NCBI RefSeq assembly: GCF_002156385.1 | Contig: NZ_MVJM01000003.1 | Coordinates: 607,504 to 671,503, forward strand | Origin: Halalkalibacter urbisdiaboli | Lineage (GTDB): Bacteria > Bacillota > Bacilli > Bacillales > Bacillaceae_D | Direction: 5' to 3' | Length of the DNA: 64,000 nt | Part shown: positions 1-64,000 of the stretch, one piece after another | Position numbering within the stretch: the stretch's first letter is position 1 | Layout of the letters: each line of letters starts with the position of its first letter | Notes under the pieces: model-generated | Database searches by the model: none | Told to the model about the DNA's origin: nothing | The model's input: only the letters and a program-made list of their open reading frames with translations | Translations under genes and position numbers: made by a program

Positions 1-3
1 AGT

Positions 4-36
4 ACTAAAAAACGTCTTAGTTGAATACTAAGACGT
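4..36 (-). terminator. Rho-independent terminator of the Spo0E-like gene
   Basis: Perfect 9-bp inverted repeat (12-20 with 28-36, loop of 7) lies just past the stop codon at 39. Read on the minus strand it is followed by a run of T. Confidence 0.85.
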
Positions 37-38
37 AC

Positions 39-209
39 CTACGATCTATTTAATGTATGGTCTTTTTCTTTTTCATATTGATTTAACAATCGATCAAGTT
101 CTTGGCTAAGTTCAAGGACTGATTTAGAGCTTAATCCTTTCGATAAACCAATCTTTATTAAATGATCTCGCTTTTGTTCAATGGCTTCTCGCAGTATCAT
201 TTCACTCAT
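39..209 (-). CDS. Spo0E-like aspartyl-phosphate phosphatase
   Basis: Small (56 aa) soluble protein of the Spo0E family, which dephosphorylates Spo0A~P and so restrains sporulation. The family signature S-x-x-L-D is present as LSQELDRLL near the C terminus, preceded by an amphipathic helix, as expected for the two-helix fold. I place the start at the internal ATG (209) because a good AAGGGA-type ribosome binding site precedes it. An upstream ATG at 257 has none and would add a non-family extension. It is monocistronic with its own terminator. The family assignment is firm; the exact Spo0A-phosphorelay target is inferred from the family. Confidence 0.8.
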   Translation of the reverse strand: MSEMILREAIEQKRDHLIKIGLSKGLSSKSVLELSQELDRLLNQYEKEKDHTLNRS

Positions 210-399
210 AGTAGTCCCTTCCCTTAACATCTCTTTATAATAATACAAATTTTTCAAGGGAATTACAACAAGTACATTAAAAAATTAACAAGAGCAAATA
301 GTATTAGATAAGGTTCTCTCATCATTTAACTGAAATTGGTTTGAAAGATTTAAGTTTTTCCTGTATCTTTAAAGAAGTGCAATGAAAGGGGTGAGTAGG

Positions 400-903
400 T
401 TGAATGACATCTATGTCGTTATGTCATCGATCGGTGCCATATGCATGGGGCTTCTTGCAATGGTTATCCGATTAAAAGCAATAAAGCAACCTGCTTCTGC
501 TAGAAAGATAATCCTTCCACCTTTATTTATGTCAACTGGATTTTTAATGTTTTTATATGAGCCTGCTAGACCTGCGCTGCTGCAAGTTATTGAGGCGTTT
601 ACGGTTGGAATGATTTTTTCAATTCTTCTTATTAAAACATCTAAATTTGAAGTTCGAGATAATCAGATTTTTTTAAAACGTTCGAAGGCTTTTGTATTTA
701 TATTAGTTGGCTTGTTACTTATTCGAATTCTTTTTAAATTAATCATAGGTGATACGATTCAAGTAGAGGAATTAGCAGGAATGTTTTTCCTTTTAGCGTA
801 TGGTATGATTATTCCATGGAGAATTTCCATGTTTCTCTCTTATCGTAAGTTGCAAAAGGAATTAAAAAACGGCAACGAATTTATCGTTCCCGCAAAAACA
901 TAA
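400..903 (+). CDS. ccdC: CcdC-family membrane protein
   Basis: About 167 aa with four to five hydrophobic segments. It matches the CcdC (DUF1453) family, encoded beside ccdA and linked to cytochrome c maturation in Bacillus, although CcdC itself has no proven essential role. The stretch RKIILPPLFMSTGFLMF is typical of the family. The start is TTG at 400, preceded by AAAGGGGTGAG at good spacing; the ATG at 382 has no site. The convergent YneK-like gene downstream reproduces the ccdC-yneK neighbourhood of B. subtilis, which supports the call. ccdA is not in the window. Confidence 0.8.
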   Translation: MNDIYVVMSSIGAICMGLLAMVIRLKAIKQPASARKIILPPLFMSTGFLMFLYEPARPALLQVIEAFTVGMIFSILLIKTSKFEVRDNQIFLKRSKAFVFILVGLLLIRILFKLIIGDTIQVEELAGMFFLLAYGMIIPWRISMFLSYRKLQKELKNGNEFIVPAKT

Positions 904-904
904 A

Positions 905-934
905 AAGAAGTCGCTGATTTGCGACTTCTTTTTA
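905..934. terminator. Bidirectional terminator between ccdC and the yneK-like gene
   Basis: A 10-bp perfect stem (905-914 with 921-930) has A-runs on the left and T-runs on the right. It sits between two convergent stop codons and can serve both strands. Confidence 0.85.
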
Positions 935-937
935 TGT

Positions 938-1366
938 TTATAATCCTAATAAATCACGATAAGGGGTCATGTCGATTTTCTTTTCTCTTAATTTTTTTAT
1001 AAGGAATTTATGATCCCTCTTAGGAGTTGCCAGGATATATCCACGAATAATATAGTCTTGAGTGAGTGTTGGCGCCTTTTCTTCTAAAACGAGTTCACCA
1101 ATTTTTCCAGCAATTTTCCCTTTCGCCACATCCCGAAAAAGTTCTGGAACTGGTTCAACTAAGTCGTTTAATAATTGTTTTTGTTCCTCATCCCATAAAT
1201 GAATGGTCTTCTCGATATGGTAATCTTGCCAATCTAATATTGATTTTCCATCCTCTTTAGGTAGTCTTTTTAAAAATTTTCTAAACATAAAATAACCACC
1301 AATAAACATCACAGTTATAAGAAAAATCGTCCAGAGGACTATAAACCATGAGAACCATGTAGGCAT
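938..1366 (-). CDS. YneK-like DUF2621 family protein
   Basis: 142 aa: one N-terminal membrane span (about residues 5-28, FIVLWTIFLITVMFIGGYFMF) followed by a charged cytoplasmic domain. Length, topology and position beside ccdC match the DUF2621/YneK family, whose function is unknown. The start ATG has a GAGGG-type site upstream. The soluble part contains a conserved-looking DWQDYHIEKTIHLWDEEQ segment. No catalytic motif can be seen. The family call rests on memory of the B. subtilis ccdA-yneI-ccdC-yneK order and on the domain layout. Confidence 0.65.
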   Translation of the reverse strand: MPTWFSWFIVLWTIFLITVMFIGGYFMFRKFLKRLPKEDGKSILDWQDYHIEKTIHLWDEEQKQLLNDLVEPVPELFRDVAKGKIAGKIGELVLEEKAPTLTQDYIIRGYILATPKRDHKFLIKKLREKKIDMTPYRDLLGL

Positions 1367-1491
1367 TTTTGTTCACCCTCTTTATTTCTATCAATCCTAT
1401 CCTATCATAAAATAAATGCGTCCGCTAATCTAGTGAAAAATCTTTCTACATATTTCACTCTTTTGGTATGATAGAAGGTGAGGTGAAAATA

Positions 1492-1908
1492 TTGCTTTAT
1501 ATTATAAGTTATGGATTTCATTTAGTTAGTTCTTTTATCTTTTTTCTGTTGATTCCTTTACCATTTTTAATAAAAGGGACGATGGGAGAATCAGGGCGTT
1601 TTATTTTACTTCTACGTGTGTATAAGCGAATGATGTGGCTAGCACATGGGGCGTTAATACTTGCTCTCGTTTCAGGAATACTGATGTTAACGTCATGGTT
1701 TTCAATTTGGCTTCTTACTGTTATGGGGATTTGGTTAGCGATTGGAGCCTTACTTGGGTTAACTGCAAAGATGTGCCGATTAACGCTTGAACGAATAGAA
1801 ATAAAAGAAGGGGCGGAAACGGAAATAACAAAGCTAAGACACTTTAGTTTGTTACTTTCACTAGCAATTATTGTGATGTTTGCCATTAAGTTTCTTCGTT
1901 ATGTATAG
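1492..1908 (+). CDS. Four-TM membrane protein of unknown function
   Basis: 138 aa, almost entirely membrane, with about four hydrophobic helices separated by short basic loops (RVYKRMMW, LERIEIKEG). The start is TTG at 1492 with GGTGAGG seven bases upstream; the ATG at 1468 would place that site inside the gene. The pattern of an early His (GFHLVSS) and a second His in helix two (WLAHGALILALVSGI) recalls CopD/DUF2269-type heme or copper membrane proteins, but this is only a resemblance. It is monocistronic, divergent from the YneK-like gene, and ald follows with a separate leader. Confidence 0.6.
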   Translation: MLYIISYGFHLVSSFIFFLLIPLPFLIKGTMGESGRFILLLRVYKRMMWLAHGALILALVSGILMLTSWFSIWLLTVMGIWLAIGALLGLTAKMCRLTLERIEIKEGAETEITKLRHFSLLLSLAIIVMFAIKFLRYV

Positions 1909-1983
1909 AACAGCACCTATGCTGGGACAATATCCAATTATAACTGTTTTAAAGCCCTAACCACATGTAAGGGGGAATGAAGG

Positions 1984-3099
1984 ATGTTAATTGGAATACC
2001 GAAAGAAGTAAAAAATAATGAAAGTCGTGTAGCGATAACGCCATCTGGTGTTTCTGCTCTTGTACAAGGTGGACACAACGTCTTGATTGAGCAAGGTGCA
2101 GGCGAGGCTAGTGGATTTCATGATGCTGCCTATGTTCAGGAAGGGGCAAAACTAGCTACTGGTCCAGAAACGGTATGGGGTACAGCTGATATGATCATGA
2201 AGGTCAAAGAACCGATTGCTAGTGAATATAAATATTTTCGTAAAGGTCTAATTCTATTTACGTATTTACACTTAGCTGCGGAACCTGACTTAGCAAAAGC
2301 TCTCGTGGATCAGGAGGTTACGGCAATTGCTTATGAGACTGTACAAGTAGGGCGAGCACTCCCATTACTAACACCGATGAGTGAAGTAGCGGGGCGGATG
2401 GCATCTCAAGTAGGTTCACAATTTCTTGAAAAACCACATGGTGGAAAAGGTATTCTTCTTTCTGGGGTTCCTGGAGTGAAACGTGGCAAGGTGACGATTA
2501 TTGGCGCAGGTGTTGTTGGCACAAATGCGGCGAAAATGGCAATGGGGCTAGGTGCAGCTGTAACCATCATTGATCTAAATCCTGATAGATTACGCGAGTT
2601 AGATGATCTTTATGGCTCCGACATTCAAACGTTAATGTCGAATCCATTAAACATTGCGGATGCAGTGGCTGAATCTGATCTTGTTATTGGTGCGGTATTA
2701 ATTCCCGGAGCTAAAGCTCCAAAGCTCGTTACAGAAAATATGATTCGAGCAATGAAGGCAGGATCGGTTATTGTAGATGTTGCTGTTGACCAAGGTGGAA
2801 TTTTTGAAACAGTTGACAGAATAACGACACATGATCATCCAACCTACACTAAACATGATATTGTTCATTACGCAGTCGCAAACATGCCAGGCGCTGTACC
2901 TAGAACATCAACGATTGCTCTTACAAACGTAACAATTCCTTACGCCTTACAAATAGCAAATAAAGGTGTGCGAAAAGCAATTCACGAGAACACTGCACTT
3001 GAGTTAGGTGTAAATACAGCTTGTGGTAAAATTACGTATGAAGCGGTTGCAAAAGATTTAGGATATACGTATACTCCTGTAAAAGAAGCAATAAGTTAA
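1984..3099 (+). CDS. ald: Alanine dehydrogenase
   Basis: 371 aa, the usual length. It catalyses the NAD-dependent oxidative deamination of L-alanine to pyruvate and ammonia, and in Bacillus feeds alanine into central metabolism during growth and sporulation. The N terminus ([18 protein letters not shown]) is the AlaDh/PNT signature. The Rossmann nucleotide loop [10 protein letters not shown] is at about residues 173-182. The catalytic Lys and His lie in the KVKEP and THLHLA-like segments (here VKEPI and YLHLAAE). The ribosome binding site GGGGGAATGAAGG precedes ATG 1984. It is a single-gene unit closed by a strong terminator. Confidence 0.96.
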
Positions 3100-3109
3100 G
3101 TTAGAAGAA

Positions 3110-3142
3110 ACAATTCTACTTTTTGGTAGAATTGTTTTGTTT
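3110..3142 (+). terminator. ald terminator
   Basis: A 10-bp perfect stem (3110-3119 with 3126-3135) is followed by a T-rich tail, ten bases after the ald stop codon. Confidence 0.88.
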
Positions 3143-3330
3143 TCACTTCGCAATTTTGATTAATTTCTGATATAAATAAAATCACTAGTGTTGCATAAAT
3201 GTTGATTGAATTTTCAATTTTTATATTCATGCTGTTTAGAGCCAAAAAGGTAAATACCCAATTAAAGGTGGCTCCATCCATTTGGAAAATTAATTATAAT
3301 TAGACAGTTGTGACGACGACAGTTTACTTC

Positions 3331-4504
3331 TTAAGGAATGGCTTTTCCTTCAATATTTCGAAGCCAAATATATGCTGGCTTCCACAAAGTAGCTCTTAGG
3401 TAACGACTAATTTGTAAGGTTTTTCGCTTGCTTTTCGACTCGAGTTGAACGAGGACATGTAGGCAAAAAACGATTAATGCGATAAACACCTGATTGTGGA
3501 TCGCCCATTCACTTTGACCGTAGAACTTTTTGATACTGAGATGTTGCTTAATCCATTTGAAAACAACTCAATCGCCCAGCGTGATTTATACATCTCTGAA
3601 ATTTCTTCGGCGCTCAAGTCAAAACGATTCGTGAGTAACTGAAGTTCATTTCCTTTTGAATCAAGCACTCTAAGAAGACGAAAGTAATTCTCAGTACGGT
3701 TTTGAGTGGTACCAATCAGAACCATTTGATCGGACAGAACCGTCGTATCCTCGGGTATTTTAAAATCGTAGACTTCTCGTATGACTGCGTTTTTACGTAA
3801 CCTAGATAGAAAAAAGTAACCATCATCTGTCATACGATCAAAGCGTTCATAGTCTAGATAGCCACGGTCAAACACATACATGTATTCCTTGTCATCTACC
3901 ATGACTTCTAGTTGACCACGATCATGTTCCTTTGCCGGTGTTAGCACAGCCTTTTCAGGATAGGAATTCCCGTTTTCCATAAATACAAGACGTAAATGAA
4001 GTTTTACACCTGCTTTTGTTTTACGGAACTGTGCCCACTTATGATTGGTCAAATTAAGGGGCAATGTGCTCGAATCAATGACCTTTAAAGGCATGATGAG
4101 TTTTGTGTAGTGTGTCTTGGCATGAATTTGTGCGACTAAATCAAATAAAAGCCTTTGGAATAAATCTGGATTCATGCCATTTAATCGCCGTGAAAGCTGA
4201 GAAATACTGATCGAATCAAGGGTAATCCTTTTTGAAGCTGGTCATCGAAAAGACAATCACTCAGCGCATGTAGACTTTCTACTTCTTCGAGCTGTGCGTA
4301 AAGTAATAATTTTAAAAATGATTCCGTCGTAAGTTTCTTCGTATAGAAATCTAATTTCAATGCTTTCACCTGTTCATCAAATAATTGAAGATTTATTGGC
4401 GAAAACCATTGTCCAAATAAAGATAATTGAAGATTTCGAGTATTTTTAATATATAAATAACTTAATGCAATGCTAGTGATATTGTTAATGTTTAGTATAG
4501 CCAT
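3331..4504 (-). pseudogene. IS4-family transposase, broken by two frameshifts
   Basis: The conceptual protein (about 390 aa) is a DDE transposase of the IS4 family. The first Asp is in KVIDSSTL, the second in FDRGYLDYERFD, and the Glu belongs to the Y-(2)-R-(3)-E motif YKSRWAIELF. The N-terminal part ends early near 4220, where a one-base loss shifts the frame; adding a base restores the expected QLSRRLNG-MNPDLF junction. A second one-base loss after ELF near 3560 displaces the C-terminal part; correcting it yields FFKWIKQHLSIKKFYGQ and reading to a TAA at 3331. Terminal inverted repeats were not resolved. The element is probably dead unless supplied with transposase in trans. Confidence 0.88.
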
Positions 4505-4549
4505 TAGAGTGAAATGCTAACATTTTGCTAACAACGAAAATATTATTGT

Positions 4550-4592
4550 AGGCTTCTCATTAATTGTCCAAATTTTTGAGAAGCCTTTTTCT
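4550..4592 (+). terminator. Terminator-like hairpin
   Basis: A 10-bp perfect stem (4550-4559 with 4577-4586) is followed by TTTTTCTTT on the plus strand. No intact plus-strand gene ends here; it may be left over from a gene disrupted by the adjacent IS4 copy. Confidence 0.6.
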
Positions 4593-4715
4593 TTAATTCT
4601 TTTTGTTGTGTCATCTGCAGAATGACTATGCGATCCGCAATTTGTCTCAATCCTACTTTTGATTCTGAAAGTAATATGACGTAATGAGTGAGACTAGCAA
4701 TATTTAATAATCTAG

Positions 4716-4904
4716 CATTCTGATTTCGAGCCGGAAGAAGGTAACGCTTATCCAATTAATATTAATACAGCTGATTATGAAACGCTGCAAGTAATTACAG
4801 GGGTAGGCGAGGTCATTGCTCAACGGATTATTGATTATCGTGAGACCAATGGAGACTTTACTCGTATTGAGGAAATTAAGCGAGTCAAAGGAATTGGTGA
4901 ATAA
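4716..4904 (+). pseudogene. ComEA-like helix-hairpin-helix domain remnant
   Basis: Reading from 4716, just after an in-frame stop, gives an HhH DNA-binding domain: NINTADYETLQ, then GVGEVIAQRIIDYRE, then the second hairpin core KRVKGIGE. This is the ComEA/ComEA-like nuclease-tail domain. It has no start codon or ribosome binding site. A stop follows GIGE, where normal proteins continue for 10-20 residues; a one-base correction would extend it. The 590-base stretch 4505-5095 otherwise contains only two hairpins. The original protein was probably a competence-type or secreted DNA-binding protein. Confidence 0.75.
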
Positions 4905-5047
4905 GTTTTTGATTAAACTTTATTTCAAACCAACAATGAGTGCGTGGATTGAAATATAAGACATCGATAAATATTGGTATATTAGCATTTGCAAACGAGT
5001 TTTAATCCAACTTTATTATTAAGCCACACCGTGAGCCACTAACTATT

Positions 5048-5086
5048 AAAAAAAGGAAGCTTAAGATGCACTAAGCTTCCTTTTTG
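5048..5086. terminator. Terminator hairpin
   Basis: A 10-bp perfect stem (5054-5063 with 5072-5081) is flanked by A-run and T-run. It lies 3' of the minus-strand gene ending at 5096 and can act in both directions. Confidence 0.85.
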
Positions 5087-5095
5087 ATTTATAAA

Positions 5096-5521
5096 TCAAT
5101 TTTTTAAGTTCAAAGTGATTTCGTACTCATCTCTTGTGAGATTAGGAGATAGAAAGACAACTTTTAATATAAGCTCATCCTCAACTTTTTCTACTGTATG
5201 AAAAGTTTCACGACCAGTTGTTCCCCCTCCTCCAGTAATTGGAGGAAATATGCCCTCTAATGATATTTCCCATCCTTCAATATCAAGCAAATTAGAGGAA
5301 TATAAAACAGTAGGTCTATCTTTTTGGTTATCTTTAAACCCAATTCCCTCTATAAATAGGTGATGGTCTTTAGTAAAGTTATATTCTTTATTAATGGGAA
5401 TATATGAAGAACTATTTACAATTTCATCTTTGACTTTATCTTCATTCGTATTACTTGGAATGAAAAAAATAGTCCCAATAACCAGGGCTAAGGCTAAAGA
5501 AATACCAAATAGAACTTTCAT
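5096..5521 (-). CDS. Secreted or membrane-anchored small protein, unknown
   Basis: 141 aa with an N-terminal hydrophobic helix (VLFGISLALALVIGTIFFI) acting as signal peptide or anchor. There is no lipobox Cys. The mature part is acidic and beta-rich, with a GGGGTTGRETF loop. The site GGGAGG stands ten bases before ATG 5521. It is not recognised as any family. It lies downstream of the truncated secreted-protein gene on the same strand with a hairpin between them, so the two may once have been functionally linked, for example as a secreted protein and its partner. That link is inference. Confidence 0.55.
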   Translation of the reverse strand: MKVLFGISLALALVIGTIFFIPSNTNEDKVKDEIVNSSSYIPINKEYNFTKDHHLFIEGIGFKDNQKDRPTVLYSSNLLDIEGWEISLEGIFPPITGGGGTTGRETFHTVEKVEDELILKVVFLSPNLTRDEYEITLNLKN

Positions 5522-5556
5522 CAAAAGAGAACCTCCCTCTTTATAAATACTAAATA

Positions 5557-5577
5557 AGAAGGCTGAACAAGCCTTCT
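5557..5577 (-). terminator. Hairpin between two minus-strand secreted-protein genes
   Basis: An 8-bp perfect stem (5557-5564 with 5570-5577) and five-base loop lie ten bases after the stop codon at 5587. The T-tract is weak, so it may attenuate rather than stop transcription. Confidence 0.6.
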
Positions 5578-5586
5578 GTATTTATA

Positions 5587-6660
5587 TTAGTTTGGAGATA
5601 CCAAAGTGTAAACCCAAGCTTTATCAACTTTACTTGAAGTTTCTCCGGAAATACCAAAGCTAATTCCTCCTGGAGGAGCTGAGATACTTGGGTTAACTGT
5701 AATTGACTTTTTAGTATAAGTGTGAAGGAATTCGGTTCTTACAGTACCATCCGCTCCATTGTAAGAACCAGTATTGTACCATCCACTATCTGCTGCTATA
5801 TGCCATACAGATCCCCAAACAGTTGGCCAAAATCCATTATTGTAAGTGTAATCAGGAATATTATAACCAATTGAATTTCCTGTAAATAATTCATCGTGTT
5901 TTGAAACACGGCTGTCACTTTTATAAAGTGTTTCATAGTAAGTTTCGCCATCAGCATGAGCGTTATTATATGCAACCTGTAAATAAATTGAAGGATCATC
6001 CATAGCAATAGCTCCGCCAACATTCCAAGCAAGTGCAAGGACATCTGAATTATTATCATAGTCTGTTGTATTGACAAATGCAGGGCTAGAGTTTACTGCA
6101 TTAGGTCTACTATGATATGCAGAGAATGAATGTTTTTTCTCGCTGTTGTTATTTCGATATTCGTCGTAAGCGTAAACACTTGATGTTAAATAAGTATAAG
6201 ATTCTGATTGAGATGAGCTGATATTAAGTTCTGAAGATGTGACCATGCGGTCTTCCTCTTGCTCAGGGTCTTCTTCGGTAAGGAATACATTGGTATTAAT
6301 TGAGCGTAGCACATATCGATGTCCCTTTTCTACTGCTTCAAGCATTTTTTCATATTCTCTTTCACTTGGGAACAACTCAAACTCTAATGGCTCATCAATA
6401 AAAGTATATGGATTGATTTCTTTAGGGTCTAAAGTTAGTTTACCGCTTTTCTCAAGTGCAATTTCGTTAACTTTTTTCGCTGAACGTTGACTATTCTTTA
6501 AAGCATCTGTGTCCTTCTCTGTAAAGAAATTAATTGTATAATTTTCAACGTATTGATCATTTCCTTCTTTTAGAGCGGCTCTAATTTCATCATTGGGATT
6601 AAATGACGAATGACTGTCGACAGTATAATACGCAACCGGTTTTTCTACCTTAAAAGTAAA
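5587..6660 (-). pseudogene. N-terminally truncated secreted protein, unknown family
   Basis: An open frame of about 358 codons runs from 6660 to the stop at 5587 with coding-like composition throughout (for example FFTEKDTDALKNSQRS and ALEKSGKLTLDPKEINPY). There is no ATG, GTG or TTG with a ribosome binding site near its 5' end and no signal peptide. A stop codon lies immediately upstream. The distal half is rich in Ser, Tyr, Asn, Gly and Trp (WGSVWHIAADSGWYNTGSYNG), as in cell-wall or secreted Bacillus proteins. I infer that the original signal peptide and start were lost, possibly when the recombinase segment starting near 6700 arrived. A start at 6375 (TTG) is possible but would cut into the conserved-looking part. 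Confidence 0.55.
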
Positions 6661-6762
6661 TAGCTAAAGGTTATGTAACTACAGAATGAGATAGTTGCGT
6701 AGAATTTGACATTTTTTAATTGTTGCATTATACTAAGATTATCCGTAGAGGGGGTAATCAAA

Positions 6763-7608
6763 TTGAATAACAAATGCGCTGGATCCACAGATAGTATTAA
6801 AGAAATTCTTGACAATTTCTCTGCTTATCTCTCTAGCAAGGGAAGAGCAGAAAATACGATAAAAACGTATTGCGGTGTGATCCATTCATTTTTGGTTTGG
6901 CTTCATGAACGTAATCGCTCATTCATATCGATTACAAACCAGGACATTCAATCTTATTTATCATTTTTAGAGGAAGAAAAACGTAACGCAGCAACGATTA
7001 ATAAAGTGTATAACTCTATTCATACGTATGCAAAGTCTGTTAATAGACTCGACTTAATGAAAGATGTTGAAAAGACAAAAGTTGAGACACACAAAGGATT
7101 ACCAGAATGTTTGACAGATAAGGAAATCGAAACGTTACTAACGAACGTAAAGAAAGATAAAAATAAACGAAATATTGCTCTAGTTTATACATTACTGTAT
7201 ACAGGTGTACGTGTTTCAGAGCTTTGCCAATTAAATAAAGGTGACCTTCAGATTAATCAGCGTAGTCAAACGGGGCAATTACTTGTTCGAAATGATAAAG
7301 CTGAATACGAACGAACGATTCCTCTTTCGAAAGAATTAGTGCTGCAAATTAAGCAATATTTAGACTCGAGAACAGACGATGAGGAAGCACTGTTTATTTC
7401 AAATTACGAAAAGAGAATTGCGGCTCGAACTGTACAACATATGCTTAAAAAGCAGTACAACATCCATCCCCATAAATTACGACATACTTTTTGTTATAAT
7501 TTAGTGAAAAAGGGAATTGATCTTTCGGTTGTCAGTCAATTAGCTGGGCATTCAGATATTAATATAACAAAGCAATATGAAGAGCTACCAGAAGATATTG
7601 TAAGTTAG
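6763..7608 (+). CDS. XerC/D-type tyrosine recombinase
   Basis: 281 aa from TTG 6763, chosen because GAGGGGG lies just upstream. An N-terminal SAM-like core-binding domain (AYLSSKGRAENTIKTYCGVIHSFLVW is its helix pattern) precedes a catalytic domain with all expected residues: Arg in GVRVSEL, a Lys candidate in LLVRNDKAEYERTIPL, HKLRH, the LAGHSD His, and the nucleophile Tyr in TKQYEEL. It may act on plasmid or genomic-island sites. It stands between a truncated gene and an IS, so it is probably a relic of a small mobile element. Its own terminator hairpin is split by the IS. Confidence 0.85.
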   Translation: MNNKCAGSTDSIKEILDNFSAYLSSKGRAENTIKTYCGVIHSFLVWLHERNRSFISITNQDIQSYLSFLEEEKRNAATINKVYNSIHTYAKSVNRLDLMKDVEKTKVETHKGLPECLTDKEIETLLTNVKKDKNKRNIALVYTLLYTGVRVSELCQLNKGDLQINQRSQTGQLLVRNDKAEYERTIPLSKELVLQIKQYLDSRTDDEEALFISNYEKRIAARTVQHMLKKQYNIHPHKLRHTFCYNLVKKGIDLSVVSQLAGHSDINITKQYEELPEDIVS

Positions 7609-7633
7609 TTAAAAAAGACGTTCTCATTTTAAA

Positions 7634-7648
7634 GAGGCCACTGAAAAT
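7634..7648. repeat. Left half of a split hairpin (dispersed repeat family)
   Basis: GGCCACTGAAAAT at 7636-7648 is complementary to 9130-9142 on the other side of the IS3 element. Together they would form a terminator-like hairpin of the same 'GCACTGAAAAA' family found at 18.6, 18.7, 27.8, 28.0 and 30.9 kb. Confidence 0.75.
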
Positions 7649-7662
7649 AGTTGATTTTGAAC

Positions 7663-7683
7663 TGCACCCCAAAAGTTAGAGTT
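7663..7683 (+). repeat. IS3 left inverted repeat (IRL)
   Basis: Begins TGCACCCCAAAAGTTAGAG and matches the right end in 18 of 21 positions. Confidence 0.88.
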
Positions 7684-7711
7684 AACAATCTGACTTTGGG
7701 GTGTGTTTTTT

Positions 7712-8272
7712 ATGGCTAAATATAGTGACCAATTTAAATTAATGATAGTACATGAGTATCAAAAAGGACATTTATCGTTTGACAGGTTGGCAAAAAAACA
7801 CGGTATGAATGACAGCACTGCCATAAAAAAATGGGTGAAAGTTTACGATAAATTTGGGACGACAGGTTTGATGAAAAAGAGTAAGAGGGAAACTTTTTCT
7901 GTCCAATTCAAACTCGATGTATTAAGCTTTATGAAAAGAACAGGATCTTCAGAGATGGATACCGCTATTTACTTTGGATTGTCCACCCCTTCGATGATAG
8001 GTGCATGGAAGAAAGTTTTTTTGGAAGATGGTGCTGAAGCCCTGGATAGAACGAAAGGAAGACTACCCATGTCTGATAAAGCTAAAAATATAAAAAAACA
8101 ACGTACAGAAAAAGAAATGACGTATGAACAAAAGCTTGAAAGAGAGAACGAGCTCCTACGTTTAGAGGTAGAATACTTAAAAAAGTTGCGAGCTTTTCAG
8201 ATGGATCCGGAGGGCTATCTCGAAAAGCACAAGCAGCGTTATCATTCGAACTCAAAGAAAAGTTCAAACTAA
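7712..8272 (+). CDS. IS3/IS150 transposase OrfA
   Basis: 186 aa with two tandem helix-turn-helix units (SFDRLAKKHGMNDSTAIKKWV at about residues 22-42 and the AIYFGLSTPSMIGAWKKVF unit at about 84-103), followed by a leucine-zipper-like coiled coil (LERENELLRLEVEYLKKL) used for multimerisation. It binds the terminal repeats. The start ATG 7712 follows GGGGTG. At TTA-AAA-AAG (8177-8185) ribosomes can slip back one base into orfB, as is standard for the family, giving the OrfAB transposase. Confidence 0.9.
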   Translation: MAKYSDQFKLMIVHEYQKGHLSFDRLAKKHGMNDSTAIKKWVKVYDKFGTTGLMKKSKRETFSVQFKLDVLSFMKRTGSSEMDTAIYFGLSTPSMIGAWKKVFLEDGAEALDRTKGRLPMSDKAKNIKKQRTEKEMTYEQKLERENELLRLEVEYLKKLRAFQMDPEGYLEKHKQRYHSNSKKSSN

Positions 8273-9099
8273 AAGATGTTCTACAAAGAGTCGGAATTCC
8301 TGATTCCTCCTACCATTATCATATAAAAGAGATCAAGAAGGAGAATCCGAATCAGAAACTCGAGGAATGCATCCAATCCAAGTTTGAGGAACATAATGGG
8401 AATTATGGGTATCGTCGTATCTGTTTGGAGTTAAAACAAGATGGGCTCAAAGTGAATCACAAGAAGGTTCAACGCATCATGAATAAACTTGGGCTTAAAT
8501 GCAAGAAATTTAGTAGAAAGTCACGAAAATATAGTTCTTACAAAGGAACAATTGGAACTGTTGCCAAGAACCTTATCAATCGTCGGTTTCACACAAGTGT
8601 GTGTCATCAGAAATTAACAACAGATATCACAGAATTCAAGTGCTCAGATGGTGTAAAACTGTACCTAAATCCAATTATGGACTTGTTTAATGGCGAAATT
8701 CTTTCTTATGAGATAAATATGCGTCCAACCTTAGAATTGGCTCTTAAACCTCTTGAGGAAGCTTTAGAAATAGTAAAAGATTCAAGGTATAGAACGACTG
8801 TTCATTCTGATCAAGGCTGGCATTATCAACATAAAAAATGGGTAAAAACTCTAAAGAAACATAAGGTGTTCCAGAGTATGTCACGAAAAGGAAATTGCTT
8901 AGACAATTCACCTATGGAAAGCTTTTTCGGATTATTAAAACAAGAAATGTATTATGGTGAGGCACTCTGCTCATTTGAGAAATTAAAAAAGAGAATTGAA
9001 GACTATATCAATTATTATAATAACAAACGCATAAAGCAAAAATTGGCAGGCATGAATCCGGTTCAATACCGTATTCATACCAGCCAATTAGCAGCTTAA
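8185..9099 (+). CDS. IS3/IS150 transposase OrfB (made as OrfAB by -1 frameshift)
   Basis: About 304 codons, open in the -1 frame directly after the slippery site. It carries an HTH_21 region (NYGYRRICLELKQDGLKVNHKKVQRIM) and the rve integrase core. The DDE triad is D in LTTDITEF, D in VHSDQGWHY and E in SPMESFFGLLKQE, with 35 residues between the second Asp and the Glu, as expected for the family. It ends with NYYNNKRIKQKLAGMNPVQYR. There is no separate good start codon, so expression as a fusion with OrfA is expected. No inactivating lesion is seen. Confidence 0.92.
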   Translation, partial: VASFSDGSGGLSRKAQAALSFELKEKFKLKDVLQRVGIPDSSYHYHIKEIKKENPNQKLEECIQSKFEEHNGNYGYRRICLELKQDGLKVNHKKVQRIMNKLGLKCKKFSRKSRKYSSYKGTIGTVAKNLINRRFHTSVCHQKLTTDITEFKCSDGVKLYLNPIMDLFNGEILSYEINMRPTLELALKPLEEALEIVKDSRYRTTVHSDQGWHYQHKKWVKTLKKHKVFQSMSRKGNCLDNSPMESFFGLLKQEMYYGEALCSFEKLKKRIEDYINYYNNKRIKQKLAGMNPVQYRIHTSQLAA

Positions 9100-9104
9100 T
9101 ATAA

Positions 9105-9125
9105 AACTCTAACTTTAGGGGGTCA
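9105..9125 (-). repeat. IS3 right inverted repeat (IRR)
   Basis: The reverse complement begins TGACCCCCTAAAGTTAGAG, pairing with IRL in 18 of 21 positions. Confidence 0.88.
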
Positions 9126-9129
9126 CATC

Positions 9130-9142
9130 ATTTTCAGTGGCC
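9130..9142. repeat. Right half of the split hairpin repeat
   Basis: ATTTTCAGTGGCC is the exact complement of 7636-7648 and is followed by TTTT, so the uninterrupted structure would have been a terminator for the recombinase gene at 6763-7608. Confidence 0.75.
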
Positions 9143-9290
9143 TTTTAGCAATGAGCGAATCTATTGCGCTTCAGAGAGTTTTGTGAATGGAGTTTTTACA
9201 GTGCGCTCTCGTTTTAGAGGATGTCTTTTTTTAAAATTGAAAAGTTCCTTTCGAAATGATGGATAGATTAAACGCTGAACAATGATAATC

Positions 9291-9689
9291 CTAGTTCGTT
9301 CTCGGTATAAAAAATGCATGAGAGGCTGCGGTAAAACTGATTTTCGGATAATAAGACATTGCATTCGGAGCGGATAAGAGAACTAAATTACAACTAGGGC
9401 CTATTTGTTCTCTAGTTAAATCAATTAACTTTTTTCCTACCCCACGCTCTTGATGTGTGGAAATGACAGCAAGGTCGGATAAATAACAGCAATAACTAAA
9501 ATCTGTCATAGAACGGGCGACACCAATTAATGCTTGTTCATCCCATGCGGAAATAAGTAAAGATGAATTGTTTATCATTTGTTGAAGACGTTTTAAGTCA
9601 TCATAAGGTCTTTTAATCCCTGATTGTTCAAATACATTTGCTAATTGTTGAGCTGAAATCGGGTGATTTACTTTATATGTAATAGTCAT
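9291..9689 (-). CDS. GNAT-family N-acetyltransferase
   Basis: 132 aa. The acetyl-CoA binding motif A is visible as SDLAVISTHQERGVGKKLIDL (Q-x-x-G-x-G), followed by the YYPKISF segment typical of motif B. It transfers an acetyl group from acetyl-CoA to an amine; the substrate is not predictable. The ATG at 9689 overlaps the stop codon of the Nudix gene by four bases, so the two are translationally coupled. A downstream gap of about 150 bases to the IS holds no gene. Confidence 0.85.
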   Translation of the reverse strand: MTITYKVNHPISAQQLANVFEQSGIKRPYDDLKRLQQMINNSSLLISAWDEQALIGVARSMTDFSYCCYLSDLAVISTHQERGVGKKLIDLTREQIGPSCNLVLLSAPNAMSYYPKISFTAASHAFFIPRTN

Positions 9690-10204
9690 GATTTTTCGTC
9701 CCTCATTTCTATTAATGGTAGGTAACCTTTTTGCATTGCTAAAAACATTGCATGACCAATTTCGCTATTCTTCCACTCACCAGTACAAACAGCAGTACAA
9801 GCGTCTTCTAGTGAAATAAGGTGAACGTTCTTGATGTCACAATCAACCTTTGTAGCTAAAAAGGTCGTATCAGGAGCGAAATACAGATGACATTCTTCAT
9901 TAGTCATGTAAGCACACCGGTAAACCATTCCTAATTTATAAAGAGTAGTGGTGGTATAACCTGTTTCTTCTTGGAGCTCTCGAACCGCAGCAAGTCTGAT
10001 CGATTCGCCTTGCTCGACCCCGCCTCCAGGTAATTCATAGGTGGTGTCCGATACAGGAGTGCGTTCCTGTTCAACGATGAGAATATGACCATGATGAAGA
10101 GCTAATACAGCAACTGCTGCTGGTTCTTTTTCTTTAACAAAACATTCAGTGTCATTTAATTGAAAAATAACGCGGTCCTTATTCTCAAAAATCACATTTG
10201 CCAT
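9686..10204 (-). CDS. Nudix hydrolase
   Basis: 172 aa. The Nudix box is complete: GGGVEQGESIRLAAVRELQE leading into ETGY at about residues 59-82, with the REL-x-EE metal-binding core. These enzymes hydrolyse nucleoside diphosphates linked to another moiety. The overall layout (EQERTPV...YELPGGG) is similar to ADP-ribose/ADP-sugar pyrophosphatases such as NudF, but the substrate is unproven. The start ATG follows AAAAGGAGATGAACC. It is the first gene of a two-gene operon with the GNAT acetyltransferase. Confidence 0.9.
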   Translation of the reverse strand: MANVIFENKDRVIFQLNDTECFVKEKEPAAVAVLALHHGHILIVEQERTPVSDTTYELPGGGVEQGESIRLAAVRELQEETGYTTTTLYKLGMVYRCAYMTNEECHLYFAPDTTFLATKVDCDIKNVHLISLEDACTAVCTGEWKNSEIGHAMFLAMQKGYLPLIEMRDEKS

Positions 10205-10296
10205 GGTTCATCTCCTTTTGTAAAATGTAAACAAGTCCAAAAAATGAAGCTTTTACTAAAAGAGTTTACCATATATTGTGAGGAAGTGGAGAGAAA

Positions 10297-10491
10297 ATGA
10301 CAAAAGAGGAAGCCTTAAGCATCATAAAACAGTTACGTGAAAAAGAAATCGCATCATACCGGGTAAGTAAAGATGATTTTCTACAATTTAGAGCGGCTCT
10401 AACAGAGCAGGAGGATATGAGAAGCTTTCGAGGGAATGCGCAACATGGTGGAGAAGCGATCTATACATATGAGCCGGGCTGGACAAAATAA
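10297..10491 (+). CDS. Small conserved hypothetical protein
   Basis: 64 aa, hydrophilic, with an N-terminal helix (KEEALSIIKQLREKEI) and a conserved-looking C-terminal tail (FRGNAQHGGEAIYTYEPGWTK). The start ATG has GAGGAAGTGGAGAG upstream. It is divergent from the Nudix operon and followed by a second small gene 48 bases later. Proteins of this size and pattern are common in Bacillus, but no function is known to me. Confidence 0.6.
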   Translation: MTKEEALSIIKQLREKEIASYRVSKDDFLQFRAALTEQEDMRSFRGNAQHGGEAIYTYEPGWTK

Positions 10492-10538
10492 GAATGAAAA
10501 GGTAATCACCAGTAAACCCTATACATGAGGTGATTGAT

Positions 10539-10742
10539 ATGACAAAAAATAAAAAAGAAAACAGGGTTTCTCAAACGTATGACACGGGAAAAATTGGACT
10601 TCAAAACGAGATACGCTCTAACTTTCCTTTTGATACAACTGACCGTTATGCAGGGGATTCGGTCGATAAACATAAGGAAATGGAAAATGCCAATGAAGAC
10701 ATAGCAAAAGAAGAAATCTCACAAATTAATAACAATTCATAG
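10539..10742 (+). CDS. Small hydrophilic hypothetical protein
   Basis: 67 aa, highly charged, no membrane segment (TKNKKENRVSQTYDTG and SVDKHKEMENANEDIAKEE). The start ATG 10539 follows GAGGTGATT. It could be a small acid-soluble or stress-type Bacillus protein, but no signature is recognised. It is closed by a strong terminator, so together with the preceding gene it forms a two-gene unit. Confidence 0.6.
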   Translation: MTKNKKENRVSQTYDTGKIGLQNEIRSNFPFDTTDRYAGDSVDKHKEMENANEDIAKEEISQINNNS

Positions 10743-10749
10743 TTAAGGT

Positions 10750-10780
10750 CCCGTTAGCTTAGTGCTAACGGGGCTTTTTA
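10750..10780 (+). terminator. Rho-independent terminator
   Basis: A 9-bp GC-rich stem (10750-10758 with 10764-10772) is followed by CTTTTTA. It separates the small genes from the pectin locus. Confidence 0.88.
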
Positions 10781-10854
10781 TAGTGAAGCAAAAAAGTATG
10801 ATTGCTGGAAAAAGAAAACCCAAGTAAAGTAGTCAGCGGAAGGGAGAGAAGGAA

Positions 10855-12051
10855 ATGAAAAAAGGATATGTTTGGCCAAGTGAAAATGCCCAATTTCGCG
10901 ATTCCATTAGTGATGTAGTCGTGAGACAATTAACTGATTTTATGGCTCATAGCTTCCATCTTTATTTTACAAACCCTGGATGGTATGACGACGGTAAAAA
11001 ACTATTACTAGGGTCCGACAGGGGAAACGGTTCCAATTTATATAGTTATCATTTTGATACAGAACAGTTAACACAAATAACCGAATTTACAAGAAAGGAT
11101 CAGGTTGTGATTCAAGGAACATTTCTCAACCCGATTAAAGCGGAAGCTTATTTGATCGTTAATAAGAATATGATTGCGATTGACTTAACAAATTTTTCAG
11201 AAACTAAGTTGTATACGCTTCCAAATGGATTTAAATTCGGAAATGTTAGCTGTTTAGCTGACGGTAAAAAACTAATCTTTAGTTTAACAGAAGATTTATC
11301 ATCATCGATTAATAGTAATTTAGGTAGTGGCTATGTAGGCTTTGAAGAGACAGAAGCTGCTAGACCGCTTTCACAAATTTGTTTATTAGACTTAGCAACC
11401 GGTCTGGTTGAAATCGTACACGAGGAGCAGCGTTGGATCGGCCATGTCAATGCTTCGCCAAGACAAGCCGAGATGATCACATTTTGTCACGAAGGTCCAT
11501 GGGATAAAGTAGATCATCGTATATGGGGCATGAATCTTAAGACAAAAAAGGTGTGGCCGATTCGAGAGGGTGCAGCTAATGAGTTTGCTGGTCACGAATA
11601 TTGGCATGCTGATGGGATTCATATTGGTTACCATGGCTTTACTGAGACATTAGATCAAAAAGATGGAAAGTTTTTAGGATTTGTTCAATATGACAACAAG
11701 GGGCAGGAAGAATACGATTTTCCATATCAAAATATGCATATTCATTCAAACTCAAAGGAACTGATTATTGGGGATGGGCAACAAGCAAGTGCATATCACG
11801 GTGAAACATACAAAGATTGTATATATTTATGGAGAAAGACAGAAGGGGGAATGGAAGGGCCAAGGGTACTTTGTAAGCATCGTGGTAGCTTTCACTCCCA
11901 AAAAGTACATGTACATGCTTGCTTTAATCCAGATAGTACAAAGGTGTTATTTACGAGTGATATGTCGGGGTATGCAAATGTATATCTTGTCGATGTTCCG
12001 GCTTTTGATACGCTGCCAAAGCTTGAGGAGTTACTAAATAAATCATATTAG
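10855..12051 (+). CDS. ogl: Oligogalacturonate lyase (PL22)
   Basis: 398 aa, the family length. It cleaves digalacturonate and unsaturated oligogalacturonides in the cytoplasm by beta-elimination, releasing 4-deoxy-5-keto-uronate monomers. The N terminus (KKGYVWPSENAQFRDSISD, then VRQLTDF) and HSFHLYFTNPGWYDDGKKLL are strongly family-like. The fold is a seven-bladed beta-propeller with repeated 'LLLGSDRGNGSNLY' blades. His residues of the Mn site are candidates in EYWHADGIHIGYHG and MHIHSN. The site GAAGGGAGAGAAGG precedes the ATG. It is followed 17 bases later by the YetA-like lyase, so the two are co-transcribed. Confidence 0.93.
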   Translation: MKKGYVWPSENAQFRDSISDVVVRQLTDFMAHSFHLYFTNPGWYDDGKKLLLGSDRGNGSNLYSYHFDTEQLTQITEFTRKDQVVIQGTFLNPIKAEAYLIVNKNMIAIDLTNFSETKLYTLPNGFKFGNVSCLADGKKLIFSLTEDLSSSINSNLGSGYVGFEETEAARPLSQICLLDLATGLVEIVHEEQRWIGHVNASPRQAEMITFCHEGPWDKVDHRIWGMNLKTKKVWPIREGAANEFAGHEYWHADGIHIGYHGFTETLDQKDGKFLGFVQYDNKGQEEYDFPYQNMHIHSNSKELIIGDGQQASAYHGETYKDCIYLWRKTEGGMEGPRVLCKHRGSFHSQKVHVHACFNPDSTKVLFTSDMSGYANVYLVDVPAFDTLPKLEELLNKSY

Positions 12052-12068
12052 AGGAAAGGGAGAATGTC

Positions 12069-14657
12069 ATGTACTTAAAGTGGCTTAATCAGAAACCGAA
12101 GCATTCAAGTGGTGTAACATGGGGAGTTCCATGGAAAAAAGGGGAACGAAAAAGAGAGGATACGTTTGTAGTAAAAAATCAAAAGGGAGAATCACTCCAT
12201 GTTCAAACATGGCCTTTGGCATTTTGGCCTGATGGAAGTGTAAAGTGGTCAGGGCATTCAGCCGTATTTCAAGGGAATACAAGCAACACCTACCAGCTAG
12301 AGCTTGGGGAAGCTTTTGAACTAGAGCAGAGACTAACTGTTCAAGAGACAGATGAAGAGGTTATGATTCGAACTGGTAAAGTCGACTATGTCTTAAATAA
12401 AAGTGGAGAGCACCTAATTGAAGAAATTTGTATAGAGGAAAAAACGGTCGGATCAAAAGGGAAGTTAATAGCCATTTCGGAAAGAAGAGCAGAAGAAAAT
12501 GAAGTGACAATTTCAAAAAAGCAGGAACCGTTAGTCAGTGAGATTAAAAAGATTTATGTTGAGCAATCAGGTCCAATAAGAGCAGTTATTAAGGTAGAGG
12601 GAGTACTTAAAGGGGGGAACGAAAGAAAATGGTTGCCTTTTTCAGTCCGATTTTATTTTCATGCTGGGCTTGATTCGTTTAAAATCATTCATACATTTTT
12701 TTATGATGGGAATCCAGAAGTAGATTTTATTAAAGGGCTCGGAATGGAGTTTACCGTACCGTTAATTGGTGAGCCATGGAACCGCCATATTCGTTTTGCT
12801 GGTGACGATGGTGTCTATCGGGAACCAGGTCAGTTATTATTAACGAGAAGGTATCCGGATGGAAATGGACTTTATGAAAAGCAAGTGAATGGAGAGGCTG
12901 TTGACATAACAACAGAAGAACAACGTGAATTTATGAGGCATGTTAAAGATAATGCAGCATGGAATGACTTTAAGCTTATACAGGATTCTGCGGATCACTT
13001 TAAAATTCAAAAGCGGACAAAAGTGGGGCACGCATGGGTTGACGTGACACATGGATCGAGGTCAAATGGAGTTGTTTTCGCGGGTGGAAAACAGGGAGGC
13101 CTTGCAATAGGACTGCGGAATTTTTGGCAAAAGCATCCTACTTCATTAGAGATTTCTTCTTTATTAAAGGAAGAAACAAAAATAAAAGTATGGTTCTGGT
13201 CTCCTGATGTAGAAGCAATGGATATGCGACACTACGATAAAGAGACGCATGTACTGAGTGCGTATGAAGGATTTGACGAAATGAGAGCAACACCTGTTGG
13301 CATTGCAAATACGAGCGAGCTTTTTATTAACGTTTGTACAAAAACGCCTAATCAGGAATATTTCCAAAAAATCATAGAGGACGGTCAGGAACCACCACTC
13401 TTAATCTGTGAACCTGAATATTATTATCAAACAAGAGCAATAGGTTTATGGAGTCTACCTGATCGAAGTAAGCCAGAAAAAGCCTTTTTAGAGACACAAT
13501 TAGATAAGGCGCTATCCTTTTATCAAGATGAAATTGAACAACGGAAATGGTACGGCTATTGGCATTATGGTGATGTAATGCACACGTATGACAAAACGAG
13601 ACATCAATGGCGTTATGATTTAGGTGGTTTTGCATGGCAAAACACTGAGCTCGGACCAAATATTTGGCTATGGTTTGCATTCCTCCGTTCGGGTAGACAT
13701 GATATATTTAGAATGGCAGAGGCAATGACCCGACATACAAGTGAAGTTGATTGCTATCATTTTGGCGAATATGCCGGTTTAGGTTCTAGACATAATGTTA
13801 TTCATTGGGGCTGTGGCTGTAAAGAAGCAAGGATTAGTATGGCGGGGATACACAAATTTTATTATTTTCTTACAGCTGATGATCGGACGAGAGATATTTT
13901 AGAGGAAATGAAGGATGCTGATTTCGCGACAGAGAAGTTAGATCCAATGCGAGAATTCTATCCAAAGGATCAATATCCAACGCATGCTAGAGTTGGACCA
14001 GATTGGGCAGCTTTTACTTCCAATTGGTTATCTGAGTGGGAGCGAACAGAAAATACCTTTTACAAGGATAAAATTTTGCAAGGAATCAATGATCTGAAGC
14101 AACTTCCTCACCGCCTCCTATCAGGACCTACCTTTGGTTATGATCCAAAAACGGGGAAGCTTTATCATATAGGAGATGGAAATGAAGGGGGTTATCATAT
14201 GGTGATTGCTTTTGGAGCCCCTCAAGTGTGGATCGAGCTAGCTGATTTGTTAGAGGATGAAGAATGGAAAGATATGCTAGCGGACTTTGGTGAATTTTAC
14301 ATGCTGAGTGATGAAGAAAAGAAAACAAGAAGTGACGGAAAGCTTCATAATCGCATGTATAGCTTGCCAATGCTAGCTGCCGGTATGATTTCATATGCAG
14401 CTTGGCATAAGCGCGATGCTGAACTCGCCAAAAAGGCATGGAACACGTTATTAGATGAGTCTATAAGCTTTATGACTTTACCAATTCAAATGGAAAAAGT
14501 AAAAAGTTGGCGCACTTTATCTGAAATGCAATCAAATTCCGTCGTATCGACAAATACGATTTCACAGTGGTGTTTAAATACCATTATCGCGTTAGAATTA
14601 ATAGGCGAACATCTTTCAGAAAATCAAGTGCAAGAATTGATTGATTCAGTAAAATAG
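12069..14657 (+). CDS. PL26/YetA-like exo-rhamnogalacturonan lyase
   Basis: 862 aa, matching B. subtilis YetA in size and context. There is no signal peptide, so it acts on imported oligosaccharides in the cytoplasm. The N-terminal RIFT-barrel-like domain (VTWGVPWKKGERKREDTF, QTWPLAFWPDGSVKWSGHSA) is followed by a central beta region and an alpha/alpha-type domain containing WRYDLGGFAWQNTELGP and GLGSRHNVIHWGCGC. The PcRGLX/YetA family removes terminal units of the rhamnogalacturonan-I backbone by beta-elimination; the substrate is inferred from the family and the neighbours. A strong hairpin follows the gene. Confidence 0.82.
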   Translation: MYLKWLNQKPKHSSGVTWGVPWKKGERKREDTFVVKNQKGESLHVQTWPLAFWPDGSVKWSGHSAVFQGNTSNTYQLELGEAFELEQRLTVQETDEEVMIRTGKVDYVLNKSGEHLIEEICIEEKTVGSKGKLIAISERRAEENEVTISKKQEPLVSEIKKIYVEQSGPIRAVIKVEGVLKGGNERKWLPFSVRFYFHAGLDSFKIIHTFFYDGNPEVDFIKGLGMEFTVPLIGEPWNRHIRFAGDDGVYREPGQLLLTRRYPDGNGLYEKQVNGEAVDITTEEQREFMRHVKDNAAWNDFKLIQDSADHFKIQKRTKVGHAWVDVTHGSRSNGVVFAGGKQGGLAIGLRNFWQKHPTSLEISSLLKEETKIKVWFWSPDVEAMDMRHYDKETHVLSAYEGFDEMRATPVGIANTSELFINVCTKTPNQEYFQKIIEDGQEPPLLICEPEYYYQTRAIGLWSLPDRSKPEKAFLETQLDKALSFYQDEIEQRKWYGYWHYGDVMHTYDKTRHQWRYDLGGFAWQNTELGPNIWLWFAFLRSGRHDIFRMAEAMTRHTSEVDCYHFGEYAGLGSRHNVIHWGCGCKEARISMAGIHKFYYFLTADDRTRDILEEMKDADFATEKLDPMREFYPKDQYPTHARVGPDWAAFTSNWLSEWERTENTFYKDKILQGINDLKQLPHRLLSGPTFGYDPKTGKLYHIGDGNEGGYHMVIAFGAPQVWIELADLLEDEEWKDMLADFGEFYMLSDEEKKTRSDGKLHNRMYSLPMLAAGMISYAAWHKRDAELAKKAWNTLLDESISFMTLPIQMEKVKSWRTLSEMQSNSVVSTNTISQWCLNTIIALELIGEHLSENQVQELIDSVK

Positions 14658-14694
14658 TAACAAAAAAAATGACTGTAAAAATTGTGAGCTTTTT

Positions 14695-14735
14695 GATAAG
14701 GGGAGAGGTGTATAATGCCCCTTATCTTCCTTCTT
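14695..14735 (+). terminator. Terminator after the YetA-like gene
   Basis: A 9-bp perfect stem (14695-14703 with 14718-14726) is followed by a pyrimidine-rich tail (TTCCTTCTT). It ends the two-gene lyase operon; lplA has its own control region. Confidence 0.7.
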
Positions 14736-14870
14736 GCGAAATAGTTCTAATGGGCAAAAAAGTGATAGAATCTAAACTGTTTTTTCGAGGGAAAGGTTGA
14801 TATAACAATGGTTTTGCTACTAAGGCAATGAAATGAAATACGGTACAAAAAATGAATATTGTCGGAAATA

Positions 14871-14884
14871 TGAAAGCGCTTTAT
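14871..14884 (+). promoter_or_regulatory. CcpA cre site upstream of lplA
   Basis: TGAAAGCGCTTTAT agrees with the catabolite-responsive element consensus TGWAANCGNTNWCA at all but the last two positions. It lies in the 360-base gene-free leader between the lyase operon and the transporter (14658-15023), which otherwise shows only the hairpin above. Confidence 0.75.
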
Positions 14885-15023
14885 ATTTTGGTTAGCCCGA
14901 ATCAATTAATTGTTAAACGGGAATTCGAAGTGGGAATTTTATAGGGGGAGATGCTTCATTTGTTATGTAGTATTGTAAAAAGTAGGAAGCGGACTTAATT
15001 AATTTATTTTAGGGGGAATGTTC

Positions 15024-16559
15024 ATGAAACGTTCAAGACTTGTAAAATTTTTAGCACCTACAGTTAGTGCGGTTCTAATGGCAGGGTTAATTGGCTGTAG
15101 CAACGAGGCGAGCCAAGAAACAAATGAAAGTAGTAACAATAATGAGGGAACTGAACAACAAGAAGAAAGATTTCCAATTGATATTATGACGATGAATCAT
15201 CAGCCTGAACCACCAACACCAGAAAGTCCAGTATGGCAGGCGATAGAGGATTATACGAATACAGAAATGAATATACAGTTTGTCCCATCAGCATCTTATG
15301 AAGAGCGTTTTAATATTACGCTAGCTTCCGGTAATCTACCTCATATTATGTTGACAGAACAAAAGAGTCCTAGTTTTATTAATGCAGTTAAGGACGGTGC
15401 ATTCTGGGACTTAACAGATTACCTTGATGAATATGAAAGCTTAAGTCAAATGAATGATATTGTAAAAAATAATATATCAATTGATGGACGTATTTATGGT
15501 ATTTATCGTTCAAGACCATTAGGAAGAAATGCAACGATTATTCGTCAAGACTGGTTAGATAATCTAGGTATGGATATTCCTGAAACAATTGATGATTTCT
15601 ATGATGCATTGTATGCGTTTACGTATGATGATCCTGATGGAAATGGACAAGACGACACGTATGGGATGGTTGTGACTGAATATGAAGGACCTTGGGATAT
15701 TATGCAAACGTGGTTTGGTGTCCCTAACAAATGGGGTGAGGATAGCGACGGTAAGCTTATTCCTCATTTTATGACAGATGAATATCGTGAAGCGTTAACA
15801 TTCTTTAAGAAGTTATATGATGAAGGGCTCGTTAACGAGGACTTTGCAGTAATGGATCCTGCCCAATGGTCGAATCCAATCGTCAATGGGGAAGCAGGTG
15901 TACAAGTAAACGTTGCTGATGAAGCGAATCGTATTCAAAATAAAATTTGGAAAGAAAATCCTGACGCGGATGATGTGATGGAAATTTTCCGTTCTCCTAA
16001 AGGACCTAATGGCCATTTTAATCTTCCGACGCAAGGGTATGCAGGTATGTTTGCTATTTCAAAAACGTCTGTTAAAACTGAAGATGACTTAAGAAGAGTG
16101 CTTCAATTTTTGGATGACTTAAATAGCGAGGAAGGTCAAATATTGGCTAACAACGGTCTAGAAGGTCAGCACTATAATATTGTTGACGGTGAGCTAGATC
16201 AATTCTCATTAGAAGATGATAAGTTAGTAGCAGAGTATCAGGATTTAAACCAACTTCAAATGTTTATTCCAGAAGATAGATTTCTAGTTGGTAATCAAAC
16301 AAGATTAAATAAAAAGTCTGATGAAATCATCGCTGCAAACGAGGAAATTGTTGTTGGAAATCCAGCTGAACCGTACATTTCAGAAGTGTACGCTCAAAGA
16401 GGACAACAGCTTGATAACATCATAAGAGATGCGCGCATTCAATTTATTGTTGGGCAAATAGACGAACAAGGACTTGATGAAGCGGTTGAATTATGGCTGC
16501 GTTCTGGTGGCGAAGATTACATCGCAGAAATTAATCAACTTCATGAGCAAGCACAATAA
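15024..16559 (+). CDS. lplA: LplA-like sugar-binding lipoprotein
   Basis: 511 aa. The lipobox LIGC sits at the end of a signal peptide (about residues 12-25), followed by a Ser/Asn/Glu-rich linker. It captures pectic oligosaccharides at the membrane for the LplB/LplC permease. Size and order (lplA-lplB-lplC) match B. subtilis lplABC, which belongs to the rhamnogalacturonan regulon. The body includes YNGxTxR-like contacts such as DWLDNLGMDIPETIDDFYDAL, typical of large cluster-1 binding proteins. The start ATG 15024 is preferred over 15018 because AGGGGGAATG then has correct spacing. No ATPase gene is nearby, so a shared MsmX-type ATPase is expected. Confidence 0.88.
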   Translation: MKRSRLVKFLAPTVSAVLMAGLIGCSNEASQETNESSNNNEGTEQQEERFPIDIMTMNHQPEPPTPESPVWQAIEDYTNTEMNIQFVPSASYEERFNITLASGNLPHIMLTEQKSPSFINAVKDGAFWDLTDYLDEYESLSQMNDIVKNNISIDGRIYGIYRSRPLGRNATIIRQDWLDNLGMDIPETIDDFYDALYAFTYDDPDGNGQDDTYGMVVTEYEGPWDIMQTWFGVPNKWGEDSDGKLIPHFMTDEYREALTFFKKLYDEGLVNEDFAVMDPAQWSNPIVNGEAGVQVNVADEANRIQNKIWKENPDADDVMEIFRSPKGPNGHFNLPTQGYAGMFAISKTSVKTEDDLRRVLQFLDDLNSEEGQILANNGLEGQHYNIVDGELDQFSLEDDKLVAEYQDLNQLQMFIPEDRFLVGNQTRLNKKSDEIIAANEEIVVGNPAEPYISEVYAQRGQQLDNIIRDARIQFIVGQIDEQGLDEAVELWLRSGGEDYIAEINQLHEQAQ

Positions 16560-16625
16560 TTTCATTTGAGCAGGTGGTAAGCACACCACCTGCTTTCATT
16601 TAAAAAAGGAAAGGAGAGAAGCGAT

Positions 16626-17585
16626 ATGCCGAGTTTAAAAACAGAACAACGCCTTGATATGCATCCTGTACCTGAAAATAAAATTACAAAATTAGCTCAA
16701 TTAAAAAGAGATAAATGGCTATATGTTTTGTTAATTCCAGGGATTCTCTATTTTATTATTTTTAAAATTATACCAATGTGGGGGGTATTAATTGCCTTTC
16801 AAAATTACTCTCCATTTTTAGGTTTTTGGGAAAGTACATGGGTAGGCTTTTCACATTTTGAGAATTTCTTTACGAATCCCGATTTCTTTAGATTGTTACG
16901 AAACACTTTAATTTTAGCACTTTACGATTTGGTTTTCTTTTTTCCAGCACCTATTATTTTGGCACTTTTATTAAATGAGATACGATTGAGTATTTATAAA
17001 CGAACAATCCAAACCCTCGTTTATGTGCCGCATTTTATGTCGTGGGTTATCATTGCAAGCATCACGTATGTCTTTTTAACGACAAGTGGTGGTGTTGTGA
17101 ATGAGATTATTGCGAATATTACAGGAGAAAAAGTCTCTTTCCTTTCCCATCCAGATTGGTTTCGTCCAATGATTATCGCACAAATCATTTGGAAAGAAAG
17201 CGGTTGGGGAACAGTAATCTTTTTGGCTGCGCTCGCTAGTGTTAGTCAAGAACAATATGAAGCCGCCATTGTGGATGGGGCAGGAAGATTCCGGAGAATG
17301 TGGCATGTCACGTTGCCTGCATTACGAAGTACGATCGTGATTTTGTTGATATTACGCCTCGGTAATTTCCTAGACCAAGGGTTCCAACAGATTTATTTAA
17401 TGACAAACTCTTTAAACAGAAGTGTGGCTGACGTTTTTGATACGTATGTCTATTTTGTCGGGATTACCCAAGGGGCATTTAGTTATAGTACAGCTGTTGG
17501 CTTATTTAAAGGAGTTGTCGGTCTAATCTTAATATTTGGTGCCAATTATTTTGCGAAAAGATTGGGACAGAGTAGCTTATTTTAG
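16626..17585 (+). CDS. lplB: LplB-like ABC transporter permease
   Basis: 319 aa with six membrane spans. The cytoplasmic EAA loop is clear (YEAAIVDGAGRFRRMWHVTLP, about residues 218-238) and docks onto the ATPase. The KLAQLKRDKWLYVLLIPGILYFIIFK start is typical of the LplB/YtcP group. It forms one half of the importer channel with LplC, whose gene starts 21 bases downstream. The site AAAGGAGAG precedes the ATG. Confidence 0.9.
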   Translation: MPSLKTEQRLDMHPVPENKITKLAQLKRDKWLYVLLIPGILYFIIFKIIPMWGVLIAFQNYSPFLGFWESTWVGFSHFENFFTNPDFFRLLRNTLILALYDLVFFFPAPIILALLLNEIRLSIYKRTIQTLVYVPHFMSWVIIASITYVFLTTSGGVVNEIIANITGEKVSFLSHPDWFRPMIIAQIIWKESGWGTVIFLAALASVSQEQYEAAIVDGAGRFRRMWHVTLPALRSTIVILLILRLGNFLDQGFQQIYLMTNSLNRSVADVFDTYVYFVGITQGAFSYSTAVGLFKGVVGLILIFGANYFAKRLGQSSLF

Positions 17586-17606
17586 TCATAGATAGGGGGG
17601 ATAGTG

Positions 17607-18491
17607 ATGAGTAGTAGTATTCATAAACTTCACAACACACCAGCTGGACGTGTTTTTGATGTATTTAATCATGGTTTATTATTATTAATTGGTCTTGCAG
17701 CGTTCATTCCATTTGTGTACGTTATCGCTGGGTCATTTGCAACCGAGGCCGAGCTAGCAAGGAGAACCTTTTTCTTATGGCCAGAAACATTTTCACTTGA
17801 AGCATACAAGTATGTTTTTTCAACGGGGACATTTATAAGAAGTATCGGTGTTTCAGTATTTATTACAATTGTTGGGACGATTGTAAGTTTAGCTTTAACG
17901 ATGACAATGGCGTATCCGCTATCACGAAGCAATCTCCTCGGTAAGAATATGCTCTTAAATATCATTATTTTAACAATGGTATTTAGTCCGGGAATGATTC
18001 CACTTTATATTGTTGTTCGTGCTTTAGGCTTATTAGATACGTATTGGGCGTTAATTCTTCCACTTGCGATTAACCCCTTCTACTTAATAATCGTAAAAGC
18101 CTTCTTCCAAAACTTACCGAATGAATTAGAGGAAGCGGCAAAAATTGATGGTTGTTCAGAGATAGGGATATTTTGGAAAATAGTATTACCGTTGTCTAAG
18201 CCTGTAATCGCCACCTTTACATTATTTTACGCTGTGTTTTATTGGAATGATTTTTTCCAAGCTCTTTTGTATATTAGTGACAGTTCAAAATATCCAGTTC
18301 AGTTACTACTTCAGCAAATTGTGATGCTGGCAGATATGCGAATTGGTGAGGTCGATGCACTAGTCGAACCACCAGAGGAAACATTAAAATTGGCAGTAAT
18401 TGTTGTTGCAACGATTCCGATTCTTGTTTTCTATCCGTTTTTACAAAAACATTTTGCTAAAGGAGTACTATTAGGCTCTGTTAAAGGATAG
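17607..18491 (+). CDS. lplC: LplC-like ABC transporter permease
   Basis: 294 aa, six membrane spans, EAA loop EEAAKIDGCSEIGIFWKIVLP at about residues 190-210. It pairs with LplB. B. subtilis LplC is 295 aa. ATG 17607 follows GGGGGG at better spacing than GTG 17604. The operon ends here with a terminator. The length, gene order and adjacent pectinolytic genes make assignment as a rhamnogalacturonan-oligosaccharide importer likely. Confidence 0.9.
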   Translation: MSSSIHKLHNTPAGRVFDVFNHGLLLLIGLAAFIPFVYVIAGSFATEAELARRTFFLWPETFSLEAYKYVFSTGTFIRSIGVSVFITIVGTIVSLALTMTMAYPLSRSNLLGKNMLLNIIILTMVFSPGMIPLYIVVRALGLLDTYWALILPLAINPFYLIIVKAFFQNLPNELEEAAKIDGCSEIGIFWKIVLPLSKPVIATFTLFYAVFYWNDFFQALLYISDSSKYPVQLLLQQIVMLADMRIGEVDALVEPPEETLKLAVIVVATIPILVFYPFLQKHFAKGVLLGSVKG

Positions 18492-18504
18492 GAAATCACA
18501 CTGC

Positions 18505-18545
18505 ACCCAGATCATGTTTGAACTGATCTGGGTTTTCTGCTTTCG
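18505..18545 (+). terminator. lpl operon terminator
   Basis: A 10-bp perfect stem (18505-18514 with 18524-18533) is followed by TTTCTGCTTT, 14 bases after the lplC stop. Confidence 0.85.
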
Positions 18546-18580
18546 CTTAGTAATAAAATCTTATAAAAAGTAATAAAATC

Positions 18581-18766
18581 GAAGCCGCTGAAAAAGGTAG
18601 AAACCAACCTTTTTCAGTGCCTCTTATTAAGTAGCAATGGATTCACTTGTTGCTCACCTGCTATGAGAAACCCACTCGTAGCAGGCTTTTAAAAAGATGG
18701 AAACGGCTCCGTACATTGCTTCGAGGGCACTGAAAAAGGGAAAAGCACCCTTTTTCAGTGCCCTCA
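18581..18766. repeat. Dispersed structured repeat, copy 1
   Basis: 186-bp non-coding unit with a hairpin at each end of the GCACTGAAAAAGG...CCTTTTTCAGTGC type, and a third hairpin in the middle (CCTGCTATGAG paired with CTCGTAGCAGG). The internal block 18661-18740 recurs at about 27920-27998. It fills most of the gap between lplC and the regulator gene. Confidence 0.8.
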
Positions 18767-18846
18767 TAAAATCCTTTCTTTCAATATGAGAAAATCTAAT
18801 CAAGAATGAAATCTTTGTTTATTTATCCTATAATAGTGATAGAAAT

Positions 18847-18860
18847 GGTAAGCGGTTACA
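18847..18860 (+). promoter_or_regulatory. CcpA cre site upstream of the AraC-type regulator
   Basis: GGTAAGCGGTTACA matches the cre consensus at 13 of 14 positions. It lies 36 bases before the GTG start and downstream of a TATAAT at about 18828, a position where CcpA would block transcription. Confidence 0.72.
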
Positions 18861-18895
18861 TAAGATTAGATAAAACAAAGGGTAGGGGGGATATA

Positions 18896-21256
18896 GTGTT
18901 AAAACCTCTCAAATATTTAGAGCTGTTTAGGGGTCTAGGCTGGAAAAGTCAATATTTTCGTAAAAGCTTTATTCTTATTCTATTAATTGCATTCATCCCA
19001 GGTTTAATTTCAGGGATTGGGATTTATTGGTTTGGTGTTGGGAAGGTTGAAGAAGAATTAAGAGATTTGCATCAAAGTCAAATTTCACAACGTGCTCAAA
19101 ACTTGAATGATCAGTTTATGTATTTAGAAAATTCATTATCTCATTGGGCCTTTGAACCGAGGTTTAATGCTTCATTAACAGATTTGAACTTTGTTAAGGA
19201 GTTTAAAGAAACACAAGATATTGTGCGAACATTACTCGTGTTACAGGGAAGTCATCCATTAATAAGCAATGTTGAGCTTTTTGTTAATAATCAACAAAAT
19301 CCAATTATTTTTAAACCCAATTATAATGTGATAAAAAATCCGGAGGAATACCGCTTTTATCAATCTATTTTGGAGAAAGATACACATGTAAGTTGGGAGC
19401 ATTTATCATTTACACCACAGGGAGTAGAGTATGAGGACCGACGACCGATTCTCCTCACGCATAATATCCCAGGTATAAGCAAAAATCCATTTGGATCGAT
19501 TATCGTCACAATCGATCGCTATAAACTAGCTCAGCTACTTAAAACATTGACACCGTACAATGAGGGGGCAACCCTTCTTTTAAATGGTGAAGACGTGTTA
19601 GTAGCGACAGAAAGCTCCAATAATGCAGAATTTGCTTCTGTTCTAAGAAAACAAGTATTAAAACAAAAAAATTCGAATTCAGAAGGTGCTTTCTCGGTTA
19701 CATTTAAAGATGAGACTTATTCGGTTTCATATGGTGTCATGGATCGAATTAATTCAAAATGGACGTATGTTTCCGCAGCACCGATGTCGTCAATTACGTC
19801 ACCGATGCTCTTTATATCAAGGGTCATTCTTTATATAAGTATTACTGGACTCATTATTGCTTTTGTTATGTCGTGGTTTGCTTCGAAGGAAATATATAGT
19901 CCAGTTGCCAAACTAGTTCGTTTAATTGATCGTGAAGGAGAGAAGCCTTCAAAAAATAAGGATGAATTTCAAATAATCGAGCAGCAAATTCAAGAGTTGT
20001 CAAAAGAGAGTAAGTCATTACAAAATCGATTGTCGACACATATTCCACAATTGAAAGTAAGTTTTTTAAATCAATTAATTGAAGGTTATTTATATCATTA
20101 CAGTGAAAAAGACTTACGTACTAGAATGATAAACTATGGATGGAGCGTTCAAGATCACGAGTTTCTTGTTGTGGATATTCAAATAATTGGTTTATCACAG
20201 TCTAATGTTTCATTAATTAACCAAGATGAAAGTCTAGTTTCCTTCGCCATTACGAATATTGTTGATGAATCAGCACAAGAATGGTTTGAGCAATTTAATA
20301 GTATAAACTTTCATGATTTATCAATTGGCGTCTTAATTATCTATGCGCAAGAGGAGGACATTGAAGAGAAAGTACAGCAATTTTCAAAGCAGATTGTTGA
20401 TGTGTTAAATCGCATTTTAGAAGTACAAGTAACGATAACTATTAGCGAAGTAGCTTCCCAAGTAAAACGTATTCCGCACTTATTTGAAGAAGTAAAACAA
20501 GGGAAACGTTATCGTAATTATGAGAATAAAAATCAAATTATTAATCTACAAAAATTAGACGACTCAAGTAATATGAGCCAAATCTTCTACCCGTTCGATA
20601 TTGAAAAAGAAATTCTTCAAGCGATAAGGATGGGACAGGTTGATGAGGTGGAGAGACTCATTGGAGCGTTTATTGAAGAATTAACGGTTAAAGGGGTTAA
20701 AGAAATTAATATCCAGCCTGGAATGATTCAGCTATTTAGTAGCATTCAACATGAAATCCTCCACTCTGGCATACATCCGTATGAACTTTTCGACGGTAAG
20801 AACATGTTTGAAGAAGTTGCTCAAATTAGGGAGCCGGAACGGATGATTTCTTGGCTTACAAATGAAGTGATCACTCCGTATGTGCAAATGTTAGAGGGAA
20901 GAGTAAATGTTGAATTAAAACAATTAGTTGAACAAGTTTGCGCGCTGATCCAGGAGCAATACATGGAGGATATTTCTTTAGAAAGCTGTGCAGATGTAGT
21001 AGGTACAAATCCTTACACGCTTAGCAAGGCCTTTAAAAAAATGATAGGTGTGAACTTTATAGATTACGTCACAACTTTACGCATCGACAAGGCAAAGGAG
21101 TTATTGTTAAATACGAATATGAAAATTAATGACATTTCTGAGCAAGTTGGGTATCGACATAGTTATTTTAACAGAATCTTTAAAAAACAAGTTGGCATCC
21201 CGCCAAGTCAGTATCGAAAAGTGCATGCTCAAGATCAATCAATCAACCAAGGATGA
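18896..21256 (+). CDS. Membrane-bound AraC-family regulator (YesS type)
   Basis: 786 aa from GTG 18896, chosen for AGGGGGGATATA directly before it. Two membrane spans (about residues 22-48 and 306-330) enclose a roughly 260-residue extracytoplasmic sensor. A HAMP-like linker, a middle domain and a C-terminal AraC-type double helix-turn-helix follow (DISLESCADVVGTNPYTLSK, then INDISEQVGYRHSYFNRIFK). This is the architecture of B. subtilis YesS, the activator of the rhamnogalacturonan regulon. It probably senses a pectic oligosaccharide outside the cell and activates the flanking operons. The cre site just upstream ties it to catabolite repression. Confidence 0.88.
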   Translation: MLKPLKYLELFRGLGWKSQYFRKSFILILLIAFIPGLISGIGIYWFGVGKVEEELRDLHQSQISQRAQNLNDQFMYLENSLSHWAFEPRFNASLTDLNFVKEFKETQDIVRTLLVLQGSHPLISNVELFVNNQQNPIIFKPNYNVIKNPEEYRFYQSILEKDTHVSWEHLSFTPQGVEYEDRRPILLTHNIPGISKNPFGSIIVTIDRYKLAQLLKTLTPYNEGATLLLNGEDVLVATESSNNAEFASVLRKQVLKQKNSNSEGAFSVTFKDETYSVSYGVMDRINSKWTYVSAAPMSSITSPMLFISRVILYISITGLIIAFVMSWFASKEIYSPVAKLVRLIDREGEKPSKNKDEFQIIEQQIQELSKESKSLQNRLSTHIPQLKVSFLNQLIEGYLYHYSEKDLRTRMINYGWSVQDHEFLVVDIQIIGLSQSNVSLINQDESLVSFAITNIVDESAQEWFEQFNSINFHDLSIGVLIIYAQEEDIEEKVQQFSKQIVDVLNRILEVQVTITISEVASQVKRIPHLFEEVKQGKRYRNYENKNQIINLQKLDDSSNMSQIFYPFDIEKEILQAIRMGQVDEVERLIGAFIEELTVKGVKEINIQPGMIQLFSSIQHEILHSGIHPYELFDGKNMFEEVAQIREPERMISWLTNEVITPYVQMLEGRVNVELKQLVEQVCALIQEQYMEDISLESCADVVGTNPYTLSKAFKKMIGVNFIDYVTTLRIDKAKELLLNTNMKINDISEQVGYRHSYFNRIFKKQVGIPPSQYRKVHAQDQSINQG

Positions 21257-21285
21257 TGGGACAATATTCACCATCATCCTTTTTA
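21251..21285 (+). terminator. Terminator overlapping the regulator stop codon
   Basis: A 9-bp perfect stem (21251-21259 with 21271-21279) is followed by TTTTT. The stem includes the TGA stop codon of the AraC-type regulator. Confidence 0.85.
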
Positions 21286-21394
21286 AAATATGGATGCGTT
21301 CGTAAGTCAGAGCGACAAAAAAGTGCTAATTTGCAAAGAAGTGATCGTTTTTGTTACAGGCTCTTGGCTCTTATCGCAAAAATGTACAATTGTA

Positions 21395-21408
21395 AGAAAG
21401 CGTTAACA
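21395..21408 (+). promoter_or_regulatory. CcpA cre site upstream of the GH106 operon
   Basis: AGAAAGCGTTAACA agrees with the cre consensus except at the first base. It lies 35 bases before the GH106 start codon. Confidence 0.7.
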
Positions 21409-21442
21409 TACTTACAGTTAAAGAAAAAGGGAGTTGCATACA

Positions 21443-23902
21443 ATGCTTCATTCTTTGCAACGTGAATTTTTGTCGCCAGCAGATGAGTTTTCACCCATTC
21501 CGTTTTGGTTTTGGAATGACCGTCTTACGCATCAAGAAATTAAGAGACAAATTCATGATTTTTATGAAAAAGGTGTAATGGGGTTTGTTCTTCATCCAAG
21601 GATCGGCATTCCGAAAGACATCGAGTATTTATCTAAGGAGTTTATGGATTATGTGAAAACTGCCGTGAAAGAGGCAGCAAAGCTGAATATGACAGTATAT
21701 TTGTATGATGAAGCAATGTATCCTTCTGGTTCTGCGAAGGGAAGGGTTGTGAAAAGTAACCCAAAATTAGCAAGTCGCGGATTAAAGATGATCGAGTATC
21801 CGTGCGAAGGTACAACAAAGGTAACACTTCATTTAGAAAAAGGTGAACAGCTCTTATCTGTTCAAGTTGTCGAAAAAAGCTCAGAGAATCGCATTTTTTA
21901 TCGACGTACGAAACGACTTGATGTGACAGAAAACCAAATTCAATATACAGCACCAAGTAACGGAACGTGGTCAATCGTCTGTTTTATCGAAACATTTTCA
22001 AATGGTCGTATTCGTGGAATCCATGCTGGGGAAGACGACGGGGAGAAGGAGGCACCAGCTTCTGCTGACTTACTTAATCCAGAGGCTGTACAACGATTTA
22101 TTGAGTTAACTCATGAGCGCTATTATACATCCCTAGGTCCGTATTTTGGTCAAACGATTAAAGCTTTTTTTACTGATGAACCGGATATACTCGGCCGCGG
22201 GGCATCATCAGATTTAAGAGCTTGGACAGAAGGTTTTTTACAAACGTTTGTGAATGAGGGCAATCGTGAATTGGATTTACCTGTACTCTGGTTTGAGGCT
22301 GGTCCCGAGACAGCTATGATTCGAAAAAATTATAAAAAAGCAGTAAATAAGCGACTGACTGAATCTTTTTATCTTCCTTTAGCTACATGGTGCCAGAATC
22401 ATCGAATTTCTTTAACAGGTCATCCAGCTGAAAGTGATGATATTGGCTTATTAGCGCATTTTCAAATACCTGGTCAGGATGTTGTTTGGAGGTGGGTAGC
22501 CCCAGAAGAAAATAAAGCGGTTACCGGGCGACATTCGACTGCTGGGAAATGTTCTGCTGATGCTGCTAGGCATCGAGGAAGACGCCGAAATTTAAACGAA
22601 GTATTCGGAGTTTGTAGTAGAGGCAGTGACTGGCATTTGCCGCTCGGCGATATGAAATGGTACTTAGACTGGTTATTTGTTCGTGGTGTAAATGTGATCA
22701 CACCTCACGCTTTTTATTACTCGATCAATGGTCCTATCCGGAGTCATGAACGACCACCTGATGTTGGACCAAACCAAAATTGGTGGCCGTATTATGGAAG
22801 GTTCTCAACTTATATCAAACGTTTAAGCTGTCTCATGACAGATAGTGTTAATCAAACCGATATTGCTGTACTGTGTGAAGGAGATTTCCTCCCTTGGAAT
22901 ATAGCTAAACCGTTATATGAAAACCAGCTTGAGTTTAACTATTTGGAGGAGTCCCTTCTTTCAACATGTGAGATTAAAGACGGGATGCTACGAATTCAAC
23001 ACCAATCGTATCGACATGTTCTTATAGAGGATTGCTCAAGGCTTGATCAGCAAACAAAAATGATTCTAGAGGCGTTTATAAAAAACGGTGGTCAAGTATT
23101 TATTTTAAATGGAAACTCATACATTAAGGGTGCGCGTTTCATTCTCTCGCCTCAGGTGTTATTGCAGGAGTTAGAGAAGGTCATTCAAAGAAAAGCGATA
23201 TTGTCACCACCTTGTTCAACAATGCGCATGAGTGTAGTAGAAAAAGCTGGTCAATTATTTTTCCTTTTTGTGAACGAAGGAGAAGAAGAATATAAAGGCG
23301 AGGTTTTGCTTAGCCATCTAGGTACAATAGAAAAATGGAATGCTTGGAGCGGAACAATAGAGCAAGCAAATGCAACTATTAGAGAGAATGGCTTAGTCAC
23401 TTCTATACAGCTTCAGCGTAGAGAAAGCATGATTATATATCTTAACCCGAACGAAACCGAAATAGTTAACGTAGCAAAAGAACGTGATTTCAGTCATCAA
23501 GAGTCTATGGAGATAACAGGTGAATGGGAAGTAACCGCCCGAAATCAAGTAATGAAGAAGAAGGTTCTTGATTCATGGACGGAATGGGAGCGAATGGCTA
23601 ATTTTTCAGGAACAGTCGATTATGAACTTAATTTTGAGTTTACTAAAGAGTCTAAACAGGTTTTTCTTGAGCTAGGTGATGTATTTGAATTGGCACATGT
23701 TTGGCTTAATGAACACGATATCGGTGTGAAAATGTGGGCGCCCTATACATTTGATATTACTGAATTCGTAAAGTACGGAAAAAATAAACTTAAAGTATCT
23801 GTTACGAATTCGAAAGCCAATGAGATGGATAAAAAGCAGTTTCTTTCGGGATTAATAGGACCCGTTTTAATAACCTACTGTACTAGTAAGGAGGAAAAGT
23901 AA
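21443..23902 (+). CDS. GH106-family alpha-L-rhamnosidase-like enzyme
   Basis: 819 aa without signal peptide, so intracellular. The N terminus (FSPIPFWFWNDRLTHQEIKRQ) and the segments GFVLHPRIGI, TVYLYDEAMYPSGSAKG, AFFTDEPDILGRG and GHPAESDDIG follow the GH106 pattern of an alpha/beta barrel, with candidate acidic catalytic residues in FFTDEPD and PAESDD. A C-terminal beta-sandwich (VFLELGDVFELAHVWLNEHDIG) resembles the carbohydrate-binding domain of the family. It should release rhamnose from rhamnogalacturonan oligosaccharides. ATG 21443 has AAGGGAG eight bases upstream. It ends in TAATG, overlapping the yesU-like gene by one base. Confidence 0.82.
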   Translation: MLHSLQREFLSPADEFSPIPFWFWNDRLTHQEIKRQIHDFYEKGVMGFVLHPRIGIPKDIEYLSKEFMDYVKTAVKEAAKLNMTVYLYDEAMYPSGSAKGRVVKSNPKLASRGLKMIEYPCEGTTKVTLHLEKGEQLLSVQVVEKSSENRIFYRRTKRLDVTENQIQYTAPSNGTWSIVCFIETFSNGRIRGIHAGEDDGEKEAPASADLLNPEAVQRFIELTHERYYTSLGPYFGQTIKAFFTDEPDILGRGASSDLRAWTEGFLQTFVNEGNRELDLPVLWFEAGPETAMIRKNYKKAVNKRLTESFYLPLATWCQNHRISLTGHPAESDDIGLLAHFQIPGQDVVWRWVAPEENKAVTGRHSTAGKCSADAARHRGRRRNLNEVFGVCSRGSDWHLPLGDMKWYLDWLFVRGVNVITPHAFYYSINGPIRSHERPPDVGPNQNWWPYYGRFSTYIKRLSCLMTDSVNQTDIAVLCEGDFLPWNIAKPLYENQLEFNYLEESLLSTCEIKDGMLRIQHQSYRHVLIEDCSRLDQQTKMILEAFIKNGGQVFILNGNSYIKGARFILSPQVLLQELEKVIQRKAILSPPCSTMRMSVVEKAGQLFFLFVNEGEEEYKGEVLLSHLGTIEKWNAWSGTIEQANATIRENGLVTSIQLQRRESMIIYLNPNETEIVNVAKERDFSHQESMEITGEWEVTARNQVMKKKVLDSWTEWERMANFSGTVDYELNFEFTKESKQVFLELGDVFELAHVWLNEHDIGVKMWAPYTFDITEFVKYGKNKLKVSVTNSKANEMDKKQFLSGLIGPVLITYCTSKEEK

Positions 23903-24591
23903 TGTATACACACTTTGAAGAAACAGATGTTCTTTACGAAAATCCTTTAGCGAAGCAACAAGATCTAGAAGAATGGCGTTTAGAAGGAAAGGCTAAAGTC
24001 GATTTTCATACGAATCAACTTCATATTGAAAACGAACTAGACCCAGAGAAATATGGCGATGATGCACATTGGGTACTTTGGTGTCCTGAAGAATTTCCAG
24101 GTAATATTAGTATTAAATGGGATTTCCAACCATTACGTGAGCCTGGATTATGTATGATTTTTTTTGCTGCAACTGGTCGAAACGGAGAAGATTTATTTGA
24201 CCCACAACTACCGATTCGTGATGGGAAATATCCTCAATATCATTCAGGGGCAATTAATGCCTATCATCTCTCCTATTTTAGACATAAATGGCCTGAAGAA
24301 CGGGCTTTTCGAACATGCAATTTACGTAAAAGTTACGGATTTCACTTAGTAGCACACGGGGCAGACCCATTACCTCCAGTTGAAGACGCGATTGGCCCAT
24401 ATAAAATGAAGCTTATTAAAGCCCAATCGATTGTTCAATTTTCAATTAATGGGCTACCAATATTAGAATGGGAAGACGATGGTCAATCTTTTGGTCCTGT
24501 TTTCAAAACAGGTAAAATAGGGTTTAGACAAATGGCACCGATGAAAGCGGCTTATTCGAATTTAACCGTTCATCGTGTAAGGAGGGCCTAA
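23902..24591 (+). CDS. YesU-like DUF1961 protein
   Basis: 229 aa, a concanavalin-like beta-sandwich judging from alternating hydrophobic strands. It matches B. subtilis YesU in size and in blocks such as HWVLWCPEEFPGNISIKWDF, YHSGAINAYHLSYF, RTCNLRKSYGFHLV and KTGKIGFRQM. YesU is encoded in the rhamnogalacturonan cluster; its biochemical role is not settled and a sugar-binding or hydrolytic role is inferred. The start overlaps the stop of the GH106 gene. GGAGG upstream lies inside that gene, so the pair is co-translated. Confidence 0.82.
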   Translation: MYTHFEETDVLYENPLAKQQDLEEWRLEGKAKVDFHTNQLHIENELDPEKYGDDAHWVLWCPEEFPGNISIKWDFQPLREPGLCMIFFAATGRNGEDLFDPQLPIRDGKYPQYHSGAINAYHLSYFRHKWPEERAFRTCNLRKSYGFHLVAHGADPLPPVEDAIGPYKMKLIKAQSIVQFSINGLPILEWEDDGQSFGPVFKTGKIGFRQMAPMKAAYSNLTVHRVRRA

Positions 24592-24593
24592 AT

Positions 24594-25226
24594 ATGAATC
24601 AAGGTGGCTTTATGGGTGGATTTTATCGTTTCGGCGAAGTGTTCTTTCTTATGGCCTATTTAAATGCTCTCTGGGTCGTGTTTACATTACTAGGGTTTGT
24701 CATTTTCGGTTGGGCCCCAAGTACGACAGCGATGTTTGCGGTGCTGAGAAAGTGGATGATGGGGGAATCGGATCGTCCTGTATTCTCGTTATTCCGGGAA
24801 ACATATCGAAAAGAATTTTTTCGAGCGAATGCTATCGGGCTTGTGTTTGCCTTTGTTGGCTATATGCTGTATGTGAATCTTTTATTTTTTCAAGTTGAAA
24901 ACCAATGGATACACGTAGGTGTTCGTTACATGACAATTGCGATATTAATTATCTGTAGTATTATGCTTACCTATATTTTCCCACTCATGGTTCATTATGA
25001 AGCTAGCATCTATCAATATTTAAAAAATTCATTGCTTGTTTCATTTTTTCAACCGTTGCGCACATTTTACACGCTTGCGGCCGCATTAACCGTCTATCAT
25101 ATTTTATTTACTATTCCAGGATTAATTCCATTTTTGGGGATTAGTTTATTAGGATTTGTCATTATGTGGACGACATATCGAACATTTTTGAGAATGGATC
25201 ATAAACAACAACTTGAGCACGCCTAA
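24594..25226 (+). CDS. YesL/YesV-like DUF624 membrane protein
   Basis: 210 aa with five to six membrane spans. The N terminus (GFYRFGEVFFLMAYLNALWVVFTLLG) and the motif GWAPSTTAMFAVLRKWM are DUF624 hallmarks. Such proteins are encoded beside pectin and hemicellulose importers and are thought to assist them, but their mechanism is unknown. AAGGAGGGCC precedes the ATG, two bases after the YesU-like stop, so it is in the same operon. Confidence 0.85.
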   Translation: MNQGGFMGGFYRFGEVFFLMAYLNALWVVFTLLGFVIFGWAPSTTAMFAVLRKWMMGESDRPVFSLFRETYRKEFFRANAIGLVFAFVGYMLYVNLLFFQVENQWIHVGVRYMTIAILIICSIMLTYIFPLMVHYEASIYQYLKNSLLVSFFQPLRTFYTLAAALTVYHILFTIPGLIPFLGISLLGFVIMWTTYRTFLRMDHKQQLEHA

Positions 25227-25298
25227 TGTCGGGGGTATTTATTCATTTCCACTTCGTTTATAATACTAGGAAGGGAATGGGTAGAAAGAGGGGCTAGC

Positions 25299-26060
25299 AT
25301 GCTAATTGAAGAACGATATAAAAAAATAGTTGACCTTGTAAACGAACATGGGAGTATGCGAGTGACACAGCTTAGTCAAATCTGTAATGTGACAGAGGAA
25401 ACGATTCGAAGAGATCTAGCAAAGCTTGAAGCCGAGGAGAAACTTGTGCGGAGTCATGGTGGTGCGGTCTCTATACAGGAGAGGCAAGTTGAAATTCCTT
25501 TTGACCGTCGTGAAATCACGAATGTTGAGCAGAAAAAGAAGATTGCTGCTGAAGCAGTTAAATTAATATATCCAAACGAGCGAATTTATTTAGATGCAAG
25601 TACGACAGCTTGGTATACAGCTTCTATTATTCCTAATATACCTTTAACAGTTTTGACAAATTCAATAAAAGTTGCCCTTGAACTTAGTGAAAAAGACCGG
25701 ATTGACGTAATTGTAATTGGTGGTTCACTTAGTCAGAGTACGTTATCGTTTATTGGACCTTTAGCAGAGCGTTCATTAGAAAATTATTTTGTTGATAAAG
25801 CAATTATATCCTGTAAAGGTATTGACTTAACAAGAGGGTTAAGTGATTCGAATGAAATGCAAGCACGGTTAAAGCAAAAAGTGATGTCACTTGCAGATAA
25901 GATTATTCTTATGGCTGACTACAGTAAATTTGGTGTTAACGCCTTTACGAAGGTTGGAGCCATTACGTCGATTCATTCAATTATTACAGATGAATCGACA
26001 GCCGAGGATGTTGTAATTGAATTAAAGGAAAAAGATATTGATGTTATTGTTGCTAATTAA
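25299..26060 (+). CDS. DeoR-family transcriptional regulator
   Basis: 253 aa. An N-terminal winged helix-turn-helix (RVTQLSQICNVTEETIRRDLAKLE) is followed by LVRSHGGAV, the DeoR signature, then a DeoRC sugar-phosphate sensor domain with the conserved DASTTAWY and NSIKVALEL segments and the KAIISCKGID motif. It probably represses sugar catabolism genes and is relieved by a phosphorylated intermediate, perhaps from rhamnose or galacturonate breakdown given the operon upstream. The target is not visible. AGAGGGG precedes the ATG. It ends at a hairpin with a long T-run. Confidence 0.88.
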   Translation: MLIEERYKKIVDLVNEHGSMRVTQLSQICNVTEETIRRDLAKLEAEEKLVRSHGGAVSIQERQVEIPFDRREITNVEQKKKIAAEAVKLIYPNERIYLDASTTAWYTASIIPNIPLTVLTNSIKVALELSEKDRIDVIVIGGSLSQSTLSFIGPLAERSLENYFVDKAIISCKGIDLTRGLSDSNEMQARLKQKVMSLADKIILMADYSKFGVNAFTKVGAITSIHSIITDESTAEDVVIELKEKDIDVIVAN

Positions 26061-26070
26061 TTGATTTAAG

Positions 26071-26108
26071 AGAAAGCGCACTGCTTAGTGAAGCTTTCTT
26101 TTTTTTTG
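26071..26108 (+). terminator. Terminator after the deoR-type gene
   Basis: AGAAAGC (26071-26077) pairs with GCTTTCT (26093-26099), followed by eight T. Confidence 0.75.
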
Positions 26109-26192
26109 TGGTGACTAACCTAGTTTTATGTTAGTGTACTTAAAAAGAGATTACTATTTAGTAACATTTGGATAAAAAGGAGGAGTTAGTGG

Positions 26193-27110
26193 ATGAGAAA
26201 TATAAAGGTTTATCATGTCGACGCATTTAGTAAGGAAGCTTTTGGTGGAAATCCAGCAGGGGTCGTACCCGATGCAACGATGCTTACAGAGGGTGAAATG
26301 AAACAAATTGCAAGAGAATTAAATCTTTCGGAAACTGCATTTCTGCTTCCAACAAAAAACGATCAGGCAGATTATCGGATCCGTTTTTTTACACCAACGA
26401 CAGAAATTGATTTCTGTGGACATGCAACATTAGCAACAGCTTGGCTGTTAGCTACGGAAAATCAGCAAAATCAACACTCATCAAATGCAGCTTTGACGTT
26501 CGAAACGAATATTGGAAATGTTCCGCTTGAGTTTATAATTGAAAACAATAAACTTCATTCAGTCAAGATGACACAAGTCGAACCAAAGACAAAGTCTGTA
26601 GATTTGAGGTTAGAACAAGTAGCTAGTCTTGTCGGCTTAGCTGTAGAGGAGATAAATACGAGTTATCCTGTCCGCATTGCCTATACTGGTAACTGGCATT
26701 TAGTTGTACCAGTAAAAACGAGAAAAGCGATTGACAGCGCTATTCCAAATTTGCTTGAACTAGCAAAGCACAATAAAAGAGAAGGAATTGTCACCACGCA
26801 CCTGTTTACTTTTGATAGTCAAGAGGACGATTGCTTGGTTTACACCCGTGATTTCGCACCAGCTGTTGGTGTAGAAGAAGATCCCGTGACAGGATCTGCA
26901 AATGGTGCACTTGCGGGATATTTCATGTTAGAAAATGTTCTTGAAATGGAAAATAGACAATTTAAGATTGCACAAGGACATGCTTGCGGTCGACCAGGAT
27001 ATTGCAATGTGACAATAGAAATCGAAAATGCTCAGCCTGTCATTAAGGTAGGTGGAAGTGCGGTTGTAACAATTTCTGGAACGTTATCATTACGAGCGAC
27101 AGCTCAGTAA
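26193..27110 (+). CDS. PhzF-family isomerase/epimerase-like protein
   Basis: 305 aa, normal length. The two-fold diaminopimelate-epimerase-like fold is indicated by VDAFSKEAFGGNPAGVV at the N terminus, the catalytic Glu in LNLSETAFL (residue about 48), the substrate-loop motif FCGHATLATAW, and DPVTGSANGALAGY in the second half. PhzF acts in phenazine synthesis, but most Bacillus homologues stand alone with unknown substrate; no other phenazine gene is present. It is monocistronic with AAGGAGGAG before the ATG. Confidence 0.92.
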   Translation: MRNIKVYHVDAFSKEAFGGNPAGVVPDATMLTEGEMKQIARELNLSETAFLLPTKNDQADYRIRFFTPTTEIDFCGHATLATAWLLATENQQNQHSSNAALTFETNIGNVPLEFIIENNKLHSVKMTQVEPKTKSVDLRLEQVASLVGLAVEEINTSYPVRIAYTGNWHLVVPVKTRKAIDSAIPNLLELAKHNKREGIVTTHLFTFDSQEDDCLVYTRDFAPAVGVEEDPVTGSANGALAGYFMLENVLEMENRQFKIAQGHACGRPGYCNVTIEIENAQPVIKVGGSAVVTISGTLSLRATAQ

Positions 27111-27179
27111 TGAGTTCCTCCTTGCAACGTATGCTTTGAAGGATGTTTGTCGAAGCTAAGTGAGGAGGAGGTGCCACAT

Positions 27180-27755
27180 TTGAGAATAGAAACAATGATT
27201 CTCCTTGGTTCAGTCATCGTTTTTATTGCATCAATTTGGAACTGGTTTCGATATGATCGAAAACATAAAGAGCTTTCTGGATTATTAATTGAGAATATTG
27301 AACAACAGCTAGATGTTAGAAGAACAATAGCGACGGGTTTATATTATCGCTTTAAGAATGGAAAAGATTCCTATACTGACATGACCTTTGAGGAATTTGT
27401 TGTTGATCTTTTTGAGAAAACGTATGGTGGTGAACTTTTTTATACTTCAATAGCAGAAGGCTTTGGTGTCGATTTTGAGGATCGGAGAGAGGATGGCCGT
27501 TATTTTATCCAACTAAAATGCAGTCAAGAGGACGTTTCCTTTCATGATGTCGCTTTGTTGCATTCAGCCGTAGTGAAATGGGATAGTGCTGGCGGTTATA
27601 TTGCGACAACTGCAAGCTTTACGAAAGAGGCTGTCGAGTATGGGGAAGGGCTTGGTATAACCTTGATTAATGGTATTGATTTAGCCGATATGTGGCTAAA
27701 GGCCTTGCAGGAACAAGAGGAATATATGATAGAAGGTCGTCCAATCCGTACATAA
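27180..27755 (+). CDS. Membrane-anchored Mrr-type restriction endonuclease-like protein
   Basis: 191 aa from TTG 27180, chosen for GGAGGAGGTG upstream. An N-terminal membrane span (TMILLGSVIVFIASIWNWF) precedes a PD-(D/E)xK nuclease domain of the Mrr_cat type: helix MTFEEFVVDLFEKTYGG, then G-V-D-F-E, then the Q-x-K active-site strand YFIQLKCSQ, then GGYIATTASFTKEAVEYG and GITLINGIDLADM, all typical of the family. No methylase or specificity subunit is nearby. It could cut modified or foreign DNA at the membrane, or be involved in DNA uptake or repair. The function is inferred from the domain alone. Confidence 0.8.
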   Translation: MRIETMILLGSVIVFIASIWNWFRYDRKHKELSGLLIENIEQQLDVRRTIATGLYYRFKNGKDSYTDMTFEEFVVDLFEKTYGGELFYTSIAEGFGVDFEDRREDGRYFIQLKCSQEDVSFHDVALLHSAVVKWDSAGGYIATTASFTKEAVEYGEGLGITLINGIDLADMWLKALQEQEEYMIEGRPIRT

Positions 27756-27782
27756 AGCTCCTTAGTGGGGCTTTTTTTAATG
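27754..27782 (+). terminator. Rho-independent terminator
   Basis: An 8-bp stem (27754-27761 with 27767-27774, one G-U) with a five-base loop overlaps the stop codon and is followed by TTTTTTT. Confidence 0.85.
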
Positions 27783-27825
27783 GGTAAAATCTTAAAATAA
27801 GGAAATGGTAAAAAAGGATAGCGAA

Positions 27826-28023
27826 GAAGCCACTGAAAAAGGTAAAAGCCAGAGGCAACTGAAAAAATACTTCTTGTAACTCAAAGAAGAAGCAATGGTT
27901 CCACACGGTGCGCGCCTTGCTATGAGAAACCGACTCATAGCTGGATTTTAAAAAGATGGCAACGGCTCCGCACATTGTTTCAAGGGCACTGAAAAAGGGT
28001 GCTTTTCCCTTTTTCAGTGCCCG
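27826..28023. repeat. Dispersed structured repeat, copy 2
   Basis: 198-bp unit resembling 18581-18766. It opens with GCCACTGAAAAAGG and closes with a near-perfect hairpin (GGGCACTGAAAAAGGG with CCCTTTTTCAGTGCCC). The internal hairpin GCTATGAG/CTCATAGC corresponds to copy 1, with a U-G pair replaced by U-A. The left end has diverged or been rearranged (27850-27890). Confidence 0.8.
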
Positions 28024-28060
28024 CGTAGCGAATCTCTATTCAAAGGAGTGTCTTGATGGA

Positions 28061-29329
28061 ATGACAAAGACCTATGTTAGCTTTTTTTCCATTTTAATAA
28101 AATGGCTGTTTTGGGGTAGCCTTGTTGGTGTTTTCGTAGGAACGACAACCTCCTTTCTCCTTCATACAAATGATTTACTTGGTAAAACTCGAGAAGCCAA
28201 TAGCTGGCTTATATTGCTGCTTCCTCTTGGTGGTGTCGTTATTGGGTATTTGTACCATAATTATGGAAAAAAATCATCGGAGGGAAACAATCTACTCTAT
28301 GAAGGGGTTCAGGGAAAGGCACAGATGTTATTAAGGACGGGGCCCCTCGTTTATATTGGAACGTTTCTAACTGTTTTACTAGGTGGTTCAACGGGAAGAG
28401 AAGGAGCTGCCTTGCAAATGGGGGGGAGTATAGCAGAAGGATTAAACAGGCTTTTTCAAATTAGTAAGATCGACCAGAAAATTGTATTGATGAGTGGGAT
28501 TAGCGGTGGTTTTGGTGCGGCATTTGGAACGCCGATTACAGGTGCTGTTTTTGGAATGGAGGTTGTGGCATTAGGAAAAATGAAGTATGAAGGAATCGTT
28601 CCTTGCTTCACAGCTAGCCTCGTTGGTCATCTTTCAACAAAGATATGGGGAGTCAAGCATGAACATTTTATCATTGAAAAGGTTCCTGAATTAACAGCAG
28701 GAACTGCCTTTAAAATTATCGTAGTTGCCATATTATTTGGATTAATAAGTGTTGCCTATTGCCAATTAAGGCATATGATACAAAGGACTTCTACAACCTA
28801 CATAGGAAACCCAATGGTTATTGGATTTATTGGTGGAATCGCAATAGTGATTCTTACGTTCATAATAGGTTCAAAAGATTACTTAGGGCGTGGAATTGAA
28901 ACGATTTCAGCATCTTTTACGGGAGATGTTCCTATGTTTGCCTTTTTAGCGAAGCTGATTTTTACGGCCATTACCATGGGAACGGGTTTTGTTGGGGGGG
29001 AAGCTATCCCTTTATTCTTTATGGGGGCAACTTTAGGAAATACACTATCTCCAATAATGGATTTACCTATTTCATTTCTAGCTGCCTTAGGTTTGGTCGC
29101 TGTCTTTTGTGGTGGAGCAAATACACCGATAGCGAGTATCTTTTTAGGAATAGAAATGTTTGATGGAAAAGGAATGGAATATTTTTTGATGGTTTGTCTT
29201 ATCAGCTATTTAACATCGGGTCACCACGGACTTTGGCCATCACAACAAATATTTAAGCCGAAGAGTCGACTATTTAGTCTACCAGTTGGGCAAAGTATTT
29301 CCACTGTTGAAAAGAATAAGAAAAAGTAA
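28061..29329 (+). CDS. CLC-family anion channel/antiporter
   Basis: 422 aa with about ten membrane helices. The selectivity and gating motifs are present: GGSTGREGAALQMGG (the GREG loop with gating Glu), SGISGGFGAAFGTPITGAVFGMEV, FVGGEAIPLFFMGATLG and GGANTPIASIFLGIEMF. The GREGA and FGTP forms are closer to the fluoride-transporting CLC-F branch than to the GREGP of ClcA-type chloride exchangers, but the branch call is inference. ATG 28061 is the first start after AAAGGAG (28041-28047). An upstream in-frame extension would lie in the repeat and is not coding. Confidence 0.88.
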   Translation: MTKTYVSFFSILIKWLFWGSLVGVFVGTTTSFLLHTNDLLGKTREANSWLILLLPLGGVVIGYLYHNYGKKSSEGNNLLYEGVQGKAQMLLRTGPLVYIGTFLTVLLGGSTGREGAALQMGGSIAEGLNRLFQISKIDQKIVLMSGISGGFGAAFGTPITGAVFGMEVVALGKMKYEGIVPCFTASLVGHLSTKIWGVKHEHFIIEKVPELTAGTAFKIIVVAILFGLISVAYCQLRHMIQRTSTTYIGNPMVIGFIGGIAIVILTFIIGSKDYLGRGIETISASFTGDVPMFAFLAKLIFTAITMGTGFVGGEAIPLFFMGATLGNTLSPIMDLPISFLAALGLVAVFCGGANTPIASIFLGIEMFDGKGMEYFLMVCLISYLTSGHHGLWPSQQIFKPKSRLFSLPVGQSISTVEKNKKK

Positions 29330-29409
29330 CTTGCTTAAAATTTGTAAGTGTTATCGAAGGTTTTGTATAATTTAACCAGAAAGAGAAAATAAATTTGAGG
29401 AGGAGAAAC

Positions 29410-29862
29410 ATGATTTTTGATCAGTTAGAGTTTGCGCGTGCAAAAGTAATCAAGCTATTAGAAGAAATTGATGAAGAAAAGCTACGAAAAACACCAACTG
29501 GTTTTAACAATCATATCCTTTGGAATGCGGGTCATATTTATGCTGTTCAGGAAGGATTAACGTTTGGTGTGACAAAGCAGCAAACGAAGCAATTAGAAGA
29601 GCTTAAACTGCTTTTTGGTGGAGGTACGAAGCCTGCTGATTGGACGAAAAGTCCACCTTCGCTAGAAGAATTAGTATCGTTACTTAAGGAACAGCCTGAA
29701 CGAATTCGACATACATTCACAAATCGTTTGGATGAAAAAATAGAGAAGCCATTATCATTTCCGGGATTAACACTAGCGACCGTCGAGGATCTCCTAAGCT
29801 TTTCTTTATTGCATGAAGGGATGCATATTGAAACAATGAAGCTATACAGTAAAATCGTTTAA
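29410..29862 (+). CDS. DinB-family protein
   Basis: 150 aa, four-helix bundle. The metal-binding His triad of the DinB/YfiT superfamily is visible: His in FNNHILWNAGHI and His residues in LLHEGMHIETMK. Family members include thiol-dependent transferases and damage-inducible proteins of unknown role. ATG 29410 follows GGAGGAG. It is monocistronic with its own terminator. Confidence 0.85.
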   Translation: MIFDQLEFARAKVIKLLEEIDEEKLRKTPTGFNNHILWNAGHIYAVQEGLTFGVTKQQTKQLEELKLLFGGGTKPADWTKSPPSLEELVSLLKEQPERIRHTFTNRLDEKIEKPLSFPGLTLATVEDLLSFSLLHEGMHIETMKLYSKIV

Positions 29863-29867
29863 GTAAA

Positions 29868-29912
29868 AAAACTTCTCATTCAAGGTTTTCCTTGTATGAG
29901 AAGTTTTTTTAT
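29868..29912 (+). terminator. Strong rho-independent terminator
   Basis: A 12-bp perfect stem (29868-29879 with 29896-29907) with a T-run follows the DinB stop. Confidence 0.9.
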
Positions 29913-30140
29913 GTCTAGGAAATGGCGGGCCTTATATTTCCCTGGCAAGCGCAAAAAAACAGAGGATTCAACAAAAAAAATAATCTAGCGTCACCATTCT
30001 ATAGTGATGATGTTTAAATAATTTTAGGTAGCATTCTGTTCACAAAATGTTCACTTATGAGGGAATTTTACAGTAGCTATAATACCAAAGTATACAAAAA
30101 AAGGAGATGACTAAATTTTCCAACAACGAAGAAGGAAAGT

Positions 30141-30602
30141 TTGTATTTTGGAATGATGATGTGCTTTGGTATGGTTATTGTTATGGTATTTTATAATCTA
30201 GCTATTAACGGATTGATTGGTGTAATGTCATTTCATGACATTCTTATTCAGATTACTATTGGATTTATCGTTTTCATCCTATTAGATATCTTTATTGTGG
30301 GTCCAGTTGCGAAAAAAATCACTTTTAGCTTACCTTTTGACAAGTCGAAGAAAGCCTATGTAATTATTTCGATTTCGTTCTTTATGGTCGTAGGAATGGT
30401 TCTTCTAATGTCCCTTTATGCCTTAGGAGTTTCTTATGTCATGAACAGCCTTAGTACAGAGTCATTCATGTTAAGCTACTTGTTTACGGTTATTAAAAAT
30501 TTCGTTTTTGCGTTTCCGGTACAATTGATTATAATAGGACCGTTAGTTCGCTATTTATTTATGAAATTTGTTAAAAAATCAAAAGTTTTAAAAGCCGTAT
30601 AG
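30141..30602 (+). CDS. DUF2798-type membrane protein, start uncertain
   Basis: 153 aa from TTG 30141 with four membrane spans arranged as two similar halves. Each half has an MCFGMVIVMVFYNLAINGL-type helix and a GP-(V/L)-(A/V)-(K/R) motif (FIVGPVAKK, IIGPLVRYLF), as in DUF2798 proteins, whose function is unknown. The frame is open upstream to 30111 and would read FPTTKKESLYF. The only nearby AAGGAG (30101-30106) abuts an ATG (30107) in another frame, and a single T removed from the TTTT run at 30116-30119 would join the two. Either a one-base frameshift has occurred or translation begins at TTG 30141. Confidence 0.65.
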   Translation: MYFGMMMCFGMVIVMVFYNLAINGLIGVMSFHDILIQITIGFIVFILLDIFIVGPVAKKITFSLPFDKSKKAYVIISISFFMVVGMVLLMSLYALGVSYVMNSLSTESFMLSYLFTVIKNFVFAFPVQLIIIGPLVRYLFMKFVKKSKVLKAV

Positions 30603-30703
30603 ATTAAAGTTGGAATAACCTTACATTTTTGATATATGTATTGACGGGTCCTATAAAAGTGTCAGGTTTTCTTTATCAAATCATCAGGAAGGTAGGGAAA
30701 ACA

Positions 30704-30871
30704 GTGAAGTATGAACAGTTGGCTAAAGGCATCATCGAGAACGTCGGTGGCAAAGAAAATGTTATCAGTGTAGTACATTGAATAACAAGATTACGTTTCA
30801 AGTTGAAAGATGAAAGCAAGGCACAAACAGAAGCAAATCAAAAACATGGAAAGATTAGACTAATTTTTTAG
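30704..30871 (+). pseudogene. PTS EIIB (beta-glucoside type) N-terminal fragment with TGA at the active-site Cys
   Basis: From GTG 30704 the frame reads KYEQLAKGIIENVGGKENV, then VVH, a TGA at 30779-30781, then ITRLRFKLKDESKAQTE. This is the N terminus of a beta-glucoside PTS permease, whose phosphorylated Cys belongs in V-V-H-C-I-T-R-L-R-F; the TGA replaces that codon. The homology ends after about 42 residues with a frame change (NME appears in another frame) and a stop at 30869. No EIIC follows. Decay is the simplest reading, although the cell has selenocysteine machinery. Confidence 0.78.
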
Positions 30872-31320
30872 GGTTCTAAGGTTTTAAAAAAAGTTGTTTT
30901 TTTGAGAGCACTGAAAAAGTTTACTTTTTTTAGTGCTCTCTCTAAGGGCTTTTTAGAAAAGAACAGTTGTTTTCGGTTTTTTAAAAGGAGAAAATGAAGC
31001 ACATTGCATCAGAGATGGAACTTTATTAAAGTAAGCTGGTGAAGTATGTAAAGAAAATGCTACTGCGCTAAGCAAGGGGTTACTTTTTCAGATCTCGGAG
31101 GTTGTATGAGCATGGAGCAGCCGCTATCGGATGTTAGTGCACGTTAAACTATTTATTATCATTCATCACATCTAAATTTAGTCCCCTCTTGCATCTAAGT
31201 CCTACCTATATATTCCATTAAAGAGTCGCCTCGTATGCCCCTAAGTTTCCTAACATGTCAAACATAGAATGTATTTTTTAAAGGTGATCAACGATTCTTT
31301 CTTTTTAGCTATAAAAATAA
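30872..31320. other. Gene-poor stretch with hairpin repeat; no intact gene
   Basis: About 450 bases between the PTS fragment and the attL flank. Apart from the hairpin at 30904-30940, only short frames are seen (for example one with AAAAGGAG before ATGAAGCACATTGC near 30993, stopped within about 12 codons). It probably consists of decayed PTS-linked genes. Confidence 0.5.
30904..30940. repeat. Solo hairpin of the dispersed repeat family
   Basis: GAGAGCACTGAAAAAGT pairs with ACTTTTTTTAGTGCTCTC. It shares the GCACTGAAAAA arm with the 18.6 and 27.8 kb repeats. Confidence 0.7.
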
Positions 31321-31343
31321 CCTTCTACTATTGATGTAGAAGG
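31321..31343 (-). terminator. Terminator of a truncated gene next to attL
   Basis: An 8-bp perfect stem (31321-31328 with 31336-31343). Read on the minus strand it is followed by TTATTTTTAT. It directly follows the stop codon at 31344. Confidence 0.7.
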
Positions 31344-31455
31344 CTAAAGACGACATTTTTCCGTAACGGTCGCAATCAGTTTGCCGAGCTCGCTCTTAAA
31401 TCCGACGTTGAAACCGTAGTACTCGTTATATGTAAGAGCATTAGAAAACCTTATT
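31344..31455 (-). pseudogene. C-terminal fragment of a protein abutting attL
   Basis: Minus-strand frame reading KIRFSNALTYNEYYGFNVGF then KSELGKLIATVTEKCRL and a TAG, followed by a terminator. Codon use is richer in CG than the surrounding chromosome and similar to the integrated element. The fragment has no start and begins at the att core. It may be the tail of a gene from an earlier element that used the same selC site, since it lies outside the present element's left repeat. The protein family is not recognised. Confidence 0.5.
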
Positions 31456-31520
31456 TTGGCGGGACTGTGTAGGAATCGAACCTACCGGAGACGGCACGCG
31501 CCTCCCGTGCGGTTTTGAAG
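31456..31520. repeat. attL: duplicated 3' half of selC
   Basis: 65 bp identical to 54353-54417. It contains the T-arm, variable arm and anticodon-loop half of tRNA-Sec but no 5' half, so it is a tRNA fragment. Confidence 0.95.
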
Positions 31521-31866
31521 TTGAAACGCGCTGGTTGACGGAGTTTAGGTTCCGCTCAATCATGCGTCAAATCAACGAAAATCAATCGTTGCCGCACGAA
31601 TTTCCGAAAAGTACCGCTGTGGTTTACGGCTTGTCCTACGTAGTGCAATTCCTTTTGCGTAATATTAGATTAGCATATTCGGTAAAGAAAGTCTATCGCG
31701 TCACTCTCCGCGAAAACTTGACGTAAATTCGACGGAAATCTAACGCAGAAAACGTATATTAACGAAAGTAGACGTATTAATTGTTCGTTAATTATTCAAA
31801 TTTATATATTTATTTGTCGTATTCGTTCGTGTTTAATTGAAGTATTGAAGAAAGGAGAAGAATTAT
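31521..31866. promoter_or_regulatory. Left element end, probable integrase arm-binding region
   Basis: No credible gene in 346 bases. It contains GCGTCAAATCAACGAAAA (31564-31581), which recurs in the same orientation at the right end (54317-54333), and GAAAAGTACCGC, similar to GTAAAGTACCAAC at 54240. The 3' part (31740-31850) is AT-rich and likely holds the promoter of the recombinase gene. Confidence 0.6.
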
Positions 31867-32826
31867 ATGGCGCGAAGACAAAATAAGTTAACGGAAAATG
31901 ATTTGAGTGGTATCTCGGGATTTTTAAGTTTTGAGGAGGCGGTTGATCTATTATTACAAAACTGTAAGATAAAGAATTTAAGAGAGCATACGATTAAGTT
32001 TTATAAAAATGAATTGAGTCGCTCAAAGAAGTTATTCGATTTGCAGTCTATTAATACAAGAATAGATAAAATAACAGAAAAGAATATTCGAACGAATATA
32101 ATTGATTACATGAGGTTGATAGAGGGGCGGACAGTAGTTAGTGTTAATTCGCGGTTACGTGCATTGAGAAGGTTGTTTAATTTCTTGCATGAAAACGGAT
32201 ATATCGTAATTAATCCAATGTATTCAATAACTCCATTAAAAACGGATAAGAGGGACCAGCCAAACTTAAACACAGAACAAATTCATGCTTTATTAATGCA
32301 ACCGGACCAATCTACATTTACTGGATTTAGGGATTTCACGTTAATGTTGCTTTTTCTTGAGACTGGAATAAGAATTAATGAACTAATACATATAAAGGTT
32401 AATGATATTTTATGGGAGGAGCATTTATTACGAGTTTCACACGCGAAGAATAGGACTGAGCGCTTTGTTCCTTTCCAAGAAAAAATGAAGAAACGTCTCC
32501 TCGATTATATAAAATTACGTGGTGATGTTAAGACAGATGCTCTTTTTGTGACAATTGACGGTAAACCTCTCTCAACGCGTAGAATACAAGAATGGATTTC
32601 GGAGTATGCGGATAAAGCCGGAATACATGACGTCAAAGTGTCACCTCACTGTTTTCGTTATACTTTCGTCAAATACGCCGTCAAGGGAGGAGCAAATATC
32701 TTCGTCATTCAAGAAATACTTGGCCATAAGACACTTGATATGGTACGTCATTATTACAACGTTTATGGACGCGATAAGATTGACGAACATAAAAAATTCT
32801 CAATTGCTGACAGAGTTCTCAAGTAA
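31867..32826 (+). CDS. Tyrosine recombinase/integrase at the left end
   Basis: 319 aa. The N-terminal SAM-like domain begins at about residue 22 (FEEAVDLLLQNCKIKNLREH). The catalytic domain has the full set: Arg in ETGIRINELIHI, Lys in VSHAKNRTERFVPF, H-x-x-R in SPHCFRYTF, His in ILGHKTLDMV, Tyr in RHYYNVY. It probably joins the att sites in selC, alone or with the second recombinase at 53139-54149, with which it shares GFRD, VSPH and a C-terminal KFS motif. AAAGGAG precedes the ATG. It points into the element. Confidence 0.92.
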   Translation: MARRQNKLTENDLSGISGFLSFEEAVDLLLQNCKIKNLREHTIKFYKNELSRSKKLFDLQSINTRIDKITEKNIRTNIIDYMRLIEGRTVVSVNSRLRALRRLFNFLHENGYIVINPMYSITPLKTDKRDQPNLNTEQIHALLMQPDQSTFTGFRDFTLMLLFLETGIRINELIHIKVNDILWEEHLLRVSHAKNRTERFVPFQEKMKKRLLDYIKLRGDVKTDALFVTIDGKPLSTRRIQEWISEYADKAGIHDVKVSPHCFRYTFVKYAVKGGANIFVIQEILGHKTLDMVRHYYNVYGRDKIDEHKKFSIADRVLK

Positions 32827-32893
32827 ATTAAATATTGAAACGCGACTAAATAAGTAGTAAATTAGTATTATTACATATTAATGGGGGTTTTGT

Positions 32894-33544
32894 ATGAAAT
32901 TAGTAGGCTTTAGAAGCAAGAAACCGTGGAAAATGGGCTGTGCGGGTTTTTTCTACGCGTTTGTATTATTAGTTATTGTTATTGCGATTATAGACCCGTC
33001 AACGGAAGAGAACGCAGAGCCGGCGTCTGCTGACGTAGAGGCGGAAGAGCCGGAAGAGGTTGAGGAGGAAGTCACAGAGCCGCAAGAAGAAGAACCAACG
33101 CCAGAGCCGGAGCCAGTCGAACTTGAAGGCGAAGCGCTACTTGAACAAATCGTTATCGACGAGCTGGGCGAAAAGACTAATAACGACTCACCGACATACG
33201 AGTCAATCGCGTTAAATGATTATGCGGAAGACCCGAATAAGAAAGTAATCCTTCTAACGTTAAACGGTAACGACAACTTCACCGCGAATATGATGAAAAA
33301 GGGAATGTGGATTGACTCTATCGGACTATTGGAGCAACTGAATGATAATTTCGATATTCAAGAAGTCGCGTTTAGATGGCAATTACCGTTAACTGACGAG
33401 TTTGGAAATACAGAGAATGGCGAAGTCTTACGCATTAATTTGTACGGAGACACTATCGACAAGATTAATTTCGACGGCTTCTTGCACGATAATTTACCGT
33501 CTGTCGCCGATGAGTATTGGGAGCATCCAGCGTTCAGCAATTAA
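32894..33544 (+). CDS. Single-span membrane protein with acidic linker, unknown
   Basis: 216 aa. A short basic N terminus (KKPWKMGC) precedes a membrane span (AGFFYAFVLLVIVIAIID), a 45-residue Glu/Pro-rich linker (residues about 38-82), and a globular extracytoplasmic domain of about 130 residues with no Cys pairs. Such proteins are often encoded next to integrases in Bacillus elements and may act in surface or superinfection functions; nothing specific is recognised. It ends at a shared terminator with the convergent nuclease gene. Confidence 0.65.
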   Translation: MKLVGFRSKKPWKMGCAGFFYAFVLLVIVIAIIDPSTEENAEPASADVEAEEPEEVEEEVTEPQEEEPTPEPEPVELEGEALLEQIVIDELGEKTNNDSPTYESIALNDYAEDPNKKVILLTLNGNDNFTANMMKKGMWIDSIGLLEQLNDNFDIQEVAFRWQLPLTDEFGNTENGEVLRINLYGDTIDKINFDGFLHDNLPSVADEYWEHPAFSN

Positions 33545-33557
33545 AGCTAACAACGAA

Positions 33558-33582
33558 AAGACCGTCTTAATTGGCGGTCTTC
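33558..33582. terminator. Bidirectional terminator
   Basis: A 7-bp stem (33558-33564 with 33575-33581) between convergent stop codons at 33544 and 33584. Confidence 0.65.
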
Positions 33583-33583
33583 T

Positions 33584-33985
33584 CTACGTCAATTCCTTCT
33601 CTATCCTCCGCAATATTCCGTTTATGTCGCGGTGAATACGGCTGCCACTAAACCGCACCACCCGCCATCCATTGCGCCTCAAATACGCATTCTTACGCCT
33701 GTCATGCGCTTTTTGTCGCGGACTACTATGATACGCCCTACCGTCGCACTCTATCGCTATCCGCTGCGGAACGAGCGCCAGGTCTATCCGATATTTACCG
33801 CATGGCACTTGCGTTCTTGGCACATAGCCTCGGCTCACCAACGCATCATATAAGCGACGCTCTATCGGCGACTCACATTGATGACGCGGTGACCACGTAG
33901 ACGACGGCTTCGGCTTCCGCTCGTGTAGCACGAATAGGACGAGACATACCGCAATGAGTCCGAAAAAGATAACGTAGTCCATCAC
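33584..33985 (-). CDS. Membrane-anchored DUF559/Vsr-like nuclease
   Basis: 133 aa. An N-terminal membrane span (DYVIFFGLIAVCLVLFVL) is followed by a compact PD-(D/E)xK-type domain: SPIERRLYDAL helix, YRIDLAL (Asp), AIECDGRAYH (E-x-D-G, where the E-C-D strand supplies the active site), then DRRKNAYLRRNGWRVVRFSG. This is the DUF559/very-short-patch-repair-like fold. It may nick or process DNA at the membrane during transfer, or act in defence. AT-poor codon use matches the element. Confidence 0.75.
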   Translation of the reverse strand: MMDYVIFFGLIAVCLVLFVLHERKPKPSSTWSPRHQCESPIERRLYDALVSRGYVPRTQVPCGKYRIDLALVPQRIAIECDGRAYHSSPRQKAHDRRKNAYLRRNGWRVVRFSGSRIHRDINGILRRIEKELT

Positions 33986-34013
33986 ATAACATCACCGTTA
34001 TTAGTATCGCCAA

Positions 34014-34247
34014 TTATAAATCGAAAAAGTCGTCGGTCCTTGCATTGGGGTCTATTTCGCGAATTGCTTTCATTATTTTCTTAATTGTGCGGGCCGTTGG
34101 TTCGTGTTCCGAATCGCCAGCAGCTAGACGGCTTACAGTGTTTCGACCAAGACCTGACTTCTTCATTAACCATTCCTGAGACATTCCTCTCTTATCTAAC
34201 CATTTTCCTAATTTTGAACGTGGTTTACCTCCGAATAATCCAAACAT
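34014..34247 (-). CDS. Xre-family repressor
   Basis: 77 aa from ATG 34247, which has GAGAGGT upstream; longer readings lack a site. It carries a helix-turn-helix of the Cro/CI type (MSQEWLMKKSGLGRNTVSRLAAG) and a conserved-looking RTIKKIMKAIREIDP helix. It is transcribed away from the FtsK/Replic_Relax operon, so it is a good candidate for the repressor that keeps transfer or excision genes silent. ACTAAGTTTAGT at about 34327 in the divergent gap is a possible operator. Confidence 0.8.
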   Translation of the reverse strand: MFGLFGGKPRSKLGKWLDKRGMSQEWLMKKSGLGRNTVSRLAAGDSEHEPTARTIKKIMKAIREIDPNARTDDFFDL

Positions 34248-34581
34248 ATCTATTACCTCTCTCGTATTTTTACAATCATCTTGGACAAAATAATAATATC
34301 TTATACATGTTTGGTGAAAATTTTTACTAAGTTTAGTGAAAGGTAGACAAGCAATCGACATATAACTATTAGTGAAGTAGCAACAGCAGTCGAAATAACG
34401 CGTCCGTCTATTAATCAATAGAAGTAGTTACAGAAGTTTAAAGTGCAATATGCGTTATAGCGGTTTTTGTTTGTCCAATAGCAAGTAAGTCGATAATCTG
34501 TAAGTCTGTTAATAAAGAAAAGGGGAGGAGGAAGAGAAGAAGGGGAGCGCGAGGGGAAGAAGAGAAGGAGGAACCAACAAC

Positions 34582-34911
34582 ATGAAGAGAGCAGAAACTA
34601 TAAATTTTCAGAATTTTATGGATGGCTCGTACACCAAGAAAAGGAAAGTTACTAACGTGTCCCTATTATCCGCAGTGACTGTATTTAGTCCATCGTCTAT
34701 CTTTAATCCTCCGCCAGCCATTGAGGCGGCCTATATCGGAATGTTAGCAATTGGTGGCTTACTAGTAGGCGTAGCTGTACTAGAACGCGTTTTAGTCATA
34801 TTCGGCAAGCAAGACATTGCGAAAGATATATCGGACTTTGTAAAGACGATATTGCCGTGGGCGCTTATCGGCGGTCTGATTCTTTTTGTTATATCAAATC
34901 CGTTAATGTAG
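34582..34911 (+). CDS. Small two-TM membrane protein
   Basis: 109 aa with two hydrophobic helices (YIGMLAIGGLLVGVAVLERVLVIFG and ILPWALIGGLILFVI) and a basic N terminus. Topology and size resemble VirB2/pilin-like or holin-like proteins, but there is no sequence signature. It stands ten bases upstream of the FtsK-type pump in a tight operon, suggesting it is a membrane partner of that pump. A purine-rich leader (34515-34575) precedes it. Confidence 0.65.
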   Translation: MKRAETINFQNFMDGSYTKKRKVTNVSLLSAVTVFSPSSIFNPPPAIEAAYIGMLAIGGLLVGVAVLERVLVIFGKQDIAKDISDFVKTILPWALIGGLILFVISNPLM

Positions 34912-34921
34912 AGGTGACATC

Positions 34922-36160
34922 ATGAAGTTATTGGCGTTATTAGAGCAGCGGAAAACGGAGAAGTTATTGCGGAAGAAGCTAGTCGAATGTTTTGGCGTAG
35001 CGGGGCTTTATTATCTATACGAAAGCGAGAAGTTTAAGCGGAAGATATATCCGAAGATTCATTCGGCGCGAAATTTGGAAGGACGCATCGAGTATGTATT
35101 TACGTTATTGAACGGAATGGACCCGAAAGAGACAAAGAAAAAAGAGTACGTCTTTTATCAAATATTCGGACGCACTCTCAAAATAGAAACGGACGGTATT
35201 AAGAAATATATTCTCACAATCTACGCGGAATCACTGGCGAAAGAGATTAAGTGGAATTGGGACGTTATTTCTCCCAATTTGAGAGGAACAAAACTCCCGA
35301 TATATTGCGGCAAGGACGTCAACAACGAACATGTCGCCTATGACATGGTCAAGAATCCGCATTTATTGATTGCGGGCGAAACTGGCTCCGGTAAGTCGAC
35401 GCAAGTACGGTCGGTGCTTACTACGTTGATAAAACGGACGATGTCGAACGATTTACACCTTTACCTCGCAGACTTGAAACGGTCAGAGTTTCATTTATTC
35501 AGACGCGTGGAGCATGTAAAGGCGGTATGTACGAAAGTAAGTGAGTTGAAACGTGTTCTCGCGTATCTAAAGAAGGAGACGGAGCTACGAGGTGATTTGC
35601 TCGATAAGTACGAAGTCATGCATGTTGATGATTTACCGGAACATGAGCGCGTCCCTTATATCGTGCTTTGTATTGACGAAGTGGCGCTGTTGAAGGACGA
35701 AAAAGACGTCATGGCGGTAGTGGAGGACATTTCCGCGATAGGTCGGGCGCTTGGTATGTTTTTGATTCTTTCAATGCAACGGCCGGACGCGAAAGTATTG
35801 GACGGTAAGTTAAAAATCAACCTAACGGTCCGTATGGGCTTTAGATGTGCCGATTTAACTAACAGCCGCATAGTAGGGACGCCAGGAGCCGAAAAGATAG
35901 AATCGAGCCAGGGAGGGCGTTTCTTACTCAAATTAGAGCGGCTGACGGAGGTGCAGGCGCCTTATTTGGACGATGTGAACGCGAAGAAGGAATTGGAGCC
36001 GTATAAGATTGTGCCAATTTGGCACGAAGTTTCAGTTGACAAGAATTTGACGCCTGAAAAAACGGAAGATGATTCAGTCGAGCAAGACTGCGCACCTGAA
36101 AACGAACCGACCGCCCCGCAACTCGGACTATTAGACGAGGAGGAAGATAACCATGCGTAA
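34922..36160 (+). CDS. FtsK/HerA-type DNA translocase (coupling-protein-like)
   Basis: 412 aa. Walker A is GETGSGKST at about residues 155-163 (preceded by PHLLIA) and Walker B is YIVLCIDEVALL at about 242-253; a sensor-like SMQRPDAKVLDG follows, as in FtsK/SpoIIIE and conjugative ConQ/TcpA proteins. It lacks the N-terminal membrane domain, which may be supplied by the small protein upstream. It should pump element DNA, either single-stranded with a nickase or double-stranded as TraB does in actinomycete elements. It overlaps the Replic_Relax gene by eight bases. Confidence 0.9.
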   Translation: MKLLALLEQRKTEKLLRKKLVECFGVAGLYYLYESEKFKRKIYPKIHSARNLEGRIEYVFTLLNGMDPKETKKKEYVFYQIFGRTLKIETDGIKKYILTIYAESLAKEIKWNWDVISPNLRGTKLPIYCGKDVNNEHVAYDMVKNPHLLIAGETGSGKSTQVRSVLTTLIKRTMSNDLHLYLADLKRSEFHLFRRVEHVKAVCTKVSELKRVLAYLKKETELRGDLLDKYEVMHVDDLPEHERVPYIVLCIDEVALLKDEKDVMAVVEDISAIGRALGMFLILSMQRPDAKVLDGKLKINLTVRMGFRCADLTNSRIVGTPGAEKIESSQGGRFLLKLERLTEVQAPYLDDVNAKKELEPYKIVPIWHEVSVDKNLTPEKTEDDSVEQDCAPENEPTAPQLGLLDEEEDNHA

Positions 36161-36755
36161 ACGTGACCGCGACATTATCAAAGCCTTAGAGCAATTCCGC
36201 TGTCTATCTCGCGACCAAGTAGCCACCCTATATTTCGGCCATACGAAAAATGCGGTCAATAACGCTAATGTCACGCTCAAAAGACTACGCGACCGAGGCT
36301 ATATTGACGCTAATGTGGAACGCCAGCCCTTCGTCTACTTTCCGAAGCCAGCCACGATAAAGAAGACCGGCAATAAAGTCGACCACTTTTTGAAAATGGC
36401 GGACGTGTATACCGAATTGGCGAAGCATGCTAAACCGCGACGCTTTGACATTGAGCCACGTTATGAAGCGGAGATAAGGCCGGACGTGTTTACGATATGG
36501 AAAGGGGCGCCGTTCTTTATCGAGGTGCAGAATAGCGTGTATAGCGCAAATGTGATGCGGAAGAAGCTAGACCGTTACCAAGCGTTCTATAATAGTGATG
36601 AGTGGCACAATTTCGACTGGCAGCCGCAAGGGAAGGAGCCGATATTTCCGTACGTACTTATCGTGAGTGATACGAAATATAAGGCGGAGGGGACCGACTT
36701 TCGCGTGTTCCAGGCACGTAGTGTTGAGGATTTCGTGAAGAGTATCGGAGCATAA
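36153..36755 (+). CDS. Replication-relaxation (Replic_Relax) family protein
   Basis: 200 aa. A winged-helix domain (LSRDQVATLYFGHTKNAVNN, then VTLKRLRDRGYI) is followed by an alpha/beta domain with RPDVF and FFIEVQNS, a D...E-x-Q arrangement reminiscent of PD-(D/E)xK nucleases, and YVLIVSDTKYK. Replic_Relax proteins accompany FtsK-like pumps on Firmicute plasmids and integrative elements. A role in nicking or marking element DNA is inferred. It is co-transcribed with the pump and terminated at 36757-36790. Confidence 0.85.
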   Translation: MRKRDRDIIKALEQFRCLSRDQVATLYFGHTKNAVNNANVTLKRLRDRGYIDANVERQPFVYFPKPATIKKTGNKVDHFLKMADVYTELAKHAKPRRFDIEPRYEAEIRPDVFTIWKGAPFFIEVQNSVYSANVMRKKLDRYQAFYNSDEWHNFDWQPQGKEPIFPYVLIVSDTKYKAEGTDFRVFQARSVEDFVKSIGA

Positions 36756-36756
36756 A

Positions 36757-36790
36757 AAAGAGCCTGCCAATTATTCGGCGGGCTTTTCTC
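36757..36790. terminator. Bidirectional terminator
   Basis: AAAAGAGCCTGCC pairs with GGCGGGCTTTTCT (one G-U). It lies between the Replic_Relax gene and a convergent Xre gene whose stop codon is inside the stem. Confidence 0.8.
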
Positions 36791-36986
36791 GTTTGTATAT
36801 AAGAAGGTCACCTGGCGTTAGGTCAAGGCCTTCGCAAAGTTTTTCTAATGTTTCGTAATCGATTCGTTTTGACGCATTCGATTGAAAACCTTTTATTGTG
36901 TTTCGGCTGACGCCTGTTTTTTCGACGACGTCTTTATTTGATAACCCGCGTTTTTCCATAATTTCGCCAAGTCTACAATAAATCAT
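36771..36986 (-). CDS. Xre-family (YozG-like) regulator
   Basis: 71 aa from ATG 36986, which has GGAGGT eight bases upstream. A single Cro/CI helix-turn-helix (SNKDVVEKTGVSRNTIKGFQ) precedes a helical tail (LEKLCEGLDLTPGDLLIYK), the small stand-alone HTH_26 type. Two 16-bp palindromes in the divergent region upstream are its likely operators, so it probably represses itself and the rightward operon beginning at 37136. Confidence 0.85.
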   Translation of the reverse strand: MIYCRLGEIMEKRGLSNKDVVEKTGVSRNTIKGFQSNASKRIDYETLEKLCEGLDLTPGDLLIYKREKPAE

Positions 36987-37009
36987 AAAAAAAACCTCCA
37001 AAATTATCA

Positions 37010-37025
37010 TGTCAGAATGTTGACA
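37010..37025. promoter_or_regulatory. Operator-like palindrome O1
   Basis: TGTCAGAATGTTGACA: five-base arms TGTCA/TGACA around a six-base centre. It lies 24 bases before the Xre start codon. Confidence 0.7.
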
Positions 37026-37058
37026 TGTTGATAACGAGCATGTATTATGTAACTAACA

Positions 37059-37074
37059 GGTCAGGATGTTGACA
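37059..37074. promoter_or_regulatory. Operator-like palindrome O2
   Basis: GGTCAGGATGTTGACA differs from O1 at two of 16 positions. It starts 49 bp after O1 starts, on the rightward-gene side of the divergent promoter region. Confidence 0.7.
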
Positions 37075-37135
37075 TTTAGACAAGTTAACTTTCATACACA
37101 CATAAACATTTTAACATTCAGGAGGTTATTAGACT

Positions 37136-37300
37136 ATGAAATTGTCAAAGTTGGATCTGGAATCGCTCGAAATGGATATCGCACACATGCGTCGCCTCGG
37201 CTCGGTGGACGAATATGTAGCGTCATCTAATACCGGCTATCACTCGTTATTAATCTCTCGCGTTGAACGCCTATTAATCGAATTAAAAGGAGATGCTTAA
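37136..37300 (+). CDS. Small element protein, unknown
   Basis: 54 aa (begins MKLSKLDLESLEMDIAHMRR and ends LLIELKGDA), mostly alpha-helical. AGGAGG lies ten bases before the ATG and the next gene starts three bases after the stop, so expression is likely. It is the first gene of the operon controlled by the O1/O2 operators. No family is recognised. Confidence 0.65.
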   Translation: MKLSKLDLESLEMDIAHMRRLGSVDEYVASSNTGYHSLLISRVERLLIELKGDA

Positions 37301-37302
37301 TC

Positions 37303-37557
37303 ATGAAAAAACATTTAATCGGATTCCGTTATGACGCTTCTATCAACCTATTAGGACTCGGCTCTTATGTTGTTACTCTCGCGGCTACTGGTCAGCAACA
37401 AGTTATTCCATACTCGGATTTTCAATCTTTCTTCGTCGAAACTGGCTTCGTTAGCGCGGACTCAGTTTGTGGCGGCGCATATTGCGAAGAGGAAATCCTC
37501 GAAGAATTCGACTTCGTCATTTCTGGCGCAAAAGGTGTTGCTCTATGCGCAAGCTAA
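37303..37557 (+). CDS. Small element protein, unknown
   Basis: 84 aa, acidic C-terminal half (CGGAYCEEEILEEFDFVISGAK). AAAAGGAGATGC before the ATG overlaps the end of the preceding gene. Its end overlaps the start of the next gene by 13 bases in another frame, a compact operon arrangement. Function unknown. Confidence 0.65.
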   Translation: MKKHLIGFRYDASINLLGLGSYVVTLAATGQQQVIPYSDFQSFFVETGFVSADSVCGGAYCEEEILEEFDFVISGAKGVALCAS

Positions 37558-37901
37558 TCGTCGTTCCGGCTCGCTATACGATGTACGAAATGGACGGCCC
37601 TGACCAACACGAAATACATAATTTTGACGGCTATCTCGATATTGTTCACGCTCAAATCTTTTACGTACTTGACGGCGTATTACGCATGTCATCATTTGAC
37701 TACGATACGTCTGACGGCGTTTATGTCGTTAACGGCCATTCGTCGGTTTATCTCATGAACGTATCTGACCCGGACAATTACAATTTTGAACGCTTCCTGA
37801 CGTTTTATGACCGGCTGCATGAGACGAGCCTATTCCGTTTCTTGTTTGCGTATTACGACCGACGTAATGACGAGAACTTGCGGCTCGAACGTATGATGTA
37901 G
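37545..37901 (+). CDS. Small element protein rich in Tyr/Asp, unknown
   Basis: 118 aa from ATG 37545, read as MRKLIVVPARYTMYEMDG; the longer frame upstream is a shadow of the preceding gene. It has alternating beta-type hydrophobicity (GYLDIVHAQIFYVLDGVLRM) and no Cys or motif of note. It is the last gene of the operon; its stop codon is 16 bases before the first hairpin of the structured array. Confidence 0.6.
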   Translation: MRKLIVVPARYTMYEMDGPDQHEIHNFDGYLDIVHAQIFYVLDGVLRMSSFDYDTSDGVYVVNGHSSVYLMNVSDPDNYNFERFLTFYDRLHETSLFRFLFAYYDRRNDENLRLERMM

Positions 37902-37917
37902 CGCGTCTGTTATACAT

Positions 37918-38135
37918 TTGGCGGAACTAAGGACCCGGCTAATGATGTGATTCGCCTTAGCTGCGCCAAGTATATAACGTAATCCGGTCGTGCGGTGGGC
38001 GGAGGTAACTTTTGGCGGAGTTACTTGCGCCGACAATATGACAGAGACGGTTGTAACGTGGGCGGAGTGAGCGACGAGGGATAATACCACCATTTAATAA
38101 GATGATAGTATTTTGTTTGGAGCGCTCGCTGTGCC
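37918..38135. other. Tandem array of three hairpins with one shared architecture (candidate structured RNA or ssDNA element)
   Basis: Three units (37918-37969, 37998-38031, 38061-38135) each fold as an outer stem (GGCG with CGCC or TGCC), an internal G-G mismatch plus an A-U pair, and a six-bp inner stem. The inner stems differ in sequence (CTAAGG/CCTTAG, GTAACT/AGTTAC, TGAGCG/CGCTCG) yet all pair. Linkers are 30 and 29 nt, and the hairpins are followed by AAGTATATAAC, GACAATATGAC and GACGATATAAC. Loops are 22, 8 and 49 nt. No coding frame on either strand is convincing. Confidence 0.7.
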
Positions 38136-38300
38136 GACGATATAACCTTGTACCGCGACTAATATCGCGAAGAGTCGGGCGGCAAACCGGCTAGAGTGGA
38201 GCGGCCTTTTGGCGGGGCCGTTCTACTTCAAAAAAAAAATTAAAGTAGATTAATTGAATAATTTTTAAAGCTTGCACCAGTCAGGCTTATTCAGTGTGCC
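38136..38300. other. Gene-free stretch with GC-rich hairpins after the array
   Basis: It contains GGCGG motifs at 38178 and 38211, a hairpin AGCGGCC/GGGCCGTT (about 38199-38222) and another TCTACTT/AAGTAGA around an A-run (about 38222-38249). The GC-rich hairpin followed by A-rich DNA could terminate leftward transcription poorly; no gene is seen. Confidence 0.45.
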
Positions 38301-38312
38301 TTCTTGTATATT

Positions 38313-38341
38313 ATAATAGAACATGTGTTCTCATAAGTCAA
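38313..38341 (-). promoter_or_regulatory. Leftward SigA promoter with LexA box in the spacer
   Basis: On the minus strand TTGACT (38336-38341), a 17-bp spacer and TATTAT (38313-38318) form a good SigA promoter. The spacer contains GAACATGTGTTC (38319-38330), a full match to the Bacillus LexA/DinR core GAAC-N4-GTTC. Transcription would run into the hairpin array; no protein gene lies downstream on that strand before 37010. Confidence 0.72.
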
Positions 38342-38401
38342 CAAAAAATTGAAAAGTTTTCTAATTAATTTTTCTTTCGTGAAAATTCCTCACTTGGCTA
38401 A

Positions 38402-38487
38402 TCGAGTCCGTAAGATATTGTGAAGATGAAAATAATTGGCGTAAAAATCCCCAATTAACCATTCGAGTCTGTAAGATATTGTGAAGA
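38402..38487. repeat. Two 25-bp direct repeats, 61-bp period
   Basis: TCGAGTCCGTAAGATATTGT at 38402 and TCGAGTCTGTAAGATATTGT at 38463, each continuing GAAGA, with one mismatch over 25. Weaker similarity extends about 20 bases to the left, so the unit may be a duplicated 60-bp segment. It lies in a gene-free stretch. Confidence 0.75.
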
Positions 38488-38879
38488 AAAAAAATCAACG
38501 AAAATGTGCGAAACGGAAAGTTGCTTCGCATAATAGAGTAGGACGAAAAAAAAGTTTTCGTTAGAATTGTCCCAACACACAAGAAGTCAAGCACTATATA
38601 TAAGTAACAGGCGAAAAGTTTCACGCAGACCATTAATTTCGACGATGCCGGCACGATTAAATAAGTAAGGGAGGAGATAAGGTGACCGAATTATAAAGTA
38701 AGAGTAAAAAAGTCTTGCGAAAACTGTCCCAAATTTAGGCGCGTTGTTGGTTAGTTATAGTAAGAGCGAAAAACTTCCGACAAAAACGTAAAATTCACGG
38801 ACATTGAAACGTTTAAATATGTGTAGGCGATAAAATCTCGTGAACGTTAAATATTCCGAAAAAAAATTCCCCCTATTTT

Positions 38880-38908
38880 TTGACGATTTCGATTTACGGG
38901 GGTATAAC
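38880..38908 (+). promoter_or_regulatory. SigA-type promoter for the 38995 gene
   Basis: TTGACG (38880-38885), 17-bp spacer, TATAAC (38903-38908). A CCCCC/GGGGG inverted pair brackets the -35 region. Confidence 0.7.
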
Positions 38909-38994
38909 TTATGAACACATTCCGATGATGGTCGGGCCCGCCGGAGGTTTGTACGTAACCAAACTATTAAATTACGAAAAAGGAGCGATTTAAT

Positions 38995-39462
38995 ATGGAA
39001 CAATTGGTGATTCAACTTGATGAAGCCGTTAAAAAAGCGGATGAGGTTTTAGCTTACTCGATTAGTAATTGGAGGAAACTGATTACTGAGTACCCAAGCA
39101 ATGAACGTGTCTTATTCCTCTCGTCGCAATCGGTGGAAATGGCGCATATCTATTCCTATATGACTAGAGCAGTTAGTGGGATTTGTACTTATGTTACGGG
39201 AGGGAATCAAGAACTTGCTTCATCCAATCTATATGATATCTTTCAAGAAATTGACAATTCGCACACGGAAACTCCTAACGAAAGGTCAAAAGTTTCTTAT
39301 GAAGTTATTTTTGGTGCTATGAGCGCAGTTAAGGAAGATAACTTAGAAGATGCGAGAAAGTATTTAGGAACTATGGCACAAATTGCTGATATGACGCGCT
39401 TATCAATTCTTGAGCATATGGAAGCACTTGAACAATTGGTTGATGAGTCAGGTCTTCATTAA
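38995..39462 (+). CDS. Element protein, unknown (helical)
   Basis: 155 aa, predicted all-helical (EQLVIQLDEAVKKADEVLAY, then IFGAMSAVKEDNLEDARKYL), no motif recognised. AAAAAGGAGCGATTTAATATGG forms its leader, nearly identical to the leader of the next gene, so the two start regions were duplicated or are co-regulated. It is transcribed from the promoter at 38880. Confidence 0.6.
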   Translation: MEQLVIQLDEAVKKADEVLAYSISNWRKLITEYPSNERVLFLSSQSVEMAHIYSYMTRAVSGICTYVTGGNQELASSNLYDIFQEIDNSHTETPNERSKVSYEVIFGAMSAVKEDNLEDARKYLGTMAQIADMTRLSILEHMEALEQLVDESGLH

Positions 39463-39514
39463 TACTTTCGTAAGTCGTAAGTTAACTATAAAAACGAAAA
39501 AGGAGTGATTTAAT

Positions 39515-39886
39515 ATGGGATTTGAACCAGTAAATGCAGAAGGTAAATTTGGTGACTACGTTATATCAACTCGGACATCAGAACCGGTTACTCAAGAATC
39601 ATTAGAAGAAGGGATTTCCGGCATATCAGAAGTTAAGCTTTCCGTAAACGAGGAATTTTTACGCGAGGGTGGTTGGGTTCCGTGCAAGGTTGAAGCTGAA
39701 TTCGTAGACCGTGAAAAAGTGACTCTTACGGAATTCGATGCGCCATTTCTTAAATCGTTAACACTAACGACAGGTGATGCGCACGAATTAGCTAATGCGT
39801 TGGAATATGCAGCGGGAGAACTAAGACGGCAATACAGTGAAAACGCAAAGCTAATCGGACAAGTTTCCAGCAGTGAAATTAATTAA
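39515..39886 (+). CDS. Element protein, unknown
   Basis: 123 aa, acidic, with a beta-rich middle (WVPCKVEAEFVDREKVTLTE) and a C-terminal helix (DAHELANALEYAAGELRRQY). The leader copies that of the preceding gene (AAAAAGGAGTGATTTAATATGG). No homologous family is recognised. Confidence 0.6.
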   Translation: MGFEPVNAEGKFGDYVISTRTSEPVTQESLEEGISGISEVKLSVNEEFLREGGWVPCKVEAEFVDREKVTLTEFDAPFLKSLTLTTGDAHELANALEYAAGELRRQYSENAKLIGQVSSSEIN

Positions 39887-39901
39887 GAGGAGAGATGAAG
39901 A

Positions 39902-40363
39902 ATGACTAAAAAATTATACCTATGGGTTTTTACAGGTGATTTATTATCTAAGGGACTCTTAAAAAGTGATGCTCGGATGCTTCAAATTATTATGCCGTGT
40001 AATCCGACATCTCCTAAATGTGTTTGGGCTGAAAATGAAGTCGACGCCGAAAATCTTGCTATTAAATGGTGCGAGGAAGAAATAAAGAAAAATAAGAATT
40101 GGGGAATATTGAAATCTCCACAAGTACAAGTAGGAGTTGAAGTATTCGGCGAAGCAGTAAACGTAAATTCTATTGGGAAAGTTTTGGAATTAAGCAACTC
40201 TACAATAGATTTGCGCAAATTAGTCTTTAGTACAAATCCGATAGATTATTCAATTTCCCGAACGGACGATGTAATCAATCCACAGGATGAATACGGGGTA
40301 AAGGAATTAACCGAAGATGAATTGGCGGATATAAGGCGTTCTAGTTTTACGGTTATTCATTAA
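39902..40363 (+). CDS. Element protein, unknown
   Basis: 153 aa, mixed alpha/beta (KLYLWVFTGDLL at the N terminus, AENLAIKWCEEEIKK helix). AAGAGGAGAGATGAAG precedes the ATG, 15 bases after the previous stop, so it is in the same operon. A GC-rich hairpin follows (about 40375-40403). No function can be assigned. Confidence 0.6.
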   Translation: MTKKLYLWVFTGDLLSKGLLKSDARMLQIIMPCNPTSPKCVWAENEVDAENLAIKWCEEEIKKNKNWGILKSPQVQVGVEVFGEAVNVNSIGKVLELSNSTIDLRKLVFSTNPIDYSISRTDDVINPQDEYGVKELTEDELADIRRSSFTVIH

Positions 40364-40445
40364 AAAGGGCAAGCTGCCGGCAGACCTCCGCTGTTTGTCG
40401 GCTCCTTATTCGCAATATTCAAAATAAAAATACGGAGGTTTTTAT

Positions 40446-40748
40446 ATGTTAAACTACATCAATTTACAAGATACAGCAGTTGAAAATCAATATCGTGGCG
40501 CGGGATATGCGTTTTTAGTTGTAGAAAATGGAGTACCTACAAAATTGATCTATGAAAATAGCGAATGTCCTGCGATTGATAAAGAATTAAGCGGAGATGA
40601 AATCTTCCAATTATTCGATGAACATTCGATAGATTTTAATAAACTGGAACGTAATAAAGGCAAAATTTTTAGGGGAATGTGTAGTTGTTATCAGTTTGTA
40701 TTACCGGAAATTTTCATTGATACAACGGAGGAGGAGTGTATTAAGTGA
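40446..40748 (+). CDS. Element protein, unknown
   Basis: 100 aa with a beta-strand-rich N terminus (GAGYAFLVVENGVPTKLIYE). ATACGGAGG precedes the ATG. Its stop overlaps the GTG start of the winged-helix gene by four bases, so it is translationally coupled with a probable replication gene. Confidence 0.6.
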   Translation: MLNYINLQDTAVENQYRGAGYAFLVVENGVPTKLIYENSECPAIDKELSGDEIFQLFDEHSIDFNKLERNKGKIFRGMCSCYQFVLPEIFIDTTEEECIK

Positions 40749-41254
40749 CCGAGCCAGTTAAACGTGAATACACGAAATCATATCCGAATGACAAACGCGC
40801 TCTACTAGACGGCCACAATTACGAAATGTATAACCTGGACGTTATGCGGAAGGTGTTCCCGCGCATTATAAACGAAGTAGCCGTGATTCAAGGTCGGTCA
40901 CAACGTAAATATCAGACGAGAGATATTATATCGATATATTTCTTTCTTCTCTCGTATATTGACGGCAATTTTGAACGGAAGGACGGGGAAATAAACGAAC
41001 GATTCGGGGCGGCATTTCCAAGTTACGAGAAGATAACGGCGGACCTAAACATTGACCATCGGAGAATACGTTTGTTAGTCGATATCCTTGTCATTAACGG
41101 TCTTATCTCGGAGACGCGCGACCATTGGGAGGGGACTAGGCGTTCGAAGTGGTACTTTGTCTCATTCTGTCCGCGAATTAGTGACGATGGATACGTCGTT
41201 AATGATGACGGAGAGCGAATTGTGCCTGACTATTCGGCGATTGATTGGCGGTAG
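40745..41254 (+). CDS. Winged-helix replication-initiator-like protein
   Basis: 169 aa starting at GTG 40745 with GGAGGAGGAGTG upstream. The central part (IISIYFFLLSYIDGN, then SYEKITADLNIDHRRIRLLV and DILVINGLISE) has the winged-helix layout seen in plasmid initiators and DnaD/RepA-type N-terminal domains. Two families of direct repeats begin two bases after its stop codon, the usual place for an iteron origin. I infer that it binds those repeats to start element replication. It could instead be a regulator. Confidence 0.62.
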   Translation: MTEPVKREYTKSYPNDKRALLDGHNYEMYNLDVMRKVFPRIINEVAVIQGRSQRKYQTRDIISIYFFLLSYIDGNFERKDGEINERFGAAFPSYEKITADLNIDHRRIRLLVDILVINGLISETRDHWEGTRRSKWYFVSFCPRISDDGYVVNDDGERIVPDYSAIDWR

Positions 41255-41255
41255 A

Positions 41256-41319
41256 TACGTCTAACGTATATACGGGTAAGTACGTCTAATGTATCTATGC
41301 ATTGGTACATCTATCGTAT
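41256..41319. repeat. Iteron-like repeats, exact 25-bp period (three copies)
   Basis: TACGTCTAACGTAT (41256-41269), TACGTCTAATGTAT (41281-41294) and TACATCTATCGTAT (41306-41319). The spacing is exactly 25 bp both times; two to three mismatches occur among copies. Confidence 0.85.
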
Positions 41320-41323
41320 TAGT

Positions 41324-41363
41324 AAACATACCAAATGAAACATACCAAGAAGAAACATACCAA
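41324..41363. repeat. Second iteron-like set: three AAACATACCAA repeats
   Basis: Identical 11-mers at 41324-41334, 41338-41348 and 41353-41363 (periods 14 and 15). The unequal period means they are not in one reading frame, so selection is on DNA, not protein. Confidence 0.85.
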
Positions 41364-41549
41364 CAAAAGATAGCGAGGGTAAATTCGAAGAAGAACAATG
41401 GCGGGAAGAAAACCACTTCCCTTAGACTGCGTTCGTATAACTCACTTGTCTATATACCTTCGCGCCAAGTTCTTTTATATAAAAGATAACGCGATAAAGT
41501 GAGAGTAAGAGAATGTGATGCGCCACAATTTGAATCGGAGGGGATAACA

Positions 41550-42341
41550 ATGGCACCGAAATTAAGCAAGCGTTGGTCCACATTCGTCACGCCACAAGAA
41601 AGAGACGTACAACGCGCACTTGAAGCGTTTTGGTACGAACATTATACGAAGGAATACGATACCTCGCGCCGGAACGAACTGGTGGAAGAGTTTGCTTTCA
41701 AATGGCTCGATAATTCGAAAATAAAAGCGGACAGGCCTTTTATCCGCCATCCGGCCACAAAGAAGCGCCAGTACAACCGAGAGTATACGGTTGGCGAAAT
41801 ATTGGCCGACTTCATAATGCGCGTGGACCAGGTAGAAGAGCGTTCGAAAGAATATCCGATAAGTAATCCGGACCATAAACTAACAGGTGAACGAGATAGG
41901 GAGGCGCAAGAGCGTGCGATATTTTTTCAATGGGAAGAGGATGCGCTGGATAAAGAGCGAGGAGAAACGGTGCCGCCATATTCCGTGAAGGAGAGTGATT
42001 TCGCGCAAGATTGTTCGATTGAGGACATTTTATTTTCGGAGGAAGTGCCGTGCGTTAAAGCGTTCCGCGGTCGGTTGCGTAAGGTGAAGCGGTTTGCCGA
42101 GTTTTATGCGACGAGTTTCGCAGAAGAATACGGATATGATAAGCGAGAAATTTTGCGTAGAATAAGAGTGTTAAATTTAGATAGAGTTAGAGAGTGTCTA
42201 GTGTGCGGTGGTGCATTTTATGCGCGAGACATGAGGATGATTTACTGCGATTGCCAACAAGATAAGGGGAGTATTCGCTCGACGTGTCAGAGAATTGCTA
42301 ATAATAGTGGCTATTTAGTACAGGAAAAGTCCATTATATAA
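41550..42341 (+). CDS. Element protein with C-terminal zinc-ribbon-like motif
   Basis: 263 aa from ATG 41550 (GGAGGGG upstream). The N-terminal two thirds are charged and helical (ALEAFWYEHYTKEYDTSRRN, VGEILADFIMRVDQVEERS). The C terminus has C-x2-C...C-x-C (CLVCGGAFYARDMRMIYCDC), a likely zinc-binding ribbon seen in small DNA- or RNA-binding proteins. It lies downstream of the repeat-rich putative origin and may be part of the replication module. Confidence 0.62.
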   Translation: MAPKLSKRWSTFVTPQERDVQRALEAFWYEHYTKEYDTSRRNELVEEFAFKWLDNSKIKADRPFIRHPATKKRQYNREYTVGEILADFIMRVDQVEERSKEYPISNPDHKLTGERDREAQERAIFFQWEEDALDKERGETVPPYSVKESDFAQDCSIEDILFSEEVPCVKAFRGRLRKVKRFAEFYATSFAEEYGYDKREILRRIRVLNLDRVRECLVCGGAFYARDMRMIYCDCQQDKGSIRSTCQRIANNSGYLVQEKSII

Positions 42342-42403
42342 TAGGAGCCCTTTTTTAAAAGGGTGATTGTAAAATAATTTATAATATGTAAGGAGGGCTA
42401 TAT

Positions 42404-42622
42404 ATGACGGGCGAAATGGTGGAGGCAATCAGAGCGGTAAAAGGACTTACACAACAACAATTTGCTGATGAAATCGGTTGTAGCTCTGTATTAATCTCTT
42501 TAGTGGAAAACGGCAAAAGGAATGTATCAAAAGGATTAAGGTATAAGATTCTTAAATGTTATGAGGTGGATGAGAGTGTTATTACGTTGATTGAAAGAGG
42601 GAAAAAACTTACTGCATTTTAA
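42404..42622 (+). CDS. Cro/CI-type DNA-binding protein
   Basis: 72 aa. The helix-turn-helix LTQQQFADEIGCSSVLISLVENG is clear, followed by a short helical tail. AAGGAGGGC lies before the ATG. The protein is the same size as Cro-like activators or repressors. It is in the rightward gene direction and could control the structural-gene block downstream. Confidence 0.85.
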   Translation: MTGEMVEAIRAVKGLTQQQFADEIGCSSVLISLVENGKRNVSKGLRYKILKCYEVDESVITLIERGKKLTAF

Positions 42623-42689
42623 TTTTTCAAGTCTGTGACAATAAAAGTGTATATTTACCCAATTTAAATATTATCATTGGAAAACGGAG

Positions 42690-42953
42690 GTGTCAACAGT
42701 TAATACAGAAATGTACGAACATGAAGTATTTTTCACCGAACTATACGATTACGTCGCAGCCAACGTCAATTTTCAAACGTATCACGACATGACGGAGGAG
42801 AAGCGCGAGAAACTACGAGTAAGAATGACGATTCTCGCGTGTAAGAAATTCGCACCGAAAAAGAACTACGGCATCCTACGCGAAGAGGTTTACGATTTTG
42901 TTAGCGATGTTATCGAGCATGAATATAGGGGGCGGCAGATTGAGTCTGATTAA
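42690..42953 (+). CDS. Small element protein, start uncertain
   Basis: About 80-87 aa, helical (FFTELYDYVAANVNFQTYHD and EKREKLRVRMTILACKKF). The best GGAGG (42685-42689) directly abuts a GTG at 42690, which is too close. The first ATG (42711) is 21 bases away, so the true start is unclear. It overlaps the next gene in another frame. Function unknown. Confidence 0.5.
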   Translation: MSTVNTEMYEHEVFFTELYDYVAANVNFQTYHDMTEEKREKLRVRMTILACKKFAPKKNYGILREEVYDFVSDVIEHEYRGRQIESD

Positions 42954-43308
42954 CGACATTCAACGCCTCGCCCGCAATCAATGCGCCACATTTAATGCGG
43001 CGACCGATTCCGATTGTTTGCGAGATTGTCAGTGCATCTATTTCCGCGCCGAGGGTGGCCGGTGTTCGTATTTTGAGAATTGCGTCTTGGCCGGAAATGA
43101 GGCGTTACATGCTCGCTACTGGAACGCGCTCGGAAATACGGACGTAAGCGCCGATTATTGTGTCAACTGTCGCGAACCGTATGAGCGGAAGTCCAATCAA
43201 CGTTACTGTACTGATTGTGGTAAGAAAATTGCTCACGAAAAAAAGAAGAAGCGTGACAGAGAATATCGAGCTAGAAAGAGGGCAGAGAATCGACGCTTCG
43301 CCCCATAA
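42940..43308 (+). CDS. Cys-rich zinc-finger-like element protein
   Basis: About 122 aa from TTG 42940, which has AGGGGG nine bases upstream. There are two Cys clusters: C...DCLRDCQC...C...C in the N-terminal half, and CVNCREPYERKSNQRYCTDCGKK, a C-x2-C-x13-C-x2-C ribbon, followed by a very basic tail (KKKKRDREYRARKRAENRR). Such proteins are common in Gram-positive phages and may bind nucleic acid. It ends with the tail predicted to contact DNA or RNA. Confidence 0.68.
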   Translation: MSLINDIQRLARNQCATFNAATDSDCLRDCQCIYFRAEGGRCSYFENCVLAGNEALHARYWNALGNTDVSADYCVNCREPYERKSNQRYCTDCGKKIAHEKKKKRDREYRARKRAENRRFAP

Positions 43309-43421
43309 ATCAAGCAATTTAAGCACGATATTAAAGCGATAGAGCAACGTTACTAAGAGCCGAGTATGTTTGGTTGGGTTACGTTTATTTGGCGTTCAAA
43401 TGCGTCGAGGGAGGCGGTCGA

Positions 43422-43811
43422 ATGTGCGAGCGAATAAAGGTGAACGAAATAACGATTGGAGATATTCGAAACTCAATCGGGCGCACTTATGAAGCGCGGT
43501 ATTGTCCCGATAAGCAAACCATTCACGAAATCAAAACGGAGGTCGAACCGATGAAAAAGGCGTTAGTACGTTACACGATTGAGCGAACAGAAAGCGGAAG
43601 TTATAACGTTATCGCGACGATTTACAACGTGGAAACAGACGTAATTGACGACAAGTGGGTGAAGGCCTATCGCGATTCCTGGTCGCTTGACCGAATCTAC
43701 GAAGACTGTAGGCGGAAGCTTAACGAGCTTTGCGAACTTTTATGTTATGACGAGGCGGAACACCGTTTCGGCCAAATTAAGGAGGCGGAAGAATGTCAGA
43801 CGAATCAGTAA
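43422..43811 (+). CDS. Element protein, unknown
   Basis: 129 aa from ATG 43422 (GGGAGGCGGTCGA upstream). A beta-strand region (ALVRYTIERTESGSYNVIAT) precedes a charged helix (LDRIYEDCRRKLNELCELL). No family is recognised. It overlaps the cold-shock-domain-like gene by 19 bases, so it is in the same operon. Confidence 0.58.
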   Translation: MCERIKVNEITIGDIRNSIGRTYEARYCPDKQTIHEIKTEVEPMKKALVRYTIERTESGSYNVIATIYNVETDVIDDKWVKAYRDSWSLDRIYEDCRRKLNELCELLCYDEAEHRFGQIKEAEECQTNQ

Positions 43812-44146
43812 TCGGACTACCAAGCTTTGACAATAGAAAGCGAGAATATAAGCCGTGGCAAGGCGATAAGGAAATGTTAGAAGCGTTGTCCTATATCAAA
43901 GGGACACGGTTCCGATGTCCGCGCAAGCAGACGGGGCCGCAGCGCCAGCCGAATCCGAATCGATTGAAGTGGTTCAATGAGGAGGGCGGTTACGGAGTTA
44001 CAGTCGGTGACGTTTTCGTTCATATAAGTAACGTTGTCGAAGGAACGCCAGTACAAGGCGCGACTGTGGAATGTGACGTCGTGGAGACAAAGAAGGGCAA
44101 GATGGGCTTGAATGTACGAATTAATAACAAAAGAGGAGTTCGATAA
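43793..44146 (+). CDS. Protein with C-terminal cold-shock-like domain
   Basis: 117 aa. The last 60 residues fit the cold-shock OB fold: LKWFNEEGGYGVTVG-DVFVHISNVVEG and then VECDVVETKKGKMGLNVRI, aligning with K-W-F-N-x-x-x-G-(F/Y)-G and the RNP2 V-F-V-H motif. RNP1 is degenerate (GYGVTV). A basic 58-residue N-terminal extension (FRCPRKQTGPQRQPNPNR) is unusual. It probably binds RNA or single-stranded DNA. AAGGAGGCGG precedes the ATG. The domain call is mine from the motif pattern. Confidence 0.7.
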   Translation: MSDESVIGLPSFDNRKREYKPWQGDKEMLEALSYIKGTRFRCPRKQTGPQRQPNPNRLKWFNEEGGYGVTVGDVFVHISNVVEGTPVQGATVECDVVETKKGKMGLNVRINNKRGVR

Positions 44147-44147
44147 T

Positions 44148-44903
44148 ATGAATCAAGTAGAAATCTATATAACAGGAAGCAATGACCACGGATTAACGCC
44201 AGGCTATATTTACCCGCAAGATGAGCATATTGCTGAATCGCTTGTTAAGAACGGACAAGCGAAAAAGGTCGACTATGCTACGTTAACCGATGTGAGAACG
44301 AAAATGGACGCTATTACCGCAGAACATGAAGCGAAAATTGAGGCTGTTAAAGCTGATACCCGTTTCACTGACGAAGGAAAGGCGGAACAAATCGAAGCTT
44401 TAGAAGAGCAGTATCACGCGGAAATGACGAAGCAAGCCGAAGAGTACAAGCGGCGCCTCAACGTATTAAAAGAAACGGCGACAGAGAAGGCGCAGCAAAA
44501 AGGAGACAGCGGCATTAGTCCTGATGAGGCACGTCAGGAAGCAGGAATCAACCTCGCGAAGATAGACCGCTTGCCATTGTCTACGGTTAATAGTCACACA
44601 GATTCACTCGAATTAAGTCCGGTGGTAGCCCGTGAAATGCTAGCGAACTGGATGCAGATTAAGTCGGCAATGACTGATAAATTGAGTGCCGAGCCGTCAT
44701 TACAGGAAAGACAGTCGCTACAATCAGCGCTTAACGCGATTCATAGCAAGTTAGAAAGTTTGTCGCAGACTGACGGGCAGAGAGAAGCGAGCCACGAATT
44801 ACGTATGTTGGAGGCGTTAGAGCAACGCGGGACTTATACGCCAGTCCGTTCGGCTGCTAGGTCGTACTATCAACAATTAAAGGCGAAAGGTAGAGTGCGT
44901 TAG
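44148..44903 (+). CDS. Coiled-coil element protein, unknown
   Basis: 251 aa from ATG 44148 (GAGGAG upstream). A short beta N terminus (QVEIYITGSNDHGLTPGYIY) is followed by a long charged coiled coil (about residues 55-125, for example EEQYHAEMTKQAEEYKRRL) and a helical C terminus. The shape is like scaffolding or tail-assembly proteins, but no signature supports that. It lies upstream of the tape-measure gene in the same direction. Confidence 0.55.
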   Translation: MNQVEIYITGSNDHGLTPGYIYPQDEHIAESLVKNGQAKKVDYATLTDVRTKMDAITAEHEAKIEAVKADTRFTDEGKAEQIEALEEQYHAEMTKQAEEYKRRLNVLKETATEKAQQKGDSGISPDEARQEAGINLAKIDRLPLSTVNSHTDSLELSPVVAREMLANWMQIKSAMTDKLSAEPSLQERQSLQSALNAIHSKLESLSQTDGQREASHELRMLEALEQRGTYTPVRSAARSYYQQLKAKGRVR

Positions 44904-44919
44904 GCTTTGAAGCTTGACG

Positions 44920-44974
44920 CTCTTTTTATTTTCCGCGTGATGATGCGTGGGACCTACGCGCGTCGGAATGACTT
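44920..44974. repeat. Intergenic 55-bp repeat, copy 1
   Basis: It shares with 45398-45452 the pattern CTTTTTAT..., GTGAxGAxGCGTGGGAC, then CG-AATGACTT. It lies after a hairpin that likely ends the coiled-coil gene. Confidence 0.7.
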
Positions 44975-45000
44975 TATAAAAACGAAAAGGGGAAATGAAA

Positions 45001-45372
45001 ATGAGAATTAAAGTAAAAATAGAAGCGCACTCATTCCTGCATGGTATTGAAGACGAAAAGGAAGCTAACAACAGTGTCAAGGTTAAAATCATTCCGATTG
45101 ATAATGCGGATCCAAAGATAGTAGCTATTCCGCACTCCTGTGATTCTAAAGAACTTCCATTAGACTCACTTATCTATTCAGCGTTACTTAAAGGGTTATT
45201 CTTGTTTAAAACAATGAATCCTAGTATTGAAATTGAAGATATTGAGCTTGATTTCAAAGCTACTCACGCAGATTTTTATAGTGGCAACGAGGCGGAACCG
45301 GTCGATAAGAGCCAAAAATATCTGAAAGAACTTAAAATTGCTATTGATGGAATAAGAAAAGTTCAAATTTAA
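45001..45372 (+). CDS. Element protein, unknown
   Basis: 123 aa from ATG 45001, chosen over 44995 because GGGG then has proper spacing. It is mostly beta (RIKVKIEAHSFLHGIE, KVKIIPIDNADPKIVAIPHS) with an acidic C terminus. It is flanked on both sides by copies of the 55-bp intergenic repeat, suggesting it was inserted as a unit. Function unknown. Confidence 0.58.
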   Translation: MRIKVKIEAHSFLHGIEDEKEANNSVKVKIIPIDNADPKIVAIPHSCDSKELPLDSLIYSALLKGLFLFKTMNPSIEIEDIELDFKATHADFYSGNEAEPVDKSQKYLKELKIAIDGIRKVQI

Positions 45373-45397
45373 ATTAGGAGAGGTGCCCTTATTGGCG

Positions 45398-45452
45398 CTT
45401 CTTTTTATATCTACGTGACGACGCGTGGGACTTCTAGGTGGCGAAATGACTT
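45398..45452. repeat. Intergenic 55-bp repeat, copy 2
   Basis: Partner of 44920-44974; again it follows a terminator-like GGTGCC...GGCGCTTCTTTTTAT hairpin. Confidence 0.7.
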
Positions 45453-45503
45453 AGAGCGTCCTTCGGGGCGCTATTTCTATTTTATCGAAGGGTGAGTGAT
45501 AGT

Positions 45504-45896
45504 TTGTCGGAACAACACCATAACGAAGTTGGTCGTATAGTCAGTGAGATTCAACCGTTTCTTGCCGGCTATCTCATTAAGCAAGTATCCGCATGTGAAG
45601 ACGGAGAAATAAGCGCCCAGGAACTTATCAATCAATGTACGTTCATCGAGCGTAAAATTGACGGAGCAGTGTCTGCATTATTTAAAGTGCGGTTTCCTCG
45701 CGTCAAACAGCGTCGGAATTTGAGCGTGTTGCGTCAGTCGTTCCTTGAATACAAGAAGGCGGCCGGCGAAGTAAAGACGGCGTTAGAAAAAGGCGAAAAC
45801 AGAATGACGCAGATTGTAAGAAACCTAGAAAAAGCAAGTAAACTCGCAAATAAATATGCCGAGTTAACGTTTAAGGACCGCATGAAACATGGATAG
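45504..45896 (+). CDS. Helical element protein, unknown
   Basis: 130 aa from TTG 45504 (AAGGGTGAG six bases upstream). It is basic and helical throughout (VKQRRNLSVLRQSFLEYKKA, then LEKASKLANKYAELTFKDRM). In phage tails the gene before the tape measure encodes a tail chaperone, but no frameshift or family signature supports that here. It precedes the tape-measure gene by 66 bases. Confidence 0.55.
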   Translation: MSEQHHNEVGRIVSEIQPFLAGYLIKQVSACEDGEISAQELINQCTFIERKIDGAVSALFKVRFPRVKQRRNLSVLRQSFLEYKKAAGEVKTALEKGENRMTQIVRNLEKASKLANKYAELTFKDRMKHG

Positions 45897-45962
45897 CGGT
45901 TCTTTTTTTTTATTACCAAAGGTCAAAGTTAATCAAAGTCAAACAATGGAAGGGTGAATAAG

Positions 45963-48185
45963 ATGGCAGACATCAGCTTCGAGATATCAGCAGTGGATAA
46001 ATTTTCGAAAATTTTTGATGACCTTGAGAAAAATGTGTCCGGTGTGGCTGATATTTCGAAAACAGCAGGAACCGCACTAACCGCTATGGGCGTCGCCGGT
46101 GCGGCCGGTTTAGCAGCAGTAACAAAAATGGCGGGCGATTATGACGGTCTAATGCGTAATGTTAACACAATGACGCAATTAGGCGAAGAACAATTTAACT
46201 CAATGAAGAACGAGGTAATCGACCTCTCGAAACGTGTTCCGGAATCAGCGGGCAAGTTAGCGGAAGGTCTTTATGGCGTTGTATCAGCCGGAGTTCCAGC
46301 GGTTGACCAAATATCATTTCTTGAGACAGCCGCCAAAGCCGCCGCCGCCGGTATTTCCGACACAGGGACGGCCGTTAACGCGACAACGGGGCTTATTAAA
46401 GCGTACGGACTTGAATTTAGTGCCGCGGAAAGTATCTCCGATAAGCTATTCCAGACCGTCAAACTCGGTCAAACGACATTCGACGAAATGGCGTCAAGTG
46501 TTGGAGGGGTGGCTCCAATTGCGGGACAACTCGGCGTAAGCATGGACGAGTTAATGGCCGTTTACGCGACACTTACCGGAGTTACGGGTAATACGAGCGA
46601 AGTAACAACGCAATTTAAAGGGGCGCTATCCAATATCTTAAAACCGTCGGCACAGGCTGCGGAATTGGCCGAAGAATTAGGCTTAGAATTCAACGCGGCG
46701 GCTATACAGTCGAAAGGATTCGCGGGCTTTTTGGAAGACGTGAAGACGGCAACCGGCGGAAACTCCGAGCAGATGGCGACGCTATTCGGCTCGACCGAAG
46801 CGCTAGGTCTTATGATGGCATTAACCGGCGAACAGTCAGCGGACTTTACCGCGAAACTTGAAGAGATGGCCGGCTCGGCGGGGGCAATGACAGACGCCTT
46901 CGAGGAGCAAAGCAAGAGTCTAGGCGCGCAATGGCAAGTTATGAAGAATCAGTTGTTTGCCGTCGCTGAAACATTAGGACGACAATTCCTTCCTTATGCG
47001 ATACAGGCGGTGCAATGGATTTCGAATATTGTCTCGCGTATTACGGAACTTAACCCTAATCTAACGACAATGGCGGCTGCGGTTATGGCTGGCGTTACAG
47101 CGTTTGGATTAATCGTGGGGCCGATTCTGTTAGCGATTGGATTCTTGCCGACATTGACTGCGGGAATGACCGCTCTTGCTGGCGTTGTAGGTTTGACAGC
47201 GGGTGGACTTATTATCTTGTCCGCGAAGATATTAGCCGTTGTTGCGGTTCTCGCTACGATTGGAGCCGCGCTCGTTTATGCGTATAAACACGTTGATTGG
47301 TTTAGAAACGGAATCGATACCGCGTGGGAGCAGATTAAAAACGCATTCGATTCGGCGCTAGTCTTCATTAAGAACGTCGTAAATAACGTTATGACCGCCG
47401 TTTCATCATTCATCGGCGCGCAACTAGAAAAGATTACCGCATTTTGGGACGAAAATGGTGCGATGATTGTGCAAGCAACTCAGAACGTATTTAACGTTAT
47501 TCGGACGGTCATAGAGACGGTGCTAGGGGCGGTATGGGCCGTAATGAAATTCGTTTGGCCGGCAGTCCAGGCACTAGTTGAGATGACTTGGAACGCAATT
47601 AAAGGCGTCATTGAGGGCGTAATTAACGTTATTCTTGGTATCGTAAAGTTCTTTGCGGCGCTCTTCACCGGAAACTGGTCGGCAATGTGGGACGCAGTTA
47701 AACAAATTGTTAGCGGGGCTTTACAAGCCGTTTGGAACTTTATTCAACTCGGTCTAATAGGACGCGTCATGGGCGTTGTTAAGACATTCTCGACCTTATT
47801 TCGCGGTGCCTTCTCTAGCGTATTCTCGACCGTGGCGAATATCGTGAAAGGGTCGATTGCTCGCGTGAAGGGCTTCATATCCGACGGAATTAAGGGCGCG
47901 CTGAACATTATTAACGGACTAAAGAATTCGTTCTTTAACGCGGGTAAAGGCTTAATCGACATGATTGTCAAAGGTATTACGAGTTCGATTAGTAAAGTAA
48001 CGGATGCAATTACTAACGTAACGTCTACGATTCGTAACATGCTGCCGTTTTCACCTGCGAAAGATGGGCCGATGATAGAGGGCGACGAACAAACGAGACA
48101 GAACGCAGAAAACGGTGCAATGCTCGTCAAACACTTCTCTAACGCGGATATCAAAATAGACTTAGGTGGTGCTATGGTGATATGA
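45963..48185 (+). CDS. Phage tail tape-measure protein (TP901 type)
   Basis: 740 aa from ATG 45963 (GGAAGGGTG upstream). The TP901 core runs from about residue 60 to 320 (GLYGVVSAGVPAVDQISFLE, QTTFDEMASSVGGVAPIAGQ, LFGSTEALGLMMALTGEQ). It is followed by strongly hydrophobic helices (about 370-440) and a long amphipathic C terminus ending in the MLPFSPAKDGPMIEG motif typical of tape measures. In phages it sets tail length and helps DNA entry. No other virion gene is in the element, so here it could serve in DNA transfer or be a relic. It overlaps the next gene by four bases. Confidence 0.92.
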   Translation: MADISFEISAVDKFSKIFDDLEKNVSGVADISKTAGTALTAMGVAGAAGLAAVTKMAGDYDGLMRNVNTMTQLGEEQFNSMKNEVIDLSKRVPESAGKLAEGLYGVVSAGVPAVDQISFLETAAKAAAAGISDTGTAVNATTGLIKAYGLEFSAAESISDKLFQTVKLGQTTFDEMASSVGGVAPIAGQLGVSMDELMAVYATLTGVTGNTSEVTTQFKGALSNILKPSAQAAELAEELGLEFNAAAIQSKGFAGFLEDVKTATGGNSEQMATLFGSTEALGLMMALTGEQSADFTAKLEEMAGSAGAMTDAFEEQSKSLGAQWQVMKNQLFAVAETLGRQFLPYAIQAVQWISNIVSRITELNPNLTTMAAAVMAGVTAFGLIVGPILLAIGFLPTLTAGMTALAGVVGLTAGGLIILSAKILAVVAVLATIGAALVYAYKHVDWFRNGIDTAWEQIKNAFDSALVFIKNVVNNVMTAVSSFIGAQLEKITAFWDENGAMIVQATQNVFNVIRTVIETVLGAVWAVMKFVWPAVQALVEMTWNAIKGVIEGVINVILGIVKFFAALFTGNWSAMWDAVKQIVSGALQAVWNFIQLGLIGRVMGVVKTFSTLFRGAFSSVFSTVANIVKGSIARVKGFISDGIKGALNIINGLKNSFFNAGKGLIDMIVKGITSSISKVTDAITNVTSTIRNMLPFSPAKDGPMIEGDEQTRQNAENGAMLVKHFSNADIKIDLGGAMVI

Positions 48186-48883
48186 CGCTAGTATTAACGG
48201 CGGGGCTTGGCTCCGCTTTTTCTATTATGACGTCGGATGAGCGGATTTTATATAGGTTCGGTCGTATATCCATTCCGACGAAACAAGAAGGCGAGAAGGT
48301 GTTCAAGATAACGGAGTCTGTTTTGCTCGGATGGGGCGCTGATTTCGACCTAGCGGAACAGATTCGTTTAAAGGTAACAGACCGCGTCAAGCCCGATTCA
48401 TTCTTAGAGGATTGTAAACAAGCGCTAGAAGACGTGATTGACGAACTCAGACCAAAACGTCATAAGTCGGCTATCTTAATGAGCGGATTTTATAGCAACG
48501 GTTCGAGCGGTATGATTCTTTATAATGGCGGTGAAGTGAAGGAGCTAAAACAGGCGCCAAGTGAGTATCGATACGCATTATTACCGCCAACGGCCGATTA
48601 TACAGCAAAGCAGAACGACTATTTCTACTTGCCGGAGTTTTTTGAACAGGAAGCGTATGACGCGTGTTTTTCCGGATTAGATTACGGCGGATTCTTGCAG
48701 ACCGCGATTCAACTTATCGTCAATAAACTCGTAATGATTCACGCGACAATATCATATCTGCAGAAACGTGAAGTGTCGCCGACCGGCTACTATTACGTCA
48801 TTTATAAAGACGCGACGGGGCAATTGCAGACGTTGACTGGCGAATATGATACGGGAACAATTCAGGAGCAATTGACGCAATAA
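48182..48883 (+). CDS. Ntn-hydrolase (proteasome/HslV)-like protein
   Basis: 233 aa, coupled to the tape-measure gene through ATGA. The first 120 residues follow the proteasome-beta layout: an N-terminal beta strand with Thr2 (MTLVLTAGLGSAF), SIMTSDERILYRFG in place of the VVLAADRR-T-G strand, KVFKITESVLLGWGAD for the K-I-F-x-I-D...G strand, and DLAEQIRLKV helix. A second strand set is AILMSGFYSNGSSGMILYNGG. If real, Thr2 would need Met removal to be the nucleophile. The rest (PPTADYTAKQNDYFYLPE onward) is unassigned. This is pattern-based inference. Confidence 0.5.
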   Translation: MTLVLTAGLGSAFSIMTSDERILYRFGRISIPTKQEGEKVFKITESVLLGWGADFDLAEQIRLKVTDRVKPDSFLEDCKQALEDVIDELRPKRHKSAILMSGFYSNGSSGMILYNGGEVKELKQAPSEYRYALLPPTADYTAKQNDYFYLPEFFEQEAYDACFSGLDYGGFLQTAIQLIVNKLVMIHATISYLQKREVSPTGYYYVIYKDATGQLQTLTGEYDTGTIQEQLTQ

Positions 48884-48889
48884 TAACGA

Positions 48890-48922
48890 GGCTGTCCGCT
48901 TAGGTGGGCGGCTTCTCTCTTA
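48890..48922 (+). terminator. Terminator after the tape-measure operon
   Basis: GCTGTCCGC-TTAG-GTGGGCGGC (about 48892-48913, one G-U) followed by TTCTCTCTT. Confidence 0.7.
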
Positions 48923-49095
48923 TGTTAAAATGTTTCACACCTTTTATAGTTTATAGAAGTATATTATTGTGAACGCTAGTTTACTATTTAAACAACCTTT
49001 GGTATAATATTGCCAACAACTGCATATACTATATTACCATTTACCATCATTATGGACAGGCGGTGATTAGTGTGTGTAATAAAGGGGAGAAGAGA

Positions 49096-49254
49096 ATGAT
49101 TAAAACAGCTACTGTCGCTAAACGTGTTTCTGTTCCTGTTAAAAAATCTGGTTGGAAAAGAATGGCTGAAATCGCTGAACAAAGCATGAATCAAAACAAC
49201 TACACTATTGAAGATGTCCGTAAAGATTTAAGGGAGATTAGAGATAGTTACTAA
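49096..49254 (+). CDS. Antitoxin-like small protein of a PIN toxin module
   Basis: 52 aa from ATG 49096 (GGGGAGAAGAG upstream). A basic N-terminal region (KTATVAKRVSVPVKKSGWKR) could form a ribbon-helix DNA-binding fold, and the C-terminal TIEDVRKDLREIRDSY helix would wrap the toxin. It is encoded immediately before a PIN-domain gene with overlapping ends, the classical order of type II toxin-antitoxin operons. The antitoxin call rests on size and position. Confidence 0.68.
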   Translation: MIKTATVAKRVSVPVKKSGWKRMAEIAEQSMNQNNYTIEDVRKDLREIRDSY

Positions 49255-49699
49255 ACAAATTCCTCTAGTTATTCCTGATACTAATATCTTTATTAATGCT
49301 TTGTTCGGTAGAGGAATGTTTAAAAATGATTCAATGATATTAGAACTAGAAGAACGAGGAACGATACAATTTGGGTTTACCCATCATACTCAGAATGAGT
49401 TATACGTAGTTGTTTGTAGAAAGATAACTGAAAGCAGTATTTTTGAATGTAAAGAGTTCTTTGTTTTTTTAAATGAGATTTTTGATCGTTCAAAAGTTAT
49501 TGATTCGGCTAGTAAGTTAGAAAAGCTGTCAACTGATAAGGGTGATCAGTTTTTCATTGAGGCAGCAGTTGAGATGAACGCTACTTATTTAGTAACCAAT
49601 GATGCTCAAAACGGTTTATTGGAACTAGGAGAATATCAAGGAGTTAAAATTGTTAAGCCCGAAAAGCTAATAAAACAATTAATTAAAGTTAAGTCATAA
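49244..49699 (+). CDS. PIN-domain toxin (VapC-like), no standard start codon
   Basis: About 150 aa. The PIN acidic residues are present: D in PLVIPDTNIFINALF, D in STDKGDQFFIEAAVEMNA, D in LVTNDAQNGLLEL, plus an Asn/Glu in HHTQNELYVVV. It would cleave RNA. The domain starts upstream of the first ATG (49316), but the frame between the preceding stop and DTNIF offers only ATA (49244), GTT or ATT (49259); AGGGAGA at 49231 fits ATA 49244. Either a rare start is used or the gene lost its start. A strong terminator follows. Confidence 0.75.
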   Translation: MVTKQIPLVIPDTNIFINALFGRGMFKNDSMILELEERGTIQFGFTHHTQNELYVVVCRKITESSIFECKEFFVFLNEIFDRSKVIDSASKLEKLSTDKGDQFFIEAAVEMNATYLVTNDAQNGLLELGEYQGVKIVKPEKLIKQLIKVKS

Positions 49700-49739
49700 C
49701 CTCCCCCACTCAACAATGAGTCATGTGGGAGGTTTTTTA
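49698..49739 (+). terminator. Toxin-antitoxin operon terminator
   Basis: An 8-bp stem AACCTCCC/GGGAGGTT (49698-49705 with 49727-49734) with TTTTTT tail. Confidence 0.88.
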
Positions 49740-49857
49740 GTGTTGACACAATATATTATTGTTGATTTACAAATATTAAGAGTCTGTCTAAACAACATAT
49801 ATTTCTTTTCTTTTTTTTATTAATTACAGTTAAATAGCGTATATCGGAGTGATACGT

Positions 49858-50166
49858 ATGAATAAACAACCGCCATTAGATGATCGTCATTACTTAGCGA
49901 TAGAACTATTACTGACGATTGGGCGTCGTAATAAAGGATTGAACCGGGCTGCAATCGCTAAACAATGCGGCGTCTCACGAATGCAATTATATCGTTGGGA
50001 GCAGCGTAAAGACTTTCAAAAAGCGTTAAAGAAGCGGACAAAGCAAAAGCATCGGAAGATGTTTCCGAAACGGACGACTCTCGCTGAAATGGCGCTACAA
50101 GGGGACGAGAAATCGGCGCTCCAGCTACTCGAAGCTTGCGACTTGCTGACGAAGGAAAAGCGTTAA
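49858..50166 (+). CDS. Helix-turn-helix protein of phBC6A51 type
   Basis: 102 aa from ATG 49858 (GGAGTGATACGT upstream). The segment RAAIAKQCGVSRMQLYRWEQ is a clear DNA-binding helix-turn-helix; a basic linker (KRTKQKHRKMFPKRT) follows. Similar proteins occur in Bacillus prophages, some as terminase small-subunit-like or regulators. No large terminase is present, so a regulatory role is more likely. Confidence 0.72.
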   Translation: MNKQPPLDDRHYLAIELLLTIGRRNKGLNRAAIAKQCGVSRMQLYRWEQRKDFQKALKKRTKQKHRKMFPKRTTLAEMALQGDEKSALQLLEACDLLTKEKR

Positions 50167-50626
50167 AATTGGCCGGAACGTCTACGGCATTAACCTTTTC
50201 GCGAATACGACCTAGTTACATTTCTGTATATTTTCGCGATTTTTTGTAAGCGAGGGGTCGAGACGGACGCTTTTCCGAGACTTTTTCAGAGGGAGGGATA
50301 GACGCAACAAACTAAAAAGTGTACGTTTTAAGGGATAAATACATATAATATAAGTTAGCGTAAGAGAACGAAGGGAACAACGGCAGTAATCGGACAGCGT
50401 CGTCTTTTACTCTGTAACGTATCGGGAGTAGTGTCGAGTATATATAAGAAGAAACTCGTCATTTTACGAATTATTACGGTTACGATACGTTACGAATGGG
50501 CGCTATCAGGTGTCCGTCTATGTCCGAATTACGAGCGCGTGGGGTCCGAACACTTCGAAAAGTCAGCCGAAGCCCTCCGGAAGAGACAGGCCGCGAAAAC
50601 TCAGGGGGTCAAAAAAAGACGACCTA
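50167..50626. other. 460-base stretch without a supported gene
   Basis: A TATAAT (about 50343) suggests a rightward promoter. A 69-codon frame (50431-50640) has no ribosome binding site and an implausible composition. No repeat or strong hairpin is apparent; an RNA gene cannot be excluded. Confidence 0.4.
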
Positions 50627-50866
50627 CTAGGCCGCCTTAGTAGTATCATCGCCATCGTTAGTGATGAAGAATTTAATTAAATTTTCCAAAATGGTTGCTA
50701 ACGCTATAATCATAACTCCTTTTAATAGTAGAGGCTGCAATTCCTCTATTAGCATTTTTTGATTAGAGTCAACTAATTTAATTTGAAAATACAAACCAAC
50801 TAGTGAAACGACCTGGCCGGAGATTTTTATAAATAGAATGAGTTTAGATATAATTTTTATAATCAA
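50627..50866 (-). CDS. Small two-TM membrane protein
   Basis: 79 aa with two hydrophobic segments (IIKIISKLILFIKISGQVVS and LLKGVMIIALATILENLIKF). Its ATG overlaps the stop of the serine recombinase gene by four bases, so it is co-translated. A holin-like or toxin-like role is conceivable; nothing in the sequence decides it. Confidence 0.6.
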   Translation of the reverse strand: MIIKIISKLILFIKISGQVVSLVGLYFQIKLVDSNQKMLIEELQPLLLKGVMIIALATILENLIKFFITNDGDDTTKAA

Positions 50867-51426
50867 ATTGATCTCTCCTTCCGTTCATTTAACGCGCGAT
50901 ACAATGCGCCTTTACTAACGCCAGTCATTTCGGTTATTTCCGCGATAGTGTGTTTCTCCGAATCGTATAACGTTATAGCTTGCGTCAGCTTCCTCTTATC
51001 CGTCTTAGGGCGGCCACCTTTGCGACCTCTTGCCCGTGCTGCTTCAAGTCCCGCCTTTGTCCGTTCCTTTATCATATCGCGTTCTAATTCGGCGATAACG
51101 CCAATCATCTTGAACATCGCTTTACCCGTCGGCGTCGTCGTGTCCATTCCGTCTTGAATACTAACAAGTTTCGCGCCAATGTTATCGATGTGTTCCGATA
51201 CTTCGATTAGTTTCTTAGTGGAGCGTGCGAGTCGGTCTAGCTTATATACGACTAGCTTATCGCCCTCTCTTAGTACGTCTAACGCGCGAGCCAGTTCCTC
51301 TCTATCGTCCTTACCTCCGCTTGCCTTCTCCGTATAGATACGTTCACAGCCGGCCTTTTCTAACGCGTCCATTTGTAGGTCGAGCGATTGGTCCGCAGTT
51401 GATACGCGAGCATAACCGATAATCAT
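50863..51426 (-). CDS. Serine recombinase (resolvase/invertase)
   Basis: 187 aa, full length. The N-terminal catalytic domain contains the nucleophile Ser in YARVSTADQSL (residue 9), the conserved Arg in KLDRLARSTKKL, and the family segment AELERDMIKERTKAGLEAARARG. The C-terminal Hin-type helix-turn-helix is TIAEITEMTGVSKGALYRAL. It likely resolves multimers or inverts a segment at the res-like site upstream (51488-51573). The first gene of a leftward two-gene operon. Confidence 0.93.
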   Translation of the reverse strand: MIIGYARVSTADQSLDLQMDALEKAGCERIYTEKASGGKDDREELARALDVLREGDKLVVYKLDRLARSTKKLIEVSEHIDNIGAKLVSIQDGMDTTTPTGKAMFKMIGVIAELERDMIKERTKAGLEAARARGRKGGRPKTDKRKLTQAITLYDSEKHTIAEITEMTGVSKGALYRALNERKERSI

Positions 51427-51487
51427 AGAACATTCCGCCTCTCATCGTTTCATTACCTTTATAGTACGGAAACGTGCGTTAAAAGTC

Positions 51488-51573
51488 AATAGTTTATGGA
51501 ACGGCTTTCGGAATGAAAAAGGCGGCTCAAACGTTGATAGTACGACGTTACGTATTTTAGTCCGTAAACTATC
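51488..51573. promoter_or_regulatory. res-like site upstream of the serine recombinase gene
   Basis: AATAGTTTATGG (51488-51499) and the inverted GATAGTTTACGG (51562-51573) match at 10 of 12 positions. Further ATAGTACG motifs occur at about 51461 and 51538. This spacing and position before the gene suit a resolvase binding site. The rest of the 530-base gap (51427-51957) has one minus-strand hairpin and no gene. Confidence 0.5.
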
Positions 51574-51785
51574 GTTTTAGGAACACTTGTCGCGAGAAGA
51601 TGAAAGATGCCCCCGGGGCGGTCAAGCGCAAATCGCCTCGCCTGGCGTCCGAATCTTTCTTACAAAATTTTAAAACTCGGGGTGTAACGGTATTCCCGAA
51701 AGAGGGGGGGCGGTATTCACGATATATTCGCGTCTTCAAGCGCCTCTTAAATCCGCGTATCATAATATCACTCTAAAAAGAAAAA

Positions 51786-51803
51786 GACGCCCAATAAGGC
51801 GTC
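51786..51803 (-). terminator. Hairpin with leftward T-run
   Basis: GACGCC (51786-51791) pairs with GGCGTC (51798-51803); on the minus strand TTTTTCTTTTT follows. Confidence 0.6.
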
Positions 51804-51957
51804 TCCTCTCCGCTGTGCTGCGAGTAGATAATCGGGATTGAATAATAAGTACGACTTGATTTTATGTCGAATAACAAAGAATTTTTCATATAGTTGGAGG
51901 GGATTGGTGATATATGGAGAATTACTAGGTAAATAGACAAAAGAAGGTATGATAAAT

Positions 51958-53025
51958 ATGAAATTTGAATTACTAGAAAATGGGTTAGATTCTTTAAAAT
52001 TTGGAATTGAATTTTACGATAGGTTTATTGATTTAGAAAACAAATATGATGATAACCCTGGTTATTTAAAAATGGCTGTTACGTGTACTCAAAATGCCCT
52101 TGAGTTATTTAGTAAAAGATTATTGAGCGGAATAAATGAGTTACTTATATACAAAAAGTTATCGGATGAGATGTTATTGAACATTATTAAAAAACAAAAA
52201 GAGGAAGAGGAAAAAGATTATTTTACAACCCCTCTGGAGATATTTATGTTATCTGACCAAGTAAATGTCTTAACAATTGGATATAAGGAATGTATTGAGA
52301 GACTCAAAATAATATTTGATTTAACAATTGAACAGTATAAAACGTTAGAAGAAATAGGGCGGCTCAGAAATAAGTTAACACACTTCGGAATAAATAAGAC
52401 AATTGACTATCATGAAATATTAACTGTTCTGAATGCATCTTTAGAGTTAGTTGACACGTTTTTTCGAAGTAATTTATCAGAAAAAGACCGGGATAAACTT
52501 AGTGAATCTCTACCATCTCTTAGCGAAATGATATATTACGGAAGGGAAGAAGAAGCTAAAGCTTGGGCTTCCTTTTTGTCAGATGAGTTTGTTGAAATTA
52601 ATGAAATATTTATAGATGTTTATTCGGATGATGCATTTATTGAAGAGTTGGCGCAAAGTGGATATGAGTTGGATATCTCTCAAGGATATTACAGTGATTC
52701 GGGCCAAATAGAGATAAATTTAATAAAGGATGGCAACAAAACTAGTATATTTAGCTCTTATCACCTACCAAAACTTAATACAACCGTTTATGCGGGGGAA
52801 GTCAGTAATGGACCTATCTTGTTTTTGATTGACCATCTAAATAAATATATAGACCTTCAAAAACCGAAACATTTTTACATATATAAAGATTTAACATTTT
52901 ATGAGAATTTTATTAATTCAAGTACAAAGTTTTGGGAAGAACATAAAAATGAGGGGAAGTGTTATTCTACAAGCTTTACAAAAGATAACATAATAAGGGC
53001 TATTAAAAATGCAATATTAAAGTAA
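51958..53025 (+). CDS. HEPN-like protein, candidate cargo/defence gene
   Basis: 355 aa from ATG 51958 (GAAGG nine bases upstream). The first 180 residues are helical and carry R-x4-H (RNKLTH in EEIGRLRNKLTHFG, at about 142-147), the catalytic signature of HEPN RNases. An earlier helix (KMAVTCTQNALELFSKRLL) fits the HEPN bundle. The C-terminal half (LDISQGYYSDSGQIEINLIK and onward) is beta-rich and unassigned. Base composition is far more AT-rich than the neighbouring element genes, a sign of separate acquisition. The position between resolvase and integrase is a usual cargo slot. A role in defence is inferred. Confidence 0.62.
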   Translation: MKFELLENGLDSLKFGIEFYDRFIDLENKYDDNPGYLKMAVTCTQNALELFSKRLLSGINELLIYKKLSDEMLLNIIKKQKEEEEKDYFTTPLEIFMLSDQVNVLTIGYKECIERLKIIFDLTIEQYKTLEEIGRLRNKLTHFGINKTIDYHEILTVLNASLELVDTFFRSNLSEKDRDKLSESLPSLSEMIYYGREEEAKAWASFLSDEFVEINEIFIDVYSDDAFIEELAQSGYELDISQGYYSDSGQIEINLIKDGNKTSIFSSYHLPKLNTTVYAGEVSNGPILFLIDHLNKYIDLQKPKHFYIYKDLTFYENFINSSTKFWEEHKNEGKCYSTSFTKDNIIRAIKNAILK

Positions 53026-53111
53026 TAGTAATTGCCTACTGGAAAATTGTCTTTTTCACAAACGTCATAAGCGCAATTAGTTTCGGATTAGTGGGTTGTT
53101 GTGCGGTTGCA

Positions 53112-53140
53112 CGCAAAAAGGCGCTCTAGGCGCCCTTCTT
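53112..53140 (-). terminator. Terminator of the right-end integrase
   Basis: GGCGC-TCTA-GGCGCC type hairpin (about 53118-53134) with TTTTTGC on the minus strand, directly after the integrase stop at 53139. Confidence 0.8.
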
Positions 53141-54149
53141 ATTTATCAAATAATTGCTTTAGCGGACTAAATTTATTGTGCTGAACCGTAACGTTACTCG
53201 TCGCCATATTTACATATCTACGGGTCATTGTAATATCCGAATGGCCTAGTATACGCATTAAAGAGAAAGGGTCCCCGCCATTTAATATGTAAAATAACGC
53301 GCCCGTATGTCTTAGCGTATGCGGGCTTACACGTTTATTCGTTACTCCTGCTGCGTTCCCATATTCCTTCAATATCCAACGGAAACTCGAAGCCTCTAAT
53401 GGTCTGCCGTCGTAAGTCAGAAATAAATGCTCATCGTAAAAGTCCTCAATTTCCGCGAGGTATTCGTTCAGATATCGTAGTGTTCGATTAGAAAGCGGAA
53501 CCGTTCGGCCTTTTCTATTTTTGGTAGAATCCGGCTCTAACGTAATACTTGCGTTTTTAACATCTACATTTTCGCGCTTAATTGATAGTAACTCAGATAT
53601 GCGAACCATGGAATCTACGCTAACTAATATCATAGTGATGTCGCGGAATCCCACGTACTTCGTATCGTCAATCACACTAAGAATTCGTTGTAATTCATCG
53701 GGCGTTAACGCGTCAATCTGTTCATTTGGTTGTTTAACCGGTTTAAATTTCACATGAATCGCTTCATCTATATATTCTTCGCTATGACACCAACGTAAAA
53801 AGGCGCGTAGTGTTCTAATACGAATATTTATCGTTGAGTTCATTAGTCCTTTCTCTTGCATAAATTGGACGTAATCAAGAAATGGTTCTGAAGTTATTTC
53901 CTCATGTAACAAATCGCGAACTCCCTCGTTAACCTCCAAGAAATCGCAAAACCAATCATAGTGAGTCACATAATCGGCCAGCGTTTTTCGCGCCAATCCT
54001 TCCGTTTTCTTAATCACCATAAATTTATCGAAGAGTTGAGACATCGCGAATTTTTTTACCGCATTGCCGTTGAATTTACCTCCCGCGTATTTCCGTGTAC
54101 CTTTCTTCATTTTAGGTCGCTTAAAACTCGCCTTACCTTTTAGCGCCAT
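53139..54149 (-). CDS. Tyrosine recombinase/integrase at the right end
   Basis: 336 aa. A basic N terminus (KRPKMKKGTRKYAGGKFNG) and a SAM-like domain (TEGLARKTLADYVTHYDWFC) precede the catalytic domain with Arg (SMVRISELLSI), Lys (STKNRKGRTVPL), H-x-x-R (SPHTLRHTG), His (ILGHSDITM) and Tyr (TRRYVNM). It lies next to attR and points inward. GGGAGG precedes the ATG. It is a distant homologue of the left-end enzyme; one may handle integration and the other excision, or both may act as a heteromer. Confidence 0.92.
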   Translation of the reverse strand: MALKGKASFKRPKMKKGTRKYAGGKFNGNAVKKFAMSQLFDKFMVIKKTEGLARKTLADYVTHYDWFCDFLEVNEGVRDLLHEEITSEPFLDYVQFMQEKGLMNSTINIRIRTLRAFLRWCHSEEYIDEAIHVKFKPVKQPNEQIDALTPDELQRILSVIDDTKYVGFRDITMILVSVDSMVRISELLSIKRENVDVKNASITLEPDSTKNRKGRTVPLSNRTLRYLNEYLAEIEDFYDEHLFLTYDGRPLEASSFRWILKEYGNAAGVTNKRVSPHTLRHTGALFYILNGGDPFSLMRILGHSDITMTRRYVNMATSNVTVQHNKFSPLKQLFDK

Positions 54150-54316
54150 AATAAAAAAACCTCCCGCGTGTTAATTTACGCAAAAGGTTTACACTATGTA
54201 GTCACCGTAATAGTATCGTTGTTCCACGCGGATTCCCCGTAAAGTACCAACACGGTTTCGATAAAACTCCGATTAATCCGTTCGGGCAATCACCGTACAA
54301 ATCAACGCTCAAAGCT

Positions 54317-54333
54317 GCGTCAAATCAGCGAAA
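54317..54333. repeat. Arm-type repeat near attR
   Basis: GCGTCAAATCAGCGAAA matches 31564-31580 with one mismatch and in the same orientation. Confidence 0.6.
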
Positions 54334-54352
54334 GCCTTGCGGGGCTTGGATA

Positions 54353-54417
54353 TTGGCGGGACTGTGTAGGAATCGAACCTACCGGAGACGGCACGCGCCT
54401 CCCGTGCGGTTTTGAAG
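54353..54417. repeat. attR: 3' half of selC
   Basis: 65 bp identical to attL; here it is part of the complete tRNA-Sec gene. The identity ends in the anticodon loop, indicating the strand-exchange region. Confidence 0.95.
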
Positions 54418-54450
54418 ACCGTGGCAAACACCAGTGTTGCAGCCAGCCCC
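54354..54450 (-). tRNA. selC: Selenocysteine tRNA (anticodon UCA)
   Basis: 97 nt including encoded CCA. The anticodon loop CTTCAAA has TCA in the centre. It has an extended acceptor (GGGGCTGG against ACAGTCCC), a long D stem, a long variable arm (GCACG...CGTGC) and a T arm GTAGG-TTCGATT-CCTAC, all hallmarks of bacterial tRNA-Sec. It inserts Sec at UGA with SelB, encoded 810 bases away on the other strand. The element inserted downstream of the 3' end but restores the full gene. A hairpin AAGCC/GGCTT supplied by the element follows the CCA. Confidence 0.95.
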
Positions 54451-54473
54451 ATCATAAAATTAGACATGAAATA

Positions 54474-54502
54474 ATTATGAAGGATCTTAGGGATTAAATC
54501 AA
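54474..54502 (-). promoter_or_regulatory. selC promoter
   Basis: On the minus strand TTGATT (54497-54502), a 17-bp spacer and CATAAT (54474-54479) stand 24 bases before the tRNA 5' end. Confidence 0.72.
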
Positions 54503-54578
54503 GTAAAAATGAAAAGGAATTATTTTAATAAATAGTTTTAAAAAAACCCACATTATAGGAGAAAGGGTGGGGGGTACA

Positions 54579-55142
54579 TTGGATCAAAAACAATCTGAGC
54601 TAATTGATAAAATTAAATCGCTGAAGGAACAACTTACAGAAATGCAAAATCAGTACTGGCAGCTTTATTCTAACATGGGGACTTGGCAATTTTGGGTGAT
54701 TCTTTTAATGTTTACTCTTCCGTTGGTGGCTTTATATTTTTTAATTGATCGTCGAAAAATGCTTCTATTAGGATTTTATGGATTCAATATTCATATTTGG
54801 TTTGGGTATATCAATGTTTGGGGGTATAATCGGGGATTATGGGAATACCCTTATGAACTAGTCCCATTTCTTCCAGGGAATTTAGCTTTGGATGCTTCGC
54901 TTATACCAGTCTTGTTTATGCTTGTTTATCAATGGACATTAAATCATCGTAAAAATTATTATTTATATACATTAGGACTTTCTGCTTTTTTATCGTTTAT
55001 TTTTAAACCATTTCTTGTAGCTGTTCATCTGTTTGAACTTGATAAAGGGACGACGTACATTCATCTTTTTATTGCTTATTGTGTCATCTTTTTATTTTCA
55101 AAGCTAATAACCAGTATATTTTTAAAGATGCAGAAATCTTAG
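54579..55142 (+). CDS. CBO0543-type membrane protein
   Basis: 187 aa from TTG 54579 (AAAGGGTGGGGGG upstream). A coiled N terminus (LIDKIKSLKEQLTEMQNQYW) precedes five membrane helices. The pattern YGFNIHIWFGYINVWGYNRGLWEYPYELVP is typical of the CBO0543 family of Firmicute membrane proteins, often spore-related and of unknown function. It lies between selC and selB without clear link to selenium. Confidence 0.72.
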   Translation: MDQKQSELIDKIKSLKEQLTEMQNQYWQLYSNMGTWQFWVILLMFTLPLVALYFLIDRRKMLLLGFYGFNIHIWFGYINVWGYNRGLWEYPYELVPFLPGNLALDASLIPVLFMLVYQWTLNHRKNYYLYTLGLSAFLSFIFKPFLVAVHLFELDKGTTYIHLFIAYCVIFLFSKLITSIFLKMQKS

Positions 55143-55259
55143 CAAGTGTGAAGGGAATAAAAGTGTTATGACGATTACGTCTTTCTAATGTTATTGTTTT
55201 TCATTCGAGTCATAATCGATTATAGTAGAGTTACAGCGTAGGTAGAAGGACGTGAGAGT

Positions 55260-57170
55260 ATGAAATATTTTACAATTGGCATGGCGGGTCATATTGACCA
55301 TGGAAAAACATCGTTAACGAGAGCCCTAACGAATGTAGACACCGATCGATTAAAGGAAGAAAAGGAACGTAACATTTCCATAGAACTAGGGTATGCTCCA
55401 TTTAAGCTTGATGATGAATTTGAAGTTTCAATCATAGATGTACCAGGACATGAACGATTCATAAGACAGATGATTGCCGGTGTTGCCGGAATCGATTTAG
55501 TTATTCTTGTCGTTGCGGCAGACGAAGGTGTTATGCCACAAACACGAGAGCATTTGGATATATTATCGTTGTTAGGAATTGAAAGGGGAATGATTGCCGT
55601 TTCGAAGGCGGATCGAGTCGACGAGGAGATTCAAGAAATTGTTGAACTAGATATACGTGAAGCAATTGAAGGGACTTTTCTTGAAGAAGCTCCGTTTTTC
55701 TTTGTTGATAGCTTAAGTGGCAACGGGATTGATGGGTTAAAATCTGGCATCCGCGAATCACTTGTAAATGTGACAGAACGAAATGCACATGGGGCTTTTC
55801 GTTTACCAATTGATCAAGTGTTTACTGTTCATGGTCAAGGAACCGTTGTGCGAGGGACAGTTTATGAAGGAGTAATAGAGGAAGGAGACATGTTAGCGGT
55901 GCTTCCACAAGGTTACTCTGTTCGGGCAAGACAGATACAAGTCCATCATCAACAGAGAAGTTCAGGAAGAGCCGGTCAACGTGTTGCCGTTAACATTGGG
56001 GGGATTACAAAGCAATCGATTACTCGCGGAAATGTTCTTGTTGCACCGGGTTATTACGAATCAACGACGACAATTGATATATCGTTAAAAATGACAAAGA
56101 CCTTAACATATCCACTTAAACAACGAGGGGCAATTAAATTACATATTGGTACAGCAGAGATTTATGGGAAAATTGTGTTCTTTGATCGAAATGAATTGCT
56201 AGAGAATGATGGGGAAATTTTTTGTCAATTAAGATTAGATCAACCCATTGTGACGAGACGAGGCGACCGTTTTATTTTAAGAAGACCAACACCAATGGAA
56301 ACAATTGGCGGAGGTCGCGTGATTGATGCACATGGAGAGCGCTATCGGTTTGGGGTAGAAACCATTTCAATGTTAGCTAAAAAAAGTGAAGGTACACCTG
56401 AGGAATTGATCACAAGCGTGTTAATTGAAAAGAAATTACTGCCTATTCAAGAGCTTGCTCAACAAACAGGTTTGCAGCCAGAAACGGTTCAAACTATTAT
56501 TGAAGATATGAAGGGGCGCGAGGAATTATTTCAGTTACCGAGCGGTGAGGTGACAGTGCGAACGGTCGTTCATTCACTAAGGGATGCGGTTGTACAACAA
56601 TTACAGGCCTATCACGAACAACACCCACTTCGAGAAGGAATTATTAAAGCTGAGCTTATCCAAGGCCTTGCCAAAACGTTCCCAAAACGCTTGTCAGAGT
56701 GGCTTATTCAATTGCACGACGATGTCTTCCGTGTTAACGGTCCTTACGTAGCATCAAAGAGCCATCAAGCTCATCCGCCACAGCAGTGGGGAAAACGTAT
56801 TGAACAAGCTGAGAAAGCTTTAAAGGAAGAGGGGTTAACGGTAACTCCTCTTGAGCAACATTTACAAGCTCAGAAAATTCCTGAAACGCTCTACTCAGAT
56901 TTACTTCATTATTTTACACGGCAGGCGATTGTGTATCAGCTTGATGAGAAGCTATATATACATCAGGAACCTTTTAAAAATGCAGTTTTGCGCTTGTTTT
57001 CTAAATCAAACACACAATTTTCCTTACAACAGGCCAAGGAAGTTACCGAATTAAGTCGAAAATATTTAGTTCCGTTTTTAGAGAAGTTAGATCAATTAGA
57101 ATTAACTTCGCGTCTTGAAAATGAACGAAAATGGAGAACAACCAATGTCGAACAATTTCTTAATCAATAA
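55260..57170 (+). CDS. selB: Selenocysteine-specific elongation factor SelB
   Basis: 636 aa, full length. The GTPase domain has G1 GHIDHGKT (residues 10-17), G3 DVPGHE (60-65) and G4 SKAD (115-118). EF-Tu-like domains 2 and 3 follow, then C-terminal winged-helix repeats (from about residue 390) that bind the SECIS hairpin of selenoprotein mRNAs. It delivers Sec-tRNA to in-frame UGA codons. The start ATG follows GGACGTGAG. The 3' end overlaps the start of the glycosyltransferase gene by 26 bases. selA is not in the window. Confidence 0.97.
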   Translation: MKYFTIGMAGHIDHGKTSLTRALTNVDTDRLKEEKERNISIELGYAPFKLDDEFEVSIIDVPGHERFIRQMIAGVAGIDLVILVVAADEGVMPQTREHLDILSLLGIERGMIAVSKADRVDEEIQEIVELDIREAIEGTFLEEAPFFFVDSLSGNGIDGLKSGIRESLVNVTERNAHGAFRLPIDQVFTVHGQGTVVRGTVYEGVIEEGDMLAVLPQGYSVRARQIQVHHQQRSSGRAGQRVAVNIGGITKQSITRGNVLVAPGYYESTTTIDISLKMTKTLTYPLKQRGAIKLHIGTAEIYGKIVFFDRNELLENDGEIFCQLRLDQPIVTRRGDRFILRRPTPMETIGGGRVIDAHGERYRFGVETISMLAKKSEGTPEELITSVLIEKKLLPIQELAQQTGLQPETVQTIIEDMKGREELFQLPSGEVTVRTVVHSLRDAVVQQLQAYHEQHPLREGIIKAELIQGLAKTFPKRLSEWLIQLHDDVFRVNGPYVASKSHQAHPPQQWGKRIEQAEKALKEEGLTVTPLEQHLQAQKIPETLYSDLLHYFTRQAIVYQLDEKLYIHQEPFKNAVLRLFSKSNTQFSLQQAKEVTELSRKYLVPFLEKLDQLELTSRLENERKWRTTNVEQFLNQ

Positions 57171-58197
57171 ACAGCGAATTTTCTTTTTCACACCGTATTA
57201 TAAACAAAATCGTGGCAATGCAACGACGGCGAAACGATTAGTAAAAGGGTTAAAAGAAGCTTCTTTACAAGTGACTGTTTTTGCTTATGAAGAAGAGACG
57301 TGGAACCATACATGGCAAGAGTTATTTGAACAAGCGGATTTATATCACGTGTTGCATTTACGTCGTTTTGCAAGTTGGCAAAACGAGCATCAACTAAATC
57401 TTTCAAAGCCATATGTCCTTACATCCGGGGGAACGGATGTGAATGAGGATTTAAAAAACGAGGCAGCAGCCATTTTAATGAAAGCAGTTGCTGATGAATC
57501 TTGTGCGATCACTGTGTTTAGTCTTGATGCAAAACAAAAAATTGCCCAAGCTTATCCAGAACTTGCTGCTCGTGTTCATGTTATTCCTCAAAGCATTTGG
57601 CTCCCTAATCCAACACCCGAAAATTCCGTTATGAAAGTGAGTGGATGTCCAAAAATTCTGTTACCGGCAGGGTTACGACCTGTGAAGGATGTCTTTTATT
57701 TATGGGATGCTCTTTTGGAGCTTAGAAAACACTGGCCTGAGATGTCCTTTTCGATTATCGGGGCTAAACTTGATAAACAGGTTTCTCGTGAAGTTGAAAT
57801 ACGAACAAAGCAGTTCAAGTGGTTTCATTATTTAGGAGAAGTCCCTCTAGAGAAGATGGCAGATATCTATAAACAAATTGACATCGTATTAAATACTTCT
57901 AAATCGGAAGGACAGCCAACCTCTTTATTAGAGGCAATGTATATCGGAAAACCGGTAGTAGCTAAAAGAATTCCAGGGAATGAAAGTATTATATGTCACG
58001 GGGAAAATGGGTTACTATTCGATTCACCTTATGAATTTTTAGAGCAAGTTAAAACGCTACTAGCCTCTCCGTCTACAAGAGAACGGATCATTGCAGCGGG
58101 ACGAGAGTACGTAAAAGAACATGATTTAACCAAAGAGGTAGGGCAATATACTTCGGTTTACACTCACTGTATGAACAAAGCATCTCAATCACGCTAA
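57145..58197 (+). CDS. GT4-type glycosyltransferase, SenB-like
   Basis: 350 aa from ATG 57145 (GGAGAA upstream), overlapping selB by 26 bases. GT-B fold: the N-terminal part has FFTPYYKQNRGNATTAKRL and YVLTSGGTDVNED; the C-terminal part has LLPAGLRPVKDVFYLWDALL, FSIIGAKLDKQVS, HYLGEVPLEKM and SKSEGQPTSLLEAMYIGKPV then KRIPGNES. These map in order onto the G-N-R-x-T-A, L-T-G-T-D, G-H-L-R-x-V-K-D-P and I-G-x-A-L-D blocks I associate with SenB/TIGR04348, the selenosugar synthase of selenoneine synthesis. A role in selenosugar formation from selenophosphate is inferred from this and the selB overlap; a general glycosyltransferase remains possible. Confidence 0.68.
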   Translation: MSNNFLINKQRIFFFTPYYKQNRGNATTAKRLVKGLKEASLQVTVFAYEEETWNHTWQELFEQADLYHVLHLRRFASWQNEHQLNLSKPYVLTSGGTDVNEDLKNEAAAILMKAVADESCAITVFSLDAKQKIAQAYPELAARVHVIPQSIWLPNPTPENSVMKVSGCPKILLPAGLRPVKDVFYLWDALLELRKHWPEMSFSIIGAKLDKQVSREVEIRTKQFKWFHYLGEVPLEKMADIYKQIDIVLNTSKSEGQPTSLLEAMYIGKPVVAKRIPGNESIICHGENGLLFDSPYEFLEQVKTLLASPSTRERIIAAGREYVKEHDLTKEVGQYTSVYTHCMNKASQSR

Positions 58198-58304
58198 AAA
58201 GTGTTTGGAGTAGGCATTCTACTTTACTTTCATGGTAGAAGGTGATAGATTCTATCCTAGACCTTATGATGTTATAAATTTATAGAAAGAACTAGGAGTG
58301 GACG

Positions 58305-59243
58305 ATGATGAAGAAATGGTTAATTATGTTTGGTTTAAGTTTTGCACTAACAGCATGTGGCAGTGGGGAACCTGAGACAAGTGAAAATATAGAACCCCCT
58401 GCTGAGGAGGAAATCCCGGCAGAGGAAGCAACAGAAAATGATGAGGTATTTGAAGTTGCGGTTATACCATCGCAAACAGTAGGAGAAATGGAAACAGGTC
58501 TTAATAATCTTGAAGCACATTTAAGTGAACAATTAAATCGAGAAGTGAAAGTTGAGTCATACCCTAATTATAATGCTGTAGTCGAAGCGATTAATTATAA
58601 TCATATTGATCTTGCCTTTCTTGGTCCATTAACGTATGTGATTGCTCACGAGCAAAGTGGTGCACAGGCAATCTTAACACAAGAAATTGATGACAGCCCT
58701 TATTACTATTCTTATATTATTACGCATCAGGATAATGAATGGGAGAATTTAGAGGGACTTTTAGAGGATAGTGCAGATGTTAATTTTGCTTTTGCAAGTA
58801 TTTCATCTACATCTGGTCATTTAATGCCTGGCTTACATTTACGTAATTTAGGCTACTACGATGATGAAACAAATCATAAGTTTAACCAAATTCAATTTGC
58901 AGGTTCCCACGATGTTGTGGCGACGCTTGTTAAAGAAAAAAATGTTGATGCAGGTGCTATCGATAGTGCGATTTTAAATGAATTAATGGAGCAGGATAAA
59001 ACGCTTGAAGAGAGCATTAAAGTGCTTTGGGAGTCAGATAAATTATATCAATATCCTTGGGTTGTTCCAGCTCAAATGGATGAAGAGGAAATTAAAAACA
59101 TACAAGAAGCTTTTTATGAAATAACTGATGAGGAAATATTAAGAATTTTTGGCGGGGCGTCAAAGTTTGTTGAAGCAGATGATGCTAAGTACGCAGAAGT
59201 TCTTGAAGCAGCTCGTGAATTTAACATGTTAAGCCTAGAATAG
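58305..59243 (+). CDS. PhnD-like phosphonate/oxyanion-binding lipoprotein
   Basis: 312 aa. The lipobox LTACG follows the signal peptide (residues about 5-18), then a Glu/Pro linker. The body follows the PhnD/PtxB type: VAVIPSQTVGEMETGLNNLEAHLSEQL, LAFLGPLTYVIAHEQSG, FAFASISSTSGHLMPGLHL and HDVVATLVKEKNVDAGAID. It binds phosphonate, phosphite or a related oxyanion outside the cell for the permease/ATPase encoded downstream. The S-T-S-G motif that cradles the anion is present. AGGAGTGG precedes the ATG. Confidence 0.85.
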   Translation: MMKKWLIMFGLSFALTACGSGEPETSENIEPPAEEEIPAEEATENDEVFEVAVIPSQTVGEMETGLNNLEAHLSEQLNREVKVESYPNYNAVVEAINYNHIDLAFLGPLTYVIAHEQSGAQAILTQEIDDSPYYYSYIITHQDNEWENLEGLLEDSADVNFAFASISSTSGHLMPGLHLRNLGYYDDETNHKFNQIQFAGSHDVVATLVKEKNVDAGAIDSAILNELMEQDKTLEESIKVLWESDKLYQYPWVVPAQMDEEEIKNIQEAFYEITDEEILRIFGGASKFVEADDAKYAEVLEAAREFNMLSLE

Positions 59244-59253
59244 GAGTCTTATT

Positions 59254-60009
59254 ATGGTTTGGTTTCGAAGGCGCTATTTTATTTACTTCGTATTAATTTT
59301 ATTTGCATTTTGGTGGAGTATGGATGTTACTGGGTTTCAATGGCGAAAGCTTGGGCAATTTTCAAATATGGTTGACATGGCCACTCGATTTTTTCCAATA
59401 GAGTGGTCACTCTTTCCTAGAATGGCCCAGGAAAGCCTAGTAACATTGGCAATTGCTTTTTTAGGGACGAGTTTTGCCTTAATCGTTGCTTTACCTTTGA
59501 GCTTTTTAGCTGCTCGAACGACAAGTGGACGGGCAATGTATACATTTATTCGCTCTTTTTTAAGCGCCCTTCGATCCATTCCAGAGATTGTATTTGGGTT
59601 AATATTTGTGACTGCATTTGGACTAGGTCCCTTTGCAGCAGTATTAGCGATTATTCTTCATAACATTGGTGTACTCGGTAAGCTTATTTCCGAACTCATT
59701 GAGTCGGCTGATACTGGACCACAAGAAGCGATGAAGGCTGTTGGTGCGACAAAATGGGTCGGCTATCTATTTTCAATATTGCCACAAATATGGCCAAATG
59801 TTCTTTCGAATTACTTTTATCGTTTTGAAGTTGCGATTCGAACGTCTCTTATATTAGGTTTTATTGGTGGAGGTGGAATTGGACAGCAGTTGTTTAACCA
59901 TTTTCAAAGCTTTTATTACCAAGCAGTGGCTCTGGATATTGTCTGTATCATGGTTCTTGTTATCCTCGTTGATGTCATTGGTGGACGAATTCGAGCAGGA
60001 GTTATATAG
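59254..60009 (+). CDS. PhnE-like ABC transporter permease
   Basis: 251 aa with five to six membrane spans. The EAA loop is EAMKAVGATKWVGYLFSILPQIWPNVLSNY at about residues 158-187, and LGFIGGGGIGQQLF is the PhnE/MetI signature. Only one permease gene is present, so it should form a homodimer. It starts ten bases after the phnD-like stop and is followed 11 bases later by the ATPase gene. Confidence 0.88.
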   Translation: MVWFRRRYFIYFVLILFAFWWSMDVTGFQWRKLGQFSNMVDMATRFFPIEWSLFPRMAQESLVTLAIAFLGTSFALIVALPLSFLAARTTSGRAMYTFIRSFLSALRSIPEIVFGLIFVTAFGLGPFAAVLAIILHNIGVLGKLISELIESADTGPQEAMKAVGATKWVGYLFSILPQIWPNVLSNYFYRFEVAIRTSLILGFIGGGGIGQQLFNHFQSFYYQAVALDIVCIMVLVILVDVIGGRIRAGVI

Positions 60010-60020
60010 GAGGAGAGCTT

Positions 60021-60755
60021 GTGTTAACAGTTTCCAATTTAGTTGTCCAATACCCTAAATCAAAAGAATCTGCGATTAATCATCTATCACTATCCATTAA
60101 TAAAGGTGAGTTTGTCTGTGTGCTTGGGAAGAGTGGCGCGGGAAAATCAACATTTATTCGCAGTCTTAATGGGTTACAACGGCCAACTTCAGGGTCAATA
60201 CGCTGGGAAGGGATAGAACTAACTTCATTAAGAGAAGCGAAGCTAAGACAACTGCGTTCTGAAATCGTCATGATCTTTCAACACTTTAATTTAATACCGA
60301 GAATGTCGGTGTTTCAAAATACGTTAACAGGTTCCTTTGGAAAAAGGGCTCCCTACAAAAATATCTTTGGCTTGTTCTCAGCCGAAGAAAAAGAAAAGGC
60401 TTATAATGTATTAAAGCAGGTTGAATTATCGGCACATGCGCATAAACGAGTCGAAGCATTAAGTGGCGGGCAAAAGCAGCGTGTTGGAATTGCACGTGCA
60501 CTAATGCAGGAACCGAGAATGCTACTTGGCGATGAACCAGTTGCAAGTTTAGATCCTTCAACCTCGAGGAAGATATTTGAACTTTTAAAGAAGATTCATA
60601 TTGAACGTGAATTAGTAACGATAGTCAATGTGCACGATGTTCAATTGGCAAAAGAGTTTGCGACAAGAATTATTGCGTTTCGGGACGGACACCTAGTTTT
60701 TGATGATTCGCCTAAACAGCTTACAGATGAAATGTTTACGAACATATATGGATAA
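60021..60755 (+). CDS. PhnC-like ABC transporter ATPase
   Basis: 244 aa from GTG 60021 (GGAGGAGAG upstream). Walker A GKSGAGKST (about residues 36-44), Q-loop IFQHFNLI, ABC signature LSGGQKQRVGIARAL, Walker B MLLGDEPVASLD and the switch His in NVHD are all present. It powers the PhnD/PhnE-like importer. Last gene of the operon, followed by a strong terminator. Confidence 0.92.
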   Translation: MLTVSNLVVQYPKSKESAINHLSLSINKGEFVCVLGKSGAGKSTFIRSLNGLQRPTSGSIRWEGIELTSLREAKLRQLRSEIVMIFQHFNLIPRMSVFQNTLTGSFGKRAPYKNIFGLFSAEEKEKAYNVLKQVELSAHAHKRVEALSGGQKQRVGIARALMQEPRMLLGDEPVASLDPSTSRKIFELLKKIHIERELVTIVNVHDVQLAKEFATRIIAFRDGHLVFDDSPKQLTDEMFTNIYG

Positions 60756-60790
60756 AGAAGAAGCAATACTAAATGCTTCTTCTTTTATTT
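60754..60790 (+). terminator. Terminator of the phn-like operon
   Basis: A 12-bp perfect stem (60754-60765 with 60774-60785), loop of eight, T-rich tail. Confidence 0.9.
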
Positions 60791-61021
60791 TTTATCTAAG
60801 TAGGGCGTTGAAAAAATTTAAATGCAAAAATGTATGGTAAAGCAAAAAAAGAGAAGGTAAGGATTATTATTTACCGTATTGACAATGATTTTTTAAAGAC
60901 AATGCTTAATCGATGAAAAATGATATAGAAAAATCTTAGGGTAGTGACTACATTTTTTCTATAAAAATGGTAAGATAGAAGAATAGTTTATTAATTTATT
61001 TAATTAATGAGGTGAGTTTTA

Positions 61022-63004
61022 ATGGGCAAAAGGTTATATCACGGAGCGGCCTATTATCCGGAACTTTGGAGCGAAGAGATTATTGAACAGGATATTATGC
61101 TAATGAAGGAAGCTGGTATAAATGTTGTGCGTATCGGTGAATTTGCATGGCATACGATGGAGCCTGAAGAAGGGAATATCGATTTAGATTTTTTTGTAAA
61201 CGTAATCAAAGAACTTTATGACAATGGGATTGAAACGGTTATGTGTACACCGACGCCGACACCACCAATTTGGTTTACCCATGGTCATCCTGAACGAATG
61301 TATATCGATCAGGATGGGAAGGTGATGGGGCATGGATCACGACAACATGCTTGTACGAATAACGCTTACTTTCGTGAAAAAGCGAACATCATTACGGAGC
61401 ATATTGCAAAAGCGGTAGGAAATCTACCAGGTTTAATTGGATGGCAGATTGATAATGAATTTAAATGCCATGTTAGTGAATGTATGTGTAAGACGTGTAA
61501 ATCACTATGGCATGAGTGGCTAAAAGAACGTTATGGAACTGTTGAGAAATTAAATGAGGCATGGGGAACGAAAATTTGGAGTGAATATTATCATAGCTTC
61601 GAACAAGTACCGCAGCCTGGACCAGCTCCATTTTTACATAACTCTTCTTTGAGTACAATGTATCGACTTTTTTCAATGGAGAAAATCGCAGAGTTTTCGG
61701 ATAGTCAAGCTGAACTGATTCGTAAATATTCGGATGCACCCATTACACATAACAGTAACATTCCTTTTGCTGTAGATAATGAGCGATTGTTTAAGAACTT
61801 GGACTTTGCTTCGTTCGATACGTATGCAACACAGGAAAACAAGGCGAGTTACTTAATGAATTGTGATTTGTGGCGTAATTTTAAACGTGGTCGCGATTTT
61901 TGGATTATGGAAACAAGTACTTCCTATGCTGCCTCTTTAGAAAGCTATGCCAGTCCACATGCAAATGGCTATTTAAGAGCTGAAGCGGTGGCTGCATATG
62001 CATTAGGAGCCGAAGCGTTCTGTTATTGGTTATGGAGACAGCAGCGGGCTGGTTGTGAGCAGCCACATGGCTCTGTCATAAGTGCATGGGGAAAACCGAC
62101 TGTTGGTTATCAAAATGTGTTAGCTGTTGAAGAAATGAGAAAGAAAATTGAGCCTTTTATCGTAACAACAAGACCTAAGCAGCCCGAAGTAGCTGTTACT
62201 TATTCAGATAGGGCAAAAGTGTTTCTACAAACAGAACCTCATCAAGGATTAGATTATCGCGGATTAATTACGAGTTTCTATGAAAGAGTAGTTTCATTAG
62301 GAATTCATCGGGATGTGATTCCTGAGAATGCTAGTTTAGAAGGATATAAGCTTTTGTTTACACCTTTTGTTCAATATATCTCTAAGGAATACATTGATAA
62401 AGCGATAGCATTTGTTGAAGCAGGGGGGACGTGGGTTGTTGGTCCGCTTAGTGGTGGTAGAACGGGAGAACATACGATACACACGAATGCGGCCTTGGGT
62501 GACCTAGAAGAAAAAGTCGGTGTCGAAGCATTATACACGTATCCAATGGACGGAACAGGGGCAATTGGCAACGCCTTTGGAGAAAAAGCACCATTAGGTT
62601 TATGGAGTACGATTTTTGAATATGATGAAAAAACGGCAGTTGGTACAGTAGAAGGTGGTGTATCAGAAGGAAAAGCGTTTATCACAGAATATAAAATAGG
62701 TGACGGGAAAGTGGTCATGCTAGGAGCATTGCCAATAGGTGAAGCGGGAGATAGTCTATTAAAGAAAATGATAAAGCATTATTCGAATGAAGCAGATATT
62801 CCTTCACAAGCCGTGACAAATGGAACCATTGTTGCGCCACGAGTCAATGAAGACTTCGAAACATGGTTTGTCATTAATATGGACGGTAAAGGGGGAACGG
62901 TTACACTTCCTTCAAATGCGGTTGATGGACTCAGTCATGAACGTATATCAAAAGGAGAAATAAACGTTGGTCCGTACGAGTATCGTGTAATTGAATTGCG
63001 ATAA
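61022..63004 (+). CDS. GH42 beta-galactosidase (YesZ-like)
   Basis: 660 aa, without signal peptide, close to B. subtilis YesZ (about 663 aa), which removes galactose from rhamnogalacturonan-type oligosaccharides. GH42 TIM barrel: N terminus LYHGAAYYPELWSEEIIEQD, acid/base Glu in GWQIDNEFKCH, nucleophile Glu in WIMETSTSYA, and a Cys cluster (HVSECMCKTCKSLWH) that binds zinc. A trimerisation domain and C-terminal beta domain (YRVIELR end) follow. It lies 35 kb from the pectin locus, among selenium genes, so it has its own regulation. GAGGTGAG precedes the ATG. Confidence 0.92.
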   Translation: MGKRLYHGAAYYPELWSEEIIEQDIMLMKEAGINVVRIGEFAWHTMEPEEGNIDLDFFVNVIKELYDNGIETVMCTPTPTPPIWFTHGHPERMYIDQDGKVMGHGSRQHACTNNAYFREKANIITEHIAKAVGNLPGLIGWQIDNEFKCHVSECMCKTCKSLWHEWLKERYGTVEKLNEAWGTKIWSEYYHSFEQVPQPGPAPFLHNSSLSTMYRLFSMEKIAEFSDSQAELIRKYSDAPITHNSNIPFAVDNERLFKNLDFASFDTYATQENKASYLMNCDLWRNFKRGRDFWIMETSTSYAASLESYASPHANGYLRAEAVAAYALGAEAFCYWLWRQQRAGCEQPHGSVISAWGKPTVGYQNVLAVEEMRKKIEPFIVTTRPKQPEVAVTYSDRAKVFLQTEPHQGLDYRGLITSFYERVVSLGIHRDVIPENASLEGYKLLFTPFVQYISKEYIDKAIAFVEAGGTWVVGPLSGGRTGEHTIHTNAALGDLEEKVGVEALYTYPMDGTGAIGNAFGEKAPLGLWSTIFEYDEKTAVGTVEGGVSEGKAFITEYKIGDGKVVMLGALPIGEAGDSLLKKMIKHYSNEADIPSQAVTNGTIVAPRVNEDFETWFVINMDGKGGTVTLPSNAVDGLSHERISKGEINVGPYEYRVIELR

Positions 63005-63011
63005 TAGCTAC

Positions 63012-63058
63012 AAGCTATCAGTTGCTATCTTAATGATAGCGACTGATAGCTTGTTTTG
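63012..63058 (+). terminator. Long terminator hairpin after the GH42 gene
   Basis: An approximately 17-bp stem (63012-63029 with 63035-63052, one mismatch) and five-base loop, then TGTTTTGTT. Confidence 0.9.
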
Positions 63059-63189
63059 TTGAACGGTGTCAAAAAACCATATATTTCGCAAATGATAAAC
63101 AAGAAACGAATTGGTGAAGGGATAAGGAGGAAATTTCTGCACATTTATGATAATGTGTTTTTAACGACATGAATTGGAGGGATGAGAAG

Positions 63190-63684
63190 ATGTTACCGAA
63201 AGAAATTGTTACAGCTCTAAATAATCAAATGAACTATGAATTTGAAGCAGCACACTCCTACCTAGCTATGGCTTCATACTTTTCAGCACATGGCTATCAT
63301 GGTTTTGCTAATTTTTATATGGTCCAAGCTGAGGAAGAACGTTTTCATGCGATGAAGTTTTATCACTTCCTTGTTTCAATGGGAGAGCGTCCACATTTCA
63401 AAGCTCTTACTGCTCCAAATAATATGCATGAAAGTCCATTACATATCGCGAAGCAATCACTTGAACAGGAGCAAGCAGTAACCCGAAGTATTTATGCTAT
63501 CATGGATCTTGCGACGGAACATAAGGAGCATGCGACGATCCAATTTTTACATTGGTTTGTTGATGAGCAAGTGGAAGAAGAGGAACTATTCCGTGATATT
63601 ATTCAAAAACTTTCTGGCATAAGTGTTGGCGGTGACTACTTTATGATGATGGATAAAGAATTTGCTGAACGGAAAATGCATTAA
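63190..63684 (+). CDS. Non-heme ferritin
   Basis: 164 aa from ATG 63190 (GGAGGGATGAGAAG upstream). Four-helix-bundle ferritin with ferroxidase ligands: Glu in NYEFEAAHSYL (about 17), Glu and His in AEEERFHAMKF (about 50 and 53), Glu in LEQEQAVTRS (about 94) and Gln in FVDEQVEEEE (about 127), matching FtnA. It oxidises and stores iron in the cytoplasm. It is monocistronic and convergent with selD. Confidence 0.94.
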   Translation: MLPKEIVTALNNQMNYEFEAAHSYLAMASYFSAHGYHGFANFYMVQAEEERFHAMKFYHFLVSMGERPHFKALTAPNNMHESPLHIAKQSLEQEQAVTRSIYAIMDLATEHKEHATIQFLHWFVDEQVEEEELFRDIIQKLSGISVGGDYFMMMDKEFAERKMH

Positions 63685-63694
63685 TGATAGAAAC

Positions 63695-63726
63695 AAAAGG
63701 ACGCTTGTCACCCAAGCGTCCTTTTA
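63695..63726. terminator. Bidirectional terminator between ferritin and selD
   Basis: A 13-bp perfect stem (63695-63707 with 63713-63725) with A and T tracts in its arms. Confidence 0.92.
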
Positions 63727-63735
63727 TAATCTAAG

Positions 63736-64000
63736 TTACATTACTTTTATTGCATGTTCACCTTTCTCAACAACTCGTCCGATTATTGTCGCGTGCGCTT
63801 CGTCACCATGCATCGCGTTCACATAGGAGTTTGCCTCGTCTTCCGTTAGGCTAATGAGTAGCCCACCAGATGTAATTGCATCACATAAAATGCTTTTCTC
63901 CACGTCTGTGACTGTTTCCGAATAAAAAACTGAGTCGGCAAGCCAACGTTCATTTGCTTTCGAGCCCCCAGGAATGATTCCCTTTTCTGCAAGCTCTTGT
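63736..64000 (-). CDS. selD: Selenide, water dikinase (selenophosphate synthase), C-terminal part
   Basis: The 88 codons in the window read QELAEKGIIPGGSKANERW and later SILCDAITSGGLLISLTEDEA, HATIIGRVVEKGEHAIKV. This is the SelD C terminus; CDAITSGGLL corresponds to the conserved D-P-Q-T-S-G-G-L-L. It makes selenophosphate from selenide and ATP, the selenium donor for Sec-tRNA and, if present, selenosugar. The N terminus with its catalytic Cys/Sec lies beyond the window edge. Confidence 0.92.
   Translation of the reverse strand, partial: QELAEKGIIPGGSKANERWLADSVFYSETVTDVEKSILCDAITSGGLLISLTEDEANSYVNAMHGDEAHATIIGRVVEKGEHAIKVM

Follow-up and report, generated by a model that had tools for sequence, protein, structure and literature searches.

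A SenB-like glycosyltransferase encoded among selenocysteine genes in Bacillota: genomic setting and possible function

SenB is described in PMC10891094 as the only Se-glycosyltransferase identified and, according to the same source, it prefers UDP-GlcNAc. Its selenophosphate pocket is reported there to be formed by N20, H58, R61, T83, T85 and R155, and the cut of the Se-P bond is assigned to K158, while the residues for the UDP-sugar include N20, T23, E231 and E239. In that account, SenB-like genes come mainly from beta-proteobacteria. Additionally, a 2026 review (PMC13188914) presents selenoneine and ovoselenol as the new bacterial selenometabolites, and one table row of PMC5322559 places a Slackia glycosyltransferase near YedE. 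A second point of comparison is offered by BshA and MshA, the first enzymes of bacillithiol and mycothiol synthesis, which have a PIG-L deacetylase as a partner; deacetylases of this type are also encoded beside distant relatives of the enzyme considered here.

This enzyme is a glycosyltransferase (GT) encoded in a stretch of 64,000 nucleotides from Halalkalibacter urbisdiaboli (NZ_MVJM01000003.1; hereafter, the window). Like the GT, SenB is genomically tied to selenophosphate synthetase; unlike SenB, the GT is found with selB, selA and tRNA-Sec, with no SenA found nearby, and in Bacillota. What is new is, thus, the genomic and taxonomic setting in which a SenB-like enzyme is found. No paper on a glycosyltransferase family linked to selB or selD was found in the literature searched, outside of which lay preprints and most subscription journals. 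As argued below, a selenium-related function of some kind is very probable for the GT, and its carriers may make an undescribed selenium-containing sugar.

Genomic neighbourhood of the glycosyltransferase

The open reading frame of the GT lies on the + strand, ends at 58197 and has possible starts at 57115 (TTG) and 57145 (ATG). The latter is credible, with a GGAG just 5′ of the ATG, and the gene is therefore given as 57145..58197. The open reading frame call, NCBIfam profiles, an alignment and an AlphaFold model confirm it as a real gene for a glycosyltransferase of the GT4 type, here called SenB-like. Directly upstream is selB (55260..57170, +; TIGR00475, 359.3 bits, cut-off 242.25), which the GT overlaps by 26 bases, just as the earlier note had it.

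The gene order begins with tRNA-Sec on the opposite strand (54354..54450, -; found by ARAGORN and matched by Rfam RF01852 at 59.2 bits) and, between it and selB, a CBO0543-family protein (44.5 bits, cut-off 35). After selB and the GT come the genes of a PhnD/PhnE/PhnC-like transporter, all on the + strand: a PhnD-like substrate-binding lipoprotein (58305..59243; TIGR01098, 177.7 bits, over the cut-off), a PhnE-like ABC permease (59254..60009; an open reading frame named from its place and conservation) and a PhnC-like ABC ATPase (60021..60755; TIGR02315, 308.2 bits, cut-off 266.1). The lipoprotein also matches TIGR04553, labelled “putative selenate”, at 158.3 bits, below its cut-off of 250. 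Between the transporter and selD there are a GH42-like and a ferritin-like protein, both named by eye from the sequence. The gene selD, of which the 3′ end (about 63736..64000, -) lies within the window, continues past it; the match to the selD model covers the window-equivalent positions 63835-64764, with one in-frame TGA, and selA follows next, outside the window. It had been noted that selD was about 6 kb away from the GT and that the window had no SenA-like gene. Both statements hold: the selD match is about 5.5 kb from the GT, and a tblastn search with two SenA proteins (E 1e-3) found none in the window and the collected loci (161 sequences).

Likeness to SenB and to BshA

We prefer to read the GT as a SenB-like selenosugar synthase acting on selenophosphate and UDP-GlcNAc, with a deacetylation thereafter. 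Its acceptor, donor and product are what we infer from the evidence that follows, and we consider the chances of this reading evenly balanced. The main rival, which seems to us rather unlikely, is a BshA- or MshA-like transferase that would pass GlcNAc to a carboxylate or polyol, the GT itself forming no C-Se bond; together with a BshB-like deacetylase, it would open a route to a low-molecular-weight thiol or carrier for the handling of selenide at a step upstream of SelD and Sec synthesis. What makes such a bacillithiol-like route the main rival is that BshA, too, is consistent with the deacetylase partner, the fold and the ranking of sequence profiles.

The best NCBIfam model for the GT is NF038229 (Glyco4_Geo_Pelo, “GPMC system family 4 glycosyltransferase”), which is none of the well-known GT4 enzymes. 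The match spans nearly the whole protein, yet its 257.9 bits lie below the cut-off of 400; ten chosen relatives reach 199-294 bits. SenB (TIGR04348) is only the second model, at 85 bits for a cut-off of 300, and a third reaches 51.1 bits; BshA (TIGR03999; 41 bits, cut-off 273.7) and MshA (TIGR03449; 32 bits, cut-off 462.5) are also below their cut-offs. Consequently, as judged from its sequence scores, the GT is a member of none of NF038229, SenB and BshA by their curated cut-offs. The assignment to SenB/TIGR04348 made in the earlier note has to be divided accordingly: plain membership is ruled out by the score and by the lack of the EGGAHV motif, but the likeness stands, as SenB is the second-best NCBIfam model and the best Foldseek match in the PDB, and most of the pocket residues compared are shared. 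The higher score against the SenB model than against that of BshA also counts against the bacillithiol-like rival, as does the fact that the genome already has a separate, true BshA (577.8 bits). The “GPMC system” model of the NCBI curators describes a group related to the GT. The phrase itself occurs in no paper of the literature searched, and, among the neighbours of distant relatives, one protein has a weak match to NF038231, the companion model (37.6 bits, cut-off 360).

Other sequence searches give a different ranking. A profile of 19 family members searched against the PDB placed 5i45 (56.9 bits), TreT (53.7 bits), TarM (50.3 bits) and BshA (45.4 bits) over the best SenB entry (34.2 bits), an order that favours the BshA-like rival, and phmmer with the single GT protein gave Gtf1 (44.8 bits) and MshA (32.2 bits) before SenB (26.0 bits). 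Regarding the fold, the AlphaFold model, built from 22 sequences, is confident (mean pLDDT 91.3) and shows a compact two-domain GT-B protein of 350 residues without any added domain. In Foldseek against the PDB, the first nine rows are all SenB chains (E-values from 6.5e-19, TM-scores of 0.72-0.76 when normalised by query length), with MshA and BshA after them by E-value, although the TM-scores of BshA are similar to those of SenB. By contrast, VIA-align gives Z values of 33.6 for BshA, 32.3 for SenB and 32.2 for MshA, that is, BshA 1.3 above SenB, which is aligned over 304 residues with an rmsd of 2.5-2.6. The GT-B fold that the GT has in common with SenB (PDB 8JJN, 8JJQ, 8JJT, 8RZ3, 8FBX and 8K5U; 18-19% identity in the structural alignment) is, thus, not discriminating. 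As Foldseek favours SenB while VIA-align, the PDB profile search and phmmer favour others, neither fold nor overall sequence can settle whether SenB or another GT4 enzyme is nearer.

The individual residues indicate the part of the protein that resembles SenB. The SenB blocks to which the earlier note referred are all present and in order (GN-x-x-T-x-x-R, H-x-x-R, GTD, R-x-V-K and E-G-(x)6-E). In the 22 Bacillaceae copies of alignment A3, N25, T28, H71, R74, T97, D98, Q149, R178, K181, E255 and E263 are invariant (22/22), and their SenB counterparts are, in that order, N20, T23, H58, R61, T85, D86, Q131, R155, K158, E231 and E239; the published SenB numbers agree with the chain numbering of the structures. 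There are also differences, as T83 of SenB is Gly95 in the GT, and the sugar-donor motif EGGAHV is EGQPTS, with both glutamates kept. The BshA of the same genome, used as a control, shares T97, D98, R178, K181, E255 and E263, and the GTD and RPVK blocks are common to BshA and the GT, a likeness on the side of the bacillithiol-like rival. However, this BshA lacks N25, T28, H71, R74 and Q149. Since these five residues agree with SenB and not with BshA, the SenB-like part of the GT is the N-terminal domain, on the acceptor side. In five further GT4 proteins of this genome fewer of the residues are matched, some in isolation (such as H71 in one and T28 in another), and at such a distance the alignment itself is uncertain. 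Outside these 22 copies the residues vary: in family f6, whose copies stand beside selD, R74 is mostly replaced and H71 is lost in some, and locus L104 has Q in place of H71. The replacement of R74 next to selD counts against a strict requirement for this residue.

Co-occurrence with selenium genes

A scan of genome contigs yielded 21 related loci, all from Bacillaceae or near relatives according to their record titles. The gene directly upstream of the GT is selB in every one of them (its match is broken in L040), and the stop of selB is at most 30 bases from the start of the GT match in all 20 loci examined. Both selD and selA are within the locus in 18 of the 21 (they are absent from L030, L031 and L037, the last two of which end early), phnD is downstream of the GT in 19, phnE accompanies phnD in 19, and tRNA-Sec is present in 16. 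Across the 41 genomes of the window's family, the GT, selB over the cut-off and selD occur in exactly the same 19 genomes, and two genera, g5 (12/13) and g6 (1/2), include genomes with and without this set. Many of the 21 loci belong to species that also supply family genomes, so these two counts do not constitute independent evidence.

In a class sample of 398 genomes, counting the GT at E 1e-20 or better, 45 carry the GT and 121 carry selD, and 41 of the 45 GT carriers have selD (Fisher p about 1e-19, uncorrected for kinship); the GT homologues are, therefore, not equally frequent in genomes without selD. The outcome that the earlier note named as refuting its proposal was thus not obtained, as the best family model, too, is none of the well-known GT4 enzymes. 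The association extends to the form of selD. An in-frame TGA is found in selD in all 41 carriers that have this gene; the GT is present in 41 of the 83 genomes with a TGA-type selD and in 0/38 of those without a TGA in the selD match (in one of which, G615, the Sec position lies before the start of the match). Within family f6, the GT is in 7/7 genomes with TGA-type selD and in 0/9 with selD without TGA. The TGA status refers to a stop inside the selD match, and its position was inspected in six loci, where the context is AG*GCKIG in five and G*TGKIG in G462. The distribution would be odd were selenophosphate the only requirement of the GT, and the fact that the GT keeps company with TGA-type selD and not with selD in general is a point for the bacillithiol-like route. 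The earlier suggestion of a second fate for selenium besides Sec does not survive in that form: as all selD-bearing carriers have the TGA and none of the 38 other genomes has the GT, any second fate must accompany Sec.

Of the 45 class copies, 40 were examined within a stretch of surrounding sequence; G000 and G018 were already covered, and G528, G550 and G583 were left out. In 19 of them, selA, selB or selD is in the stretch, and in 21 none of them is. The orders observed include selB-GT-phnDEC-selD-selA, selD-GT-selA, GT-selD-phnDEC and GT-phnDEC-selD, and the GT is near selB, selD or selA in about ten families. Among 28 chosen carriers, selB is over the cut-off in 24. It is missed in three members of genus g309 and in G528; in the latter, a search at E 1e-60 gave no selB, yet selA is present, as is a selD that reads AG*GCKIG. 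Of the carriers without selD, G473 has selB and a selU-like gene beside the GT, and the assembly therefore probably lacks its selD. G454, G471 and G485 (the last 86% complete), all of one genus, have a GT relative but neither selD nor selB over the cut-off, and look like true exceptions. None of these counts allows for shared ancestry. Overall, the linkage of the GT with selenium genes is strong.

In a phylum sample, the GT was matched (E 1e-25) in 19 of 398 genomes, including that of the window, and selD is present in 19/19 of these carriers. As the background of selD is high (261/398), its presence in all 18 distant carriers is weak evidence by itself (p 2.6e-4, uncorrected for kinship). Of the distant relatives, 17 of the 18 were aligned and are 26-32% identical to the GT of the window. 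Adjacency to selenium genes was not recovered among them, as selA, selB or selD is in the stretch at 0/18 loci, some of them on short contigs, while selD is elsewhere in all 18 genomes. A quick tree of 80 rows, with SH-aLRT support only, from which the L084 fragment and 7 of the 19 A1 rows were omitted, places the GT of the window in a branch of 29 rows (support 98), 26 of which are sel-linked. A second branch of 13 rows (support 93) has nine sel-linked rows, and the sel-linked L113 and L136 are elsewhere in the tree. More than one operon form and more than one group of close relatives therefore show the linkage. SenB forms a long branch without a settled place, and we consequently claim no descent closer than the GT4 superfamily.

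Two further explanations bear on this linkage. One is that the GT acts on the Sec machinery, either by glycosylating tRNA-Sec or a selenoprotein or by tuning the insertion of Sec, and the overlap with selB and the company of TGA-type selD would agree with it; however, the compact GT-B model without an added domain, the absence of the GT from 42 of the 83 class genomes with TGA-type selD and the deacetylases beside its relatives make this very improbable. An ordinary envelope or polysaccharide GT travelling with a selenium island, which the huge size of the GT4 family and the lack of selA, selB and selD in 18/18 distant and 21/40 class stretches might suggest, is similarly improbable, being disfavoured by the repeated linkage near sel genes in about ten families and several gene orders, and by the joint presence or absence of the GT with selB and selD within g5 and g6.

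Deacetylase neighbours and the proposed selenosugar

In 15 of the 18 distant loci, the GT has a deacetylase as its neighbour on the same strand; this is a PIG-L protein in ten (families f23 and f68), a protein of the NodB type in one (f19) and one of a second, NodB-like type in four (f91 and f106). These cases come from five families and, thus, represent far fewer than 15 independent events; in one of them, L084, the GT is split over two frames. No PIG-L or NodB protein was found beside the GT at L070, L074 and L080. Pfam backs the representative deacetylases, the second NodB-like type weakly (27.4 bits, cut-off 23.1). In the class sample, eight loci have a NodB-type protein within their selD-phn cluster, and at three others such a protein neighbours the GT, on the opposite strand in two of them. 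The exchange of deacetylase types beside one GT suggests that an N-acetylated sugar is transferred, and the deacetylase neighbours of the distant relatives suggest a product derived from GlcNAc. The two PIG-L neighbours that were scanned are closest to BshB1 (118.8 and 100.5 bits, both below the cut-off of 182.5), a point in favour of the bacillithiol-like route. The genome of the window encodes three PIG-L proteins, one of them near bshA.

Returning to the SenB-like selenosugar synthase, the proposed mechanism would be as follows. Selenophosphate would be made by the neighbouring SelD and bound in the N-terminal pocket of the GT, and a UDP-sugar, most likely UDP-GlcNAc, would be bound in the C-terminal domain. 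The GT would then form the C-Se bond, with release of phosphate, to give a 1-seleno-sugar, and K181 would assist in phosphate release as K158 does in SenB. Subsequently, a de-N-acetylase would probably turn the GlcNAc product into the glucosamine product; in many relatives a deacetylase is encoded beside the GT, and one of the three PIG-L proteins could serve in the genome of the window. The resulting selenol might be a selenium store, a carrier or an antioxidant in cells that use selenocysteine.

More broadly, and tentatively, since we consider the whole combination somewhat less probable than its failure, the data could be read jointly as a pathway by which Sec-using Bacillota make a glucosamine selenosugar with a SenB-like GT, a deacetylase of the PIG-L or NodB type (which are unrelated) and a dedicated PhnDEC-like importer, the GT being possibly itself a selenoprotein in one genus. 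If this were true, the product would be the selenium analogue of the head group of bacillithiol and mycothiol. In these organisms Sec, selenouridine or molybdenum enzymes otherwise explain the use of selenium; a SenB-like enzyme that forms part of Sec islands in many Bacillota would hint at one more metabolite dedicated to the element, and the GT, SelD, the deacetylase and the PhnDEC-like transporter make up a short, testable set of genes.

Some observations were counted against the SenB-like reading, namely the score below the cut-off, Gly95 and EGQPTS, the loss of R74 in f6, the genus without selD and a Streptomyces relative. The latter lies on a plasmid and is 31% identical, and neither a selenium gene nor a deacetylase is found among the genes annotated around it. 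At one of the distant loci (L078), the selenium protein YedF (211.5 bits, cut-off 110) is encoded two genes from the GT.

An in-frame TGA in the glycosyltransferase of genus g327

In both sampled species of genus g327 (genomes G484 and G497), the relative of the SenB-like glycosyltransferase found in the window carries a TGA inside its reading frame (L112:12494-13519, minus strand, in G484; L115:5634-6656, plus strand, in G497), located at codon 49 when counted from the start codon that we picked. A candidate hairpin is observed 3′ of this TGA in the two genes, starting about 17 bases past its T and presenting the loop AGGGUA/AGGGUC. The glycosyltransferase of this genus may itself be a selenoprotein. 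No Rfam match to a SECIS element was obtained for either TGA-containing gene, and Cys was present at the TGA position in none of the 21 other rows compared.

Relatives and selenium genes

Genomes G454, G471 and G485 of genus g309 also have a relative of the glycosyltransferase, and these genomes contain no selD and no selB scoring over the cut-off; this relative may use a different acceptor.

The selB match is limited to the first part of the gene in Bacillus sp. JCM 19034 (locus L040), and a match just as short, with an in-frame TGA, was found in the family genome G022, while the glycosyltransferase, selD and selA do give matches. Additionally, G015 and G021 have two selD-type matches each, the second being partial in G015 and of lower similarity to the model in G021.

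Genes near the glycosyltransferase and tRNA-Sec

A PhnDEC-like ABC transporter (window 58305-60755) accompanies the glycosyltransferase and selD in many families, in varying gene order. The binding protein of the window transporter scored 158.3 bits against TIGR04553, a putative selenate model, which is below the cut-off of 250.

A selU-like gene (selenouridine synthase; named by eye) lies near the glycosyltransferase in L106, L107, L109, L111, L113, L120 and L123, immediately adjoining it in L120 and L123.

The tRNA-Sec of the window (54354-54450) is adjoined by a tyrosine recombinase (53139-54149; PF00589), and related integrases (48-56% identity) adjoin that of three other Bacillaceae loci (L027, L030 and L035). 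Phages or islands may use tRNA-Sec as their attachment site.
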